A stretch of 64,000 nucleotides of DNA, taken from positions 1 to 64,000 of the forward strand of contig JALVXC010000015.1 of the NCBI GenBank assembly GCA_027038275.1, read 5' to 3'. Each line of letters begins with the position of its first letter. Position 1 is the stretch's first letter. This DNA is from Campylobacteraceae bacterium. Lineage in GTDB: Bacteria > Campylobacterota > Campylobacteria > Campylobacterales > Sulfurovaceae. The position numbers and the translations under genes were made by a program. The notes under the pieces are model-generated. The model was not told where the DNA came from and ran no database searches. It was given only the letters and a program-made list of their open reading frames with translations. Shown piece by piece: positions 1-64,000 of this stretch.

Positions 1-1
1 A

Positions 2-1963
2 ATGTCACCATTTGGAATACAACTTATTAACGGTTTTAAAGAGACCGATTTAGAACTAGAAGACAAAAACAGCTTTCAAGCCCTAAAACAGCTTGGAGCA
101 ATAGAAGAGGTAGATGGACTCTGGAAACTAAAGTCACTCTTTCGTGTAGGACAACTCTATGTTAACAAAGATGGAAAAGGGTTTGTTGAGGCTCAAAACA
201 AAGAACAGAAAGATTTAGTAGTAGAGGCACAAGATATGGGTGATGCAAACCCTGGGGACGATGTAGTAGTAAAGAGGGTTATTGCTCGTCGTGGTCGTGC
301 TTCTGCTAAGGTTTTGCTTGTTATTCGTAAAGCTCATGTTTATCAAATTGTCTATACTAACCAAAATGAGTCAGGAGTTTTTGAGATACTTGATTTGAAA
401 ACAGGGCTTCCAACCAATGCTAAGATGGAGGGCAAAGATTTACAAGAGCTTCCACTTGGAACAGTTATGAAGGTAGACTCTGAGAGTGAAGAGGTTTTAG
501 AGATTTTTGGAGAGTTAAGCGACCCTAAAGTCGATGAGAAAATCTCACTTGCACTCTACAAACGTGCCGATGAGTTCGATGAAGATTGTGTTACACAAGC
601 TAAAAAGGTAGAGCAAGAGGTAACCAAAAGTGAACACCCTACTCGTGTGGATTTGACTGATTTGGACTTTTGTACCATTGACCCTGTAACAGCTAAAGAT
701 TTTGATGATGCTATCTATTTTGACCTAGAGAGCTATACGCTTTATGTGGCTATTGCTGATGTTAGTCACTATGTGGAGTACTTTAGCCCTATTGACAGAG
801 AAGCAAAACGTCGTGGGTTTACGACCTATTTTCCTCACAAATCTTTTCCTATGTTGCCACGTGAATTGAGTGAGAATATCTGTTCGTTAAAACCTCATGT
901 AGACAGACTTGCATTTGTATCAAAGATTGAGTTAGACAGAGACTCTCTCATGCCAATTAAAGAGGAGTTTTTTGAAGCCATTATTCACTCTAAACGACGA
1001 TTTAATTATGATGAGGTAGATAAGATTATAGAGAATCAAGGAGCAGAGGTTACTCAAGAGCATGAGAAGAGAATTTTAGACTACTTGCTTCCACTTCAAA
1101 AGCTTACTCAACGCCTTAGAAAGCGACGACTAAAAGATGGATTTGACTTTAGAAGTGAAGAGATAAAACTTAGCATAGACGATAACCATGAACTAAAAGA
1201 GACAGTTATAGAGACAGGAACACCATCTCACTCACTTATTGAGGAGTGTATGCTTTTAGCCAACCAAGCTAGTGCTAAACGGTTTGAGTATGGAGTCTTT
1301 AGAATCCACACACCACCACAACTTAGTAAACTAGAAGAGCTACTTGAAGATTTAGCAACCATTGGGCTTTTTGTAGAGGAGTATGAGGACTCCCCTACCC
1401 TGATTCGTGCTATTCAAAAAGAGGCAGAGAAGATGGGCATAGCTCCAGAGGTAGACAATATGATTATTAAGTCTTTAAAACAGGCTTCATACTCTGCAAA
1501 TAACGAGGGTCACTTTGGGCTTGGATTTAGCCACTACTCACACTTTACTTCTCCTATTCGTCGTTACTCTGACCTCATCTTGCACCGACTAATTAAGGCT
1601 GATTTGAAAAAAGATAAAGAGCAAAATGAGTACCTATTACGCAATATTGAACCACTCTGTCAACGAGTTTCAGAACTAGAGCGAGAGTCTACTAAAGCAG
1701 AGTGGGATTTTAGAGACCGTAAGTTAGCACGTTGGGCAGAGAAACGCATTGGTCAAGAGTTTAAGGCTCATGTGGTTGAGGTTGGAGAGAATGCTAAGGC
1801 TGTGCTTGTTGATGAAATAGAGGGGGTTACTGTCAATCTTAGAGGTGAAAATGTCATGCTGTTTGATGAGATTATTGTGAAGATTGAGAGTGTATCTATT
1901 GCTATGGCTAAGATACAGGGGGAGTTTGTGGCTAAGTGTGAGAAGGAGATTACAGAGTTGTAA
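2..1963 (+). CDS. rnr: Ribonuclease R family 3'-5' exoribonuclease (RNB domain plus S1); 5' end may lie outside the window
   Basis: RNB motifs CTIDPVTAKDFDDAIYF and YSHFTSPIRRYSDLILHR. Confidence 0.93.
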   Translation: MSPFGIQLINGFKETDLELEDKNSFQALKQLGAIEEVDGLWKLKSLFRVGQLYVNKDGKGFVEAQNKEQKDLVVEAQDMGDANPGDDVVVKRVIARRGRASAKVLLVIRKAHVYQIVYTNQNESGVFEILDLKTGLPTNAKMEGKDLQELPLGTVMKVDSESEEVLEIFGELSDPKVDEKISLALYKRADEFDEDCVTQAKKVEQEVTKSEHPTRVDLTDLDFCTIDPVTAKDFDDAIYFDLESYTLYVAIADVSHYVEYFSPIDREAKRRGFTTYFPHKSFPMLPRELSENICSLKPHVDRLAFVSKIELDRDSLMPIKEEFFEAIIHSKRRFNYDEVDKIIENQGAEVTQEHEKRILDYLLPLQKLTQRLRKRRLKDGFDFRSEEIKLSIDDNHELKETVIETGTPSHSLIEECMLLANQASAKRFEYGVFRIHTPPQLSKLEELLEDLATIGLFVEEYEDSPTLIRAIQKEAEKMGIAPEVDNMIIKSLKQASYSANNEGHFGLGFSHYSHFTSPIRRYSDLILHRLIKADLKKDKEQNEYLLRNIEPLCQRVSELERESTKAEWDFRDRKLARWAEKRIGQEFKAHVVEVGENAKAVLVDEIEGVTVNLRGENVMLFDEIIVKIESVSIAMAKIQGEFVAKCEKEITEL

Positions 1964-2063
1964 TAGATTTTAACCACGCTATTTTGAATTTTTATTTTAT
2001 TATAGTGTTGTTATTTTATAATAGTATTAATTTCTAGTTTAAATTATATAGGTTCATACTCCA

Positions 2064-2095
2064 ATAAATTATGGTACTATACTACCATAATTTAT
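2064..2095 (-). terminator. Perfect 13-bp stem hairpin between convergent rnr and histidine kinase genes; overlaps the kinase stop codon
   Basis: ATAAATTATGGTA-ctatac-TACCATAATTTAT. Confidence 0.65.
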
Positions 2096-4395
2096 CTCCT
2101 CTTCATCATCTTCTCTATCTCCTCTTCCACCAATATAAAGTCAGATGATTGATAGAGTAGATGAATATGCTCTTTTAAGTCAGAAGCGTAGATTTCACTC
2201 TCTTCATCAATAAATATAAGAGCCTCTATCTTCTGCTCATAGATTTTGTCCATTATCATACTCTCAAAGCTATCATTTATGACTCTATCTAAAATAAGAG
2301 CATCATACCTTTTTGCTTCAAAGAGGTCTAAAAACTCAACTCTATTTTTAGCAACCTCAACACCATAGCCTAAATCTGCTAACATATTTGACATGATTTT
2401 GGCTTCGGTCGGTGTCTGTCTATAGAGAAGTATTTTTTTCCCTCTAGTTGCTATCTTTGTTGTCTCAGACTTTGTAGAGTAGAATTGCTTAATAACCGAT
2501 ATAAACTTTTGAGAACTAATTGGTTTAGCTATATACTCATCCATTCCTGCTTCTAAATAGCTCTCTCTATCTCCCTTTAGACTATTGGTTGTTACTGCAA
2601 CAATTGGAGTATGAGCCAAACAATGCTCCTCCTCATACTTAATAATCTCTTTAGTAGTCATTACTCCATTCATAACAGGCATCTGAATATCCATAAAGAC
2701 AATATCGTAATGAGACTCTTTAAATAGCTCTATTGCATCTTTTCCATTTTCAGCAATATCACACTTAATTCCTAACTGCTCTAATGTATGAACAATAATC
2801 TTTTGATTTACTCTATTATCTTCAACAACTAATGCTTTTAGATTAAATATCTTCTCTATTGATGGATTAGGCACAGTAGAGACTAGCTCTCTATTTTTCT
2901 GTATAATTTTAATAGAGTCTTTTACTTTACTAAAGGTTATAGGTTTATAGATAATCTGTGAAAAAGAAGGAGCAATATCTTGAATTTTAAATCTATTTTC
3001 AAGTTTGGTTACCAATACAATAGGAAGCTCTGAACTATATTGTGCAACAATACGTTGAATCTCCTCTTTGTCTATTGTCTCATAATGAATATATAGTGTA
3101 TCAAGAGAGTCTAGTTTTGCCTCTTTACAATCTACAAAACTCTCAAATGATTCTAAAGTAACTCCACGTACACAAGATAGGTAACTTGTTAAGTAGTGAT
3201 GTGATTTTTCTGTTTGTAGAGATAGTGGAGCATAGAGTCCAGCTTTTACTCCTTTTACTATCTTATTTTGAATTTTATCTTTTTGTGCTAAATTTAAACT
3301 AAAAGAGAGAGTTGTCCCTCTTCCTTCAACACTCTGTAAATTTAACTCTCCACCTAAAAGATTTACCCATAAATTAGCAAGTGTAAGCCCTAAACCTGCA
3401 CCAGAGAACTCCCTTGTACTAGAGTTATCAGCTTGAGTAAAAGAAGAGAAAATTCGTCTCTTCTCTTCATCACTAATTCCAACTCCTGTATCAATAACTT
3501 CAAATTTTACAACTACTATTCCCTCTTTAGATGTCTCTTTTTTTATAGATACAATAATTTGACCATCTGTTTTGGTAAACTTAAATGCATTAGATATAAG
3601 TTCCATGAGTATACGTTTAATCTTTTCAGGGTCACTCTCAACTAATATATAAGAGAGTGCTGGGTCAATCCAAAGAAGAAACTCTATATCTTTTTTAGAA
3701 GCCTCCATGGCATAGAGGTGAGCCAAAGGCTCAAAAACATCAAAAATATCAAAATATCTCTTCTCTAATTTAACTTGAGCACTTTGAGTTTGAGCAACAT
3801 CTAAGATATTGTTAACCACACTCAATAGCTCTACTGAACTCTTAGATATCGTATCTATAAAATCTCTCTGCTCACTATCTAATTTTGTTGATGAGAGCAT
3901 CTTTGTAAAACCTAAAATTCCATTAATTGGAGTACGAAGTTCATGTGAAATATTAGATAAAAACAAGCTCTTTGCCCTATTTGCTTCATCTGCTTGTTTT
4001 GTACGCTCTTGTAACTCATCTATCATCTTTAAAATTAGACTATAAACCTCCTTATGATTCTTCTTCTTTAATATCTTTTTAAACTGATTAATCTTTTGAG
4101 TATTAGAGGAGTTTACAATCTCCTCCAACAGATTATCTAACCCTTCACTATTTTTATCTACCTCTACAAAAAAATAGTCTCTTTTTAAGACTACTACTAA
4201 AAAAGAAAAAAAGAGTACAAAAAATGAAATAGACATTGTAATCTTGTGTAGAAGTGCCTTATTACTATCTATAGTTTCTAATGCACTATAATTCAAATAA
4301 GAGGTATAAAAAATATAAAGTGAAGAGACAACCAATAGTATAAAAACAGACAGTGTAATAATCTCTAAACGTCTTTTAGCCAATAGCTCTCCCAT
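2092..4395 (-). CDS. Membrane-bound hybrid sensor histidine kinase with pseudo-receiver, receiver and pseudo-receiver C-terminal regions
   Basis: H-box LSNISHELRTPINGILGF, HATPase motifs DTGVGIS and GAGLGLTLA, receiver FMDIQMPVMNG. Confidence 0.92.
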   Translation of the reverse strand: MGELLAKRRLEIITLSVFILLVVSSLYIFYTSYLNYSALETIDSNKALLHKITMSISFFVLFFSFLVVVLKRDYFFVEVDKNSEGLDNLLEEIVNSSNTQKINQFKKILKKKNHKEVYSLILKMIDELQERTKQADEANRAKSLFLSNISHELRTPINGILGFTKMLSSTKLDSEQRDFIDTISKSSVELLSVVNNILDVAQTQSAQVKLEKRYFDIFDVFEPLAHLYAMEASKKDIEFLLWIDPALSYILVESDPEKIKRILMELISNAFKFTKTDGQIIVSIKKETSKEGIVVVKFEVIDTGVGISDEEKRRIFSSFTQADNSSTREFSGAGLGLTLANLWVNLLGGELNLQSVEGRGTTLSFSLNLAQKDKIQNKIVKGVKAGLYAPLSLQTEKSHHYLTSYLSCVRGVTLESFESFVDCKEAKLDSLDTLYIHYETIDKEEIQRIVAQYSSELPIVLVTKLENRFKIQDIAPSFSQIIYKPITFSKVKDSIKIIQKNRELVSTVPNPSIEKIFNLKALVVEDNRVNQKIIVHTLEQLGIKCDIAENGKDAIELFKESHYDIVFMDIQMPVMNGVMTTKEIIKYEEEHCLAHTPIVAVTTNSLKGDRESYLEAGMDEYIAKPISSQKFISVIKQFYSTKSETTKIATRGKKILLYRQTPTEAKIMSNMLADLGYGVEVAKNRVEFLDLFEAKRYDALILDRVINDSFESMIMDKIYEQKIEALIFIDEESEIYASDLKEHIHLLYQSSDFILVEEEIEKMMKRR

Positions 4396-4549
4396 AATCT
4401 ACCTTTTCAATAAAATATTATTTCTTAAGTTTATCTTAAAATTATAATAGTAATACTTAAAGTCTATCTTAAAATATTAATTATATTTTATAACTGTTAT
4501 ACCATTGCTAACCTATGTTTTTTAACATACTTTTTATGATTGAATTTGA

Positions 4550-4555
4550 TATAAT
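4550..4555 (+). promoter_or_regulatory. Candidate -10 element upstream of holA
   Basis: TATAAT about 30 bp upstream of the ATG. Confidence 0.35.
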
Positions 4556-4585
4556 CTAACTTTAAATAATAGGAGAAATAATATT

Positions 4586-5563
4586 ATGTACCAAAGAGAG
4601 TTTGAAAAAACATTACGTACTACTCTTCCTAGAGCCATACTATTTTTTGGGGAAAATGAGTACCAAATTGCTAACTACATTCAATACTATATCAATACTA
4701 CGAACTCTGCTGAGTCTATGCTCTCTTTATACTATGATGAGTACTCTTTTGAGAGAGCAAAAGCCTACCTCTCCCAATCTTCACTCTTTGGTGGGACTAA
4801 CCTGCTTATTGTAAAACATAACAAAAAGATTCCTAAAAAAGAGCTAGATATTTTAGTAGAGCTTGTAGGAAAAAATCCTAATAACTTCTTTCTCTTTCAC
4901 TATCAAGGCTCTGCAACCAATGCAAAGAGTCTTCAAAGCTCCTTCTCACCTAAAAAAGGTGCTAATTGGGTACGACTTTTTGAGCCAAATAGTAAAGAGA
5001 GCATAGAGATTTTACAACGAAAAGCAAAAAATATTGGACTAGAGATTGAACCCTATGCTATACAACATCTCCTGCTAGTGCTTAATAACAATATTGCTCT
5101 TTGTGCTAATGAGTTAAATAAACTAGCTATTTTAGGTACAAAAGTAACCTCTAAAGATATTGACAGACTTGTCTACTCTACAGCTCCTTTGGCTACAGAG
5201 CAACTACTTATTGAACTCTTTGAAAAAAAACCTGTAGTCCAAACTATTACTAAGCTTTTGGAACTAGGAGAAGATGAGTTTTCTATCTTGCGTTCGACTC
5301 AATTTTTTCTCAATCAAATCTTTCTCTTTCATGCCTTTATGAAGCTTAATGGTTATGTTGACTCAAAAGCTATATTAGGCTACAAGTTACCAAAAGCTAT
5401 AGAGGAGAAAAAAGCAAACCTCGCTTTACGAGTCAAAAGCCATACTCTTTTAAAGATGTTTGAGTACCTCTTAGAGATAGAGCTAGAGTTAAAAACAACC
5501 CCTGCTCAAAATAGAGAGTTGCTTTTGTATGGGGTGTTTATTCGGTTGCAATCCTATTTGTAA
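4586..5563 (+). CDS. holA: DNA polymerase III delta subunit (HolA-like)
   Basis: Length and sequence character: AILFFGENEYQI start, AAA+ clamp-loader-like organisation. Confidence 0.75.
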   Translation: MYQREFEKTLRTTLPRAILFFGENEYQIANYIQYYINTTNSAESMLSLYYDEYSFERAKAYLSQSSLFGGTNLLIVKHNKKIPKKELDILVELVGKNPNNFFLFHYQGSATNAKSLQSSFSPKKGANWVRLFEPNSKESIEILQRKAKNIGLEIEPYAIQHLLLVLNNNIALCANELNKLAILGTKVTSKDIDRLVYSTAPLATEQLLIELFEKKPVVQTITKLLELGEDEFSILRSTQFFLNQIFLFHAFMKLNGYVDSKAILGYKLPKAIEEKKANLALRVKSHTLLKMFEYLLEIELELKTTPAQNRELLLYGVFIRLQSYL

Positions 5564-5603
5564 CTCACCTCTTTAAGTACCAGACCATAATAAATGACAT
5601 ATT

Positions 5604-6164
5604 TTAAAACCTCTGTAATCTCTTCAATCCCTGCTTAACCAAAGAGGAAGTATCACCCGTTGCACCACTAAGTGCTTTTCTAATCTGCTCTTTTTTAAAG
5701 CCTAAACTCTCTAGTGCCAAAATAGCATCTGCCATGCTGTTATCAACAGCAATAGAATCTGAATCTCCATCTACAATAAAGTCTGCTAACTCTACTAAAA
5801 TACGACTTGCTGCCTTTGGTCCAATACCTGGTACTCTCTTTAAGAGCCCAACATCTTTGTCTGCTACTACTCTAGCAAAGGTTTCAGGTACAAATGTAGA
5901 ACAGGTAGCCATGGCAACTTTTGGACCTACACCATTGATTTTAATAAGGGTATCAAACATCTTTTTTTCATTGGCTTCTAAAAAGCCAAAAAGCAAATTT
6001 GCATCTTCACGAATAATCTGTGTTACTAAGAGTTTTACTCTTTTATCGTTTATACTATTTGAGGTATTTACTGAAATATTTACTTCATAGATGAGTCCGT
6101 TGACATTTAAGTGTATAAATGTGGGCTCTTTTTTTTCTACTATGCCTTCTAGTCCAACTATCAT
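5604..6164 (-). CDS. ruvA: Holliday junction DNA helicase subunit RuvA
   Basis: [13 protein letters not shown] start, HhH motifs INGVGPKVA and [13 protein letters not shown]-terminal domain III. Confidence 0.95.
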
Positions 6165-6220
6165 TAATCTATTTTCCTTTAATTTTTACTATTTTGCATA
6201 TTTTAGCTAAACTTCTATTT

Positions 6221-7627
6221 ATGAAACTAAAATCTATCTTTTCAAACAGCTTTGGCATTCTACTTTCTCGTATTACAGGTTTAGGCAGAAATACACTTCT
6301 AGCTATGGCACTTGGTGCTTCTGGCTACTCAGATATGTTCTTTGTTGCATTTAAACTTGCCAATATGTTTCGTCGTATCTTTGCAGAGGGGGCATTTACT
6401 CAAGCATTTATGCCATCATTTGTAGATGCAAAACAAAAAGGTGTCTTTGCTACGGCTATCTTTATACGTTTTATGCTATTTATAGTAGCTATGTCTATGG
6501 TTGTAACTATTTTTCCTGAAACTGTAACAAAACTCCTAGCATGGAAGTGGGATGCAGACAAAATTGCACAAACAGCTCCATTTACAGCCATTAACTTTTG
6601 GTATTTAGACCTTATCTTTATGGTTACATTTATGGGAACTCTTCTGCAATATAGAGAACATTTTATTACTACAGCTATGTCCACTGCCCTACTTAATCTC
6701 TCTATGATTTCAGCACTTTTGCTCTTTATGCACTCTGAGCCTAAAACCATTATTTATGCACTGAGTTTTTCAGTGCTTATAGGTGGACTTTTGCAGGTGG
6801 CTACACATATTTATGCCCTAAAACGGTTTAATATGTTACGTCTGCTTATTGGTGGGTGGAAATATAGAGATAAAAAAGATATAACAGAAGAGAAAACCAA
6901 ATTTACCAAACTATTTCTCCCCTCAGTTTGGGGAAACTCTGCACCTCAATTTGCATCATATCTCGATACATTTTTAGCCTCATTTTTAATTACAGGCTCT
7001 ATCTCCTATCTATTTTACGCTAACCTACTCTTTCAACTTCCTCTTGGACTTATTGCCATAGCTACAGCTTCTGCCCTATTCCCCTCTATCTCAAAAGCCC
7101 TAAGCCGTGGAGATGAAAAAGATGCCTACAGTAATTTGGCTAAGGCATTTTGGCTTTTAGCCTTTATGCTTGGTATCTCTGCTTTGGGTGGAGTCATATT
7201 TGCTGAACCAATTGTATGGCTACTCTTTGAGTATGGAAAATTTACTCCTGCTATGACACACGACACAGCCAATGTACTTACTATGTATATGGTTGGTCTA
7301 CTCCCTTATGGTTTTGCTAAACTCTTTTCTATGTTTCTATATGCCTCACACAGACACACAAAAGCAGCTAAAATAGCCACCATAGCTTTAGTTGTAAATA
7401 TGATATTCTCTTTAATTCTAATGCAATATATGGGTGCAATGGGTCTAGCATTAGCAGGAAGTATTGGTGGTTGGACACTATTTATCTTAACTATTAAAGA
7501 GGTAGGTTTTAGTAGATTAGTAGAGATTTTAAAATCTAAAAAACTTATTTATCTTATCTTCACTTTAATTGGTTGTGGTATTTTCTTTTGGTTTTTAAAT
7601 GGGGTTTTAATGGGGTGGATTCGTTAA
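6221..7627 (+). CDS. murJ: Lipid II flippase MurJ (MVF family)
   Basis: GLGRNTLLAMALGASGYSDMFFVAFKLANMFRRIFAEGAF; likely start at the ATG at 6221 rather than the ORF-track start at 6119. Confidence 0.95.
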   Translation: MKLKSIFSNSFGILLSRITGLGRNTLLAMALGASGYSDMFFVAFKLANMFRRIFAEGAFTQAFMPSFVDAKQKGVFATAIFIRFMLFIVAMSMVVTIFPETVTKLLAWKWDADKIAQTAPFTAINFWYLDLIFMVTFMGTLLQYREHFITTAMSTALLNLSMISALLLFMHSEPKTIIYALSFSVLIGGLLQVATHIYALKRFNMLRLLIGGWKYRDKKDITEEKTKFTKLFLPSVWGNSAPQFASYLDTFLASFLITGSISYLFYANLLFQLPLGLIAIATASALFPSISKALSRGDEKDAYSNLAKAFWLLAFMLGISALGGVIFAEPIVWLLFEYGKFTPAMTHDTANVLTMYMVGLLPYGFAKLFSMFLYASHRHTKAAKIATIALVVNMIFSLILMQYMGAMGLALAGSIGGWTLFILTIKEVGFSRLVEILKSKKLIYLIFTLIGCGIFFWFLNGVLMGWIR

Positions 7628-7651
7628 TTTTACAAATCATAAAAGAGAAAG

Positions 7652-7681
7652 AATCTGTAGAGAAAAGGCTCTCTACAGATT
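7652..7681 (-). terminator. Intrinsic terminator of the molybdoenzyme operon
   Basis: Perfect 12-bp stem AATCTGTAGAGA-aaaggc-TCTCTACAGATT followed by a pyrimidine/T-rich run on the minus strand. Confidence 0.75.
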
Positions 7682-7689
7682 TAATAAGA

Positions 7690-10600
7690 CTACCCAGTAA
7701 TATTAACTGAATACCCTTTTTTAGAGATTTTTGGACCAGTTCTTGGCATATGCATTGGTCTTCTAAGAGTATCACCTGCTTGAAGAGGTCGAGTTAATTT
7801 ATCTCTCCATGCTTGATGAACTTTAAAGTTATTTTCATAATTTACGTAAATATCTCCAATAGTATCATCTGAACCAGCTTTTTCAATAATTGCTTTTTGG
7901 TGCCAAGCATGGTTTCCTGCAATTGGGTCAGAGTGTGTTGCCATAACAGCATTTTGCCAAGCACCACTTAGACCGTCCCACCAGATGTTGTCAAGGTCTC
8001 TGTTGTACTTTTTAAACTGCCAAGTATCACGACGAGCTAACATAGCTTTGTCAAGCCCCTCTTTTGGTTTAAGTGTACCAATCTTGCCATCCATTGTCAT
8101 ATCATAGAGTGGTGCACCTACTCCCATAACACCTAGCTTATGAGAGAATCCTGGAATCTCAACAGCATTTTTAAGTTTCCATCTACCTGCATGGTGAGAG
8201 TTTGCTAATACACCTGGCATGGTTGCCTCTGTTGGAACAGCCATTGCAATAAAGTAACCAGACTCAATGTTGGTTAATGTATCTACATAAGTAACTTTAA
8301 TTGCATCACCTTGCTTAATATTAAGACGTTTTGCATCTTCTGTATTTATCCATACTGGGTTATGGTTTTGTGAAATCTCCATAAGGTGTTTAGAGTTTAC
8401 TGAACGAGTATGAATATTGTATGGCAATCTAAAGATTGTATTTACAGCAAACTCATTCTCTTTTGTCATATAGTCATGGTGAACTTGCGTTACAAGATGA
8501 ATCATCTTCTTACGCTCTTCTTTGTTTTTAGGGTAAATTGGTACAGCATACTCTGGCCACTTCCACTCTGCAAACCACTCTGAGAAGAACTCAAGTTTTT
8601 TACTTAATGTATGAAACCCTTGAACAATCTTACCATCAACCTCAATACCAATAGCGTGTTTTTCACCCTCATGCTCAACTAAGAGTGTTCCAAAGGCATC
8701 TTTTTCAACCTCTTCTACAGGGTACTCATGTCCATGAGCAATATATTTGTCACCCTCTTTTTTAAGTGGCTTCTCTTGAGGTCTATAGATGTTATCCTCT
8801 TCCATCCATGTTCCCATATCTCTCATAAGCTCATAGTTAGGGAACTCAGATTTAGGATACTTCTTCTTAGCTGTCTCTCTAAGATTTGGAAGGTTATCAA
8901 ATGCAGCTTGATACCACTCTGCAATACTTACAGCTCTGCTTGGGTCTTTTTTAGATGCCCAATATTTTCTAACACCTAAGCTTCCATCAGGGTCAACATA
9001 GTCTGTCATAAGGTTCGCCCAGAACTCAACCTCTTCCCAAATCTCACCAAGACCTGAAGCCATGTGTGCCTCTAGTGTACCACGTGCAGGGTGTTTAGGT
9101 TTCCATCCAAGTTTTTCAAGTGCAACTCTAAGAGCTGGTTGTCTAAAGCTTAACCATCTTGTAGGTTGTGTCGCCTCTGAGTGTTGGTCATGACGCTCAC
9201 CTGCAAGTCCTACAGGAAGTACATAGTCACAGTACCAGTTTGTCTCTGACCATGTAGGTGAAAGGTTAAATGACAACTCAACTTTATCTTCACGTTTCAG
9301 TGCCTCTATCCATCTAAATCCATCTGGGTTAATCCAAACAGGGTTATACATTCTTGGACAGTAAACAGCTAGTTTTTCAGGAACATTAAGCCCTTTTTTG
9401 TTCCACTTCTCTCTCCACTCATCATCAAGAAGCATGTGTGGCAAGATATGACTCATCTCATAGGTACTTAACGGATACTCAGGTGGCCAAGCTAACTCAT
9501 TCCATGCATCAACTTTCTCTGGGTGTTCTCCAGATACAGTAGCAGCTTCACCTTTACCATTTACAGAGATAACATGCCAATGGTGTAGACCAACTCCACC
9601 AATATCTCCTGCCATTGCTCCACGAAGAACAAATGGTAAGAACCCTGCACGAGCAATCATCCAACCACCACGGTGACCAATAGGTCCTGCTCTCCAAATA
9701 TATGTAGCAACTCTTGCACCTGCATCAATAAACATATCGTAAAGTTTCTCAACAGTTCTAGCCTCAACTTTACACTCTTTTACAACAAAGTCAAGTGTAT
9801 ATGGTTGGTACATCTCTGAAATCATTTTAATGAAATCTTCGTAGCTATCTCCCTCTGGTACAGACTTAATATAACCTTTCTCAACAAGAAGAGCTAAATA
9901 CTCTTTATTTGCCATAAGTCTGTCCCAGTTTACCCAATTTTTTACAAAATTGTGATTTACAAGGTCATTACCATTAATATCTTTTTCATTTAAGATTCTG
10001 TTTGCAAGGTATAGATATAGTGCTGTCTCTGTCCCTGGATAACATGGAACCCACAAATCAGCAATACCAGCAGAGTTAGATAGACGTGGATCCATAACAA
10101 CTAACTTAGCACCCTTTTTACGAGCCTCAGCAATACGACCTGCTGCTTGTTGGAAGTAGTGACCTGCATCTGCTGCGTGAGATGACTGTAAGAAAATCAA
10201 TTTAGCATTTGTCCAATCTGGTGAGTTTCTATCATCATTTGTCCACTGAATTGTTCCCTCTCTAGCACCTGCTGAACAGATGTTTGTGTGAGAATCCCAA
10301 CCATCAAGACCCATAGACATAGGAACTCTTGGTCCAAATCCATTCTCATTTGGTCGTCCAACTTGGTAGATAAACATATTTTTTGAACGCTCATCATCAC
10401 TCTTAACAAGTTGGGCAAGTTTAGCACCAATCTCTTTCATTGCATCGTCCCAAGAAGAGCGAATCCACTTACCTTCACCTCTTTTTGAACCAGGAGCTCT
10501 TCTTAGAGGGAAAGGAATTCTATCTGGGTCGTACATTTGTGATTGAGTAGCATACCCTTTAGCACAGTTACGTCCACGAGAACCTGGGTGCATTGGGTTA

Positions 10601-11100
10601 CCCATATATTTTCTAACATATAGGTCTTTTGGGTCATTTGTCTTTTTGAACTCACCAATCTCAACCCATGCTGTCAAACCACAAGAAGCTTCACAGTTTG
10701 AACATGCTGTTGGAACTAACATATATTCATTAAGCTTGATTCCATCTGGATTATCTTCTGACTCAATACCATTTCGACCAATACCACCACGTTTCCAGTC
10801 ATTTCCATCTAACTCATGAAATGAGTTCCAAACATTTTCATTTGGTTTAAAATTATGACCATCAACAAAACTTGTCCAATTATATTTTTTTGGATTCCAC
10901 TCTGGTGTTGGGTAAGGTTTTGGTGTACCATTAGTTATAGGTACACCTTTAAACTCTTCTGCCATTGCAGGTGTATCAACTACTGCTGTAAAGACACCTT
11001 TTGCAACAACAGCACCTGCTATGGCATAACTTGTCCCTTTTAGGAACGTACGTCTACTTTCAAAGAAAGAAGATTCGTTACTATTCATTTTCTTAACCAT
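7690..11100 (-). CDS. Tat-exported molybdopterin oxidoreductase catalytic subunit (complex iron-sulfur molybdoenzyme; substrate unresolved)
   Basis: Tat motif SRRTFLKG; N-terminal FeS motif CSNCEASC...GRNCAKG; candidate Mo-ligand Cys in NICSAGAREG; adjacent FeS and NrfD-like subunits. Confidence 0.88.
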   Translation of the reverse strand: MVKKMNSNESSFFESRRTFLKGTSYAIAGAVVAKGVFTAVVDTPAMAEEFKGVPITNGTPKPYPTPEWNPKKYNWTSFVDGHNFKPNENVWNSFHELDGNDWKRGGIGRNGIESEDNPDGIKLNEYMLVPTACSNCEASCGLTAWVEIGEFKKTNDPKDLYVRKYMGNPMHPGSRGRNCAKGYATQSQMYDPDRIPFPLRRAPGSKRGEGKWIRSSWDDAMKEIGAKLAQLVKSDDERSKNMFIYQVGRPNENGFGPRVPMSMGLDGWDSHTNICSAGAREGTIQWTNDDRNSPDWTNAKLIFLQSSHAADAGHYFQQAAGRIAEARKKGAKLVVMDPRLSNSAGIADLWVPCYPGTETALYLYLANRILNEKDINGNDLVNHNFVKNWVNWDRLMANKEYLALLVEKGYIKSVPEGDSYEDFIKMISEMYQPYTLDFVVKECKVEARTVEKLYDMFIDAGARVATYIWRAGPIGHRGGWMIARAGFLPFVLRGAMAGDIGGVGLHHWHVISVNGKGEAATVSGEHPEKVDAWNELAWPPEYPLSTYEMSHILPHMLLDDEWREKWNKKGLNVPEKLAVYCPRMYNPVWINPDGFRWIEALKREDKVELSFNLSPTWSETNWYCDYVLPVGLAGERHDQHSEATQPTRWLSFRQPALRVALEKLGWKPKHPARGTLEAHMASGLGEIWEEVEFWANLMTDYVDPDGSLGVRKYWASKKDPSRAVSIAEWYQAAFDNLPNLRETAKKKYPKSEFPNYELMRDMGTWMEEDNIYRPQEKPLKKEGDKYIAHGHEYPVEEVEKDAFGTLLVEHEGEKHAIGIEVDGKIVQGFHTLSKKLEFFSEWFAEWKWPEYAVPIYPKNKEERKKMIHLVTQVHHDYMTKENEFAVNTIFRLPYNIHTRSVNSKHLMEISQNHNPVWINTEDAKRLNIKQGDAIKVTYVDTLTNIESGYFIAMAVPTEATMPGVLANSHHAGRWKLKNAVEIPGFSHKLGVMGVGAPLYDMTMDGKIGTLKPKEGLDKAMLARRDTWQFKKYNRDLDNIWWDGLSGAWQNAVMATHSDPIAGNHAWHQKAIIEKAGSDDTIGDIYVNYENNFKVHQAWRDKLTRPLQAGDTLRRPMHMPRTGPKISKKGYSVNITG

Positions 11101-11111
11101 CTATATCCTCC

Positions 11112-12062
11112 TTAACTTAACGGTAACATTTGTGGAATCTCTAACCACGTACTTTTTGCAAGGTAAAGACCAATAAGTGTCGTTACTGCTGCAAACTTCA
11201 TCATGGTTCTGTTTTCAACTTTCATTGAACCCTTTGCAATAAAGAATGGGATAATGTACCCAAGAACCATTGCTGCCCAGAATTGTGTATGGTAAGAGCC
11301 ACCTGTATGAACATATTCTAGTGTTGCTTCAACCTCTGCTGCTTTAAATGAGAAGAAGTATTCTGCCATATACATAAGAAATGAGAGGAGTACTGATACA
11401 GCTAAGACAGTAGCTAAATCTTTTCTTGCACCCTCTGACCACTTATCTGCAATAAGAGTTAATGAAGCAGAACCAACCATAAGTGCAGCCAAAATCATCT
11501 GAATAGTCTCAGCAGGAGCAGCCCATAACTCTCTAGCACTCGCTTCTGCCATAATAATAGCTGTATACATTGTTACAGGGAATGCTAAAAATACTACAAA
11601 TGGGAAAACTTTTTCATAAAATCCACTCATTCCACGTATTTTTTTAGCAAATGCACAATTTCTTCTTACATCTGAGAACTCATCAAAGAAACCAATAAGT
11701 GCCATAATAGTAATAAGAGCTGTAAAGAGTGTTGCCATCCATGCACCAACTGTAATTGCAGAAGTCCAGTGTGGATGGAAGAAGATATTTACCATTCTTA
11801 ATGGTTGATGCAGGTCTAAAAGTGTAAAGAGAAGGAAAACATTTAATGCAACAAATGAGATAAGTGGCATTAACCATCTAAGGTTAGGCATATCCTCTTT
11901 TTTATGTCTGTAGAGCAAGTAAGCACCAACAATAATAACACCAGTACCAATACTTTTTGCCCACATGTTAAGGGTAATCATCCAACCCCAAATAATTCCT
12001 GGAAGTGCAACATCAAGAGTGACAACTGCTTTAGTTGCTTCTATAACTGTACCGTGATCCAT
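11112..12062 (-). CDS. NrfD/PsrC-family membrane anchor subunit
   Basis: Multi-TM protein of 316 aa directly between the FeS subunit and catalytic subunit. Confidence 0.85.
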   Translation of the reverse strand: MDHGTVIEATKAVVTLDVALPGIIWGWMITLNMWAKSIGTGVIIVGAYLLYRHKKEDMPNLRWLMPLISFVALNVFLLFTLLDLHQPLRMVNIFFHPHWTSAITVGAWMATLFTALITIMALIGFFDEFSDVRRNCAFAKKIRGMSGFYEKVFPFVVFLAFPVTMYTAIIMAEASARELWAAPAETIQMILAALMVGSASLTLIADKWSEGARKDLATVLAVSVLLSFLMYMAEYFFSFKAAEVEATLEYVHTGGSYHTQFWAAMVLGYIIPFFIAKGSMKVENRTMMKFAAVTTLIGLYLAKSTWLEIPQMLPLS

Positions 12063-12835
12063 TAGTGACCTCCTTCTTCATGTGATTCATGTTTATCACT
12101 ATTTGGCATATCTATAAACCCTTCATTTTTATCATGGTCATGATGAGCACCGAAAATTGGTGTTAAAAATCTATCTAAAACTGAGTGATGAGGGTCACCA
12201 ATCTCTTTAAGATGTGTAATATTATTAAAGAGTCCATACCCTTCAATTCTCTCATGAGCCAGTGGATTAAGTGAATCATTTCCACCACCTACATAGAAGT
12301 GTTTCGGGCTAGTGTGTTTTTCAGGCTTACGAACTTGAACACCACCACCAAAACTTTGATGCTCCATAATATATCGTGAAATATGAGATGTCTCATCTTC
12401 AATATCACCAAAAATATTTGCTTCAACAGGACAAGCAACTACACAAGCTGGCATTAATCCACCTTCAATTCTATGAGCACAGTAGGTACACTTATCGGCT
12501 GTATTTGTCTCTGGGTCCATATATATAGCACCATAAGGACATGCCATCATACAACCTGCACAACCAATACATCGTGAATTGTCAACATTCACAATACCAT
12601 TCTCTAGGTAATGAAGTGCCGACACTGGACAGATTCTTTCACATGGTGCACTCTCACAGTGGTTACATCTTAACGGTGTAAACTCACGAGTTGTATTTGG
12701 GAATGAGCCTATATCTATATATTTTACACGCAAACGCCAAGAGCTTAATGGCACTTCATTTTCAACTTTACAGGCGACCTCACAGGCTTTACAACCCATG
12801 CAAAGGTTAAGGTCGACTAAAAAACCTAATTTCAT
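12062..12835 (-). CDS. 4Fe-4S ferredoxin-type electron-transfer subunit (PsrB/TtrB-like) with His-rich C-terminus
   Basis: CMGCKACEVACK, CNHCESAPCERICP, CIGCAGCMMACP, CTYCAHR...PACVVACP. Confidence 0.93.
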   Translation of the reverse strand: MKLGFLVDLNLCMGCKACEVACKVENEVPLSSWRLRVKYIDIGSFPNTTREFTPLRCNHCESAPCERICPVSALHYLENGIVNVDNSRCIGCAGCMMACPYGAIYMDPETNTADKCTYCAHRIEGGLMPACVVACPVEANIFGDIEDETSHISRYIMEHQSFGGGVQVRKPEKHTSPKHFYVGGGNDSLNPLAHERIEGYGLFNNITHLKEIGDPHHSVLDRFLTPIFGAHHDHDKNEGFIDMPNSDKHESHEEGGH

Positions 12836-12874
12836 GTTTCCTCCTCAATGTTATTATAATTATTATAAATTCAA

Positions 12875-12892
12875 ATTATCACCACTGATAAT
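12875..12892. promoter_or_regulatory. Candidate dyad operator in the divergent promoter region upstream of the molybdoenzyme operon
   Basis: ATTATCA-CCAC-TGATAAT perfect 7-bp inverted repeat. Confidence 0.4.
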
Positions 12893-12993
12893 CTGAACTA
12901 TACGGTGAATATAATATAAAAAAAAAGGTTAAGTACTAATGATAATTATAATAAAAAGCTTATTATTGATATATAAAACTCATCATGTGTAAA

Positions 12994-13014
12994 ATCAGTA
13001 AATTATCAGTAAAA
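12994..13014. repeat. Tandem direct repeat ATCAGTAAAT / ATCAGTAAAA (11-bp period)
   Basis: Direct reading of the intergenic region 12836-13088. Confidence 0.5.
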
Positions 13015-13088
13015 AGATTAAATTTTGTTCATAAATTTTATTGATTAAAGAGCTTTTACTTATAATTACACTTCAAAAAAGGAGTTAA

Positions 13089-13430
13089 ATGATAGAAGAG
13101 AATCATAATTTAAAATATGCACTATTATCTTATATAAAACTATTTGATAAGAAAGCCTATTTTGAAGCACATGAAATTCTTGAAGAGGCTTGGCATCCAC
13201 TTCGTAAGTCAAATCATCCTCTTAAAAATCTAGTAAAAGGACTAATAAATGGAGCAATCTGTTTTGAGCATATAAAAAGAGATAGAGATGAGTCTATAAG
13301 AAAAGCTACACAAGTTTTAAAATCTTATGAACGACATAAATATCTGTGTAGAAATGATATAGAGTTTTTTAATGAATTTCAAGAGTGTTGCAAGAGAGTT
13401 GAGAAGTTAAAAGAGTTATATAATCTGTAG
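13089..13430 (+). CDS. DUF309 family protein
   Basis: YFEAHEILEEAWHP and LVKGLINGAICFEHIKR motifs typical of DUF309. Confidence 0.8.
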   Translation: MIEENHNLKYALLSYIKLFDKKAYFEAHEILEEAWHPLRKSNHPLKNLVKGLINGAICFEHIKRDRDESIRKATQVLKSYERHKYLCRNDIEFFNEFQECCKRVEKLKELYNL

Positions 13431-13473
13431 ACTCTATTTCATTGAACATTTTCATGTTCAGATGAAACAGACT
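13428..13473. terminator. Hairpin between convergent DUF309 and fabH genes
   Basis: TTTCAT-TGAACAT-TTTC-ATGTTCA-g-ATGAAA with partial outer pairing. Confidence 0.55.
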
Positions 13474-14470
13474 ATTTTGATTCCCCAGCAAAAGGAAGCA
13501 GAGCAGAAGCCCAAGTCAACCCACCACCAAAAGTATCAAGTAACATCAACTCACCCTTTTTAAGGCGACCCGACTCCCAAATATCATTAATTGCCATTGG
13601 AATAGAAGCAGCTGATGTATTACCATACTTTCCAACAGTAACTACCACTTGCTCTTTTGTCATCTTAAGAGAATCACCTACAGCTTTTATGATTCTATAG
13701 TTTGCTTGATGAGGAACAAAATGAGGAATATCTTCTGCTAATATACCATTTTTAGCTAAAATATCTTTAACATCTTTAGTTAAAGTCTTAACAGCCAACT
13801 TAAAGGTCTCATTCCCTTTCATCTGCACAAAGTTTAACCCTTCATCAAGTACTTTTTGAGAAAGAGGATTAACACTCCCTGGAGCAGGAGTTACTAAAAA
13901 GTCAGCATAAGAGCCATCGGCTGAAGCATGAATATCAATAAATGCCTCTTCCTTATTATCTGTTGCAGAGATAACAGCTGCTCCAGCACCATCTCCAAAT
14001 AGAATACATGTTGTTCTATCTGTATAATCAACAATAGAGGAGAACTTCTCTGCACCAATAATCAATACATGCTTTTTCATACCAGACTCAACAAAAGCTT
14101 TAGCTATAGAGAGAGCATAAACAAACCCTGAACAAGCAGATGCAATGTCAAAGGCTTGAACATTTTTAATACCTAATTTATCAGATACAATACAAGCTGT
14201 TGCAGGCATATTAAAGTAGTCTGGAGTTACTGTTGCACAAACCACTAAGTCAATGTCTGATGTCTCTAAACCAGCTCTCTTAATCGCTAGTTTAGAAGCT
14301 TTTGTTGCCATATCACTTGTATTCTCATCTTTAGAAGCAATTCGTCGTTCAGAGATACCTGTACGTTTTAAAATCCACTCATCACTGGTGTCGACCATTT
14401 TTTCGAGGTCTGCATTGCTTAATACTTTAGAGGGAACATAAGCCCCAATAGAATGAAATTTTGCGTACAT
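13472..14470 (-). CDS. fabH: 3-oxoacyl-ACP synthase III
   Basis: [22 protein letters not shown] (active Cys), [18 protein letters not shown]. Confidence 0.96.
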
Positions 14471-14498
14471 TTTCTACCTTAAATATTTGTTCTAATAG

Positions 14499-15482
14499 TT
14501 ATTTTTTGGTAAGTAGCTCTTCAATGGCATCATTAACACCAGAATCACTATATGCTATGGCTTGAAAAATTGCATTTTTAATTGCCTTAGCATTACTTTT
14601 ACCGTGCGATATAATAGCACAACCTTTAACTCCAAGTAAAGGGGCACCACCATATTCTGCATAATCTACCTTCTCTTTGAGTTTTCTAAACACTTTTTTC
14701 TTCATAAGAAAAGCACCAATCTTTGCAGGAATTGACCTTTTAATATGTGTTTTCATAAGTGTAAAGACAGTAGAGACTACACCTTCACTTGCTTTAAGTA
14801 CAATATTACCTGTATAGCCATCACATACTACTACATCTACTGAAGCATTAAAGATGTCCGAACCCTCAACATTCCCCTGAAAGCCAGGAACATCTTTCAT
14901 AAGTTTAAATGCCTCTTTTGTTAGTGCATTTCCTTTAGAGTCCTCTTCTCCATTAGATAAAAGCCCAACTTTAGGATTTCTTAAACCAATTACCTTTTGA
15001 GCATAAACTTCACCCATAATAGCAAACTCATAAAGATTCTGAGCTGTACAGTCTGTTACTGCACCCACATCTAAAAGTAGTGTTTTAGAAGCAACAGTTG
15101 GCATAATGGTTGCCAATGCAGGTTTAGAGATACCAGGTAGGCGACCTATTCTAAGTGTTGCTAGAGTCATAGTTGCACCTGAATGTCCTGCTGAAACTAC
15201 TGCATCTGCTTTTCCATCACGTACTAATTCTACTGCCTTGTAGATAGATGACTCTTTTCTCTTTAAAGCTTGTGTTGCTTGGTCTGACATAGAGATAACA
15301 TCAGAAGAATCAACAATCTCTACTTTATCAAGATAAAATTCTGGTAAAAATGAGGTAATCTGTTCTCTATCTCCTACAAGTATAGGAAAGAATCTTTTTT
15401 GGTCAAGTGCTTCAACTACACCCTCTATGATAGGTTCGGGACCAAAGTCCCCACCCATTGCATCAATAGCAATTCTAATCAT
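14499..15482 (-). CDS. plsX: Phosphate acyltransferase PlsX
   Basis: IAIDAMGGDFGPEPIIEG start, downstream of rpmF and upstream of fabH as commonly seen. Confidence 0.95.
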   Translation of the reverse strand: MIRIAIDAMGGDFGPEPIIEGVVEALDQKRFFPILVGDREQITSFLPEFYLDKVEIVDSSDVISMSDQATQALKRKESSIYKAVELVRDGKADAVVSAGHSGATMTLATLRIGRLPGISKPALATIMPTVASKTLLLDVGAVTDCTAQNLYEFAIMGEVYAQKVIGLRNPKVGLLSNGEEDSKGNALTKEAFKLMKDVPGFQGNVEGSDIFNASVDVVVCDGYTGNIVLKASEGVVSTVFTLMKTHIKRSIPAKIGAFLMKKKVFRKLKEKVDYAEYGGAPLLGVKGCAIISHGKSNAKAIKNAIFQAIAYSDSGVNDAIEELLTKK

Positions 15483-15495
15483 CAGAACTACTTAC

Positions 15496-15657
15496 TTACG
15501 CTTTTGTTGTGTTGTATTCACCAGTTGTCATGTTCATATGGTGAGGCATTCTCCATGTACCATCTGCATCTTTTACAGGTCTTGGTAATGTCAATTTATA
15601 ATGCGTTCTTCTTTTTGCTGATCTTGTTTTAGAAACACGTCTCTTAGGTACTGCCAT
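15496..15657 (-). CDS. rpmF: 50S ribosomal protein L32 (53 aa; absent from the ORF track because of its size)
   Basis: Own translation: [53 protein letters not shown]; located in DUF177-rpmF-plsX-fabH order. Confidence 0.93.
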
Positions 15658-15682
15658 AATTAATTCCTTTTATATTTTTAAA

Positions 15683-16057
15683 TTAAAATTCTTGTTCAAA
15701 TTCAGACTCATCATTACTACACTTTTTACAGTAGTGATATGAGTTTTCAACAGAAGCAATTTCACTTTGAACTATAAAGTCCAAATCAACTACCCCATCA
15801 ATAAATTCGATTATATCTAAATCATCTTCAGTCTCAATAACCTCATCACTTAAAGTTAAGCAAAGTGGTGATTTCATATTATATTGATACTCCTCTCCAC
15901 ATCTATCACAAGAGAGTTCAATACTCCCTTCTAATTCAGCTTCAAGTTTTACTCGATGATAACCACTCTTAACCAATGTACCTTCTAAAGTAACATTTGA
16001 AACAGTTAACTTAAAAGGTTTTTTGGTTGAACCAATTTTATCAAAAACTATTTTCAT
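15683..16057 (-). CDS. DUF177/YceD family protein
   Basis: LSCDRCGEEY motif, EDDLDIIEF, position upstream of rpmF. Confidence 0.85.
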   Translation of the reverse strand: MKIVFDKIGSTKKPFKLTVSNVTLEGTLVKSGYHRVKLEAELEGSIELSCDRCGEEYQYNMKSPLCLTLSDEVIETEDDLDIIEFIDGVVDLDFIVQSEIASVENSYHYCKKCSNDESEFEQEF

Positions 16058-16069
16058 AGTTTTCTACAG

Positions 16070-16483
16070 TTACAGAATCTCTCTTTTTGCAAAGAAGAAG
16101 TTAATCTCGTTAACTGCATTCTCAACAGAGTCAGAACCGTGAACAGCATTCGCATCAATACTATCTGCAAAATCAGCTCTAATAGTACCAGCCTCTGCCT
16201 CTTTTGGATTAGTAGCACCCATTAGGTCTCTGTTTTTTTGCATTGCATTTTCACCCTCTAACACAGTTACAACAACTGGACCAGAAATCATAAACTCAAC
16301 TAAGTCTTTAAAGAAAGGTCGCTCAGCATGAATAGCATAAAACTCCTCTGCATCTGCCTTTGAAAGTTGAATTTTTTTAGTTGCTGCGATTCTTAAACCT
16401 GCCGCTTCAAATCTAGCAAGAATCTGCCCTACCACATTTTTAGCTACTGCATCTGGCTTGATGATTGATAATGTTTGTTCCAC
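16070..16483 (-). CDS. ndk: Nucleoside diphosphate kinase
   Basis: [19 protein letters not shown], active-site region [12 protein letters not shown]. Confidence 0.97.
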
Positions 16484-16604
16484 GTTTTTGCTCCATAAGC
16501 TTAGTGATTTTAGTTAAGATAACCACTACTAAAGTATTTTGAGATGGAATTATATCAGAATGTTATTAAAGAAAGATTTAGTTTAATGGAGTTTTATAAG
16601 AAGT

Positions 16605-16632
16605 TACAAAGTATGTATAGACACACTTTGTA
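16605..16632 (-). terminator. Hairpin downstream of the ferredoxin gene
   Basis: TACAAAGT-atgtatagacac-ACTTTGTA. Confidence 0.5.
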
Positions 16633-16643
16633 TTGGGTAAAAA

Positions 16644-16925
16644 TTAGTCTTCAACTACGTCTGTACCTGGTTCACCTCTATCTTCACGAAGAGTTTGACC
16701 CTCTTTTGGTTCAGCCCATACAATACACTCTTCTGTTGGACAAGCTTCAGCACAAGCTGGAACATCAAAGTGACCTACACACTCAACACATTTGTCTTCG
16801 TATACATAGTAAATCTCTTCACCAGTTGGGTTATCATCCTCATCTACGATTGCTTCTGTTGGACATTCGTCAATACATGCTGCACAGCAGATACAAGTAT
16901 CTAAAATTTTTACTGCCATTTTCAT
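16644..16925 (-). CDS. 2[4Fe-4S] ferredoxin
   Basis: CICCAACIDECP and CVECVGHFDVPACAEACP. Confidence 0.93.
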   Translation of the reverse strand: MKMAVKILDTCICCAACIDECPTEAIVDEDDNPTGEEIYYVYEDKCVECVGHFDVPACAEACPTEECIVWAEPKEGQTLREDRGEPGTDVVED

Positions 16926-17002
16926 TCCTTTATTTTAAAGATACCAAACTATAGCAAAACTACTTTAAATAACCCTTTAATAAATTGGATTAATTTGGCT
17001 TT

Positions 17003-18160
17003 TTATAGAGATAAGTAGCTTTTTATCTCATCTACACGTTTCGTTTCTTCCCACTTAAAGCCCATATTTTCACGTCCAAAATGACCATATGTAGCTGTTT
17101 TTTTATATATAGGCTGAAGTAGGTCTAGCTCTTTAATAATCCCTACAACAGAGAGGTCAAAAAGTTCTTTAACACAAGCCTCTATCTTCTCCTCTTCTAT
17201 AAAGCTTGTTCCATGAGTATCTACCATTATAGAGACTGGTTCTACAATACCAATAGCATAAGCAATCTGAATAGTTAATCGCTCTGCAGCACCTGCTGCT
17301 ACTAAGTTTTTTGCTATATATCTTGCCATATAAGCTGCTGAACGGTCTACTTTAGTTGGGTCTTTACCTGAAAATGCTCCTCCACCATGAGGACAAGAGC
17401 CTCCATAGGTATCGACAATAATCTTTCGACCTGTTAGCCCTGCATCTCCTTGAGGTCCACCTATAACAAAACGACCTGTAGGATTAATATGATATATAGT
17501 TTCATCATTTAATAACTCTTGTGGAATAACCTCTTTTATAACCTCTGTTATAATAGCATCTCTTAAAATATCATTACTAACCTCTTCACTATGTTGAGTA
17601 GAGACTACAACTGTATCGACAGACATAGGTTTATCTCCTACATACTTTACACTAACCTGTGCCTTTCCATCTGGTCTTAAGAAAGGAAGTGTACCATTTT
17701 TCCTTACCTCTGCTAGTTTTGCAGTCAATTTGTGTGCTAATGAAATAGGTAGAGGCATCAACTCGGGAGTCTCACTACAAGCATAACCAAACATTAAACC
17801 TTGGTCACCTGCTCCAATCTCTCCTGAATTTTGGTCTACTCCTTGATTAATGTCAGGGCTTTGCTCTCCTATACCATTTAGAATTCCTGCTGAACGGTAG
17901 TCAAAACCAAAAGAGGCATCGGTATAGCCTATTTGTCGTATTACATCTCGTGCAATCTCTTGCATAGGTGCATAGGTTACAGTCTTTAACTCACCTGTAA
18001 TAATACAAAAACCATTTGAAAGAAGTGTCTCACAAGCTACCCTTGCATTTGGGTCATGCTCTAAAATATAGTCTAAAATTGCATCTGAAATTTGGTCAGC
18101 CATCTTATCTGGGTGACCCTCTGTTACAGATTCTGAAGTAAAAATGTACTCTTTTGACAT
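17003..18160 (-). CDS. metK: S-adenosylmethionine synthetase
   Basis: [42 protein letters not shown]. Confidence 0.98.
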
Positions 18161-18183
18161 TACTTGTTTTCCTTAATTAATAT

Positions 18184-19155
18184 TTATACAGAAAAATCAA
18201 AATAATAGATACCTTCATCTTGTAATGAAACATCTATTGTTGTTCTTCCATAGTTTTCTAAATCTTTTTTTGTAATTTTTGTACCCAATGGTAAATTCAA
18301 TCTATATCGAATATACTCTCCCATTAAGCTTTTTTTAGGAGCAGAACTTATCTGTTTAGGATATATTATTCCATTTTCTTTTTGACTACCTTCTAACAAT
18401 CCATCCATTGTTGTACCATCATCCCAAATAATTTCAATAATGTCATTATGTCTATGAGGACGACCACCTTTTACAACCATTGTTGAAAAGTCTTGTTTTG
18501 GAGGAAATAGCGTTGGATAAGAACGAATATACTCCTTTTTGATAGCGATATAGGCATCATTTTTAGCTACATGTCCTCGACTAAACATCCAGTTTAATCC
18601 ACTTTTTTCTGCAACATTATTATTTCTATCTAAAAGTGACATTCTACAAAATTGTGTCGAAATTTGAATAGTAGGAGTAATAAGAGTATTACCATTATTT
18701 TGTACATTTTCAATCTCTGTACATAAAATAGAGTTATTCATAACTCTATCAATATACTCTTGTAGTGGTTGAAAAGTATCATGCGTAGTCTCTGCTAATA
18801 TCTCTCTATATGGTGTAGTTAATCCATTCGTTGAAAAATTTGCAGAACCAATTAGGGCATGTTGAATTTGATTTTGATTTTTCCAAATATAACATTTTGA
18901 ATGAATAGGAACAGTTGAATAGTAGATATTTACATTTGGAATATTTATTTGATGATAAATAAGAGCTTGATGTAAGCGTTCTTGAATACCTCTATCTCCA
19001 TACATTCCATAAATAACTGTTGAATTAAGAGGTAAATTTTCCAATCTAGCTATAGGGTTTGGTCCTAAATAACCTGATAAAACAATTAACTCATTTGAAA
19101 GTACTGTTTCATGTCTATGAAAGATAATCTCTTCTAAATTTGTATTGAACAACAT
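18184..19155 (-). CDS. NgoFVII-family (PLD-fold) type II restriction endonuclease
   Basis: HSKCYIWKNQ...ALIGSANFSTNG (HxK plus SAN motif), adjacent to two C5 methyltransferases. Confidence 0.82.
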   Translation of the reverse strand: MLFNTNLEEIIFHRHETVLSNELIVLSGYLGPNPIARLENLPLNSTVIYGMYGDRGIQERLHQALIYHQINIPNVNIYYSTVPIHSKCYIWKNQNQIQHALIGSANFSTNGLTTPYREILAETTHDTFQPLQEYIDRVMNNSILCTEIENVQNNGNTLITPTIQISTQFCRMSLLDRNNNVAEKSGLNWMFSRGHVAKNDAYIAIKKEYIRSYPTLFPPKQDFSTMVVKGGRPHRHNDIIEIIWDDGTTMDGLLEGSQKENGIIYPKQISSAPKKSLMGEYIRYRLNLPLGTKITKKDLENYGRTTIDVSLQDEGIYYFDFSV

Positions 19156-20366
19156 TAAAAATACCTCTTTAATAAAAGTTCAACAGCTTGGGCAATAACC
19201 TTAGCTAGTTTAGGAGGAACTGCATTTCCAATCATTTTATAACAAGCTCCTTGACTTCCAATAAATTCAAAGTCATCATCAAAAGTTTGTAACCTAGCAG
19301 CCTCTCTTGGAGTAATGCTTCGTGCCTGTTTATAGTCAGGATGAATATGCCGTAAACCATCTTTATATAGATGTGCAGGTATTGTATTGCTCTGTTTTTT
19401 ATAGTCTAAAACATTATATTTATGAAAAGATGAACTCTTTCCTGTTTTTTCAAAATATAATCTCTTAAGTGACTCTGTATCAGGATATTTTACTGAACCA
19501 TTTTGAACATCTAAAGCAAGTTCAAAAAAAATCTCTTGGTCTCTTTTGCTATGAAAACGAGGAGTATGATTTTTAATTTTTGATTTATTGTAGTGAGATA
19601 CACGTAACTCTTGATTTTCAAAAGGATAAAGTGGCTCTAAATCACCTATTGCTTCTTGAACATCTATTTTTTTAGAGACTTTAAAAGTTGGTAAAATATG
19701 CTTATAAAAATCTTCTAAAATATCATTTGGATTTTCATTTGTTAATTTTTTATTGATACCTATAATAATAACTCTTTTTCTAATTTGAGGTACACCATAA
19801 TCTGACGAGTCCAACAGTGCCATCCCTTTTAAATCTCTAGCAATAACATAACCCTCTTTCTCAAAATCACTTCGTATTCTATCTATAATACTAATACCAT
19901 TTGGTTTAGCACTAAGTATCCCTTGAACATTTTCAAAAACAAATAGTTTTGGTTGAAACTCTTTAACTACCTTCAAATAGTTTTCAAATAGATAATTTCT
20001 ATAATCACAAGACATACCATTTTTATCTTGAACTCGTCCAGCAATTGAATAGGCTTGGCAAGGTGGACCACCTATAATCAAATCTATAGTTGTATCTTTA
20101 ATTAATTTTTTAAGTCCGATATGCTCTCCATATTCAACATCATGAAATCCATTAAGCAACTCATCCATTCTTTGAATATCAAAATAGATAACTTTTTTAT
20201 CAACATCTTTTATCTTCCATTTTGTTTTTAAGCGATATTTTAAAGTATTTAATGCACTCTTATCCCACTCAACAAAAGCGTAAGGTTCAAACCTATTAGT
20301 CTGCTCAAAACCATCAGTAAGTCCACCACATCCAGCAAATAGGTCTATATAGCTATATTTTTTCAT
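19155..20366 (-). CDS. DNA (cytosine-5-)-methyltransferase 1 of the RM island
   Basis: DLFAGCGGLTDGF, GGPPCQAYSIAGR, FENVQG, GVPQIRKRVIIIG, IGNAVPP. Confidence 0.95.
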   Translation of the reverse strand: MKKYSYIDLFAGCGGLTDGFEQTNRFEPYAFVEWDKSALNTLKYRLKTKWKIKDVDKKVIYFDIQRMDELLNGFHDVEYGEHIGLKKLIKDTTIDLIIGGPPCQAYSIAGRVQDKNGMSCDYRNYLFENYLKVVKEFQPKLFVFENVQGILSAKPNGISIIDRIRSDFEKEGYVIARDLKGMALLDSSDYGVPQIRKRVIIIGINKKLTNENPNDILEDFYKHILPTFKVSKKIDVQEAIGDLEPLYPFENQELRVSHYNKSKIKNHTPRFHSKRDQEIFFELALDVQNGSVKYPDTESLKRLYFEKTGKSSSFHKYNVLDYKKQSNTIPAHLYKDGLRHIHPDYKQARSITPREAARLQTFDDDFEFIGSQGACYKMIGNAVPPKLAKVIAQAVELLLKRYF

Positions 20367-21423
20367 TATTTAATACCTCTTTTAGCTTCATAGCAATATG
20401 ATACCCAAGTAGAGGAGGCACAGCATTGCCAACTTGTCTATATTGTGCTGTTTTACTACCTAAGAAAATAAAATCATCAGGAAAAGACTGTAACCGTGCA
20501 TTCTCTCTTACTGTTGGAACACGATTATATTTATAATGAAAATGATTTCTGTGTCCTGTATCTATCGTTTTAGAAGGTTTTTTACTATGATACCTTGTCC
20601 AAGCTTCATTAAACTTTCTACTCTCTCCAACCCCTTTAGGTAAATCTTTATGATTCCCACCCTCTGGAACTTGCGAAATAACATCTACCACCAAATCTGT
20701 ATGTTTTGTTCCTATATGATTATGTAGACGACTAGCATTTTTTCTCATTAGTTTTTGATAACTAGAAGTAGGCTCTTTTGGGTACTCTATATTATCTTTA
20801 CCTAAATTATCTTCTAATGAAGGTAAATCAGATATTGCCTCTTCACATGTTACATAGTCTTTCTCATCTCTAATAGCATTTGGAAATATAAATTTACCAT
20901 AAGGTTTATCTAGTCCAACAAAAAAAAGTCTTTTTCTAATTTGAGGAACTCCATAATCGGGTGCATATAGAATTTTAGAACTATGAGTATATCCATTCTC
21001 TTCAAAATTTCTCTCTATCTCTAATTTAGCTTTTCCTTTGTATAGTGTTGCTAACCCTGGTACATTCTCTATAATAATCGCTTTTGGCTTCTCTTTTAGT
21101 GCTTTTGAGATTTCAAATACAGAATAAAAAAGTTTATTTCGTTCATCATCTTCTTTTCTTGAACCAGTTAAAGAGAAACCTTGACAAGGAGGTCCAGCAA
21201 TAATAACATCAACTCCACCTACATCATCAAGAAATTTTACAATCTTATCTATACTTTTATTATCTGATAAATCTAAATTAAAAGTTTGTGAATTTTTATG
21301 ATTATACTTAAATGTTTCAAGAGCCAAATCAGCATTATCAACTCCTAATAATACTTCATATCCTGCTTCTTGAAAACCATATGAAAAACCACCACATCCT
21401 GAAAAAAGGTCTAATACTTTCAA
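20353..21423 (-). CDS. DNA (cytosine-5-)-methyltransferase 2 of the RM island
   Basis: DLFSGCGGFSYGF, AGPPCQGFSLTGSR, IENVPG, GVPQIRKRLFFVG, VGNAVPP. Confidence 0.95.
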   Translation of the reverse strand: MKVLDLFSGCGGFSYGFQEAGYEVLLGVDNADLALETFKYNHKNSQTFNLDLSDNKSIDKIVKFLDDVGGVDVIIAGPPCQGFSLTGSRKEDDERNKLFYSVFEISKALKEKPKAIIIENVPGLATLYKGKAKLEIERNFEENGYTHSSKILYAPDYGVPQIRKRLFFVGLDKPYGKFIFPNAIRDEKDYVTCEEAISDLPSLEDNLGKDNIEYPKEPTSSYQKLMRKNASRLHNHIGTKHTDLVVDVISQVPEGGNHKDLPKGVGESRKFNEAWTRYHSKKPSKTIDTGHRNHFHYKYNRVPTVRENARLQSFPDDFIFLGSKTAQYRQVGNAVPPLLGYHIAMKLKEVLNNEKI

Positions 21424-21500
21424 TGATTTATCCTTATACTATTTATTTTATTAAAAGTATATATTTTTTTCCTGAAAAAGAGAAAAAATATTTCATATTG

Positions 21501-23330
21501 TTATATTTTTATCTTCTTAGCCAACTGCTCAGGCAAAATACCCAAAGACTCTTCAACCAATTTAGTATTGCCATGGGTAATAAAGTCATCCTCATACTCA
21601 AAACTCTCTAAAATAACATCTGAAATCTTCTCTTCATTTAAAAACTCTAAAATAGCAGAACCAACTCCACCCATTTTAGCAGAGTCTGAAAAAATATACC
21701 ATCTCTTATGAGTTTGTGCTAGTTGAGTTAATGCTTCTCTATCTAAAGGTTTAACAAAACGTAAATCTAAAATAGTAGGATTAGCCTCAATTAGTTTAGC
21801 TGTCTGCTCTGCTCTACCAACACCATTACCATAACCAATAAACAAAACATCTTTACCCTCTTTTACTACACGCGACTCTCCGAGTTTAAAAGGAGTAGCA
21901 TCTTCATCTTGTGAACTAAATGCCCCTCTTGGGTATCTAAAGGCACAAGGTGTAGGAAAATCTTTTGCAAACTCCATAGCTAACTTCATAGTTGTATTAC
22001 TAGATGGGGCAAAAATAGTCATATTTGGAATAGCCCTTAAAAATGAAATATCAAAAGCACCTTGATGTGTCTCTCCATCTTCTCCTACTATTCCTGCTCT
22101 ATCAATGGCAAAAACAACACCTAAATTCATAAGACAGATGTCATGTACCACTTGGTCATACCCTCGTTGTAAAAATGTTGAGTAGATGGCACAAAATGGT
22201 TTAAATCCCTCTTTAGCTAAAGGTCCCATAGATGTTACAGCATGTTGCTCTGCAATGGCAACGTCCCAAAAACGCTTAGGATATTTTGCCATGGCAGCTG
22301 AGAGTCCTGTACCACTTGGCATAGCTGCTGTTACACCAACTACCTTTTCATCTCTATCTGCTAACTCAACTAAGGTCTCAGAGAAGATAGCTGTAGCTGC
22401 TTTTAGAGCAGATTTTTTAAGAGAATCCCCTGTAACTATATCAAAAGCACCAACACCATGCCAATGCTCTTTATCGCTTCCACTTCCCTCTGCAACTTCA
22501 TATCCTTTTCCTTTGGTTGTCTGAACATGAATAAGAACAGGACGTTTTAAATCTTTTGCTAACTTAAGTGTCTCTACCAAAGATTCAATATTGTGTCCAT
22601 CAATAGGACCAATATACTCTAATCCAAGCTCTTCAAAAAGAATTCCTGGGGTAATAAGATGAAAAGACTCCTCAAAACGTTTAGCAAGATAGGTTGCACC
22701 CTCTGGAAGAGCATCTAACATCTCTTTTGTTTTAGCTTTAAATTTTTGGTAAAAAGGAGAAGCCATCTTTTGAGACAATATTCGACTCAATGCTCCAATA
22801 GGAGAGGCGATGCTCATCTCATTATCATTTAAAATAATAATAGCAGGGTATTTTCTATCTCCCAACTCATTCATAGCCTCATATGCCATTCCAGCAGACA
22901 TCGAACCATCACCAATAAGTGCTAAAGGTAGACGTTCACTCTCTTCACCTCTTAAAGCAATAGCTTTAGCTACCCCTGTTGCAATAGAGATTGAGGTAGA
23001 GGAGTGACCTGCCATATAGTAGTCAGATTCAGACTCTTTTGGTTTTGTATAGCCACTCAACCCTCCAAACTGTCTCAATGTATCAAAACTATCCCATCTA
23101 TTGGTAACCAACTTATGAGCATAGGCTTGATGAGAGACATCAAAAATAAATGGATTTTTAGTTGCATCAAAAACAGCATGCATAGCAACAATAATATCAG
23201 TAGCTCCCAATGTAGAGCTTAGATGTCCTCCGTTTTTACTAACTGTTTCAAGAATTCTCTGACGTACCTGTTGGGCAATATCCTCTAACTCTTTTATACT
23301 CTTTGTCTTTAAATCACCAAATTTATTCAT
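21501..23330 (-). CDS. dxs: 1-deoxy-D-xylulose-5-phosphate synthase
   Basis: [52 protein letters not shown]. Confidence 0.97.
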
Positions 23331-24421
23331 ACAAGAGTCCTCTCTAAGACTCCAAAGAGTCTATCATTTTGTTTTTCAGTTCCAATAGTAATTCGTACTG
23401 CATTCATTTTATAAGATGCTAAATTACGAATAATTACACCCTCTCTTAGTAATTTATCTGAAATCTCTGTTGAATCAATAGAGTCATCAAATATATAAGT
23501 GATAAAATTGGTATAGCTATCTATATAGTCAAACCCATGCTTTTTGGCAAACTCCTCATAACGTTTTATCTCTTGAGTATGTAGTGCTATTGACTCTTTT
23601 ACAAAATCTTTATCTTTTGTTGCCTCAATTGCTGCAGCCAAAGAGAGAGTTGTAATGTTAAATGGAGGACGCATTTTATAAAGTTCATGAATAAGCTCTG
23701 CATTGGCAATACCATACCCTACTCTCATACCACCTAATCCATAAGCTTTTGAGAATGTTCCAAGATAGATAACATTAGAAAACTCCATAATATCTTTTGG
23801 CTCAATCCTATACTTCTCATCTTTTGCAGCTGCATACTCCATATATGCCCCATCAACTACAACTAAACTCTCTTTTGAGACAGCATTAATAATAGCCAAT
23901 ACATCCTCTTTACTTGTAGCATCTCCTGTTGGATTGTTAGGAGTACAGATATAGACAATTTTAGGTTTATGCTCATTATAAGCCTCTATAAACTCAGAGA
24001 CAATATGTCTATATGATGGTGTTCTAACTATCTTAGCTCCCATCTGCTTAGCATAAATCTCATACATTGCAAAGGTCACTTGAGACATAAGCACCGAGTC
24101 ATCTGAAGTTAACAAGGCACGAGAAACAAACTCCAACACTTGGTCAGAACCAGCACCTATAATAATATTGTCATCTTGCACATCAAATTTTTTGGACAGT
24201 GCCTCTTTTAACTCAAACATTGAATCATCAGGATAGAGATACGCTTTAGATGCATTATCTGCAATTACTTTTGCTACTCTTGGACTACACCCTTTTGGAT
24301 TCTCATTCGATGCTAGTTTTACTACATCTTTAGGCTCAATCCCAAATTCACGAACAACTAGTTCTATAGGTTTTCCTGCTTCATAAGTTTTTATCTCTTT
24401 TAGAGCTTCATTAAACTTCAT
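23327..24421 (-). CDS. hisC: Histidinol-phosphate aminotransferase
   Basis: [37 protein letters not shown]. Confidence 0.93.
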
Positions 24422-24433
24422 TATCTCTCCTTA

Positions 24434-25492
24434 CTAAATATCTTCATTCTCTTTAACATAAGAGCCTAAAATTTTAATCTCATCTTCATGTCTTTTTATA
24501 ATATCTTCAATATGTAAATCATCTTTATGTCCATTAAACTCTATAAAAAAGAGGGACTCCCCCTCAACAATATGTGACTTAATTTTAGTCAAGTTTACCT
24601 CACAACGCTCAAAATCATTTAAAAAATCAACTAAAGAACCTGGTCTATTTGGAAGTCTCACTAAAATAGAGGTTTTATCATTTCCCGATGGAAGATTTTC
24701 AAAATCACTAATAATAAAAAAACGTGTCTTATTGTTGTCTCTATCTTCTATATTTTGAAATAAAATAGGTAGATTATACATCTTTGCTGCTATATCAGCA
24801 CAAATAGATGCACTTCCTTCCTCTTCTGTTGCTAACTTAGCAGCCTTTGCTGTAGAGTCTACAGGAATTAGTTCAACCTCATCAAGTCCACAATCATCTA
24901 AAAAATTATGACACTGTTGAAAAGCAATATCACGTGAGTAGATTTTTTTTATCTCGTTAATGGAGTTACATCTAGTTGCTAAAGTAAGATGAACATCTAC
25001 AAAAACCTCTGCAATAATCTTTAAATCATAATCTTTTAGACAATTAATAGTCTCACTTACAATTCCGTTAGAAGAGTTTTCAATAGGAATCACACCAAAC
25101 TTTGCAGTTCCTCGGCTCACTTCACGAAAGACACCCGTTATAGACTTTATTGGTATATAAGAACTCATAGCACCAAACTTCATCTCTGCTGCTTGATGAG
25201 TAAATGAGGCTTCAGGACCTAAAAAAGCAATAGCCTCAGGACGTTCTAAATTTCTTGCCACTGCAAACATCTCTAAAAAGAGAGCATCTATGGCTTCATT
25301 GGTTAACTTTCCTCTGTTCTGTGCTTTAAGTCTATTTAAAATAGACTGTTCACGCTCAGGACGATAAATTGGTGCACCTACTGTATTTTTTAGCTCACCC
25401 ACTTGATGAACATACTCCATTCGTTTGTTATAAAGCTCTAAGAGGGTGTTGTCTATTTTATCTATCTCTATACGAAGTTCATCAAGTGTCAT
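24434..25492 (-). CDS. pheA: Bifunctional chorismate mutase/prephenate dehydratase
   Basis: N-terminal chorismate mutase LDELRIEIDKIDN; GPEASFTHQAA; ENSSNGIVSET; ACT domain. Likely start at 25492 rather than 25525. Confidence 0.93.
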   Translation of the reverse strand: MTLDELRIEIDKIDNTLLELYNKRMEYVHQVGELKNTVGAPIYRPEREQSILNRLKAQNRGKLTNEAIDALFLEMFAVARNLERPEAIAFLGPEASFTHQAAEMKFGAMSSYIPIKSITGVFREVSRGTAKFGVIPIENSSNGIVSETINCLKDYDLKIIAEVFVDVHLTLATRCNSINEIKKIYSRDIAFQQCHNFLDDCGLDEVELIPVDSTAKAAKLATEEEGSASICADIAAKMYNLPILFQNIEDRDNNKTRFFIISDFENLPSGNDKTSILVRLPNRPGSLVDFLNDFERCEVNLTKIKSHIVEGESLFFIEFNGHKDDLHIEDIIKRHEDEIKILGSYVKENEDI

Positions 25493-25529
25493 AATATTTC
25501 CCTTATTTATACTGTTTTTTATCATGTAG

Positions 25530-25546
25530 GTTCGATTTTATCGAAC
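25530..25546. repeat. Small perfect hairpin flanking the REPIN-like element
   Basis: GTTCGAT-TTT-ATCGAAC. Confidence 0.6.
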
Positions 25547-25549
25547 ATA

Positions 25550-25580
25550 CTCGTTCCCACTGTCTCGGTGGGAATGCATA
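25550..25580 (+). repeat. REP-like palindromic unit (left half of REPIN-like pair)
   Basis: CTCGTTCCCACTGTCTCGGTGGGAATGCATA. Confidence 0.8.
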
Positions 25581-25626
25581 GGAGAGTTATTTTATTAAAC
25601 AAAGTTTTTTGTAAATCAAATTCCAA

Positions 25627-25658
25627 TATGCATTCCCAACGAGGACGTTGGGAACGAG
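25627..25658 (-). repeat. REP-like palindromic unit (right half, inverted)
   Basis: TATGCATTCCCAACGAGGACGTTGGGAACGAG; its reverse complement matches the 25550-25580 unit. Confidence 0.8.
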
Positions 25659-25669
25659 AAAAAATATCC

Positions 25670-26890
25670 CTATTTTTGCCAACTTGTATCACAAGCCTCT
25701 TCTAACCTAATCTGGTCATCAAAACTCTCACGCTCTCTAATAAGATAATCTTTTCCATCTAAAATAGCAACTTCAGCAGCACGTGAACGAGTATTGTAGT
25801 TACTTGACATTGTAAAACCATAAGCTCCTGCTGAGTGGACTACTAAAATATCATTATGCTCTAGTGGAGGTAGAGGAATATCTTTTCCTAAAAAATCTCC
25901 ACTCTCACACACAGGACCTACCACATCAGCAGGAGTCTTTTCACCATCTTTTTGAACAGCCTCTATCTTATGGTAAGCATTGTAGAGACTTGGACGAAGC
26001 AGGTCATTCATAGCTCCATCAACAATCACAAAACGTTTGTCACCATTAAGCTTCTCATAGAGTACTCTAGTTAGGAAGATGCCTGAGTTTGCCATCATAT
26101 AACGCCCTGGTTCAGAGACAATAGTTAAGTCCAACCCCTTCAACTGACTTAAAATCGCCCTAGCATAGTCAGCAGGTCTAATGGTTACCTCATCATCATA
26201 GATAACACCAAGCCCTCCACCTACATCAAAAAACTTAATATCTATATCAATTGCATGAAGTGAACGTACTAAGTCTGCTACAATAGCACACGCCTCTTCA
26301 ATGGGAGCAAGTTCAGTAAGCTGTGAGCCAATATGAAAGTGAATCCCAACAGGATTTAAGTGTTCAGACTTTTTAGCCAAAATATACATACGTTTAGCAC
26401 TATCTAAACTAACCCCAAACTTATTTTCATGTAGACCTGTTGAGATGTATGGGTGTGTCTTTGGATCAACATTTGGATTTACACGAATAGAGATTCTAGC
26501 CTCTACCCCTAACTCTTTTGCTATCATCTCTACACGCTTCATCTCTGCTTCACTCTCTAGGTTAATAAGCAAAATATCCTCTTGCAGAGCCTCTCTTATC
26601 TCCACATCTCTTTTACCAACACCTGAAAAGATAATTTTATACTTTTTTACACCTGCTCTTAAAGCACGTCGCACCTCTCCAATACTTACACAGTCAGCAC
26701 CAGCACCTAAATTAGCCAAATGACGAATAACAGCCAAGTTTGAATTGGACTTAACAGCATAGGCAACTAATGACTTTTTCCCAGTAAAAGCATCTTTAAG
26801 CTCTTCATATCGGTTTGTAATATTATTAAAATCGTACACATATAGTGGTGTTTGATACTTCTCTACTAATTGTTTAATCTCTAAACTCAT
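25670..26890 (-). CDS. lysA: Diaminopimelate decarboxylase
   Basis: YAVKSNSNLAVIR, HFHIGSQ, FDVGGGLGV, EPGRYMM, CESGDFLG. Confidence 0.96.
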   Translation of the reverse strand: MSLEIKQLVEKYQTPLYVYDFNNITNRYEELKDAFTGKKSLVAYAVKSNSNLAVIRHLANLGAGADCVSIGEVRRALRAGVKKYKIIFSGVGKRDVEIREALQEDILLINLESEAEMKRVEMIAKELGVEARISIRVNPNVDPKTHPYISTGLHENKFGVSLDSAKRMYILAKKSEHLNPVGIHFHIGSQLTELAPIEEACAIVADLVRSLHAIDIDIKFFDVGGGLGVIYDDEVTIRPADYARAILSQLKGLDLTIVSEPGRYMMANSGIFLTRVLYEKLNGDKRFVIVDGAMNDLLRPSLYNAYHKIEAVQKDGEKTPADVVGPVCESGDFLGKDIPLPPLEHNDILVVHSAGAYGFTMSSNYNTRSRAAEVAILDGKDYLIRERESFDDQIRLEEACDTSWQK

Positions 26891-26943
26891 AAAACTATTC
26901 CTATGTTATGTAAGCTAAGACTTACTTAAATTATCGCGATTTT

Positions 26944-26968
26944 ATCTAAATATTGGTTATATTTAGAT
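26944..26968 (-). terminator. Perfect 10-bp stem hairpin overlapping the stop codon of the LptG-like gene
   Basis: ATCTAAATAT-TGGTT-ATATTTAGAT. Confidence 0.55.
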
Positions 26969-28030
26969 TCTATTGTCTGATTTACGTAATGTAATAAGAG
27001 CATAGCCCCACAAGAGTACTATTGGCAAAATAAGAACAAGCTCTGGCATAACTGTACCATTTTTTGCAATACTCCCAAGAGCAAAAAGAACACCCCAAAT
27101 AAAAAGTGTTCCTCCTATCGCCTTTGCAGAGGTAATAGAGACATTCATATAACGAGCATGAAAAGGGAGTTGAAAAATTAATATCATTAAGAGAGCTATA
27201 GAGAAGAGAGGTACTACAATTTTACTATAGATTTCTGTTCGTATCTCATAAGTATTTAAACCTTGATTTTCAAGTAGCCTCTTAGCTGAAATAGTTTCTG
27301 CAAGATTTAATGTTTTTCCATCATAGATTGATTCTAAAATTTTTGGTTGATAGTCTCTTAAAATATGTAAAGTAGGTATTGTTTCAACCTTAAGTCTTTC
27401 TTTCCCATCTTTATTAATAAATTTCGACTTTTTAATAGCATTACTTGCTACCCACTCATAGATATTATACCAAGCCTCCTTAGCTGTTATAATGGCAACT
27501 ACTTTATCTTTTTTCAGACGAAAAACTGTTAAATCTTCAAGCTTATACTTTTGGGGTATCAATGCTCCAATATAGATAAAACTGGTATGATATTTTGTTT
27601 TATATTTAAAAAAGAGGTCTTTAGTTTTACTTGCCCTATAGTGATTTTGAAAGAGCGATTTTGAGGTCTCTTGAACTGTTGCAAAAGAGGTAAAGTTAAG
27701 CCCTACAAAAATTAAATAGGTAAAGAGTCCCACTACGAAAAATGGCTTAAAGAACTCCTTTCTTGTTACTCCTAAAGCGTATAATGCTCCTACCTTATTC
27801 TGTTTTATAAAGGCTATTTTAGTCCAAATACCACCAAAAACTATCGCTAAAGGATAGAGAAGATTGAGTGCCTCTTGAATTTTAAGATAGAAGTATAGAA
27901 CTTTAACATTAAAAGAAGGCAAAGATGAGCCATTCATTAAAAAATCTAACCCTGCAAAAAGAGCAGAGAGACCAAAAAGAATAGTTAACATATTTTTTAA
28001 ATAGTGAAAGGCTACATATTTAAAAATCAT
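26963..28030 (-). CDS. LptF/LptG (YjgP/YjgQ) family LPS export permease
   Basis: N-terminal and C-terminal TM segments flanking a periplasmic domain; FKYVAFHYLKNMLTILFGLSALF. Confidence 0.82.
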   Translation of the reverse strand: MIFKYVAFHYLKNMLTILFGLSALFAGLDFLMNGSSLPSFNVKVLYFYLKIQEALNLLYPLAIVFGGIWTKIAFIKQNKVGALYALGVTRKEFFKPFFVVGLFTYLIFVGLNFTSFATVQETSKSLFQNHYRASKTKDLFFKYKTKYHTSFIYIGALIPQKYKLEDLTVFRLKKDKVVAIITAKEAWYNIYEWVASNAIKKSKFINKDGKERLKVETIPTLHILRDYQPKILESIYDGKTLNLAETISAKRLLENQGLNTYEIRTEIYSKIVVPLFSIALLMILIFQLPFHARYMNVSITSAKAIGGTLFIWGVLFALGSIAKNGTVMPELVLILPIVLLWGYALITLRKSDNRI

Positions 28031-28035
28031 CTTAA

Positions 28036-28599
28036 CTACTCTTGATATGATTTAAGTGAGTACCTTGATTTTACCTCATCAAGTCCTTTAGTTCTAAACT
28101 CTTTAACAGCTTGGGTTGTATGGTTAATCCACCCTTTTAAAACTTTTTGCTCCTCATCTGAGAAATTACCCAAAACATAATCTACTACTTGAGATTTATA
28201 CTCTGGTTTTCCTACTCCCATTCGTACACGACTGTACTCTTTTCCAACCATTGCATCTATTGAGCGTAAACCATTGTGTCCACCATGTCCACCACCCTTT
28301 TTAAAACGTAATGCAGAAAAAGGTAAATCTATATCATCATGAATAACAATAATATCGTCAATATCTATTTTATAGAAGTTCTTAACAGCTTGGACAGAGT
28401 TACCAGATAGATTCATATAGGTTGTAGGTTTTAAAAGTAAAAGATTAGGAGCTTTAAAGAGTTCGCCCTGAAAAGAGCTTTTAGAGATACTATTTGCTCC
28501 AAAGTCTAAGACCAATTGGTCAATAACTTTGAAGCCAATATTATGTCGTGTATTTTCGTATTGTGTTCCTGGGTTTCCAAGTCCTACGATAAGTAACAT
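28036..28599 (-). CDS. pth: Peptidyl-tRNA hydrolase
   Basis: LIVGLGNPGTQYENTRHNIGF, KPTTYMNLSG, GGGHGGHNGL. Confidence 0.97.
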   Translation of the reverse strand: MLLIVGLGNPGTQYENTRHNIGFKVIDQLVLDFGANSISKSSFQGELFKAPNLLLLKPTTYMNLSGNSVQAVKNFYKIDIDDIIVIHDDIDLPFSALRFKKGGGHGGHNGLRSIDAMVGKEYSRVRMGVGKPEYKSQVVDYVLGNFSDEEQKVLKGWINHTTQAVKEFRTKGLDEVKSRYSLKSYQE

Positions 28600-28603
28600 A
28601 AAA

Positions 28604-29140
28604 TTATTTAGCTTTAATTACACCAACAACAGCAACATCAGCTCTGTCCATTAGTCTACACTCAGCAGGAGCTTCCATATCTCTAATAAGAATAGCATCA
28701 TCTCTGTCAAGGTCAGTTACATCAAGAACAAACTTACTTGGTACATTCTCAATAGCACCTCTAACTTTCAATCTCTTCTTTTGAAGCATTAAAACACCTT
28801 TATTTTTAAGACCTTTTGGTGTTCCTGTTGTCTCTACTGGTACAAGGTAGTTTGTTACTTGACCTGGGAGTGCTACTCTTAAGTCTACATGAAGTACATC
28901 GCCATTTACAGGGTGTAGCTGATACTCTTGAATCACTACGTTAAACTCTTTATCTGCAACTTTTACTGGAAAAGTTAAGCCCTCTTTTCTTCTTACAGCT
29001 TTAATAAAATCACCTCGTTTAAACGCAGCTTGTACATTCTCTACACCATTTGCATAGATGTTAGCTGTTAGATAACCATCTCTTCTTAGTCTCTTTGCAG
29101 AGCCTGAGCCGATACTCTCTCTAATCATACCTTCTAACAT
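28604..29140 (-). CDS. rplY: 50S ribosomal protein L25/general stress protein Ctc
   Basis: LEGMIRESIGSGSAKRLRRDGYLTANIYANG; IQEYQLHPVNGDVLHVDL; adjacent to pth. Confidence 0.93.
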   Translation of the reverse strand: MLEGMIRESIGSGSAKRLRRDGYLTANIYANGVENVQAAFKRGDFIKAVRRKEGLTFPVKVADKEFNVVIQEYQLHPVNGDVLHVDLRVALPGQVTNYLVPVETTGTPKGLKNKGVLMLQKKRLKVRGAIENVPSKFVLDVTDLDRDDAILIRDMEAPAECRLMDRADVAVVGVIKAK

Positions 29141-29189
29141 TTGTGTCCTTTAATTTTTAAAATTAGAAGCGAATTATACCTGTTTTTTA

Positions 29190-30002
29190 TTAATTTTTAG
29201 TGATTTTGTTATAAGTGTCTTTAAAAATCTTTACTACTGAACCATCTTCTACTTCACTATCTTTACTTTTTGAAAGCTGTTTTGCCTCTATGGTATTATT
29301 GGCAATAAGTTCGCTATTCATCTTTTTTAGACTCTCTATCTCTTTTTGATACTCTACTAACTGCTCTTCAATATGAGTAAATTGGTCTTTAGAGATAATA
29401 AATTCACCATCTTCTCTATTGGATGTATAGAGCTTTAACTCCTTCTCAAAATCTGCAATTGTTTCTCTATATAGTTCTGTAATCTTCTGTTGCTCCTCAT
29501 TTTCAAGCATCAATTCATCTATTTTATCTTTTAAATTTTCTATTTGAGCCCTCTTCTCTTCAATTGTCTCTTCAGCTTTTATTAATACTTTTTCAAACTC
29601 GGACAACTCTTTAATTCTCTTCTGCTCTTGTTGCTTAAGTAATCCAATATCATTTAATAGTTTAAGATTCTCCTCTTTTAACTCTTTACTATTACCTAGA
29701 CTACTATTTACTTTGTCAAGCCTTAGTTTCATCTGTGTCAACTCGGCTGTCTTTTGAGCCACAACCTCTTCAGATTTTTCATAGTTTAGAGTAAGTTTAT
29801 CTATCATTTTTTTCTGATTACGAAACTTTTTTTCTAACTTTTCAAGCATCTCATTTCGCTCTTTGATAATTGAATTTAAACTATCAATCTCAATAATATA
29901 TCTTTCTCTATGTTTTGCTTTTGAGTAGAGCCAACCTATTAAAAAACCTAATATATTTGCAACAAGTAGCCAAAAAACCATTTTCATTATTAATTCACTC
30001 AT
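29190..30002 (-). CDS. Membrane-anchored coiled-coil protein, function unknown
   Basis: N-terminal TM then long heptad-rich region. Confidence 0.7.
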   Translation of the reverse strand: MSELIMKMVFWLLVANILGFLIGWLYSKAKHRERYIIEIDSLNSIIKERNEMLEKLEKKFRNQKKMIDKLTLNYEKSEEVVAQKTAELTQMKLRLDKVNSSLGNSKELKEENLKLLNDIGLLKQQEQKRIKELSEFEKVLIKAEETIEEKRAQIENLKDKIDELMLENEEQQKITELYRETIADFEKELKLYTSNREDGEFIISKDQFTHIEEQLVEYQKEIESLKKMNSELIANNTIEAKQLSKSKDSEVEDGSVVKIFKDTYNKITKN

Positions 30003-30201
30003 GATTGTTCACCTTATCTAATCTATGAGTTTGGTGGTCTCTCCAAATAAGCTTAGAGGAGATTTTTAAAGGGGTGTTATTATATATAATGTATTTATTC
30101 TCTAACTCTTGATAATAGGCTTGTGCATTTAGAACAAGACACGAACCAATCAATAAAATTATAGATGCAACACCCCACATCAATACAGTACCACTACTCA
30201 T
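29995..30201 (-). CDS. Small single-TM hypothetical protein, overlaps the coiled-coil gene by 8 bp
   Basis: MSSGTVLMWGVASIILLIGSCLVLNAQAYYQELENKY. Confidence 0.55.
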   Translation of the reverse strand: MSSGTVLMWGVASIILLIGSCLVLNAQAYYQELENKYIIYNNTPLKISSKLIWRDHQTHRLDKVNNHE

Positions 30202-30266
30202 TTTTTACCTTTCTATAATAGTTAATGTTCTATTATATTACAAAAAGTTAAAAAAGTAAATAGTAT

Positions 30267-31406
30267 CTAATCTGTTGCACTCTCTTTTAAGTCAAAAAAA
30301 TCCATCTCTTCATCTTTTTTCTCTAAAGCTCTCTGCTCTAATCCTAAGTTTTCAAGTTTTAACTTCATATCTGCTGGATTAGATGCATGTTCCATTACAA
30401 CATCTATATCAATCCTTTTTGCTTTATATAGGTCAATAAGTGCTTGGTCAAATGACTGAGAACCATATATCTCTTTTCCCTCTTCAATAGTATCTAAGAG
30501 TTCATAATCTCGATTCTGAATAATCAAATCTACAATTCTTGGTGTCTGTAACATAATCTCAATTGCAGCTGCTCTCTTACCATCAACTGTCTTAACTAAA
30601 CGCTGACAAATAACTCCAGAGAGTACAGATGCTAATGTCATACGAATACGATTCTGCTCCTCTTTTGGAAACATACCAATTACACGGTTAACAGTCTCTT
30701 TAGCATCTAGTGTATGGAGTGTAGAGAAGACTAAGTGACCAGTATTTGCAGCATGAAGAGCAATCTCTATAGTCTCTAAATCTCTCATCTCTCCAACCAA
30801 TATAATATCTGGGTCTTCACGCAAAGCACCCTTTAAAGCATTGGAGAAAGAGTATGTATCTTGTCCTACCCCACGTTGAGAGATTAAACACTCTAAATCT
30901 TTATGGACAAACTCTATTGGGTCTTCCACGGTAATAATATGTTTCTTTTTAGTACTATTAATATGATTAAGCATAGCAGCTAATGTTGTAGATTTTCCAG
31001 AACCTGTAACACCTGTAACTAAAACAAGTCCACGATGTACCTCAGAGAGTTCTCTAATAACTTCTGGCAAGTTCAACTCCTCTAAAGTTAAGATTTTAAC
31101 AGGAATAACCCTAAAAACGGCAGACAATCCATCCATCTGATAGAAGAAGTTTACCCTAAAGCGATTATCTTCATCTAATACATAAGTTGCATCTAACTCT
31201 TTTGTTGTGGTTAGCTCTTCATACTGCTCTTTTGTTAAAATAGCCTGTGCAATACCATCTAACTCATCATTTGTTATCCTCCTATCTCCCAATTTAAGCA
31301 AGTCTCCATATACACGAATACGTATAATTGCTCCAGCTTTTAGGTGTAGGTCACTTCCATTATTGTGCAGTAGATTTTTAAGATAAAATTGTAATCTCTT
31401 TTCCAT
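30267..31406 (-). CDS. pilT: Type IV pilus retraction ATPase PilT-like
   Basis: VTGVTGSGKSTTLAAM, EDPIEFVH, GEMRDLETIEIAL, AANTGHLVFSTLHT. Confidence 0.93.
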   Translation of the reverse strand: MEKRLQFYLKNLLHNNGSDLHLKAGAIIRIRVYGDLLKLGDRRITNDELDGIAQAILTKEQYEELTTTKELDATYVLDEDNRFRVNFFYQMDGLSAVFRVIPVKILTLEELNLPEVIRELSEVHRGLVLVTGVTGSGKSTTLAAMLNHINSTKKKHIITVEDPIEFVHKDLECLISQRGVGQDTYSFSNALKGALREDPDIILVGEMRDLETIEIALHAANTGHLVFSTLHTLDAKETVNRVIGMFPKEEQNRIRMTLASVLSGVICQRLVKTVDGKRAAAIEIMLQTPRIVDLIIQNRDYELLDTIEEGKEIYGSQSFDQALIDLYKAKRIDIDVVMEHASNPADMKLKLENLGLEQRALEKKDEEMDFFDLKESATD

Positions 31407-31499
31407 ATTATAAAATATCCATTTCTTTATTTTTTATTAAATTATATTATAATATTCTTAATTAATTTTTTTAAAAGAACTTTTATTCTAATTCTGCGA

Positions 31500-31505
31500 T
31501 ATAAT
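31500..31505 (+). promoter_or_regulatory. Candidate -10 element upstream of the DJ-1 family gene
   Basis: TATAAT about 30 bp upstream of the ATG at 31535. Confidence 0.35.
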
Positions 31506-31534
31506 AACCCTCAAAAAACACAAGGAATAACAAA

Positions 31535-32101
31535 ATGGCAATGATTCTATTACCAATAGCACAAGGTTTTGAAGAGGTAGAAGCAGTTTCTCTAATAGAT
31601 GTACTTAGAAGAGGTGGTTTAGGTGTTAGAGTAGCCTCTGTTGACCCTCACAAAGATGACAATTTAGTCTTGGGAGCAAATGGCATTACTATACAAGCTG
31701 ATACCGATATTAAAAATGTTATAGCTGATGATTTTGATATGATTTTACTCCCTGGAGGTTGGGAAAATACCTATACTTTGGCAGAGAATGAGACAGTACA
31801 GAGTCTACTAAAAGAGTTTAAAGAGAAAGAGAAAATAGTTGGTGCTATCTGTGCTGCACCTTATGCTCTTAATAAAGCTGGTGTTTTAGGAGATGACTAC
31901 ACCTGCTACCCTAGTGTAGAAGATGAGATAAATAAAGAGGGTTATCGCGATGACCAAGCAGTTGTTGTTGACGGAAACATAATGACCTCAAGAGGACCTG
32001 GAACTGCTCTATGTTTTGGACTTGAAATTGTTAAAAAGTTTTCAGGAGAGGAGAGCTATAAGGCTGTCAAAGAGGGAATGTTACTAGATTTTTGTAGCTA
32101 G
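31535..32101 (+). CDS. DJ-1/PfpI family protein
   Basis: LLPIAQGFEEVEAV, ILLPGGWENTYTLAEN, VGAICAAPYAL nucleophile elbow. Confidence 0.92.
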   Translation: MAMILLPIAQGFEEVEAVSLIDVLRRGGLGVRVASVDPHKDDNLVLGANGITIQADTDIKNVIADDFDMILLPGGWENTYTLAENETVQSLLKEFKEKEKIVGAICAAPYALNKAGVLGDDYTCYPSVEDEINKEGYRDDQAVVVDGNIMTSRGPGTALCFGLEIVKKFSGEESYKAVKEGMLLDFCS

Positions 32102-32130
32102 TCTCTTCCCACATTTAATGTGGGAAGAGA
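32102..32130. terminator. Bidirectional terminator between convergent DJ-1 and fba genes
   Basis: Perfect 14-bp inverted repeat TCTCTTCCCACATT-t-AATGTGGGAAGAGA. Confidence 0.75.
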
Positions 32131-32138
32131 GAGAAATA

Positions 32139-33212
32139 TTAATTTCTATTTAAACAATTTAAATCAGAAAAGGCTTGTTCAAGTCGTTTAACCATAGATA
32201 GTTCGCCCTCTCTTAGCCATTTTCTAGGGTCATAGAACTTCTTATTTGGTCTGTCCTCACCCTCTGGATTTCCAATTTGCCCTTGTAGATAAGCGTGGTA
32301 TTGGTTAACATAGTTTCGTACTCCGTCCCAAAAAGCCCACTGAGTATCTGTATCAATATTCATCTTAACTACACCATAACTAATTGCCTCTCTAATCTCT
32401 GAAAGTGCAGAGCCTGAACCACCATGAAATACAAAGTTTACAGGTTTTTCAACTGTATTAAACTTCTCTTCAATATACTTTTGAGAGTTATCTAAAATGC
32501 TTGGAGTAAGTACCACATTTCCTGGTTTATAGACCCCATGAACATTTCCAAATGAAGCAGCTATAGTAAACATTGGAGATACTTTTAAAAGCTCTTCATA
32601 AGCATAAGCTACCTCTTCTGGCTGTGTATAAAGGAGTGAATTGTCTACATCTGTATTGTCTACTCCATCTTCCTCTCCACCTGTTACACCTAATTCTATC
32701 TCTAAAGTAATACCAATCTTACTCATACGCTCTAAATAGCTTTTACAAGTAGCTATATTCTCTTCAATAGGCTCTTCTGAAAGGTCAATCATATGTGAGG
32801 AGAAAAGAGGTTTACCAAAAGCTTCAAAGTGCTTTTCACTCGCCTCAAGCAGTCCATCTATCCAAGGGAGTAGCTTTCGTGCTGCATGGTCTGTATGTAA
32901 AACAACAGGAACACCATAAGCCTCTGCAACAGTATGTACATGATTAGCCCCTGCAATAGTTCCAATAATAGCTCTTTTGTCACTTGGCATACCCTTACCT
33001 GCATAGAACTCTGCTCCACCATTTGAAAACTGAATAATAACAGGAGAGTTTACTTTAGATGCAGCCTCTAAAACAGCATTTATAGATGATGTACCTACAA
33101 CATTTACAGCAGGAATGGCAAACCCCTCCTCTTTTGCAATTGTAAAAAGCTCCAAGACCTGATTTCCACTCAAGACACCACAAGGTAAGCTATCTAATAC
33201 TTTTTTACTCAT
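32139..33212 (-). CDS. fba: Class II fructose-bisphosphate aldolase
   Basis: VVLHTDHAARKLLPWIDGL, ELGVTGGEEDG, FHGGSGSALSEI. Confidence 0.96.
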   Translation of the reverse strand: MSKKVLDSLPCGVLSGNQVLELFTIAKEEGFAIPAVNVVGTSSINAVLEAASKVNSPVIIQFSNGGAEFYAGKGMPSDKRAIIGTIAGANHVHTVAEAYGVPVVLHTDHAARKLLPWIDGLLEASEKHFEAFGKPLFSSHMIDLSEEPIEENIATCKSYLERMSKIGITLEIELGVTGGEEDGVDNTDVDNSLLYTQPEEVAYAYEELLKVSPMFTIAASFGNVHGVYKPGNVVLTPSILDNSQKYIEEKFNTVEKPVNFVFHGGSGSALSEIREAISYGVVKMNIDTDTQWAFWDGVRNYVNQYHAYLQGQIGNPEGEDRPNKKFYDPRKWLREGELSMVKRLEQAFSDLNCLNRN

Positions 33213-33239
33213 TTCAATTTAACCTTCAATATTTTTTTA

Positions 33240-34055
33240 TTATTTTACACTAATATGTGCTGTTTTTTTCAATTTTTTACTTAAACTTTCCAATTTTATC
33301 TTAAACCTCTCCATACGAAGTTTTTTTATAATTTGAGGTTTTACCTTTTCATAAGGAATCACACTCTTCTCTTTTTTATCTTCTAAGTAAATCACATGAT
33401 AACCAAACTGTGTTTTAACTGGTTGAGTAGTAAACTCACCTTTTTTTAAACTAAAAGCAGCTTCTGAAAACTCTGGAACCATCTGTTCATAGACAAACCA
33501 ATCCAACTCACCACCATTTTTAGAACTAGGTCCTGTAGATTCACTCTTTGCAAGTTCTATAAATTTTTTACGAATATTCTTACTTTGCTGTAATTTAGTA
33601 ATAATTGAAATAGCATCCTCTTCTCTTGTTACTAAAATATGTCGTACCTTAACAGACGCAGGTTTAGTAAACTTTTCCATACTTGCTCGATAATATCGCC
33701 TAGCAGATGCTTCATTTATCTCAATCTCTTCTACTTTCTCTTTCATCCAAAAATCAAGCAAGAGATTCTCTTTTAATTTTGTAAGTGCCTCTTTATAGAG
33801 TGGACTCTTTTCAATATTCATTTTTTTAGCATCTTCTATGTAGAGTCTTCGCTCAATCATCTGATTAACCACTGCTTTTTTTTGAAACTCGGTTAAAGTA
33901 TCATAAGTCATTCCAGGTATACTTTTTATAACAAATTCATTGACCTCTTCTTTAGTAATATTATAATCATTAACTGTAGCAAGAACCTCTGAAGCAGAGA
34001 GAGTAAGTAGTCCAAACGAAGAGATAAATAAAAAAAGTTTAAAAATTATTCTCAT
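33240..34055 (-). CDS. PpiC-type periplasmic peptidyl-prolyl isomerase (SurA/PEB4-like)
   Basis: VRHILVTREEDA, GGELDWFVYEQMVPEFSEAAFSLKKGEFT; signal peptide. Confidence 0.88.
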   Translation of the reverse strand: MRIIFKLFLFISSFGLLTLSASEVLATVNDYNITKEEVNEFVIKSIPGMTYDTLTEFQKKAVVNQMIERRLYIEDAKKMNIEKSPLYKEALTKLKENLLLDFWMKEKVEEIEINEASARRYYRASMEKFTKPASVKVRHILVTREEDAISIITKLQQSKNIRKKFIELAKSESTGPSSKNGGELDWFVYEQMVPEFSEAAFSLKKGEFTTQPVKTQFGYHVIYLEDKKEKSVIPYEKVKPQIIKKLRMERFKIKLESLSKKLKKTAHISVK

Positions 34056-34183
34056 TTTGTACCTTATAAAAATATTAATAAAAGACTATAACATATAATA
34101 GTAAATGATTTGTAAATCAACCAAATTTAAGTCCAAAAATATACTATTAGAGTACCAAAATAAAATTTAAAGAGAACTATAAT

Positions 34184-34840
34184 ATGGCAACCAAAAAGAT
34201 TAAACTTGCAACAAAAAAGGAGATTGAGGAGATAAAAGCTCTTTTTTTAGAACACTACCCTGACTCTTTAACAGAATTAAACTATAACAATATCTATGAA
34301 CTCTTAGTTGCTGTTATGCTTTCAGCACAGTGTACAGACAAAAGAGTCAACATAATTACTCCTTCACTCTTTGAAGCATACCCAACTCCAATAGAACTTG
34401 CAAATGCTAATTTAGATGATGTAAAATTATACATTAAGAGTTGCTCTTTTTTTAATAATAAAGCTAAAAATCTTATAAAGATGGCTCAGTCGGTTATAGA
34501 AAACTATAATGGAGAGATTCCACAAGATACCAAAGAGTTAGTAAAACTAGCAGGAGTAGGACAGAAGACAGCAAATGTTGTGATGATAGAGTATAGAGGA
34601 GCTAACTTAATGGCTGTTGATACCCATGTATTTAGGGTTGCACACCGTTTAGGACTTAGCGATGATAAAACTGCTATAAAGACAGAAGAGACTCTAACCA
34701 AAAAGTTCAAAACAGACCTACACCGACTTCATCAAGCTATGGTACTATTTGGAAGATACAAATGTAAAGCTGTTAAACCTGAATGTGATGGGTGTTTTAT
34801 GGAGAAGTATTGCCGTACATCTGAGACTTTCAAAGTTTAA
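34184..34840 (+). CDS. nth: Endonuclease III
   Basis: VAVMLSAQCTDKRVN, LAGVGQKTANVV, VDTHVFRVAHRLGL, C-terminal 4Fe-4S cysteines CKAVKPECDGCFMEKYC. Confidence 0.96.
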   Translation: MATKKIKLATKKEIEEIKALFLEHYPDSLTELNYNNIYELLVAVMLSAQCTDKRVNIITPSLFEAYPTPIELANANLDDVKLYIKSCSFFNNKAKNLIKMAQSVIENYNGEIPQDTKELVKLAGVGQKTANVVMIEYRGANLMAVDTHVFRVAHRLGLSDDKTAIKTEETLTKKFKTDLHRLHQAMVLFGRYKCKAVKPECDGCFMEKYCRTSETFKV

Positions 34841-34849
34841 AATTTTATG

Positions 34850-34870
34850 ACTAAAATGGTCTATTTTAGT
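34850..34870. terminator. Hairpin downstream of nth
   Basis: ACTAAAAT-GGTCT-ATTTTAGT. Confidence 0.4.
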
Positions 34871-34971
34871 TAAACTTATAAAGTTATTAATAATATTCAC
34901 TTGTATTTCTCTTCTTTTTTAAGATATTATAAGAGTAACTTTAGAATTTTTTAAGTTAAAAGGATTTTTTT

Positions 34972-35712
34972 ATGATACAAAGGAAACATTTAATCTCTAC
35001 TATTATATTTTGCTCAACGCTAAGTCTATATGCAATAGATATAAATAATACAACAGAGATTATAGAAGAGGCTACAAAAGCAACAGAGTCTTTACAAGAA
35101 GATTTTTCTAAAATAGTAGAGAAAGAAGAGCATACTCAACAAAAAATCATCTCTATTGCAAAAGACAATAATATAACTATTCAGGAGGTAACTATTATTG
35201 AAAATAGTGATGAAAATATATCTATAAAAGAGGACAACCAGACGATACAAGAACCAATCGTTGTTGAAAATAGTGATGAGAACATAACTATAAAAAAAGA
35301 GAATAATGAAACTATACAAGAGTCGAATATTACTAAAAATAAGATTGTAGAAGCTACAAAGATTATAGTAGATACAAATAAGACTTCTATACCAGAGGCT
35401 AATTTAACAGAGGAAGAGAATCAAACAGTGGAACAAGAGAGTGCCATAGAAGATGAAGAGGGCTCTTACAAAGAGGGTATGATTATCTTTAAAACTAAAC
35501 TTAAAAAAGTTTGTAAAATGACAGGTGATGATTTTGCTAAAAACTACACTCAAGAGGATTGGGACGATATCTATGATAATAATGAGTTTGAAAAGGTAGT
35601 ATATGAGTTATGTCCTGCAATAAAAGGGAAATATGATAAAAAATGGACTAAAGACCTCTACCAATTTTCACTCAAATATGCCAGTGATAGTGATGAGATT
35701 CCTGAATGTTAA
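34972..35712 (+). CDS. Secreted acidic protein with internal repeats, unknown function
   Basis: Signal peptide; repeats IIENSDENISIKEDNQTIQEP / VVENSDENITIKKENNETIQES. Confidence 0.65.
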   Translation: MIQRKHLISTIIFCSTLSLYAIDINNTTEIIEEATKATESLQEDFSKIVEKEEHTQQKIISIAKDNNITIQEVTIIENSDENISIKEDNQTIQEPIVVENSDENITIKKENNETIQESNITKNKIVEATKIIVDTNKTSIPEANLTEEENQTVEQESAIEDEEGSYKEGMIIFKTKLKKVCKMTGDDFAKNYTQEDWDDIYDNNEFEKVVYELCPAIKGKYDKKWTKDLYQFSLKYASDSDEIPEC

Positions 35713-35798
35713 AAAATAATATTACAATTTGACATTTTTTTACTCTTTTTAACTTTTTTATTCTAAAATTACTCCAATAGATAATTGGAGAAGATATA

Positions 35799-37148
35799 AT
35801 GGCAAAGAAAAAAATACTCTTTGAGTGTCAAGCATGTGGAATGCAGAGTCCAAGATGGCTAGGTAAATGTACAGGGTGTAACCAGTGGGATACCATGGTT
35901 GAACTTACAGCAGAACAGATAAAGTTTGTAGAAGAGACAAAAAAAAGTAGCTCTCGCTCTAGCTTAACTAAAGCTACCTCTATAACCAAAGTAAAACAGG
36001 AGAATATTACTCGATTTAATTCAGGTAGTAAAGAGCTAGATTTAGTATTGGGTGGAGGAGTTGTTCCAGGCTCTCTTACCCTTATTGGTGGTAGTCCAGG
36101 TATTGGTAAATCTACCCTCCTCTTAAAAATTGCAGGAAATCTTGCTAAAGTAAAGACCAAAGTTCTATATGTTTCAGGGGAAGAGTCAGCAGGACAGATT
36201 AAACTTAGAGCTGACCGATTACAAGCCAATGAAGAGGAGCTATTTCTACTACCAGAGATTAATCTACAGACTATTTTAGAAGAGATTAACTCTAAAGATT
36301 ATGGGTTCATTATCATCGACTCTATTCAGACCCTCTACTCCGATGAAACTCCATCAGCACCAGGTTCTGTAACCCAAGTACGTACCATAACCTTTGAGCT
36401 TATGCGTATTGCTAAAAGTTTAGAGATTCCTATTTTTATTATTGGCCATATTACTAAAGATGGCTCTATTGCAGGGCCTAGAGTCTTAGAACATATGGTA
36501 GACACTGTGCTCTACTTTGAGGGTGACCCAAACTCTGAACTACGACTCCTTAGAGGATTTAAAAACCGTTTTGGTTCTACTAATGAGGTAGGAATCTTTG
36601 AAATGACAAAAAATGGGCTACTAGATGCTCAGAGTATGGCAGGAAAATTCTTTAACAAAGAGAGACTCTCTTCAGGTTCAGCACTTACAGTCATGATGGA
36701 GGGGAGTCGCCCTATTATCATTGAGATTCAAGCTCTAGTAGCAGAGGCTTATGGTCACCCCAAACGAAGCTCTACAGGTTTTGATAACAACAGATTAAAT
36801 ATGCTTTTAGCCCTTTTAGAGAAGAAGCTTGATTTACCTTTAGGAACTTACGATGTCTTTGTTAATGTCTCAGGAGGTATTAAGATAAATGAACCAGCTA
36901 CGGATTTAGCCGTTATTGCTGCTATATTGAGCTCATATAGAGACCGTGAACTAAGTTCAGAGACTATATTTTTAGGAGAGGTAAGCCTAACAGGAGAAAT
37001 CCGTGAAATTCCAGCTCTAGGACAACGTCTTAAAGAGCTAGAGACACAAGGATTTAAAAAAGCAATTATTCCAATTAAACCCTTAGAGGAGACAAAAATT
37101 AAATGTTTTATTGCCAATGAGGTCTCTAAGGTAGTTGAGTGGATGTAA
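35799..37148 (+). CDS. radA: DNA repair protein RadA
   Basis: N-terminal zinc finger CQACGMQSPRWLGKCTGC, Walker A GGSPGIGKST, KNRFGSTNEVGIFEM. Confidence 0.97.
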   Translation: MAKKKILFECQACGMQSPRWLGKCTGCNQWDTMVELTAEQIKFVEETKKSSSRSSLTKATSITKVKQENITRFNSGSKELDLVLGGGVVPGSLTLIGGSPGIGKSTLLLKIAGNLAKVKTKVLYVSGEESAGQIKLRADRLQANEEELFLLPEINLQTILEEINSKDYGFIIIDSIQTLYSDETPSAPGSVTQVRTITFELMRIAKSLEIPIFIIGHITKDGSIAGPRVLEHMVDTVLYFEGDPNSELRLLRGFKNRFGSTNEVGIFEMTKNGLLDAQSMAGKFFNKERLSSGSALTVMMEGSRPIIIEIQALVAEAYGHPKRSSTGFDNNRLNMLLALLEKKLDLPLGTYDVFVNVSGGIKINEPATDLAVIAAILSSYRDRELSSETIFLGEVSLTGEIREIPALGQRLKELETQGFKKAIIPIKPLEETKIKCFIANEVSKVVEWM

Positions 37149-37151
37149 CTC

Positions 37152-39017
37152 TTACAATAATCTACGTTTTAAGAAGAAAACAAATTTAATTAGTTTAATC
37201 TGTCTACTAATTCGAGTTGGCTCTTTTAATAGTCTATATAACCACTCCAAATTTAGATTTAAAAATATCTTTGGAGCTCTCTTTTTATACCCTGCATATA
37301 TATCAAAACTTCCACCCAACCCCATATAGAGTGCTGGGTGTACTTTAATTAACTCATCCATTAAAAACTCCTGCATTGGGCTTCCTTGTGCTACATAGAC
37401 AATATCTGGTTTTAAACGCTTTAAAGATGCTTTTAAAACCTCTTTTTCATCTCTGTTCATAAATCCATCTCTATAGCCTAATATCTTTATATTAGGATAC
37501 TCTTGTTTTAATTTTTTTACTGTATTTTCAATCACTAAACTACTTGAACCTATAAGATAAAAAGTTTTTGTATTGTGATATTTTTTAATAATATCTAGCC
37601 AAAATTCGCTACCTGGAATCTTAATAGATTCAACTCCTCTCTCTTTTAATGCAATCACAGCACCTATTCCATCAGGATAACCTATATTATTGTTAATTAT
37701 ATCTCTTAATTTTTTATCCTCTTTAATAATTTTTTCAGCATTAATAGCAATTAAAATCTTTTTTATATCGACTATCTCATCTAAAAAGTGTGATTTACTC
37801 TTAAATGAGTGAATCTTTACCTTATTAATAAAATCAGTAATGACATCACTATCTTTAATATTAAAATAGAAAGTAAAAGCATAAAATACCCAAGCTTCAG
37901 CCCACCTCATATAGGGAATCTTAGAGGAGATTGATTTTTTAAGCTGATAGTAAAAATAACCTCTTTTATCTTGCATATTTACAATTGTCCACTTTATTAC
38001 TCTATCAACCAACTCTCTATACTCCTCTAGTCTATCTAGCCGAGAGAGAGTAACAATAAGCTGTGTAGTAGAGCGTATATCGATAGGATAGGTTTGAGTA
38101 TCATAATATTTTGGTGTTCCATCTTCTAAAAAAAAAGTTTCTATATAGTACTTTAACCCTTTATTAATAACAGAATCAAAACGGTTGTCTCCAGAGTACC
38201 TTTGATACTCATAGATTGACTCTAAATTATAACCCATATGAACACTGTCTATCCAAGATTGAATCTTTAAATCACCATAAATCCATGCACCATCTTCTCT
38301 TTGCTCCTCCACACAAGCCTCAATAGATGCTCTAGCTACTGCTAAAAGTATCTCATTTTTAGTATAACTATAGACTCGTGCTAAAAGTTTACTTCCCATT
38401 AAAGAGGCATGATAGATGCAACTCTTATCATAAGGAGAGCAAGAGAAGATAAAACCCTTCCCTTTTTGAGTATGGTTTAAATCATTTAAGATAAACTCTG
38501 TACTACTAATAGCCGTATCTAAATATTTTTGATTACCTGTTATATCATAAGCATCTAAAAGAGCATAAGAGACAAATGCTGTAACTACTATATTAGGTGT
38601 GTTTTTAGGAAGGAAAAAAGCTCTTGATTGCCAATCAAAATTATATCCCCAACAACTACCAGAGTACTCTGTTGATTGTAACTCTATTAATTTATCTGCT
38701 AAAAAAGTTATCTTCTCTAAATACTCTTCATCTTTTTCTAGTTTATATAGATTACAATATCCTGTTAAAAATAAACCTAATCCTTTAGGATTGTACTCTT
38801 TTTTAATAAGAGAAATAGTTCTTAGATTTATTGGATTTCGTTTAAATAGCTGTATCCACAGAAGTCTAAAAAACATTATACTGTCTAGTCGCATAGTCTG
38901 AAATAGTTTACTATTTAACCCATCATAAGGATCCCAACCTTTAAACCCTTCATTTTCACAATAATTTTTTAATTGAGCAAAGCTCTCTTGCATTAAAACT
39001 CTATTTGCTAAATTCAT
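37152..39017 (-). CDS. Fusion protein: N-terminal alpha/alpha-toroid-like domain plus C-terminal WecG/TagA/CpsF glycosyltransferase domain
   Basis: N-term YSGSCWGYNFDW, EDGAWIYG; C-term YPDGIGAV, GGSFDIYAGYKKRAPKIFLNLNLEWLYRLLKEPTRI. Confidence 0.8.
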   Translation of the reverse strand: MNLANRVLMQESFAQLKNYCENEGFKGWDPYDGLNSKLFQTMRLDSIMFFRLLWIQLFKRNPINLRTISLIKKEYNPKGLGLFLTGYCNLYKLEKDEEYLEKITFLADKLIELQSTEYSGSCWGYNFDWQSRAFFLPKNTPNIVVTAFVSYALLDAYDITGNQKYLDTAISSTEFILNDLNHTQKGKGFIFSCSPYDKSCIYHASLMGSKLLARVYSYTKNEILLAVARASIEACVEEQREDGAWIYGDLKIQSWIDSVHMGYNLESIYEYQRYSGDNRFDSVINKGLKYYIETFFLEDGTPKYYDTQTYPIDIRSTTQLIVTLSRLDRLEEYRELVDRVIKWTIVNMQDKRGYFYYQLKKSISSKIPYMRWAEAWVFYAFTFYFNIKDSDVITDFINKVKIHSFKSKSHFLDEIVDIKKILIAINAEKIIKEDKKLRDIINNNIGYPDGIGAVIALKERGVESIKIPGSEFWLDIIKKYHNTKTFYLIGSSSLVIENTVKKLKQEYPNIKILGYRDGFMNRDEKEVLKASLKRLKPDIVYVAQGSPMQEFLMDELIKVHPALYMGLGGSFDIYAGYKKRAPKIFLNLNLEWLYRLLKEPTRISRQIKLIKFVFFLKRRLL

Positions 39018-39031
39018 AATTTTCTCACTTT

Positions 39032-40345
39032 TTATATAGTTAATTTATCTTTTCTATTATTTTTATAGGTTATGACATAATAGATTAAAAAATAGTAGGT
39101 AATTGTAATTCCAGAGCTATATATTAACTCTGATGAGTAGCTAAAAAAATCAATAAAAAATATAATTACAATTCCCAACACAGACAATATCTTAACAACA
39201 TCCTCTTCTCTAGTTACCTCTGAATACTTTTTGTAAACCTGAGTAAAGAGGTAGATTTGAAAAATAACAAAGATTATTACTCCTACCAAACCCAACTGCA
39301 TCATCATCCAAACAACTCCTAATCTTCCACCATATCCTATATTGTACTTTTCCAACAGAGGGTTCTCATATGGTAAAAAAGCAGAGGTTACAATATCTCC
39401 AGGTCCATAACCAACTAAAATATTCATTAATCCTCCATCTTCCAATCTCTTAAATGCCAAAAAGGGTGCATCTCCTCGCCCATCACCTTGAACTTTAGAA
39501 CCTTTAAGTTTTAAAGTATTGTAATCTTTTGTAAACTTTATTAAATAGTCAATATCAATAGAACCTCCAACTTTATGTTCTGGATTCGCTCTAGGATTAA
39601 GAGAGACAAAAAGTGCAAAAATAATAAGTAGATAGATAACAACCTTAGATATATTTTTAAAAAAATCTATATTAAAAATAAAGGAGTCGGTCTTTTTTTT
39701 TGCATACAAAATAGTTAAAGAGATAAATAGTATAAATATATAGAAAAGTATTCCTAATTTATTACTTATTAATCCTATAGACATAAAGAGTAAAAGAAGA
39801 ATAATATACTTAATCTTATTTTGATTAAGATAAAGGCTAATCATATAAGAGATAGCAAAAAGGGGCATAACAGTTGCTAAACTTCCTTCTGAAACACTAA
39901 TTGTTCCTACAATCTTTTCAAGTGTTCCACCCAAAACAATAAGTTTTATAAATGCAGCTGGTATTTGTATTAGAAATAGTATTTGTAACAATTTAAATAA
40001 ACTCTCTCTCTCCTCCTCTTTAAACTCTATATTCAACAGTGCATATAAGAGAAGAATATAGATATAGAATTTTCTTAAAAAAAGTACTAGATGTAAAGAG
40101 GTTACATCTGTTAATAGAAAAGAGATAATAATAAACATAAAAAATATTATGTTTATTTTTGAACCCAATACAATAATATCTCTTCTCTCTACCATAAAAA
40201 TCAAAGAGATTAAAAATATGCTAATAATTAATAAATCTATCAAAAGCTGTATGTATGTTTCTGCTATCCCTATAAGTTCAAATACTCCCTTAAAAAATGA
40301 GAGAATAAATAATAGGTATGTAATATTGTATGCTATTTTTCTCAT
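39032..40345 (-). CDS. O-antigen ligase/Wzy-like polysaccharide polymerase (multi-TM)
   Basis: About 10 hydrophobic segments with a large loop, glycan locus context. Confidence 0.65.
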   Translation of the reverse strand: MRKIAYNITYLLFILSFFKGVFELIGIAETYIQLLIDLLIISIFLISLIFMVERRDIIVLGSKINIIFFMFIIISFLLTDVTSLHLVLFLRKFYIYILLLYALLNIEFKEEERESLFKLLQILFLIQIPAAFIKLIVLGGTLEKIVGTISVSEGSLATVMPLFAISYMISLYLNQNKIKYIILLLLFMSIGLISNKLGILFYIFILFISLTILYAKKKTDSFIFNIDFFKNISKVVIYLLIIFALFVSLNPRANPEHKVGGSIDIDYLIKFTKDYNTLKLKGSKVQGDGRGDAPFLAFKRLEDGGLMNILVGYGPGDIVTSAFLPYENPLLEKYNIGYGGRLGVVWMMMQLGLVGVIIFVIFQIYLFTQVYKKYSEVTREEDVVKILSVLGIVIIFFIDFFSYSSELIYSSGITITYYFLIYYVITYKNNRKDKLTI

Positions 40346-40520
40346 CTTAATTTTTTCTTGGATTCTTTAATATTCACTCTACAAGAGAAATGAATAGTCA
40401 AATAATAGCAAGTTTTCAATCCAAATACAACATTTTTTATTGTTTTATGTTAATAAGAGTGGTATACTGTTAAAATATATTTAATTTAGATTACTTTGTA
40501 TAATTAAGGAGTTATAGTAG

Positions 40521-42788
40521 ATGAACAAAATAGAAACTCTACCAAGAAGAGAAGATAAGGATATATACTTATCAGATTTCATAAAAACAATTTCACCCTA
40601 CAAATGGTCAATTTTATTTGTCACTTTAATAGTTTTATTACTAACTAGCATCTACCTCTATTTTACCGTTCCAACCTATGAATCCTCAGCTACAATAAAA
40701 ATAAAAACTGACAAAGGTTTAAATAAAACAACCTCTAAAGATTTAATACATGATGCATTATCTGAATCAGATACTAGTAGTATAGAGCAAGAGATAGCTA
40801 TTTTAAAGAGCTTTTATATCAATAAAAAAGTAATTGAAAAACTAAATATGCAAATATTATACTTTAAAAAAGATGGTTATAAAAAAAATGATTTATTTAA
40901 TTCACCTATTGAGATTCAAAATATTACTATTGAAGATAGCAATATAAATAAAAAAGAGTTTATTTTACATCCAGAGAAAAATGGATTTAAAATTGAACAG
41001 AATAATAAAGTAAGTCAACTTTTTCAATATAATCAAGAGATTAATCTTAAAGATTTTAAATGTACAATCAAAAAAAAATCAGATTTCTTTTTTCCTATAT
41101 ACTTTAAGTTAAATGGTAGTAGTAGAGATATTTATGAGAATATAGTAAAACAGAGACTTAAAGTGTCTCAACTAAACATAGATGTATCTATTATAAAGAT
41201 ATCATATCAGGACACTTCAATTAAAAGAGCTAATACATATATTAATGAGTTGATTAATACCTATTTAGAACAGAGAGTTAAAAGTAAAAATAGAAAAAAC
41301 AAAAAGGTTTTAAACTTTATAAATCAACAACTTGAAACTACAGGAGAGAGATTACACAAGTCAGAAATGGCACTTCAGGAATATAAAGTAAAAAATAAAG
41401 TAATCGAACCTACAAAACAATCAAAACTATTACTTGAGAGATTAAATAACATAGAGATAGAGATAGAAGAGAATAGACTAAAAGAGAGTTTAATCAAAAA
41501 ACTACTAAGACTTTTAAAAAGTAATCAAAATTTAGGAAATATGATACCAATTTTAAAAGATTTAAATGAGCAACCAACTATTGAACTGATTCAAAAAATA
41601 GAGAATATGAAACAGAATATAGATAAATTAAGAATAGATTTTACAGACAGGTATCCTGAAATAGTACTACTCCGAAATCAAATAAAAAAGAGTCAAAATA
41701 AAGTTTATGGTAATATAAAAAATATACGCCTAAATATTGAACAACGTATTAAAAATCTCAACCAACAAAAAATGGAAAATGAGATAAAATTAAAAAAATT
41801 ACCTAAAGAAGAGAAAAATCTTATTCAACTACAGAGAAATTATGATGTAAATGCAAAGATATACTCCTATCTTTTAGAAAAAAAATCTGAAAACGATTTG
41901 AAGAGGGTTGCAACCCTCTCTGATTATGAGGTTATCGACTCAGCCTATTCAAGCAATAAACCTATTAAACCTAAAAAAGCTATGCTTCTTATTGCCTCTG
42001 GAATAATTGGTTTAATGCTAGGTGTTTTTATAGCCTATATTAGAAATAGATTAAGTAAAAAAGTACAAACTATAAGAGATATACAAAAGTTAACAACTCT
42101 ACCTCTATATGGAGAGATACCTATAGATTCAAAAAAAGATACAGTTTGGGAGGTACTTGAACATCCTAACTCTATATTAACTGCCTATTTTCGTAAACTT
42201 AGAACAACACTTCAACTCCTTACAAACAAAACAAAAGGAAATAGTATACTTATAACTTCGAGTATGCCAAAGGAAGGGAAAATAGAGATTATACTCAACT
42301 TAACATATCTTTTTCAATTAGCAGGATATAAATCAATAGTTATAGACCTAGACCTATATCAACCTACCCTACATAACTATTTTAATATAAAATCAAATAA
42401 AGGAGTAAGTACCTATCTAAATGGAAAAGACAATATTGAAGATATAACTTTTAAAACGAAACATCCACACCCAGATATTATCTTAGCAGGAGAAGATATA
42501 TTAAATCCATCAGAGCTTCTCTTATCTCAAAAGTTAAGAGTATTCTTCTCAACATTAGAGAAAAACTATGATTATATCTTTATTAATGCTTCACCACTAA
42601 TGGTATCGGAAGAGACACTATATCTTATGCAATTTACAGATATAAATCTAATTGTTATAAAAGAGAACTTTACTAAAAAATCGTTTGTAACAAACTTGAA
42701 TAAAATACTTAAAGAGTATAGATTTAAAAATATTCGCTTACTCTTTAATACTAAAAATAGAGGAAAAGATAGTGATTTACTATATTGA
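40521..42788 (+). CDS. Wzz/GNVR chain-length determinant fused to a BY-kinase-like domain with degenerate Walker motifs
   Basis: Wzz N-terminus with TM, coiled coil, second TM, then SSMPKEGKIEII and VIDLDLYQPTLHNYF. Confidence 0.85.
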   Translation: MNKIETLPRREDKDIYLSDFIKTISPYKWSILFVTLIVLLLTSIYLYFTVPTYESSATIKIKTDKGLNKTTSKDLIHDALSESDTSSIEQEIAILKSFYINKKVIEKLNMQILYFKKDGYKKNDLFNSPIEIQNITIEDSNINKKEFILHPEKNGFKIEQNNKVSQLFQYNQEINLKDFKCTIKKKSDFFFPIYFKLNGSSRDIYENIVKQRLKVSQLNIDVSIIKISYQDTSIKRANTYINELINTYLEQRVKSKNRKNKKVLNFINQQLETTGERLHKSEMALQEYKVKNKVIEPTKQSKLLLERLNNIEIEIEENRLKESLIKKLLRLLKSNQNLGNMIPILKDLNEQPTIELIQKIENMKQNIDKLRIDFTDRYPEIVLLRNQIKKSQNKVYGNIKNIRLNIEQRIKNLNQQKMENEIKLKKLPKEEKNLIQLQRNYDVNAKIYSYLLEKKSENDLKRVATLSDYEVIDSAYSSNKPIKPKKAMLLIASGIIGLMLGVFIAYIRNRLSKKVQTIRDIQKLTTLPLYGEIPIDSKKDTVWEVLEHPNSILTAYFRKLRTTLQLLTNKTKGNSILITSSMPKEGKIEIILNLTYLFQLAGYKSIVIDLDLYQPTLHNYFNIKSNKGVSTYLNGKDNIEDITFKTKHPHPDIILAGEDILNPSELLLSQKLRVFFSTLEKNYDYIFINASPLMVSEETLYLMQFTDINLIVIKENFTKKSFVTNLNKILKEYRFKNIRLLFNTKNRGKDSDLLY

Positions 42789-44283
42789 TATAAATGGAAG
42801 CAACACGGCAGATTGTAAATCTATAGAACACCCATGTAGAGTTAAAGAGTTTAACTATTTAAAATCAAAATTAGTTGCAGGAGACAGTGTAGCATTTAAA
42901 AGGGGGCAAAAGTTCTATATATCTCTTAATTTTAACAACTTAAATGGAACAGAAAAAGAGCCTATCTCTTTTTTAGCTTATGGAGAAGGTGAAAGACCTA
43001 TATTAACAGGAATCAAAGAGATATACCCAAACTGGAAAAATGAGGGCAATAGCTGCTGGAGTACACCACTGAAAGTAAATACTTCAAGAGTTTGGCTCAA
43101 TGGCAAAGAGCAAAAATATGCAAATTTAGATAAATTAAGTCCAAATGCTATTTGGCGATGGAGAGATGGAAAGCTATATATATATTCCAAGTTAAAACCT
43201 AAAGAGAGACTACAAGTCAACTCAAAATATTATATTATGAACTTTGAAAACTCCTCCTATATTAATATTGAAAATTTAGATATAAGAGGAGGAACAAATG
43301 CTTCAATTAAAATAGATAACAGTAGATACTTCAACGTAAAAAACTCCACTATTGGTAAAAATTCTGGATATGGAATTGTTATTAAAAATTCAGACCATAT
43401 TACGATTGAAAGAGATATTATTGATGCTAATTTTACTCTTAAATATGAAGCTCCTATAGCTACAAAAACAGAGAATCAAGGTGTTCATGATGGTATATAT
43501 ATGAGTGGTAGTGTTAAATACTCTAAAATAAGATACAATGACTTTATAAACTGGGGTCATGCAGGTCTTATGGCAACAACAACAGATATTGATGGTATAG
43601 CATATAATAAAATAGACCACAACTATTTTACTGCTAAAGATTTAGCATACGGAAGAGCCATAGCTTACAGTGGAAATACTCATCACAATGAGATAGCCTA
43701 TAACTACATTGAAAAACTCCATACGCAAAATCAACTAAATGGTCACGATAACTATTTTCATCATAATATTATTGATGATGTCAAAGATACCCTTTTAAAA
43801 GATGGGCAACAAGGCAATGGTATATCAATTGAAGATTATGCACTAAGCACATATAACAATAAGATTACATACAACACTATCTCAAATACACAAGGTGCAG
43901 GTATTGCGTTCATTGCATTAGGAGAACATACTAAAGAGCATATCTCCTCAAATACTATTGCCCATAACTATTTTTTAAATTGTGGTTCTCAATATCTTAT
44001 GAGAGATGGAAAGATGCATAAAAATAGATTTAGGGCTATCTATATTCCTCACTATAGTGATGTAAAAGCACAATATTTTTATGACAATGCCATTGTATCT
44101 GATTTTAATCAAACGATATATTACAGAAAAGAGTACTTGACAGTCAAAGAGTTTAATAAGAAGAATCAGACAAATAAATATGGAGATAAGATAAAAGCAA
44201 ATAGCTCCATATTTAATCCTAATACTCATGGAGCTGGAGATAAAACCAAAATAAGAAGCTATTCAGGAAGTAATTCTATGTAG
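42772..44283 (+). CDS. Right-handed parallel beta-helix protein (possible polysaccharide lyase/epimerase), GTG start, no visible signal peptide
   Basis: YYIDINGSN...GDSVAFKRGQKF and repeated beta-helix turns (NSRYFNVKNSTIGKNSGYGIVIKNSDHITIERDIID). Confidence 0.75.
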   Translation: MIYYIDINGSNTADCKSIEHPCRVKEFNYLKSKLVAGDSVAFKRGQKFYISLNFNNLNGTEKEPISFLAYGEGERPILTGIKEIYPNWKNEGNSCWSTPLKVNTSRVWLNGKEQKYANLDKLSPNAIWRWRDGKLYIYSKLKPKERLQVNSKYYIMNFENSSYINIENLDIRGGTNASIKIDNSRYFNVKNSTIGKNSGYGIVIKNSDHITIERDIIDANFTLKYEAPIATKTENQGVHDGIYMSGSVKYSKIRYNDFINWGHAGLMATTTDIDGIAYNKIDHNYFTAKDLAYGRAIAYSGNTHHNEIAYNYIEKLHTQNQLNGHDNYFHHNIIDDVKDTLLKDGQQGNGISIEDYALSTYNNKITYNTISNTQGAGIAFIALGEHTKEHISSNTIAHNYFLNCGSQYLMRDGKMHKNRFRAIYIPHYSDVKAQYFYDNAIVSDFNQTIYYRKEYLTVKEFNKKNQTNKYGDKIKANSSIFNPNTHGAGDKTKIRSYSGSNSM

Positions 44284-44368
44284 AAAAATAGTTAATATAT
44301 GTTAAAAAATATTTTTTTCAGTTTTTTGTATTTATTTTAGTGATACAATTCACAAAAAAAGGAAAATC

Positions 44369-46567
44369 ATGAAAAAACAGATTATACAAATTTTGCTACT
44401 TGTTCTCTTTTCATCACTACTTTTTAGTACTACATATGAAGATGGAACAAACAATACAGGTTGGCATTTAGAGTCAACTACCCAAGATGGTAATTTAGTG
44501 ACAACTACTATAGATAATGAAGAAGGGAATATTGTAAGTTTAGAAGTAAACTCTACAGAGCTCTTTTTGGGTGGATATAGTTGGGATGGAAATTTACGTT
44601 GGAATAATACCCAAGAGAAAATCTTCAACATACGATTCAAAACTACTGATAGGTTCGATATTGTACTACTTGTAGTTAATGGTAATGGAGAGAACAAATA
44701 CATTCACTACTATGAGAGTATTGATCTTGATAATACAGAAGATAAGAGATATATATCTCTAAACCAAAATACAAGAGATGGAAACTGGCACACTATTGAG
44801 AGAGATTTAGAAGCTGATTTAGGTGAGTCTATATCTAAAGTAAATGGTGTTTTAATTAGACGTGCCAATATAGATGTTGCATTTATAAAACTTACAAACA
44901 ATGCAACAACTTATGAAGATGGAACAAACAATACAGGATGGCATTTAGAGTCAACTACCCAAGATGGTAATTTAGTAACACCTACTACGGATAACCCAGA
45001 GGGAAATATTGTAAATTTAAAGACAAACTCTACAGAGCTCTTTTTAGGTGGATATAGTTGGGATGGAAATTTACGTTGGAATAATACCCAAGAGAAAACC
45101 TTTAACATACGATTCAAAACTACTGATGACTTTGATATTGTACTACTTGTAGCTAATAGTAATGGAGAGAACAGATACATTCACTACTATGAGAGTAGTG
45201 ATGAAGATGATACACAAACCCATAAATATATATCTCTAAACCAAAACACAAGAGATGGGAACTGGCATACCATTAAGAGAGACTTAGAAGCCGATTTAGG
45301 AGAATCTATATCTAAAGTAAATGGTGTTTTAATCAGACGTTCAAATATAGATGTATCATTTGTAAAACTAACTTCTCAATTAGAAGATTTTGGTACACTA
45401 TATGAAGATGCCCAAGATGGAACTACAGATGGGTGGAGTGTTTTTGACAATACACCTCAAGACGCAACTATTACCAATATATATGATGAAGAGAAGAGAA
45501 GTAAAGTCATACAACTAAATGGTGATGGGACTAATAACGGATATCAATTTGGAGGAGCATGGAATAACTACAATGATAAAATAGTCAAATGGAGCATGAA
45601 GTGTGATAAAGATTTTATTATCTATGTACAGGTTAAGACACAAAAAGGTAATAGAACACTAGTCTATACCCCTCATGATTCAGGTAGTGGAAAAGATGCA
45701 CAAAGTAGTGAGATATTTCATGGATTGGGTGCATTATCAAACGATGGAGAGTGGCATACCTTTGCTAGAAATTTAGAAGCTGACTTAAAAAGATATGAGA
45801 GTGACAATGAGCTACTATATACTAAAGGAATTCTTGTTAGAGGAGATATGAGAATAGATGATATTGGACTCTATACTTCTGTTAACTCTGTCAAGGTTAA
45901 GAGTGCAAATCATGGAGTTACTCCTGGAGTAGCCTTTACATTTGACGATTTAGCTAGTGTAAGTAGTTGGAACTTGGCTAGAAATATTTTTCAAGAAAAT
46001 GGAATAGATGCCACCTTCTTTGTAGACCATTGGCATCAAGCATCTCCTGAACAACTAAATATATTACAAACACTACGTGCAGATGGTCACCAGATTGCTT
46101 GTCATACCTATTCTCACTTAAGTATATATGACCCAAAATATGACAATGAAGAGGATAAAGCAGAAGCCTATCTACAAGACCAAGTTTTACCAGCCATAGA
46201 GAATATGCAACAAGATGGATTTAACCCTGTTAGTTTTGCATACCCATATACTAGATACACAGGAAGACATCATGCTAAAATAAAAAGATATCTTCCATCT
46301 ATACGTGCTTTCCTATCTAATACAATGAGTATTGATAAAATTAGTGGAAATACACTAGATGATATTAAAGCAGAAATGGAAAAAGTTAAAACTAATAAAG
46401 AGATTGTTACTTTTATTGCACATGTTATAGTACCAGAAGGAGAAGAACAGACCTCTGACTATAGTATTAAAGAACAGAAGTTAAAAGATATTATAGATGA
46501 AGCAAAAAGATTAGGTTTAAAGTTCTATCGTTTTGATGAGGCTTATAATCTATCAAAAATAAGATAA
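44369..46567 (+). CDS. Secreted polysaccharide deacetylase (NodB/CE4-like) with three N-terminal repeat domains
   Basis: Signal peptide; repeats TYEDGTNNTGWHLESTTQDGNLV; CE4 motifs AFTFDD and HTYSHLS. Confidence 0.82.
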   Translation: MKKQIIQILLLVLFSSLLFSTTYEDGTNNTGWHLESTTQDGNLVTTTIDNEEGNIVSLEVNSTELFLGGYSWDGNLRWNNTQEKIFNIRFKTTDRFDIVLLVVNGNGENKYIHYYESIDLDNTEDKRYISLNQNTRDGNWHTIERDLEADLGESISKVNGVLIRRANIDVAFIKLTNNATTYEDGTNNTGWHLESTTQDGNLVTPTTDNPEGNIVNLKTNSTELFLGGYSWDGNLRWNNTQEKTFNIRFKTTDDFDIVLLVANSNGENRYIHYYESSDEDDTQTHKYISLNQNTRDGNWHTIKRDLEADLGESISKVNGVLIRRSNIDVSFVKLTSQLEDFGTLYEDAQDGTTDGWSVFDNTPQDATITNIYDEEKRSKVIQLNGDGTNNGYQFGGAWNNYNDKIVKWSMKCDKDFIIYVQVKTQKGNRTLVYTPHDSGSGKDAQSSEIFHGLGALSNDGEWHTFARNLEADLKRYESDNELLYTKGILVRGDMRIDDIGLYTSVNSVKVKSANHGVTPGVAFTFDDLASVSSWNLARNIFQENGIDATFFVDHWHQASPEQLNILQTLRADGHQIACHTYSHLSIYDPKYDNEEDKAEAYLQDQVLPAIENMQQDGFNPVSFAYPYTRYTGRHHAKIKRYLPSIRAFLSNTMSIDKISGNTLDDIKAEMEKVKTNKEIVTFIAHVIVPEGEEQTSDYSIKEQKLKDIIDEAKRLGLKFYRFDEAYNLSKIR
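44432..45385 (+). repeat. Two tandem near-identical 477-bp units (44432-44908, 44909-45385) inside the deacetylase gene; a diverged third copy follows
   Basis: Long matching stretches, e.g. gatggaacaaacaatacagg...cagagctcttttt...ggtggatatagttgggatggaaatttacgttggaataatacccaagagaaa. Confidence 0.85.
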
Positions 46568-46676
46568 GATTAGCACAACAATATTTAATATTAATTAACA
46601 TTTAACTATTTTTATGATATAATATTCTTTTTTGTTAAAACAACTAAGAGCTATAATATCTAATAAAAGAGTTAAT

Positions 46677-47759
46677 ATGTCTATAAAAAAAAGTAACATA
46701 CTCCTAATTGTTGGAAACTTATCTGCACCTGGAGGAGTAAGTGTATTTTGGAACTCACTATTGAGTTCCTATAGTAAAACCGACTATTTCAATTTTAATA
46801 TTCTTCAAATTGGTGGACATGGAAAGAATATCTTTGGACCAATAATTGACCAGTGGAAATTAAATCATAGAGTTAAATCAAATCAAAATCTCCAACTTGG
46901 TATTGTTAACCCATCTCTATTAAATAGAAGTTTTTTTAGAGATGCCCTCTTTTCCAAACAGATGGCAAGACATAATCTACCTTTTGTAGTCTTCTTTCAT
47001 GGTTGGGACTTAGAGTTTGAAAAGATAGTTACTAAAAAATATATAAATTTCTTCTTAAATAGTTTTGGAAAAGCTAAAAAGATTTTTGTTCTCTCCCAAG
47101 AGTTTAAAGATAAGATTATTGAGTGGGGCTACAAAGGTGAAGTAGTTGTCCAAACAACTACTGTAGATGCCTCACTAACAAATAACTTCTCACTAGAAGA
47201 AAAAAATAGAACCTCAACAAATACCACCACTATAAAAATCCTTTTTCTTTCAAGAGTCATAGTAGAAAAAGGTATTTTTGAGTTGCTAGAAGCATTTGAA
47301 AATCTAAATAAACGAGTAGATAATATTGAACTAATTATTGCTGGTGATGGTGAAGCTTTCAATCAATTAAAAAAAATAGTAAAAGGTAAAAAAAACATTA
47401 GATTAACAGGCTTTGTAGAAGGTGAAAAGAAAATAGCTCTTTTAAAAGAGAGTGACCTATATATACTTCCTAGCTATACAGAGGGGTTACCTATATCTGT
47501 ACTAGAGGCTATGTTGTTTGGATTACCAGTTATAACTACCAAAGTTGGTGGTCTAAAGAGTTTTTTTAAAGATAAAAAGATGGGATATTTTATTGAACCT
47601 AAAAGCATAATTGAGATAGAAGAGAAGATTGAACTCATACTTTCAGATAAACAAAGACTAAAAGAGATGGGTGAGTTTAACTACCACTATGCACAAGAGG
47701 AGTTAACCAATAATATAGTTGCAAAAAGACTATATGCTCAATTAAAGGAATTAATATAA
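46677..47759 (+). CDS. Glycosyltransferase family 4 (GT-B)
   Basis: SYTEGLPISVLEAMLFGLPVITTKVGGL; likely start at the ATG at 46677 rather than 46632. Confidence 0.87.
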   Translation: MSIKKSNILLIVGNLSAPGGVSVFWNSLLSSYSKTDYFNFNILQIGGHGKNIFGPIIDQWKLNHRVKSNQNLQLGIVNPSLLNRSFFRDALFSKQMARHNLPFVVFFHGWDLEFEKIVTKKYINFFLNSFGKAKKIFVLSQEFKDKIIEWGYKGEVVVQTTTVDASLTNNFSLEEKNRTSTNTTTIKILFLSRVIVEKGIFELLEAFENLNKRVDNIELIIAGDGEAFNQLKKIVKGKKNIRLTGFVEGEKKIALLKESDLYILPSYTEGLPISVLEAMLFGLPVITTKVGGLKSFFKDKKMGYFIEPKSIIEIEEKIELILSDKQRLKEMGEFNYHYAQEELTNNIVAKRLYAQLKELI

Positions 47760-48925
47760 TGATAAAAAAAGAACTAATAGAGAAGTATCTATTAAAGAGT
47801 GACCTATCTACTTATGACCCATATGATGTATGGAAGACCAACATAGGTGATAAAATAAAAAAACTCTACTATAAAAATAAATATTTGGGTCTTATACCTG
47901 CTGGTGCTGTAACTATTTACGACCTCTATATAAATAACAGTAAACGAAATGGCTACTACAAACAAGAGTACCCTATAGCTAGAGCACAAGCATCTATTGC
48001 ACTTTTAAACCTATATAAACAAGAAAAAAATCTTAAATATATTGAATATGCAAAAAAGCATATTGATTGGTTATTGCAAAATAACTCTATAGGATATAGT
48101 GGCTACTGTTGGGGAATGAACTATGACTGGGTATACACAGCAACTGAAACTTACGATAAAAATACACCCTTTATCACACACACACCCTACCCTTTAGAGG
48201 CATTGGTTCTATACTACAATATTACTAAAGATAAAACTGTTTTAGATGCTATTAAATCTATTTTCCTCTTTTTAGAAAAAGATATTAAAGTAATGAGAGA
48301 GACCGAAGATATGCTTATTTTATCTTATGGAGCTCAAAAAGATAGAATAGTAACAAATGCAAATAGCTATGGTATCTATATGTATGCTCTACTTATTGAC
48401 TTTTTTCCAGAGAAAGAGGAGTATATTAAAAGCAAGATAAAAAAACTTTACAACTTCATAAAATCTGCACAACAAGATGATGGCTCATGGCTATATGCCC
48501 CTTATGATAAAGATACATTTATAGACTGTTTTCATAGTGCTATTGTAGTAAAAAATCTTATTAAAACTAGTAAATTAACCTATTTAGAAGATGTTGAAAC
48601 TATCATAACTAAAGGATATGACTATATTATAGAGAATTTTATGAATAAAAAGTATAACTTGTGTAAACGCTTCTCTATAAGTAATAAAATATCTATTACT
48701 AAATTTGACCTCTATGATAATGCAGAGGTATTAAACTTAGCAATTATGCTAAATGACAAAGAGACTATTCAAAAGCTCTCAAATAGTATTAAAAAATATT
48801 TTATTAATAAAGATAATGATATTGCCTCTATGATTGACCTATGTGGAAAACCAAAAAATTTTAATCATCTTAGATGGGCTGTTGTCCCCTACTTAAATAC
48901 TTTATCAAAAATGGAGAACTATTAA
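47759..48925 (+). CDS. Standalone alpha/alpha-toroid-like protein, paralog of the N-terminal domain of 37152-39017
   Basis: Shared YSGYCWGMNYDW, DDGSWLY, FIDCFHS with the fusion protein; stop/start overlap with the upstream GT4. Confidence 0.7.
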   Translation: MIKKELIEKYLLKSDLSTYDPYDVWKTNIGDKIKKLYYKNKYLGLIPAGAVTIYDLYINNSKRNGYYKQEYPIARAQASIALLNLYKQEKNLKYIEYAKKHIDWLLQNNSIGYSGYCWGMNYDWVYTATETYDKNTPFITHTPYPLEALVLYYNITKDKTVLDAIKSIFLFLEKDIKVMRETEDMLILSYGAQKDRIVTNANSYGIYMYALLIDFFPEKEEYIKSKIKKLYNFIKSAQQDDGSWLYAPYDKDTFIDCFHSAIVVKNLIKTSKLTYLEDVETIITKGYDYIIENFMNKKYNLCKRFSISNKISITKFDLYDNAEVLNLAIMLNDKETIQKLSNSIKKYFINKDNDIASMIDLCGKPKNFNHLRWAVVPYLNTLSKMENY

Positions 48926-48926
48926 T

Positions 48927-50780
48927 ATGTGTGGAATTTTAGGAGCAGTCAATAAATCTTTTGAAAAAGATACACTAGAGCTTATCTCTCATCGTGGACC
49001 AGATGATAGTGATATTATACACCTTGATATTGAGAAGGACTCTATATATTTAGGACATGTTCGACTCTCTATTCAAGACTTAAGCTCAGCTGGACATCAA
49101 CCTATGTATTCAGCCAATAAAAAATTTATTATTATCTTTAATGGTGAAATCTATAATCACCTAGAGCTTAGAGAGAGACTTGATGATATTGATTTTAATG
49201 GTCATAGTGATACAGAGACCATTGTTAACTATATAGCAAAATATGGTATTGAGTCAGCAAAAGAGTTTAATGGTATTTTTGCCTTTTCGCTTCTGGATAT
49301 AGAGAGAAAAAAACTATATATTATGCGAGACAGATTTGGAGTAAAACCACTCTACTACTACCATAAAGATAGAGAGTTTATATTCTCTTCAGAGATGAAA
49401 CCGATTTTAAAGATGATTTCTAACTTTAAACTAGATATGAATTCTGTAAATGAGTACTTAGTTTTACGATACAACCCCTCTCCTAAAACAATAGTAGAAG
49501 GTATTAAAAAGGTCTACCCTGGTGAGATACTAGAGTATGACTTAAATGAGCATATTTTAGACAAAGTCACCAATATTAATGAAGAGCTAATACCCAATAT
49601 AAAAATAGATAGAAACAGAAGTGAAGCCTATTGGATTGATGCTGTAAGTGAAAAACTAGAGATTGCAGTAAAAAGACAGATGATAGGTGATGTAGAGGTA
49701 GGAAGCTTCCTTTCAGGGGGTATAGACTCTGCACTAGTAACAGCCATAGCATCAAAATATACAAAAAACAAAATAAAAACATTTTGTATAGGCTTTAATG
49801 GTTCTGCACAATTTAGTGAAGCTGACGACGCAAAAAGGTCTGCTGAGATTTTAGGTACAGAACACTACGATATTATTGCAAATGCTGATGAATATATGAA
49901 AATTCTTGAAAAGTCTAGCTATATTAATGAAGAGCCTAACGGTACAGTAAACACCTTTGCTCAATATGAAGTGAGTAGACTAGGAGCTAAATATACCAAA
50001 GTTATCTTAGCAGGGCAAGGGGCTGATGAAATTTTTATGGGCTATAAAAAATACTCTGCTGAATTAAAAAGAGAGAGATACCTCTCTCTTATTAAACTCG
50101 CTAAACAGTTCAATTTTTTATTCTCTAGTCCAAAGTACCATAAGATGCAACGTGCATTATATAGCTTAACAGAGGAAAATATATTAACTCGTTTTGAAAA
50201 AGTCTATACTGTTTACCAAGAAGAGGAAAAAAGAAGATTACTAGAGAGTAAATTTAATAACCATCAAACAGGTCTATACTACTTCTACAACCTTATTCCC
50301 AAAGAGTTAAGTAGCTTAGATAAAATGTCTATTCTCGATACCTATACCTCTCTAAGCGATGAGCTACTTATGTATGGAGACAAAACAACCATGGCAACCT
50401 CTATTGAGATGAGAGTTCCTTTTTTAGACAATGACCTTGTAGCACTTGTCCAAAAGATTCCAAATGAGTATAAAATCAAAAATGGAGTACATAAATATAT
50501 TTTAAAAGAGGTAGCTAAGAGGTATCTTCCAGATGAGATTATAAACCGTCCTAAAAAGGGTTTTGATATGCCTAGTTTAGAGTGGTTTCAAGGTGATTTA
50601 AACAGTGATATTATGCAACTATTATGTTCAAAAGATTCATTAATTACTAACTACATAGATAAAAATGAGATAGAAAATCTTATTTTAAAATATAAAAACA
50701 AAAAAGAGTTTGATGTGCGTAAGATTTATCTATTGATGAGTATAGAGCATCTTTTGCGTCTATTAAATAAGAGATTATAA
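48927..50780 (+). CDS. asnB: Asparagine synthetase (glutamine-hydrolysing)/amidotransferase
   Basis: MCGILGAV (Cys2), SHRGPDD, NGEIYNH, SGGIDSALV, EMRVPFLDNDLV. Confidence 0.92.
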   Translation: MCGILGAVNKSFEKDTLELISHRGPDDSDIIHLDIEKDSIYLGHVRLSIQDLSSAGHQPMYSANKKFIIIFNGEIYNHLELRERLDDIDFNGHSDTETIVNYIAKYGIESAKEFNGIFAFSLLDIERKKLYIMRDRFGVKPLYYYHKDREFIFSSEMKPILKMISNFKLDMNSVNEYLVLRYNPSPKTIVEGIKKVYPGEILEYDLNEHILDKVTNINEELIPNIKIDRNRSEAYWIDAVSEKLEIAVKRQMIGDVEVGSFLSGGIDSALVTAIASKYTKNKIKTFCIGFNGSAQFSEADDAKRSAEILGTEHYDIIANADEYMKILEKSSYINEEPNGTVNTFAQYEVSRLGAKYTKVILAGQGADEIFMGYKKYSAELKRERYLSLIKLAKQFNFLFSSPKYHKMQRALYSLTEENILTRFEKVYTVYQEEEKRRLLESKFNNHQTGLYYFYNLIPKELSSLDKMSILDTYTSLSDELLMYGDKTTMATSIEMRVPFLDNDLVALVQKIPNEYKIKNGVHKYILKEVAKRYLPDEIINRPKKGFDMPSLEWFQGDLNSDIMQLLCSKDSLITNYIDKNEIENLILKYKNKKEFDVRKIYLLMSIEHLLRLLNKRL

Positions 50781-50794
50781 TCTCTTATTTAATA
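50761..50794. terminator. 34-bp perfect palindrome overlapping the asnB stop codon; bidirectional terminator candidate
   Basis: TATTAAATAAGAGATTA|TAATCTCTTATTTAATA, followed by a T-rich run. Confidence 0.7.
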
Positions 50795-50816
50795 TAATTA
50801 TTTTTTTATTATAATC

Positions 50817-52484
50817 TCATCTCTTCACCCAAACCCTCTTACCATCAAAAACCACACCCATTTTTAAAATATTGATATATCCTCTCTTTTTAACATCAAT
50901 CTCATACTGCTTCTCTTCTATCTGTTTTAGAGCCTTATCAAGAGCTTTCTCTTTAGTCTCCTCTTCAAACTCATCTATTGTTTTTAACTCCATTATAATT
51001 GCTAATCTGTTTTTATCTTCTTTATGAAGTAAAATAATATCAACTCTACCAAGCCCTGACTCTCTATTTGAGATTACCTCATAATCATTAAGGCTTATTA
51101 AAATACCAAGTAAAAAGGCATGATAAACTGCCTCTTCATTTTTTTTGTTAACATCATAAAAAGAGAGTGTCTCTAATACAAACTCACTAAAGAGTCTCTC
51201 AAAGAGTTTAATCTCTCCATCAATAAGTGCATTTAGTAAAACTCTTAATCTATCATCTCTAAAACTCTCATTTAACCAACTAGAGATTATATTTCTAAAG
51301 ATGTAGTGAACCTCTTTATTGGGAATAGTCAAATCACAATGGTAGGTTTTGTTTATTAACTCTCTGTTTACACACTTTAAGTAGCCACTAAAAAAGAGCA
51401 AAGAGTAGATATTTTTGTCATTTTTCTCTATCTCACTAAAGACAATATTGCTATCTATTTGAGTTCTAATGCTTTCACCATTTAGCCACGCCTCTAAACT
51501 CTTTTTAAAATTTAAAGAGGAGATATTGATTAAGTGTTTTAGTAACTCATTAGAAGATGTATTTGCCCAATATGGTAGGAGTTCATGTTTTGGATTGTCT
51601 ATAAAATTTAGAATTGACCAAGGGTTAAATATGGTCTCCTCTCCTATCTTATAACCATTGTATGAGTCACTTACCTCTTCATATTTATCACTTAATCCAA
51701 AATCAGCCAATATCTGCTTTGTCTCATTGACAGTAAAACCAAATCTATTACTATATCTTGTATCAGATATTGTATAAGTTGCAATATTATTAAGCCCACT
51801 AAAAATTGACTCTCTGCTAACTCTTAAAATTCCTGTAATAACTCCTCTATATAAAAAATCATTATCTTTAAATGCTCCACTAAGTAGGTTTCTAATAAAC
51901 TCTATAAATTCGTTGTAGTACCCATGCAAGTATGAGGCGTGGATTGGGGTGTCGTACTCGTCTATGAGGATTACTACTTGTTGGTTATATTTTTGAGATA
52001 GTAGTTTAGAGAGTAGAGATAAGCTCTCTTCAATACTCGATTGTGTAGCTTTTCCCTCTAATATATTAAGATATTCTAATTTATCCAAAAAGTCTAAACT
52101 CTCTACATCTATCTCTTTATAGTGCCTCATAAACTCCCTTCTAATAAGTGAATAGAGTTTAATATAACTACTCTCAAAATCTCTCTGTTTTATATCTTTA
52201 AAACTCAAAAAGATAACAGGATATCTGTTTAGATGTTCTCTAAACTCTTCTGTTTGATAGATAGCTAAATCTTTAAAAAGCTCTTCGCTATCTTCTCTAT
52301 TTTCAAAAAAATAGCGAAGCATAGAGAGATTTAGAGTCTTACCAAAACGTCTAGGTCTTGGCAAAAGTGTTATCTGTGCATTTGAGTTTATGAGTTCTTG
52401 GATTATTAATGATTTGTCTACAAAATAGTTATTGTCTTTTATTACTCTTCTAAAATCGCTTATGCCTATAGGTAGTCTTTTCAT
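50817..52484 (-). CDS. AAA-ATPase-like (PF09820-type)/DUF1703 PD-(D/E)XK nuclease-superfamily protein
   Basis: LPIGISDFRRVIKDNNYFVDKS, LPRPRRFGKTLNLSML, LIDEYDTPIH, C-terminal GRVDIILLHKEDKNRLAIIMELK. Confidence 0.85.
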   Translation of the reverse strand: MKRLPIGISDFRRVIKDNNYFVDKSLIIQELINSNAQITLLPRPRRFGKTLNLSMLRYFFENREDSEELFKDLAIYQTEEFREHLNRYPVIFLSFKDIKQRDFESSYIKLYSLIRREFMRHYKEIDVESLDFLDKLEYLNILEGKATQSSIEESLSLLSKLLSQKYNQQVVILIDEYDTPIHASYLHGYYNEFIEFIRNLLSGAFKDNDFLYRGVITGILRVSRESIFSGLNNIATYTISDTRYSNRFGFTVNETKQILADFGLSDKYEEVSDSYNGYKIGEETIFNPWSILNFIDNPKHELLPYWANTSSNELLKHLINISSLNFKKSLEAWLNGESIRTQIDSNIVFSEIEKNDKNIYSLLFFSGYLKCVNRELINKTYHCDLTIPNKEVHYIFRNIISSWLNESFRDDRLRVLLNALIDGEIKLFERLFSEFVLETLSFYDVNKKNEEAVYHAFLLGILISLNDYEVISNRESGLGRVDIILLHKEDKNRLAIIMELKTIDEFEEETKEKALDKALKQIEEKQYEIDVKKRGYINILKMGVVFDGKRVWVKR

Positions 52485-52544
52485 CTTTTTACTTTTGGTT
52501 TTTTGGGGTATTATAGCATAAGTACCTAACCATATATAGATATC

Positions 52545-54944
52545 CTACGAAACCTTATAGAGTCCTATCATCTGGTCAACTTTCTCTTTAATACTAACAT
52601 AATCTGTAACCTTATCAGAGATAAATGTAAAATTTTCTTTGTCACTAGGAGCTATAACTGCTCTACCATCTACAAAAAGCATAGACGGAATATTTTGAGC
52701 TTTAATATATTGAGCTACATTACTATGTGCTACTTCACTATTAACCCTATCTAAAAGAATACATTTATAGGAGTTGACATCCATTACCTTTTTTAACTCA
52801 TCAAGATTTTTAACAACATCTACCGAGTAGTCCAACTTCTCTAAAATAGCAGAGATAATCTTTGCCTCCATTGGAGTCTCTTTGTAGAGTAAAATATCTC
52901 TTTTTGAAACTTCAGGAAGAACAACACTACTAGACTCCTTAAAGAATAGCTTCAATACACCAATAAACTTCTCTAAATTAATCGGCTTAGATACATACTC
53001 ATCTACCCCCTCTGCCATAAAGTGTTCTCTGTCTCCCTTTAGAGCATTTGCAGTTACAGCAACTATTGGTGTATGAGCAAGATTATTACTTTGTTCAAAT
53101 GAAATTATTGCTTTTGTTGCCTCTAAACCATTCATAACAGGCATCTGTATATCCATAAATACAATATCATACTTGTCTGCATTTTTCATATACATACTCA
53201 ATCCCTCTCTACCATTGTTAGCACACTCTGAATCAATTCCAATATTTTTCAAAGTATGCTGAATCATCTTTTGGTTAATAGGATTATCTTCAACTACCAA
53301 AGCATGGATATTTGAAAAGAGTTGTTTTTTATCGGTTGTAGTAGTAGTTTTATTTGGAATAGAAATACTTATACTATTATCTTTATGCTCAACTAAGTTA
53401 GTAAAAGATTTTTCTACTTTCGAGAAGCTTATAGGTTCATAAAGTACATGTGTAAATTTAGCAGAAATTTTTTGAATTAGATTGTGTCTATTTAGTTTTG
53501 TTACCAATATAATATTAGAGTTAGCACCATAATGTTCTACTATCTGCTCTAACTCATTTTGGTTAATCTTGTCGTAGTGAATATAAAAAGCATCAAACAT
53601 TGAAGAGTTTGCAGATAGAGACTCTTTAAAGCTCTTAAAACGAGTTATAGAGATATGAGAAAAAGAGAGAAGATAATCTTCTAAATAGTGGTTGGATTCT
53701 TTTATACTAACCTCTTGTGGTGCATAGATTGCTACTCTCATTGGTTCTAAAACGGTCTCACGCTCTATATCTTTTTTAGGCATCTTTAAGGTAAAATAGA
53801 AAGAGCTACCCTCTCCTAATTTACTCTCTACTTTTAAAGCACCACCTAAAGCATTAACTAACCCTGCTGAAATTGTTAGCCCAAGCCCTGTTCCTCCATA
53901 TTTTCGAGAAGTACTAATATCTGCTTGGGTAAAGGCATCAAAGACTTTATCTTCATGCTCTTTAGAGATTCCTACTCCTGTATCTTTAACCATAAACTTA
54001 ACTGTAATATTTTCATTTGATGTAGATACATTTTTAATGATTACATCAATAGCTCCTTTATTATTTGTAAACTTAACAGCATTAGAGATAAGATTAATAA
54101 GTACCTGCTTAATCTTTCCTGGGTCAGAACGAAGAAGCATAGAAGAGAATATAGGGTCAATCCATAATGAAAAGTCAATATCTTTTTTTGAAGCATTAGC
54201 AGCATAAGACTCTATAACATTCTCAAACTCCTCTATAGGATTAAAATATACCTCCTCTAATGAGATATGACCATTTTCTATTTTTGAAATATCTAAAATA
54301 TCATTAATAATAGAAAGTAAATTTTCTGAACTCTTTCTAATAATATTTAAAAACTCCTTTTGCTCCTCATCTAAGCTTGTTGAACTTAAAAACTTTGTAA
54401 AACCAATAATTCCATTAAGTGGAGTACGAATCTCATGTGACATATTAGCAAGAAAAAGACTCTTTGTTCGATTAGCAGCAGTAGCTAATTCTTGATTGAG
54501 TTTTAACTCATGAATCATTTCAGACATAAGCTCATAAATCTCTGAAAAGTTCTTCTTTTTTATCATACACTTAAACTCTTTAACCTTCTCTTGGTCTTGA
54601 TACTCTTCTAAATCATCTAAAAGTCTTTGCAAACTTTTATTCTCTAATTTCATATATTTTAAAATATATTTACGACGTGAAAGCATAAATAAAGAGAGAG
54701 CTAAAACCATAATAGAAGTCATCATAATAGTCAGTTGTTCCTCTTTTCGTGATGAGATATCATCTACACTCTTTAAAACTTTATATTGCTTTTCAACATT
54801 ATCTAAATAAGAATAGTTTTGATACCCTTTATAAAAAAGAAAACTTGAACCTAAAATAAGGATTAGATAAATAGCAAAGATAAAAATTTTAGAACTATTT
54901 ATAGAAATTGCTGTTTTAGAAAATTTATTGAGTCTTTTTTTCAT
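52545..54944 (-). CDS. Hybrid sensor histidine kinase, paralog of 2092-4395
   Basis: LANMSHEIRTPLNGIIGFTKFL, DTGVGISKEHEDKVFDAFTQAD, FMDIQMPVMNGLEATKAI. Confidence 0.93.
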   Translation of the reverse strand: MKKRLNKFSKTAISINSSKIFIFAIYLILILGSSFLFYKGYQNYSYLDNVEKQYKVLKSVDDISSRKEEQLTIMMTSIMVLALSLFMLSRRKYILKYMKLENKSLQRLLDDLEEYQDQEKVKEFKCMIKKKNFSEIYELMSEMIHELKLNQELATAANRTKSLFLANMSHEIRTPLNGIIGFTKFLSSTSLDEEQKEFLNIIRKSSENLLSIINDILDISKIENGHISLEEVYFNPIEEFENVIESYAANASKKDIDFSLWIDPIFSSMLLRSDPGKIKQVLINLISNAVKFTNNKGAIDVIIKNVSTSNENITVKFMVKDTGVGISKEHEDKVFDAFTQADISTSRKYGGTGLGLTISAGLVNALGGALKVESKLGEGSSFYFTLKMPKKDIERETVLEPMRVAIYAPQEVSIKESNHYLEDYLLSFSHISITRFKSFKESLSANSSMFDAFYIHYDKINQNELEQIVEHYGANSNIILVTKLNRHNLIQKISAKFTHVLYEPISFSKVEKSFTNLVEHKDNSISISIPNKTTTTTDKKQLFSNIHALVVEDNPINQKMIQHTLKNIGIDSECANNGREGLSMYMKNADKYDIVFMDIQMPVMNGLEATKAIISFEQSNNLAHTPIVAVTANALKGDREHFMAEGVDEYVSKPINLEKFIGVLKLFFKESSSVVLPEVSKRDILLYKETPMEAKIISAILEKLDYSVDVVKNLDELKKVMDVNSYKCILLDRVNSEVAHSNVAQYIKAQNIPSMLFVDGRAVIAPSDKENFTFISDKVTDYVSIKEKVDQMIGLYKVS

Positions 54945-55195
54945 AATAGAATACCTTAAAAATATGTTATTCCTAAATTATATAATATAATTATTTTATT
55001 TAAGTTTATTTTTATGAATTAAATTTAAAATAGACACTTTTTTATATAAATACTATTTTAACAACCTAATCATCCTCTCAATTTAGCAAGAATCTATCTA
55101 CTTTATGATAACATCATGCTTCCAAAATTCTTGCTCATAATTTGGAGACCATTATATGGTTTAAATAGATGGGCTATAAAACCAAAAGGAACACA

Positions 55196-55603
55196 ATGAA
55201 CAACTACGAAACACTGTATGTACTTAAACCTACACTTACAGATGAAGAGACAGCAGCAAACATTGCAAAAATTGAAGAGATTCTTGTAAAACAAGATGCC
55301 CAGATTCTTGCTACCAATAAAATGGGTATGAGAAGACTTGCTTACCCTGTTCAAAAACATGAACGTGGTTTCTACACTGTTATCTACTTTAAAGCTAAAG
55401 GTAGTGTAATTGCAGAGCTTGAGAGAAACTTAAAGTTTAATGAAGATGTTATTAAATATCTTACTGTTAAATATACAAAGAAAAAAGAGATAGCACAGTT
55501 TGAAAAACTTATAGCATCTACAAATCAAGTTAAAGAAGAGCCTAAAGTTGAAGAGACACCTACTACAACTGAAGAAGCGACAACAGAGACAGCTCAAGCA
55601 TAA
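55196..55603 (+). CDS. rpsF: 30S ribosomal protein S6
   Basis: MNNYETLYVLKPTLTDEE, MGMRRLAYPVQKHERGFY; start corrected from the ORF-track start 55169. Confidence 0.96.
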   Translation: MNNYETLYVLKPTLTDEETAANIAKIEEILVKQDAQILATNKMGMRRLAYPVQKHERGFYTVIYFKAKGSVIAELERNLKFNEDVIKYLTVKYTKKKEIAQFEKLIASTNQVKEEPKVEETPTTTEEATTETAQA

Positions 55604-55633
55604 CTCAAAAGCAATTAATTTACGGAGAACCCC

Positions 55634-56191
55634 ATGTATAATAAAGTAGTATTGGTAGGAAACCTTACAAGAGATGTTGAGATTAGATACTCACCAAGTG
55701 GCTCTGCTGTTGGTAAAGTTGGAATTGCAACTAGCCGAAAGTGGAAAAGCCAAACAGGAGAGCAAAAAGAGGAAGTAATGTTCATCGACTTAACATTTTT
55801 TGGAAGAACAGCTGAAATTGCAAACCAATACTTACGTAAGGGGAGCAAAGTTTTAGTAGATGGACGCTTAACATTTGAGCAGTGGACTGCACAAGATGGA
55901 ACTAAACGAAGCAAACATAGCATAACAGTAGAGAACTTAAAGATGTTAGACTCTAAAGCTGACTCTATGAATCCTAACTACAACAATGGTTATGATAATC
56001 AAGCTTCTCAAAATAACTACGGTGGAGGACAACCACAGCAACAACAAAGCTACGGTCAACCTCAACAACAGAGTAGTTATGCTCAACCACAAGCTTCACA
56101 ACAATCATCATACAGTGCACCACAACCACAAATGCAACAGCAACCACCTGTACCAGAAATCGACATTGACGATGACGAGATACCATTTTAG
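55634..56191 (+). CDS. ssb: Single-stranded DNA-binding protein
   Basis: YNKVVLVGNLTRDVEIRYSPSGSAVGK; Gln-rich linker; acidic tip EIDIDDDEIPF. Confidence 0.97.
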   Translation: MYNKVVLVGNLTRDVEIRYSPSGSAVGKVGIATSRKWKSQTGEQKEEVMFIDLTFFGRTAEIANQYLRKGSKVLVDGRLTFEQWTAQDGTKRSKHSITVENLKMLDSKADSMNPNYNNGYDNQASQNNYGGGQPQQQQSYGQPQQQSSYAQPQASQQSSYSAPQPQMQQQPPVPEIDIDDDEIPF

Positions 56192-56203
56192 GAGAAATAA
56201 CCC

Positions 56204-56467
56204 ATGGCAGAAAGAAGAAAGTTCAAAAAAAGATATTGCAAATACTGTGAGATGAAGATTGACTTCATTGACTATAAAGATTTAAATCTACTTAAGTTCT
56301 CATTGAGCGAAAGATTTAAAATTATGCCTAGAAGACTTACAGGTAACTGTAAACGTCACCAAGAGCTAGTAACAGTAGCAATCAAAAGAGCTAGACAAAC
56401 AGCACTTATTCCATACATTGTAGATAGAAAAAATGTAGTGGAAAACCCATTTGAGTTGATTAAATAG
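56204..56467 (+). CDS. rpsR: 30S ribosomal protein S18
   Basis: [35 protein letters not shown]. Confidence 0.97.
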
Positions 56468-56483
56468 TTTAATTAACCTCTCT

Positions 56484-56514
56484 CTCGTTCCCTCCATCAT
56501 CGGAGGGATACATA
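56484..56514 (+). repeat. Solo REP-like palindromic unit, same family as 25550-25580
   Basis: CTCGTTCCCTCCATCATCGGAGGGATACATA (31 nt). Confidence 0.72.
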
Positions 56515-56518
56515 CTAA

Positions 56519-57952
56519 TTATAAATTATCTGACCTATTTGCCTTAATACTATAGCGTCTTAATAAATCTTTTTCACTCTCTAATGCTTTTTTACGGTCA
56601 ATAACCACTTTTGCACCATCTTCATCCTCAAGTATCACATACTTACTATCTGCATCTCTAACTAAATGATAGAACTCTTTAAAATCCTTAAACTCTTTTC
56701 CGTTAACCTTTTCAATGTGCCACATAGCAATACCATAATCGCCACGTGTATGAGCTGAAGCTAAAACTTTTAGCAGAACTACTAGCTCCTGTTTATCTTT
56801 AGTAGGAAACTTTGTTGCGGCATATCTTAAACCTAACATCGGAGCCATAGATGCATTTAAGAGATTTTGAGAAACTGGAGAGAAGACATACCCACCTAAC
56901 ATAAAATATCGAGGCATAGTATCATACTCTAACTCTGCATAGGTAGAGTGTTCAGAACTTAATGTTTTTGGAAGAGATACATGTAGTGTCATCTTTTTAC
57001 CATTACGAATAATATCTAAGGCTACTTTGTCTCCATATTGAAGTAAATCTATATAGTATTTAAAGTGTGTATATTGATTCTCTCTAAACTCTACAGTTCC
57101 ATCACTCTCTATCTTATGTCCATTAATAGATGTAATAATATCCTCTTTTTTAAGTACATCTTTTAAAACAGAGTTATAGACAATGTCTACTACTAAAATT
57201 CCACCTGCATCTTCAGCTAGATGATAATACTCTTTTAAGGTAGGGTTTTCAATCTTATCAGTCATAATTCCTAACTTTGGAAATCCATCTAGTTTACCAT
57301 CTTCTACATCTTTTAAAAAATGCTTAATCATATCTACAGGAACCATATAGCCTATATTTTGAGAAAAGGTAATTCCCTGCATTACTACACCTACAATCTT
57401 TCCATTTGAGATAGCAGGTCCACCTGAATTTCCAGGATTAATCGCAGCATCAATCTGAATAGCTAAAAAACTCTTTCCACTATGAGCATAGACATTATGC
57501 TCTATTCGAGAGACAATTCCTTTACTTACAGATATAGTATGTCCACCCATTGGGTATCCATAAACAGTTACCTTATCTTGAATATTTGGTAAATCACCAA
57601 ACTCTAAAGGGGTAGTGTTTTTAAAGAACTCCTTATCTTTTACCTCTAAAAGTGCTAAATCTATGTCATGAGAGACATAAAGAACCTTAGCTTGATAGCG
57701 TTTAGTATCGCCATACTTTTTTACTTCTATGAATGTCTCATTTGCTACTACATGAGCATTTGTCAAGATACGATTACCAGAGATAATACTCCCTGAACCA
57801 CTAGAACGTTGAACTGAGGAGTTCCAAGGTTCTAAATAGTTAGTCGCCTTAGAGACAGTATAAATCTTAACAATAGATGAGTCTATACTCTGAGAATAGG
57901 AAAACGAAAAAGTTATGATTAATACTGCTAACAGTCTAAATACTCTTTTCAT
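56519..57952 (-). CDS. Trypsin-like serine protease with PDZ domains (DegP/HtrA-related)
   Basis: TNAHVV, DIDLALLEV, NPGNSGGPAI catalytic triad context; likely start at 57952 with signal peptide MKRVFRLLAVLIITFSFSYS. Confidence 0.87.
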   Translation of the reverse strand: MKRVFRLLAVLIITFSFSYSQSIDSSIVKIYTVSKATNYLEPWNSSVQRSSGSGSIISGNRILTNAHVVANETFIEVKKYGDTKRYQAKVLYVSHDIDLALLEVKDKEFFKNTTPLEFGDLPNIQDKVTVYGYPMGGHTISVSKGIVSRIEHNVYAHSGKSFLAIQIDAAINPGNSGGPAISNGKIVGVVMQGITFSQNIGYMVPVDMIKHFLKDVEDGKLDGFPKLGIMTDKIENPTLKEYYHLAEDAGGILVVDIVYNSVLKDVLKKEDIITSINGHKIESDGTVEFRENQYTHFKYYIDLLQYGDKVALDIIRNGKKMTLHVSLPKTLSSEHSTYAELEYDTMPRYFMLGGYVFSPVSQNLLNASMAPMLGLRYAATKFPTKDKQELVVLLKVLASAHTRGDYGIAMWHIEKVNGKEFKDFKEFYHLVRDADSKYVILEDEDGAKVVIDRKKALESEKDLLRRYSIKANRSDNL

Positions 57953-58065
57953 ATAATACCTTATAGTTGATTTGTGCTTAAGCTTAACAGAAAATAGTAA
58001 ACCATTAAACAACGTAATATTAAGCAATGGATATAATAGCAAAAAAAAATTAGGAGTTGTATAAT

Positions 58066-58632
58066 ATGGCAACAATTTCAATGGGAGACCTTAAAAAAGG
58101 TGTACGTTTAGAGTTAGATGGCAATCCTTATAGAGTAATAGATTTTCAACATGTTAAACCAGGTAAAGGTGCGGCTTTTGTTAGAATTAAAATAAAAAAT
58201 CTATCTAGTGGTAAAGTAATAGAGAAGACTGTTCATGCTGGAGATAAGTTTGAAACACCAGATTTAGAACAAAAGACTATGCAATATTTGTACGATGATG
58301 GAGATATGTTACAGTTTATGGATACAACTACCTATGACCAAATTGGCTTAACACACGACCAAGTAGGAAAAGATACCTTTAACTTTATGGTTGATGGTAT
58401 GGAGGCTGAAATTCTTTTCCATAATGGAAAGGCTATCTCTGTTGAGATTCCACAAACTTTTGTATATGAGGTAGTAGAGACCCCACCAAACTTCAAAGGT
58501 GACTCACAAGGTGGTAAAAAACCTGCAACTCTCGACTCTGGTGCTGTTGTACAAGTTCCATTTTTTGTACTAGAGGGTGACAAAATTAAAGTTGATACTG
58601 TTGAGGGTAAATACCTAGAAAAAGCGAAATAA
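58066..58632 (+). CDS. efp: Elongation factor P
   Basis: [35 protein letters not shown]; start ATG at 58066. Confidence 0.97.
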
Positions 58633-58633
58633 G

Positions 58634-58656
58634 GATAAGGGAACTAATCCCTTATC
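58634..58656. terminator. Hairpin between convergent efp and symporter genes, overlapping the symporter stop
   Basis: GATAAGGGA-actaa-TCCCTTATC. Confidence 0.6.
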
Positions 58657-60095
58657 GCCTCTGCATCTAACTCTCCTGACTTTAATTTCTTTAAATACTC
58701 TGTTAACATCTCTCTAACATCTCCTGACATTAGTAGAAGTCCAAAGATATTTGGTACAGCTAAAGCTAAAAATAGAATTGAAGAGAAGTCAACCATAAAT
58801 TCTGTGTTTGCTACAGTTGCTATGACAATACATGCTAAAAAAATAAGTTTATAGACAATAGATGTCTTAGAACCAAAAAGGTAAACCCATGCTCTCTCTC
58901 CATAGTATGACCATGAAATCATAGTTGAAAAGGCAAAGAGAAAAATAGCAATACCTAAAATATTTGGAAACCAAGAGACAACTGAACCAAAAGCAGTAGA
59001 GGTAATAACTGAGCCTTGTTTAGCAGCAATGGCTGCGTCCAATGCCTCTGTTCCTCCTGCATAAGTTCCTGTTAAGATAACCACTAAAGCTGTCATGGTA
59101 CATACTACAACTGTATCTATAAATGGCTCATATAAAGAGACCATTCCTTGACGAACAGGGTACTTTACTTTAGCAACAGAGTGAGCAATACCTGCTGAAC
59201 CAAGCCCTGCCTCATTTGAAAATACTGCTCTTTGAAAACCTTGAACCATTGCCCCTGCTACACCACCTGCTACAGCTGTAGGGTGAAATGCTTCAGAGAC
59301 AATAAGCCCAAAAGCATGAGGTATATCAGCAAAGTGAACATATAGCACCCAACTTACCATCAACAAGTAGAAGATAACCATAAGAGGTACAATAGCCTCT
59401 GCAACATGAGCAATACGTTTAATGCCCCCTATAATAACTAAACCTGTAATAAATGCCATAAAAATACCAAAAACATAACCATGTTCATGAATGTAAGGAA
59501 TATGAGTCTGAACAATAGCTAAAGATTGAGAGATTTGAAAAAGATTTCCTGCACCTAATGCTCCTAAAACCATAAAAAAGGCAAAAACAATAGCTAAATA
59601 TTTACCTAAAGTCGGCATTCCTTTTTCGGCTACTCCTCGTGAAAGGTACTCCATACCTCCACCCATAATAGTTCCATCTGGTAAAAACTCTCTATGCTTT
59701 ACAGACAAAGTTACCTCTGTAAACTTAAGAGTCATACCTAAAAAACCTGCCAATATCATCCAAAAAGCAGCCCCTGGTCCACCTAAAGAGATAGCAATGG
59801 AGACAGCTGCAATATTACCAATACCAACTGTAGCTGAAAGTGCTGTAGAGAGAGATTGAAAAGGGGTAATAAGACCTCGGTCATCTTTAGTTTTGTAGCG
59901 TCCTCTTACAATGTCAAATGAGTGTTTAAACATTCTAAGATTAACAAAGCCCATTTTAAAGGTCAAGTAGACCCCACCTAAAATAAGCCATGCTACCACA
60001 AATGGAAAAGTAGTTCCCTCTACTTGTCCAAAAAAGATGTCAAAAAATAGAATTTTTTCAAAAAATGCATTGATTGCTAAAAATAGTTCGTTCAT
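58644..60095 (-). CDS. Sodium:alanine/glycine symporter (AGCS family)
   Basis: ATVGIGNIAAVSIAISLGGPGAAFWM, FQRAVFSNEAGLGSAGIAHS; start likely 60095. Confidence 0.93.
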   Translation of the reverse strand: MNELFLAINAFFEKILFFDIFFGQVEGTTFPFVVAWLILGGVYLTFKMGFVNLRMFKHSFDIVRGRYKTKDDRGLITPFQSLSTALSATVGIGNIAAVSIAISLGGPGAAFWMILAGFLGMTLKFTEVTLSVKHREFLPDGTIMGGGMEYLSRGVAEKGMPTLGKYLAIVFAFFMVLGALGAGNLFQISQSLAIVQTHIPYIHEHGYVFGIFMAFITGLVIIGGIKRIAHVAEAIVPLMVIFYLLMVSWVLYVHFADIPHAFGLIVSEAFHPTAVAGGVAGAMVQGFQRAVFSNEAGLGSAGIAHSVAKVKYPVRQGMVSLYEPFIDTVVVCTMTALVVILTGTYAGGTEALDAAIAAKQGSVITSTAFGSVVSWFPNILGIAIFLFAFSTMISWSYYGERAWVYLFGSKTSIVYKLIFLACIVIATVANTEFMVDFSSILFLALAVPNIFGLLLMSGDVREMLTEYLKKLKSGELDAEAIRD

Positions 60096-60156
60096 GTAGT
60101 TTACCTTTATAATCATTTATAAAAATAGATTATATAGTTACAAACTTAATTAAACT

Positions 60157-61152
60157 CTATGCAATCTTATTTAACATATCTTTAAATGACTCCTCAAAGG
60201 CAACCAAGCCCTCATCTAAAAGTTGCTTATAGATTTCATCCATATTAAAACCATTATCTTCAAGATTCATAAAGTAACCATTAATTACACTATTCTCTAT
60301 AGGAAGAACCTCTGCTCTGTCATTGGTTTCAATATGTGCCTCAATAGTTGCTAGAGGAGCTGTGTTAACAGAGTGTGATGCCATAAGCTCTTTAACATAG
60401 TAGTTTGGAGCTAAATTGTCACCTTTTACACCTGTACTAGCAAACAATGCTCTAATGTTAGGAACTGCATTATCTTCAATCATATTATAGATTTTAGCAG
60501 CATTGTAGATACCTGTTTTAGAAGGGTCAATACCTGCTTGTTCTAACTCACTATCTAACATACGGTCAAAACGACTTACAAAGATTGAGATAACTCCCTC
60601 AACACGACAAGCCCCATAAGTTTCACCTTTAGCAATTCCTTTTGTCATTGCCTTAAAACATTGAGTTGCCTGTTTAGGAGAGAAGACCAATGTCGCATTA
60701 ACAGAGATTCCATCTGCCATAAGTGCACTCATTGCTTCATATCCTGCTTGAGTTGCAGGAACTTTTACCATAACATTTGGCTCACCAATAGCTTTAAAGA
60801 GGCGTTTTCCCTCTTCAATAGTCCCTTGTGTATCGTTACATAAAAATGGGTCAACCTCTATAGAGATATAACCATCTTCTCCTCTATCATAAAGAGGTCG
60901 TAACATCTGTGCAGCTGTTTTAATATCTGCAATAGCTAATGCCTCATACTTCTCTTTGGGTGTTTTCCCATCTAAAGAGGCAAGTTGCTCTTTATATGCA
61001 GGAGAGGTTGTAATTGCATTTGCAAAAATAGCAGGATTTGATGTTGCTCCATTTACAATACCTTTTTCAATTAGTTTTGAAAACTCATTTTTCAGGTAAT
61101 CTCTCTCTATAAAATCTAACCATAATGAAAAGTTAATATCTCTGTTGACCAT
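60157..61152 (-). CDS. tal: Transaldolase
   Basis: GATSNPAIFANAI, ISIEVDPFL, VMVKVPATQAGYEAM, GISVNATLVFS. Confidence 0.94.
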   Translation of the reverse strand: MVNRDINFSLWLDFIERDYLKNEFSKLIEKGIVNGATSNPAIFANAITTSPAYKEQLASLDGKTPKEKYEALAIADIKTAAQMLRPLYDRGEDGYISIEVDPFLCNDTQGTIEEGKRLFKAIGEPNVMVKVPATQAGYEAMSALMADGISVNATLVFSPKQATQCFKAMTKGIAKGETYGACRVEGVISIFVSRFDRMLDSELEQAGIDPSKTGIYNAAKIYNMIEDNAVPNIRALFASTGVKGDNLAPNYYVKELMASHSVNTAPLATIEAHIETNDRAEVLPIENSVINGYFMNLEDNGFNMDEIYKQLLDEGLVAFEESFKDMLNKIA

Positions 61153-61176
61153 AACCCTTTACTCCCTGTGTTGATA

Positions 61177-61899
61177 CTATGTTTCGGTGTAAGACCAACT
61201 CCAGTCCCTCCAAGAACCGAAATCTGTCTTCTTCTCTAGCGTCTGTTCTAATAAATCTAAAAAATCATCACGTTCAACCAATTTTGCACCCCAATTTATC
61301 ATGTGAGGTGTCGGCACTTGACAATCAATAAAATCATAACTTTTTTCAACACAAATATTACTTAATACATAGAGAGAAACACGAGAAGCATTAGAAGTGA
61401 GTGAAAACATCGACTCACCAAAAAATCCACCCCCTATAGCAAGACCATAAAGTCCACCAACCAACTCCCCATCAAGATAGGTCTCAACAGAGTGAGCAAA
61501 GCCCATCTTGTGTAGCTCAATATATGCTTCTTTCATCTCATTGGTTAACCATGTACCATCTTGTCCTGCTCTAGGTACTCTAGCACAATGACTAATAACC
61601 TCTTCAAAAGCATGGTCAAACTTTATCTTAAAGCCTTTATTACGAAGAACTCGACGAAATGATTTATTAACTCTGAAATCTTTAGGAAATAGTAAAAGTC
61701 GTGGATTTGGAGACCACCACAATATGGGGTCTCCCTCACTATACCAAGGGAAAATCCCCTCTCTATAGGCTTTTAAAATACGGTTTGGATTCAAATCTCC
61801 ACCGTAAGCCACAAGCCCCTCTTCACTAGCTGTTCTAGCAGAGGGAAAAATATGTGCACTTCTTAAAGAAGGTATATAATAATCATCAGTTGAAGACAA
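61177..61899 (-). CDS. aat: Leucyl/phenylalanyl-tRNA--protein transferase
   Basis: GIFPWYSEGDPILWWSPNPRLLL, GGLYGLAIGGGFFGESMFS, DCQVPTPHMINWGA. Confidence 0.96.
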   Translation of the reverse strand: MSSTDDYYIPSLRSAHIFPSARTASEEGLVAYGGDLNPNRILKAYREGIFPWYSEGDPILWWSPNPRLLLFPKDFRVNKSFRRVLRNKGFKIKFDHAFEEVISHCARVPRAGQDGTWLTNEMKEAYIELHKMGFAHSVETYLDGELVGGLYGLAIGGGFFGESMFSLTSNASRVSLYVLSNICVEKSYDFIDCQVPTPHMINWGAKLVERDDFLDLLEQTLEKKTDFGSWRDWSWSYTET

Positions 61900-64000
61900 A
61901 ATCCAACTTCTCCTGCTTATATGTCACTTTAACAAAACCACCATCTCTAAGTCTGCCAAATAGAATCTCATCAGTTAGTGCCTCTTTTATCTCGTTGTCA
62001 ATAACTCTTGAAATCTCTCTAGCACCATAAAAGTCAGAGTAGCCTTTTTTAGCAATATAAGTACGTGCTTTTTTACCAAGTTTAATAGTAATATTTTTAC
62101 TCTTCATCTGCTCATTGAGTTTTGCTATCTCTCGCTCTACAATCTTCTCAATCACGGCAAGAGAGAGGTGCTTAAACTCAATAACTGCACTTAGACGGTT
62201 TCTAAACTCTGGTGAAAAGAAATCTTTTAGAGCATTGTCTGTTTTAGTAGATGTATCTTTGTTGAAGCCCATTACATTTGGCTCTTTAGTTCCAAGGTTA
62301 GAGGTCATAATAAGCACAACATTTTTAAAGTCACTTACCATTCCATTGTTGTCAGTTAACTTCGCACCGTCCATTACTTGAAGTAAGATATTCATAATAT
62401 CTGGGTGAGCCTTTTCAACCTCATCAAGCAGAAGAACCATGTGAGGGTTTTTCTTGGTCATCTCTGTTAAGAGTCCACCCTGTTCATACCCAACATACCC
62501 AGGAGGTGCTCCTACAAGACGGCTTACAGAGTGCTTCTCCATATACTCACTCATATCTAGTCTCTCAAAGTGAATATTCATACTCTTAGCTAACTCCTCA
62601 CTAAGAGCTGTTTTACCAACACCTGTTGGTCCAACAAATAGGAATGAGCCAATAGGAGCATTTGCTTTGTTTAGCCCTGCATAAGAGCGTTTAATGGCAT
62701 GAACTATCTTATCTATTGCCTCATCTTGACCAATAATCTTAGACTTAATTCTCTTTGCCATATCTCGCAATTTAGAGACATCATCAGATGATACAACAGT
62801 TGATGGAAGTTTTAACATTCTAGCAACTGACTGCTCAATATCACTACGCTCAACAGTTACATTAGATTTATCTTGCAACATAAAGTGAGCTCCAACCTCA
62901 TCTATAATATCCATAGCCTTGTCAGGTAAAAATCGGTCATGAAGGTACTTTACACTCAAATCAACAGCAGCTCTTAATGCCTCTTCTGAGAAAGAGATTT
63001 TATGATACTCTTCATACTTATTTTTAATACCATGTAAAATAGTTAAAGTATCCTCTTTTGATGGCTCATCAATATCTATTTTAGAGAAACGTCGAGAGAG
63101 AGCTTTGTCTTTGTCTAAATGGTTTCTAAACTCTGCATAGGTTGTAGCCCCTATACACTTTAACTCTCCTCTTGCCAAAGCAGGTTTAAGTAGGTTTGCT
63201 GCGTCCATACTTCCACCAGAGGTAGAACCAGCACCAACTAGTGTATGAATCTCATCAATAAATATAATTGCCTTATCTATAGTCTGAATCTCACTCAATA
63301 CACCCTTAAGACGTTTTTCAAAATCACCTCTATATTTAGTTCCTGAAATCATCGCTCCCAAATCTAATCCAAAGATAGAAGAACCCTTAAGTATATCGGG
63401 AACTTCATCTTGAGCAATCTTTAAAGCAAGACCCTCTGCAATAGCTGTCTTACCAACCCCTGGTTCTCCTACTAAAAGTGGATTGTTTTTCTTACGTCGA
63501 CAAAGAGTCTGCATTACTCGGTCAATCTCTTCCATTCTACCTACTACAGGGTCAATTTTACCAGTACGTGCTAAAGCTACTAGCTCTGTAGTATATGCTG
63601 CAAGATTTGGATGCTCATCATCCACATCATCAACGAGAGGAATAGACTCCTCATCACTATGAGCAATATCACTATGAGAGATAACCTCTAAAATATCTAA
63701 ACGAGTCACCCCTTCATGGTTTAAAATAGCATAAGCATAACTCTTCTCTTGTGTAAAGATAGAGGCTAACAGGTCTCCTACTTTTGCTTCAGTTCGTCCT
63801 GAGGCATTAATATGAGTTACCATATCATTCATAACATTTGCGAGAGTTGTTGTCTCATAAGGGTTATGTTCTTCTCCATCTTCTAACTCTTCCATGACAG
63901 GGTTATTAGCTTCAATATAACTTTGTGTTAATCTCTTCATCTCTTCGACATTAGCACCAATCATACTTAAAATTTCACTCCCCTCTTTGCTATTTAAAAT
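61886..64000 (-). CDS. clpA: ATP-dependent Clp protease ATP-binding subunit ClpA (N-terminus truncated by the window edge)
   Basis: [43 protein letters not shown]; frame stays open to 64000 ([21 protein letters not shown]). Confidence 0.95.

Follow-up and report, generated by a model that had tools for sequence, protein, structure and literature searches.

A toroid–GT26 fusion protein from a Sulfurovaceae bacterium and a possible family of uronosyl C5-epimerases partnered with glycosyltransferases

L-uronic acids such as L-GulNAcA and L-IdoA shape biofilm polysaccharides. One residue of the Vibrio polysaccharide is 2-acetamido-2-deoxy-alpha-L-guluronic acid, for which an origin from D-ManNAcA through C-5 inversion has been proposed (PMC3901696), and a review credits this residue to an unknown C5-epimerase (PMC4432689); among the genes of the vps cluster, vpsJ is listed as being of unknown function (PMC5109742). 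A described enzyme of comparable activity is Agl32 from Halobacterium salinarum, an all-helical, single-domain D-glucuronyl C5-epimerase that converts GlcA to IdoA on a lipid-linked glycan and whose nearest folds are the AGE epimerases (PMC13308652). On the transferase side, the closest systems are the GT26 enzymes TagA/TarA and WecG, and the roles of the TagA residues used below, the catalytic base and the appendage arginines, have been described (PMC6493773). We analyzed a 64,000-nucleotide stretch of DNA (the window) from a Sulfurovaceae bacterium, in which one gene, P0001, joins a helical toroid to a GT26 transferase:

37152..39017, minus strand: P0001, the toroid–GT26 fusion, 621 aa, supported by its open reading frame and translation, by the same fusion in a second species (genome G011, locus L005) and by the lack of an internal start
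37848..39017, minus strand: toroid domain, residues 1 to about 390, of the family found at the VpsJ position, supported by an AlphaFold model, Foldseek, and identity to stand-alone toroids
37152..37841, minus strand: GT26 (WecG/TagA/CpsF) domain, residues about 393 to 621, supported by PF03808, the TagA fold, and mapped catalytic residues

The reading frame of P0001 opens with ATG and runs for 621 aa without an internal stop. A search for the same architecture, as proposed in an earlier note on this DNA, yielded one further case among the 34 genomes of the genus: G011, a second species, carries the same toroid–GT26 join at 79–81% identity to P0001, although its copy is cut by a contig end at toroid residue 266. 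The recurrence of the join rules out an assembly artefact. From residue 383 to residue 431 the frame holds no ATG, GTG, or TTG codon; the GT26 part is therefore made only as a fusion and not separately from an internal start, and a whole-protein search of the window's genome with P0001 found no other GT26. The toroid is 57–71% identical to stand-alone toroids, and the alignment of P0001 to stand-alone GT26 proteins starts near their first residues, which indicates that both proteins entered the fusion at full length. How the two domains sit relative to each other is uncertain, given the pTM of 0.66 of the full-length AlphaFold model (mean pLDDT, 87.4). P0001 is a lineage-specific merger of a conserved neighboring gene pair. 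The earlier note had not recognized the architecture as characterized, and we likewise found no characterized WecG/TagA–toroid fusion in the papers searched.

The assignment of the C-terminal part to the TagA/CpsF family, made in the earlier note from the letters alone, was borne out. Residues 446 to 606 match PF03808 with an E-value of 3.6e-43 (147.7 bits; cut-off, 27.4), the protein matches TIGR00696 with 157.3 bits (cut-off, 69), and the predicted model of the C-terminus aligns with TagA/TarA crystal structures at TM scores of 0.79–0.86, normalized on the target, which places it in the TagA (GT-E) fold. Like TagA/TarA and WecG, P0001 has the catalytic aspartate, the Gln/Glu pair, and the appendage arginines: D65, the catalytic base of TagA, maps to D449, N39 to N426, Q167/E168 to Q549/E550, D191 to D572, and R214/R221/R224 to R595/R602/R605. 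The solved enzymes differ in having no toroid. Two TagA positions are not conserved, T37 being A424 and R83 being K466 in P0001. Thr37 contacts ManNAc in TagA, and alanine at its equivalent is constant throughout the GT26 subfamily of the window (the window-type), so this replacement is, as far as the alignment goes, a specificity difference and not a loss of GT26 membership. The domain looks catalytically intact, and its donor may differ from UDP-ManNAc.

The claim that the N-terminal 400 or so residues form an alpha/alpha-toroid also held up. The AlphaFold model of residues 1 to 410 (mean pLDDT, 85.5; pTM, 0.88) shows helices paired into a barrel of the (alpha/alpha)6 type, and Foldseek matched it to cellobiose 2-epimerases, GH88, GH76, and GH105 with E-values down to 5.5e-9 and TM scores of 0.5–0.6, at only 10–16% identity to the nearest solved folds. 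Family assignment was less straightforward. The best Foldseek matches are to the AGE superfamily and cellobiose 2-epimerase, but these act on free sugars at C2, and none of 19 toroids matched the AGE family PF07221 at an E-value of 0.1; we therefore did not file the toroid there. The N-terminus of P0001 matches Pfam GH88, the unsaturated glucuronyl hydrolases, weakly but above the cut-off (E 9.7e-9 over 115 residues), yet the match spans only positions 34 to 137 of a 352-position model, about a third; GH127 and GH76 matches fell below the cut-off. Filing with the Glce-type D-glucuronyl C5-epimerases (PF06662) was rejected as well, since the match of P0003 reached 14.4 bits against a cut-off of 23.3 and Pfam found no beta-sandwich domain in P0001. 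When 20 genomes were searched with PF06662 for genuine bacterial C5-epimerases, only weak matches came up, several of them on toroid genes. Public records give some toroid homologs (L107, L111, L143-L149) misleading names, such as aspartate-semialdehyde dehydrogenase, antibiotic ABC transporter permease, or prenyltransferase/squalene oxidase repeat protein; homologs are also annotated as hypothetical protein. The name delta-aminolevulinic acid dehydratase, as used for such polysaccharide-locus proteins, led to no useful paper.

To place the fusion among its relatives, 84,980 species genomes were scanned with the toroid, using peptide patterns from two related sequences. The scan gave 240 stretches encoding a relative; the best 80 were examined, a set that consists of the closest relatives and does not sample the family at random. 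Most belong to Bacteroidota; a few come from Campylobacterota and one from Balneolota. From 81 scored rows, the repeat row of a genome scored twice (L004, identical to L069) and L027, whose contig ends at the toroid, were left out, giving 79 genomes. Among these, from the best 80 of 240 loci, GT26 is the next gene downstream of the toroid in 58, lies within the locus in 63, and is absent in 16, and none of the 79 has a toroid–GT26 fusion; the toroid is usually a separate protein of about 390 aa with no fused partner. The coupling proposed in the earlier note is thus real as a fusion, but the partnership is not peculiar to it. The pair is found in Bacteroidota, Balneolota, Campylobacterota, and Vibrio-type vps clusters, where it takes the vpsJ-vpsK position; its carriers include Aquimarina (L033) and Winogradskyella. 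Genes for GT4 or Zn-ADH/Gfo-Idh-MocA proteins often lie upstream of the toroid, and genes for Bac_transf, WecB, or nucleotide-sugar dehydrogenases downstream. Genome G024 has the two parts as neighbors, a 388-aa toroid gene followed by a separate 253-aa GT26 gene with an 11-base overlap.

The two partners also correspond in kind. Toroids paired with window-type GT26 separate in the tree from those paired with canonical GT26, although the two GT26 subfamilies are only about 24–28% identical to each other; toroid clades follow GT26 subfamilies. In two Sulfurovum loci (L028 and L029), the toroid adjoins a GT26 of the window's own subfamily. Within the genus, window-type GT26 was present in 9 of the 11 genomes with either toroid and in none of the 23 without (Fisher p 1e-6, uncorrected for relatedness or genome incompleteness). 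Three loci deserve a separate remark. The Sulfurovum toroid at L029:5450-6825 is split into two overlapping reading frames by a frameshift, reflecting either error or decay. Among the best 80 of 240 loci, the toroid nearest to that of the window (71%) is L027, on a contig labeled Thermotoga sp.; it groups with Sulfurovum, and the record is probably mis-binned. A 628-aa reading frame of the same bacterial family (L022:928-2811; genome G268), considered as a further toroid fusion, instead joins GT26 to a Bac_transf-like initiating sugar transferase.

Several of the pairs lie near genes that could supply a uronate. The Vibrio vps-like locus encodes WecB and UDP-ManNAc dehydrogenase (NF008286, 719.8 bits; cut-off, 459); Prevotella L088 has UDP-ManNAc dehydrogenase (515.7 bits) between toroid and GT26, followed by WecB; and in the genome of the window, the genes for UDP-ManNAc dehydrogenase (547.6 bits) and WecB lie on contigs other than that of the window. 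These supply genes point to a uronate as the GT26 donor. In some flavobacterial loci, a UDP-glucose 6-dehydrogenase-like gene takes their place, and the substrates therefore probably vary from one lineage to another.

Toroid homologs were found in Vibrio, Pseudoalteromonas, Burkholderia, Methanosarcina, and haloarchaea. In Vibrio sp. THAF191d (38% identity to the window's toroid), the toroid has a GT4 gene on one side and a GT26 gene on the other, where a vps-like cluster ends, and in Pseudoalteromonas sp. THAF3 (36% identity), one acyltransferase gene separates toroid and GT26; in both clusters the toroid comes after GT4 and before GT26 as a gene of its own, whereas in the window the two are fused. 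Matched by gene position alone, this place in the vps-like clusters is that of vpsJ before vpsK (VC0926-VC0927) in V. cholerae. The toroids of Haloferax mediterranei and Salinigranum lie with genes for a nucleotide-sugar dehydrogenase, WecB, a DegT aminotransferase, and Gfo/Idh/MocA proteins, a set that we take to resemble diacetamido-uronate synthesis. The archaeal toroids were considered as members of aglB-anchored islands, but the plasmid-borne cases examined sit in polysaccharide-like clusters with no aglB seen nearby. By its description, Agl32 resembles the toroid: both are single all-helical domains with AGE epimerases as nearest folds, and Agl32 acts on a lipid-linked glycan, as we propose for the toroid. 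Unlike P0001, it belongs to archaeal N-glycosylation, with no fusion reported. Agl32 requires that the following sugar be in place.

We propose, with confidence a little short of even, that the GT26 domain of P0001 adds a uronate to a lipid-linked acceptor and that the toroid family C5-epimerizes the same residue before export. P0001, encoded in an exopolysaccharide locus, would work in the cytosol in association with the membrane. Its GT26 domain would transfer a single sugar to a polyprenyl-diphosphate-linked acceptor, the donor most likely being a UDP-linked uronic acid (UDP-ManNAcA, for example), and toroids would act as uronosyl C5-epimerases on that lipid-linked residue after transfer and before export, the fusion keeping the two steps together at the membrane. 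The product expected of an inverting WecG-type enzyme is beta-D-ManNAcA, which on C5 inversion becomes alpha-L-GulNAcA, as in alginate; the toroid would carry out this conversion, and with GlcA-using partners that of GlcA to IdoA. We favor C5-epimerization because of the gene pair, the uronate supply genes, the L-GulNAcA of Vibrio, and the Agl32 precedent. The observed support comprises both folds, the conserved pair, the match of toroid clades to GT26 subfamilies, the retained GT26 active-site residues, and the uronate supply genes near several pairs. Against the proposal stand the fit of the toroid fold to hydrolases (GH88, GH76), the sub-threshold PF06662 match of P0003, the UDP-glucose dehydrogenase at some pairs, the 16 of 79 toroids without a GT26 nearby (among the best 80 of 240), and the loss from the window's toroid of 5 of 45 otherwise universal positions.

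The wider form of the proposal is plausible but open to considerable doubt: the toroid would represent a new, widespread class of uronosyl C5-epimerases acting on the cytoplasmic lipid-linked repeat unit and directly coupled to GT26, VpsJ would be the epimerase of Vibrio polysaccharide, and P0001 would serve as the Rosetta stone linking the two partners. If so, epimerization in the cytoplasm would proceed one lipid-linked residue at a time, whereas alginate epimerases work on the polymer, and the misleading database names of toroid homologs would be corrected. For the missing Vibrio enzyme, the pair offers a specific candidate, the vpsJ-type toroid, with the residue newly added by its partner as the substrate and with conserved positions to target by mutation. 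In the literature searched, we found neither the fusion nor the generality of the pair nor a connection with the missing epimerase; each part is of a known or recognizable kind.

Whether the window's own toroid would still perform this step is a separate matter. As a reference set, we took the 85 alignment columns in which at least 95% of the 79 toroids agree. The window's toroid departs at eight of them (Y193C, V201I, N203H, L207M, F259V, T261M, H315R, and M377V), against a maximum of four in any other of the 79, whereas the GT26 half departs at 3 of 35 near-invariant positions, within the normal range. Five of the eight (Y193, V201, N203, F259, and H315) are among 45 positions at which no more than one of 84 sequences, those of Vibrio, Burkholderia, and archaea included, departs; the toroids of the vps-like clusters keep N203, H315, Y193, and F259, which the window's does not. 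The changes at four of these positions lie at:

38409..38441, minus strand: codons 193 to 203, with Y193C and N203H at near-invariant positions, from codon inspection
38241..38243, minus strand: codon 259, F259V at a near-invariant position beside D257 and H260
38073..38075, minus strand: codon 315, H315R at a near-invariant position that is H in the sister fusion L005

The departures cluster mainly in three short segments (193–207, 259–261, and 315) that sit at loop ends before barrel helices, with helix boundaries taken from the AlphaFold model, and we take these segments to be the putative active-site face. The changes all replace one or two bases of a codon, and none shifts the frame. A generally fast rate of evolution in the fused toroid does not explain them, as its branch is only modestly longer and the signal sits at near-invariant sites. 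The changes at H315 and P317, at least, came after the fusion, since the sister fusion L005 keeps both residues. With near-invariant residues lost, the window's copy may be impaired, its own activity reduced, changed, or gone. The sugar modification linked to transfer that the earlier note suggested is the best reading of the evidence, but the window's copy may no longer do the modifying.

A second toroid, P0002, lies in the same locus, the relevant genes of which are:

39032..40345, minus strand: 437-aa hydrophobic protein with no Pfam match, its gene 14 bases upstream of the fusion, a candidate Wzy/ligase-type membrane protein
40521..42788, plus strand: Wzc-like chain-length/tyrosine-kinase protein
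46632..47759, plus strand: GT4 glycosyltransferase upstream of P0002, assigned by Pfam, the order kept in sister genomes
47759..48925, plus strand: P0002, a stand-alone toroid of 388 aa, 28% identical to the fused toroid
48927..50780, plus strand: AsnB-type amidotransferase downstream of P0002, followed in sister genomes by a stand-alone GT26

P0002 keeps Y193, N203, and F259, which are common to both toroid types. In the sister genomes examined, its orthologs lie in the order GT4, toroid, (acetyltransferase), AsnB, GT26. The window has GT4, P0002, and AsnB without the GT26 that comes next in those genomes, and the only GT26 of its locus is the fused gene at the other end. P0002 is a possible substitute for the fused toroid.

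There is a real, if minority, chance that the fused toroid is a remnant in decay, with the transferase as the part that matters and P0002 doing the toroid's job. This reading concerns the window's copy only and is compatible with epimerization by the family at large. The eight lost positions, set beside a normal GT26 half, and the presence of P0002 speak for it; the intact frame, the well-predicted fold, the retention of D257, H260, D313, and R371, the H315 and P317 kept in L005, and the only modest branch lengths speak against it. It is unlikely that toroids are non-catalytic partners that bind the acceptor or act as scaffolds, holding the lipid-linked glycan or positioning GT26, with the fusion fixing the complex. 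Such a role would fit the tight pairing, the fusion, and the retention of frame and fold by the window's toroid despite its losses, but the 45 near-universal positions, many of them polar or aromatic and shared by bacteria and archaea, look like an active site, and toroids also occur in loci without GT26. That toroids are hydrolases or lyase-like editing enzymes, trimming or releasing wrong lipid-linked glycans, is suggested by GH88 Pfam matches in 18 of 19 members (best E 4.3e-10) and by the fold matches to GH88, GH76, and GH105, but seems improbable, as strict pairing with one transferase would then mean reversing that transferase's work, and the co-located uronate supply genes and the Agl32 precedent favor epimerization.

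Three further features of the window were noted. Right after AsnB, at the place of the sister genomes' GT26, lies a minus-strand gene (50817-52484) for an AAA-ATPase-like protein with a PD-(D/E)XK nuclease domain. Near P0002, a plus-strand gene (44369-46567) encodes a 732-aa protein of unusual domain combination, with three repeats matching PF21174, the D-glucuronyl C5-epimerase beta-sandwich, and a C-terminal polysaccharide deacetylase domain. At 18184-21423 on the minus strand, an NgoFVII-type endonuclease is followed by two C5-cytosine methyltransferases, a restriction-modification set.
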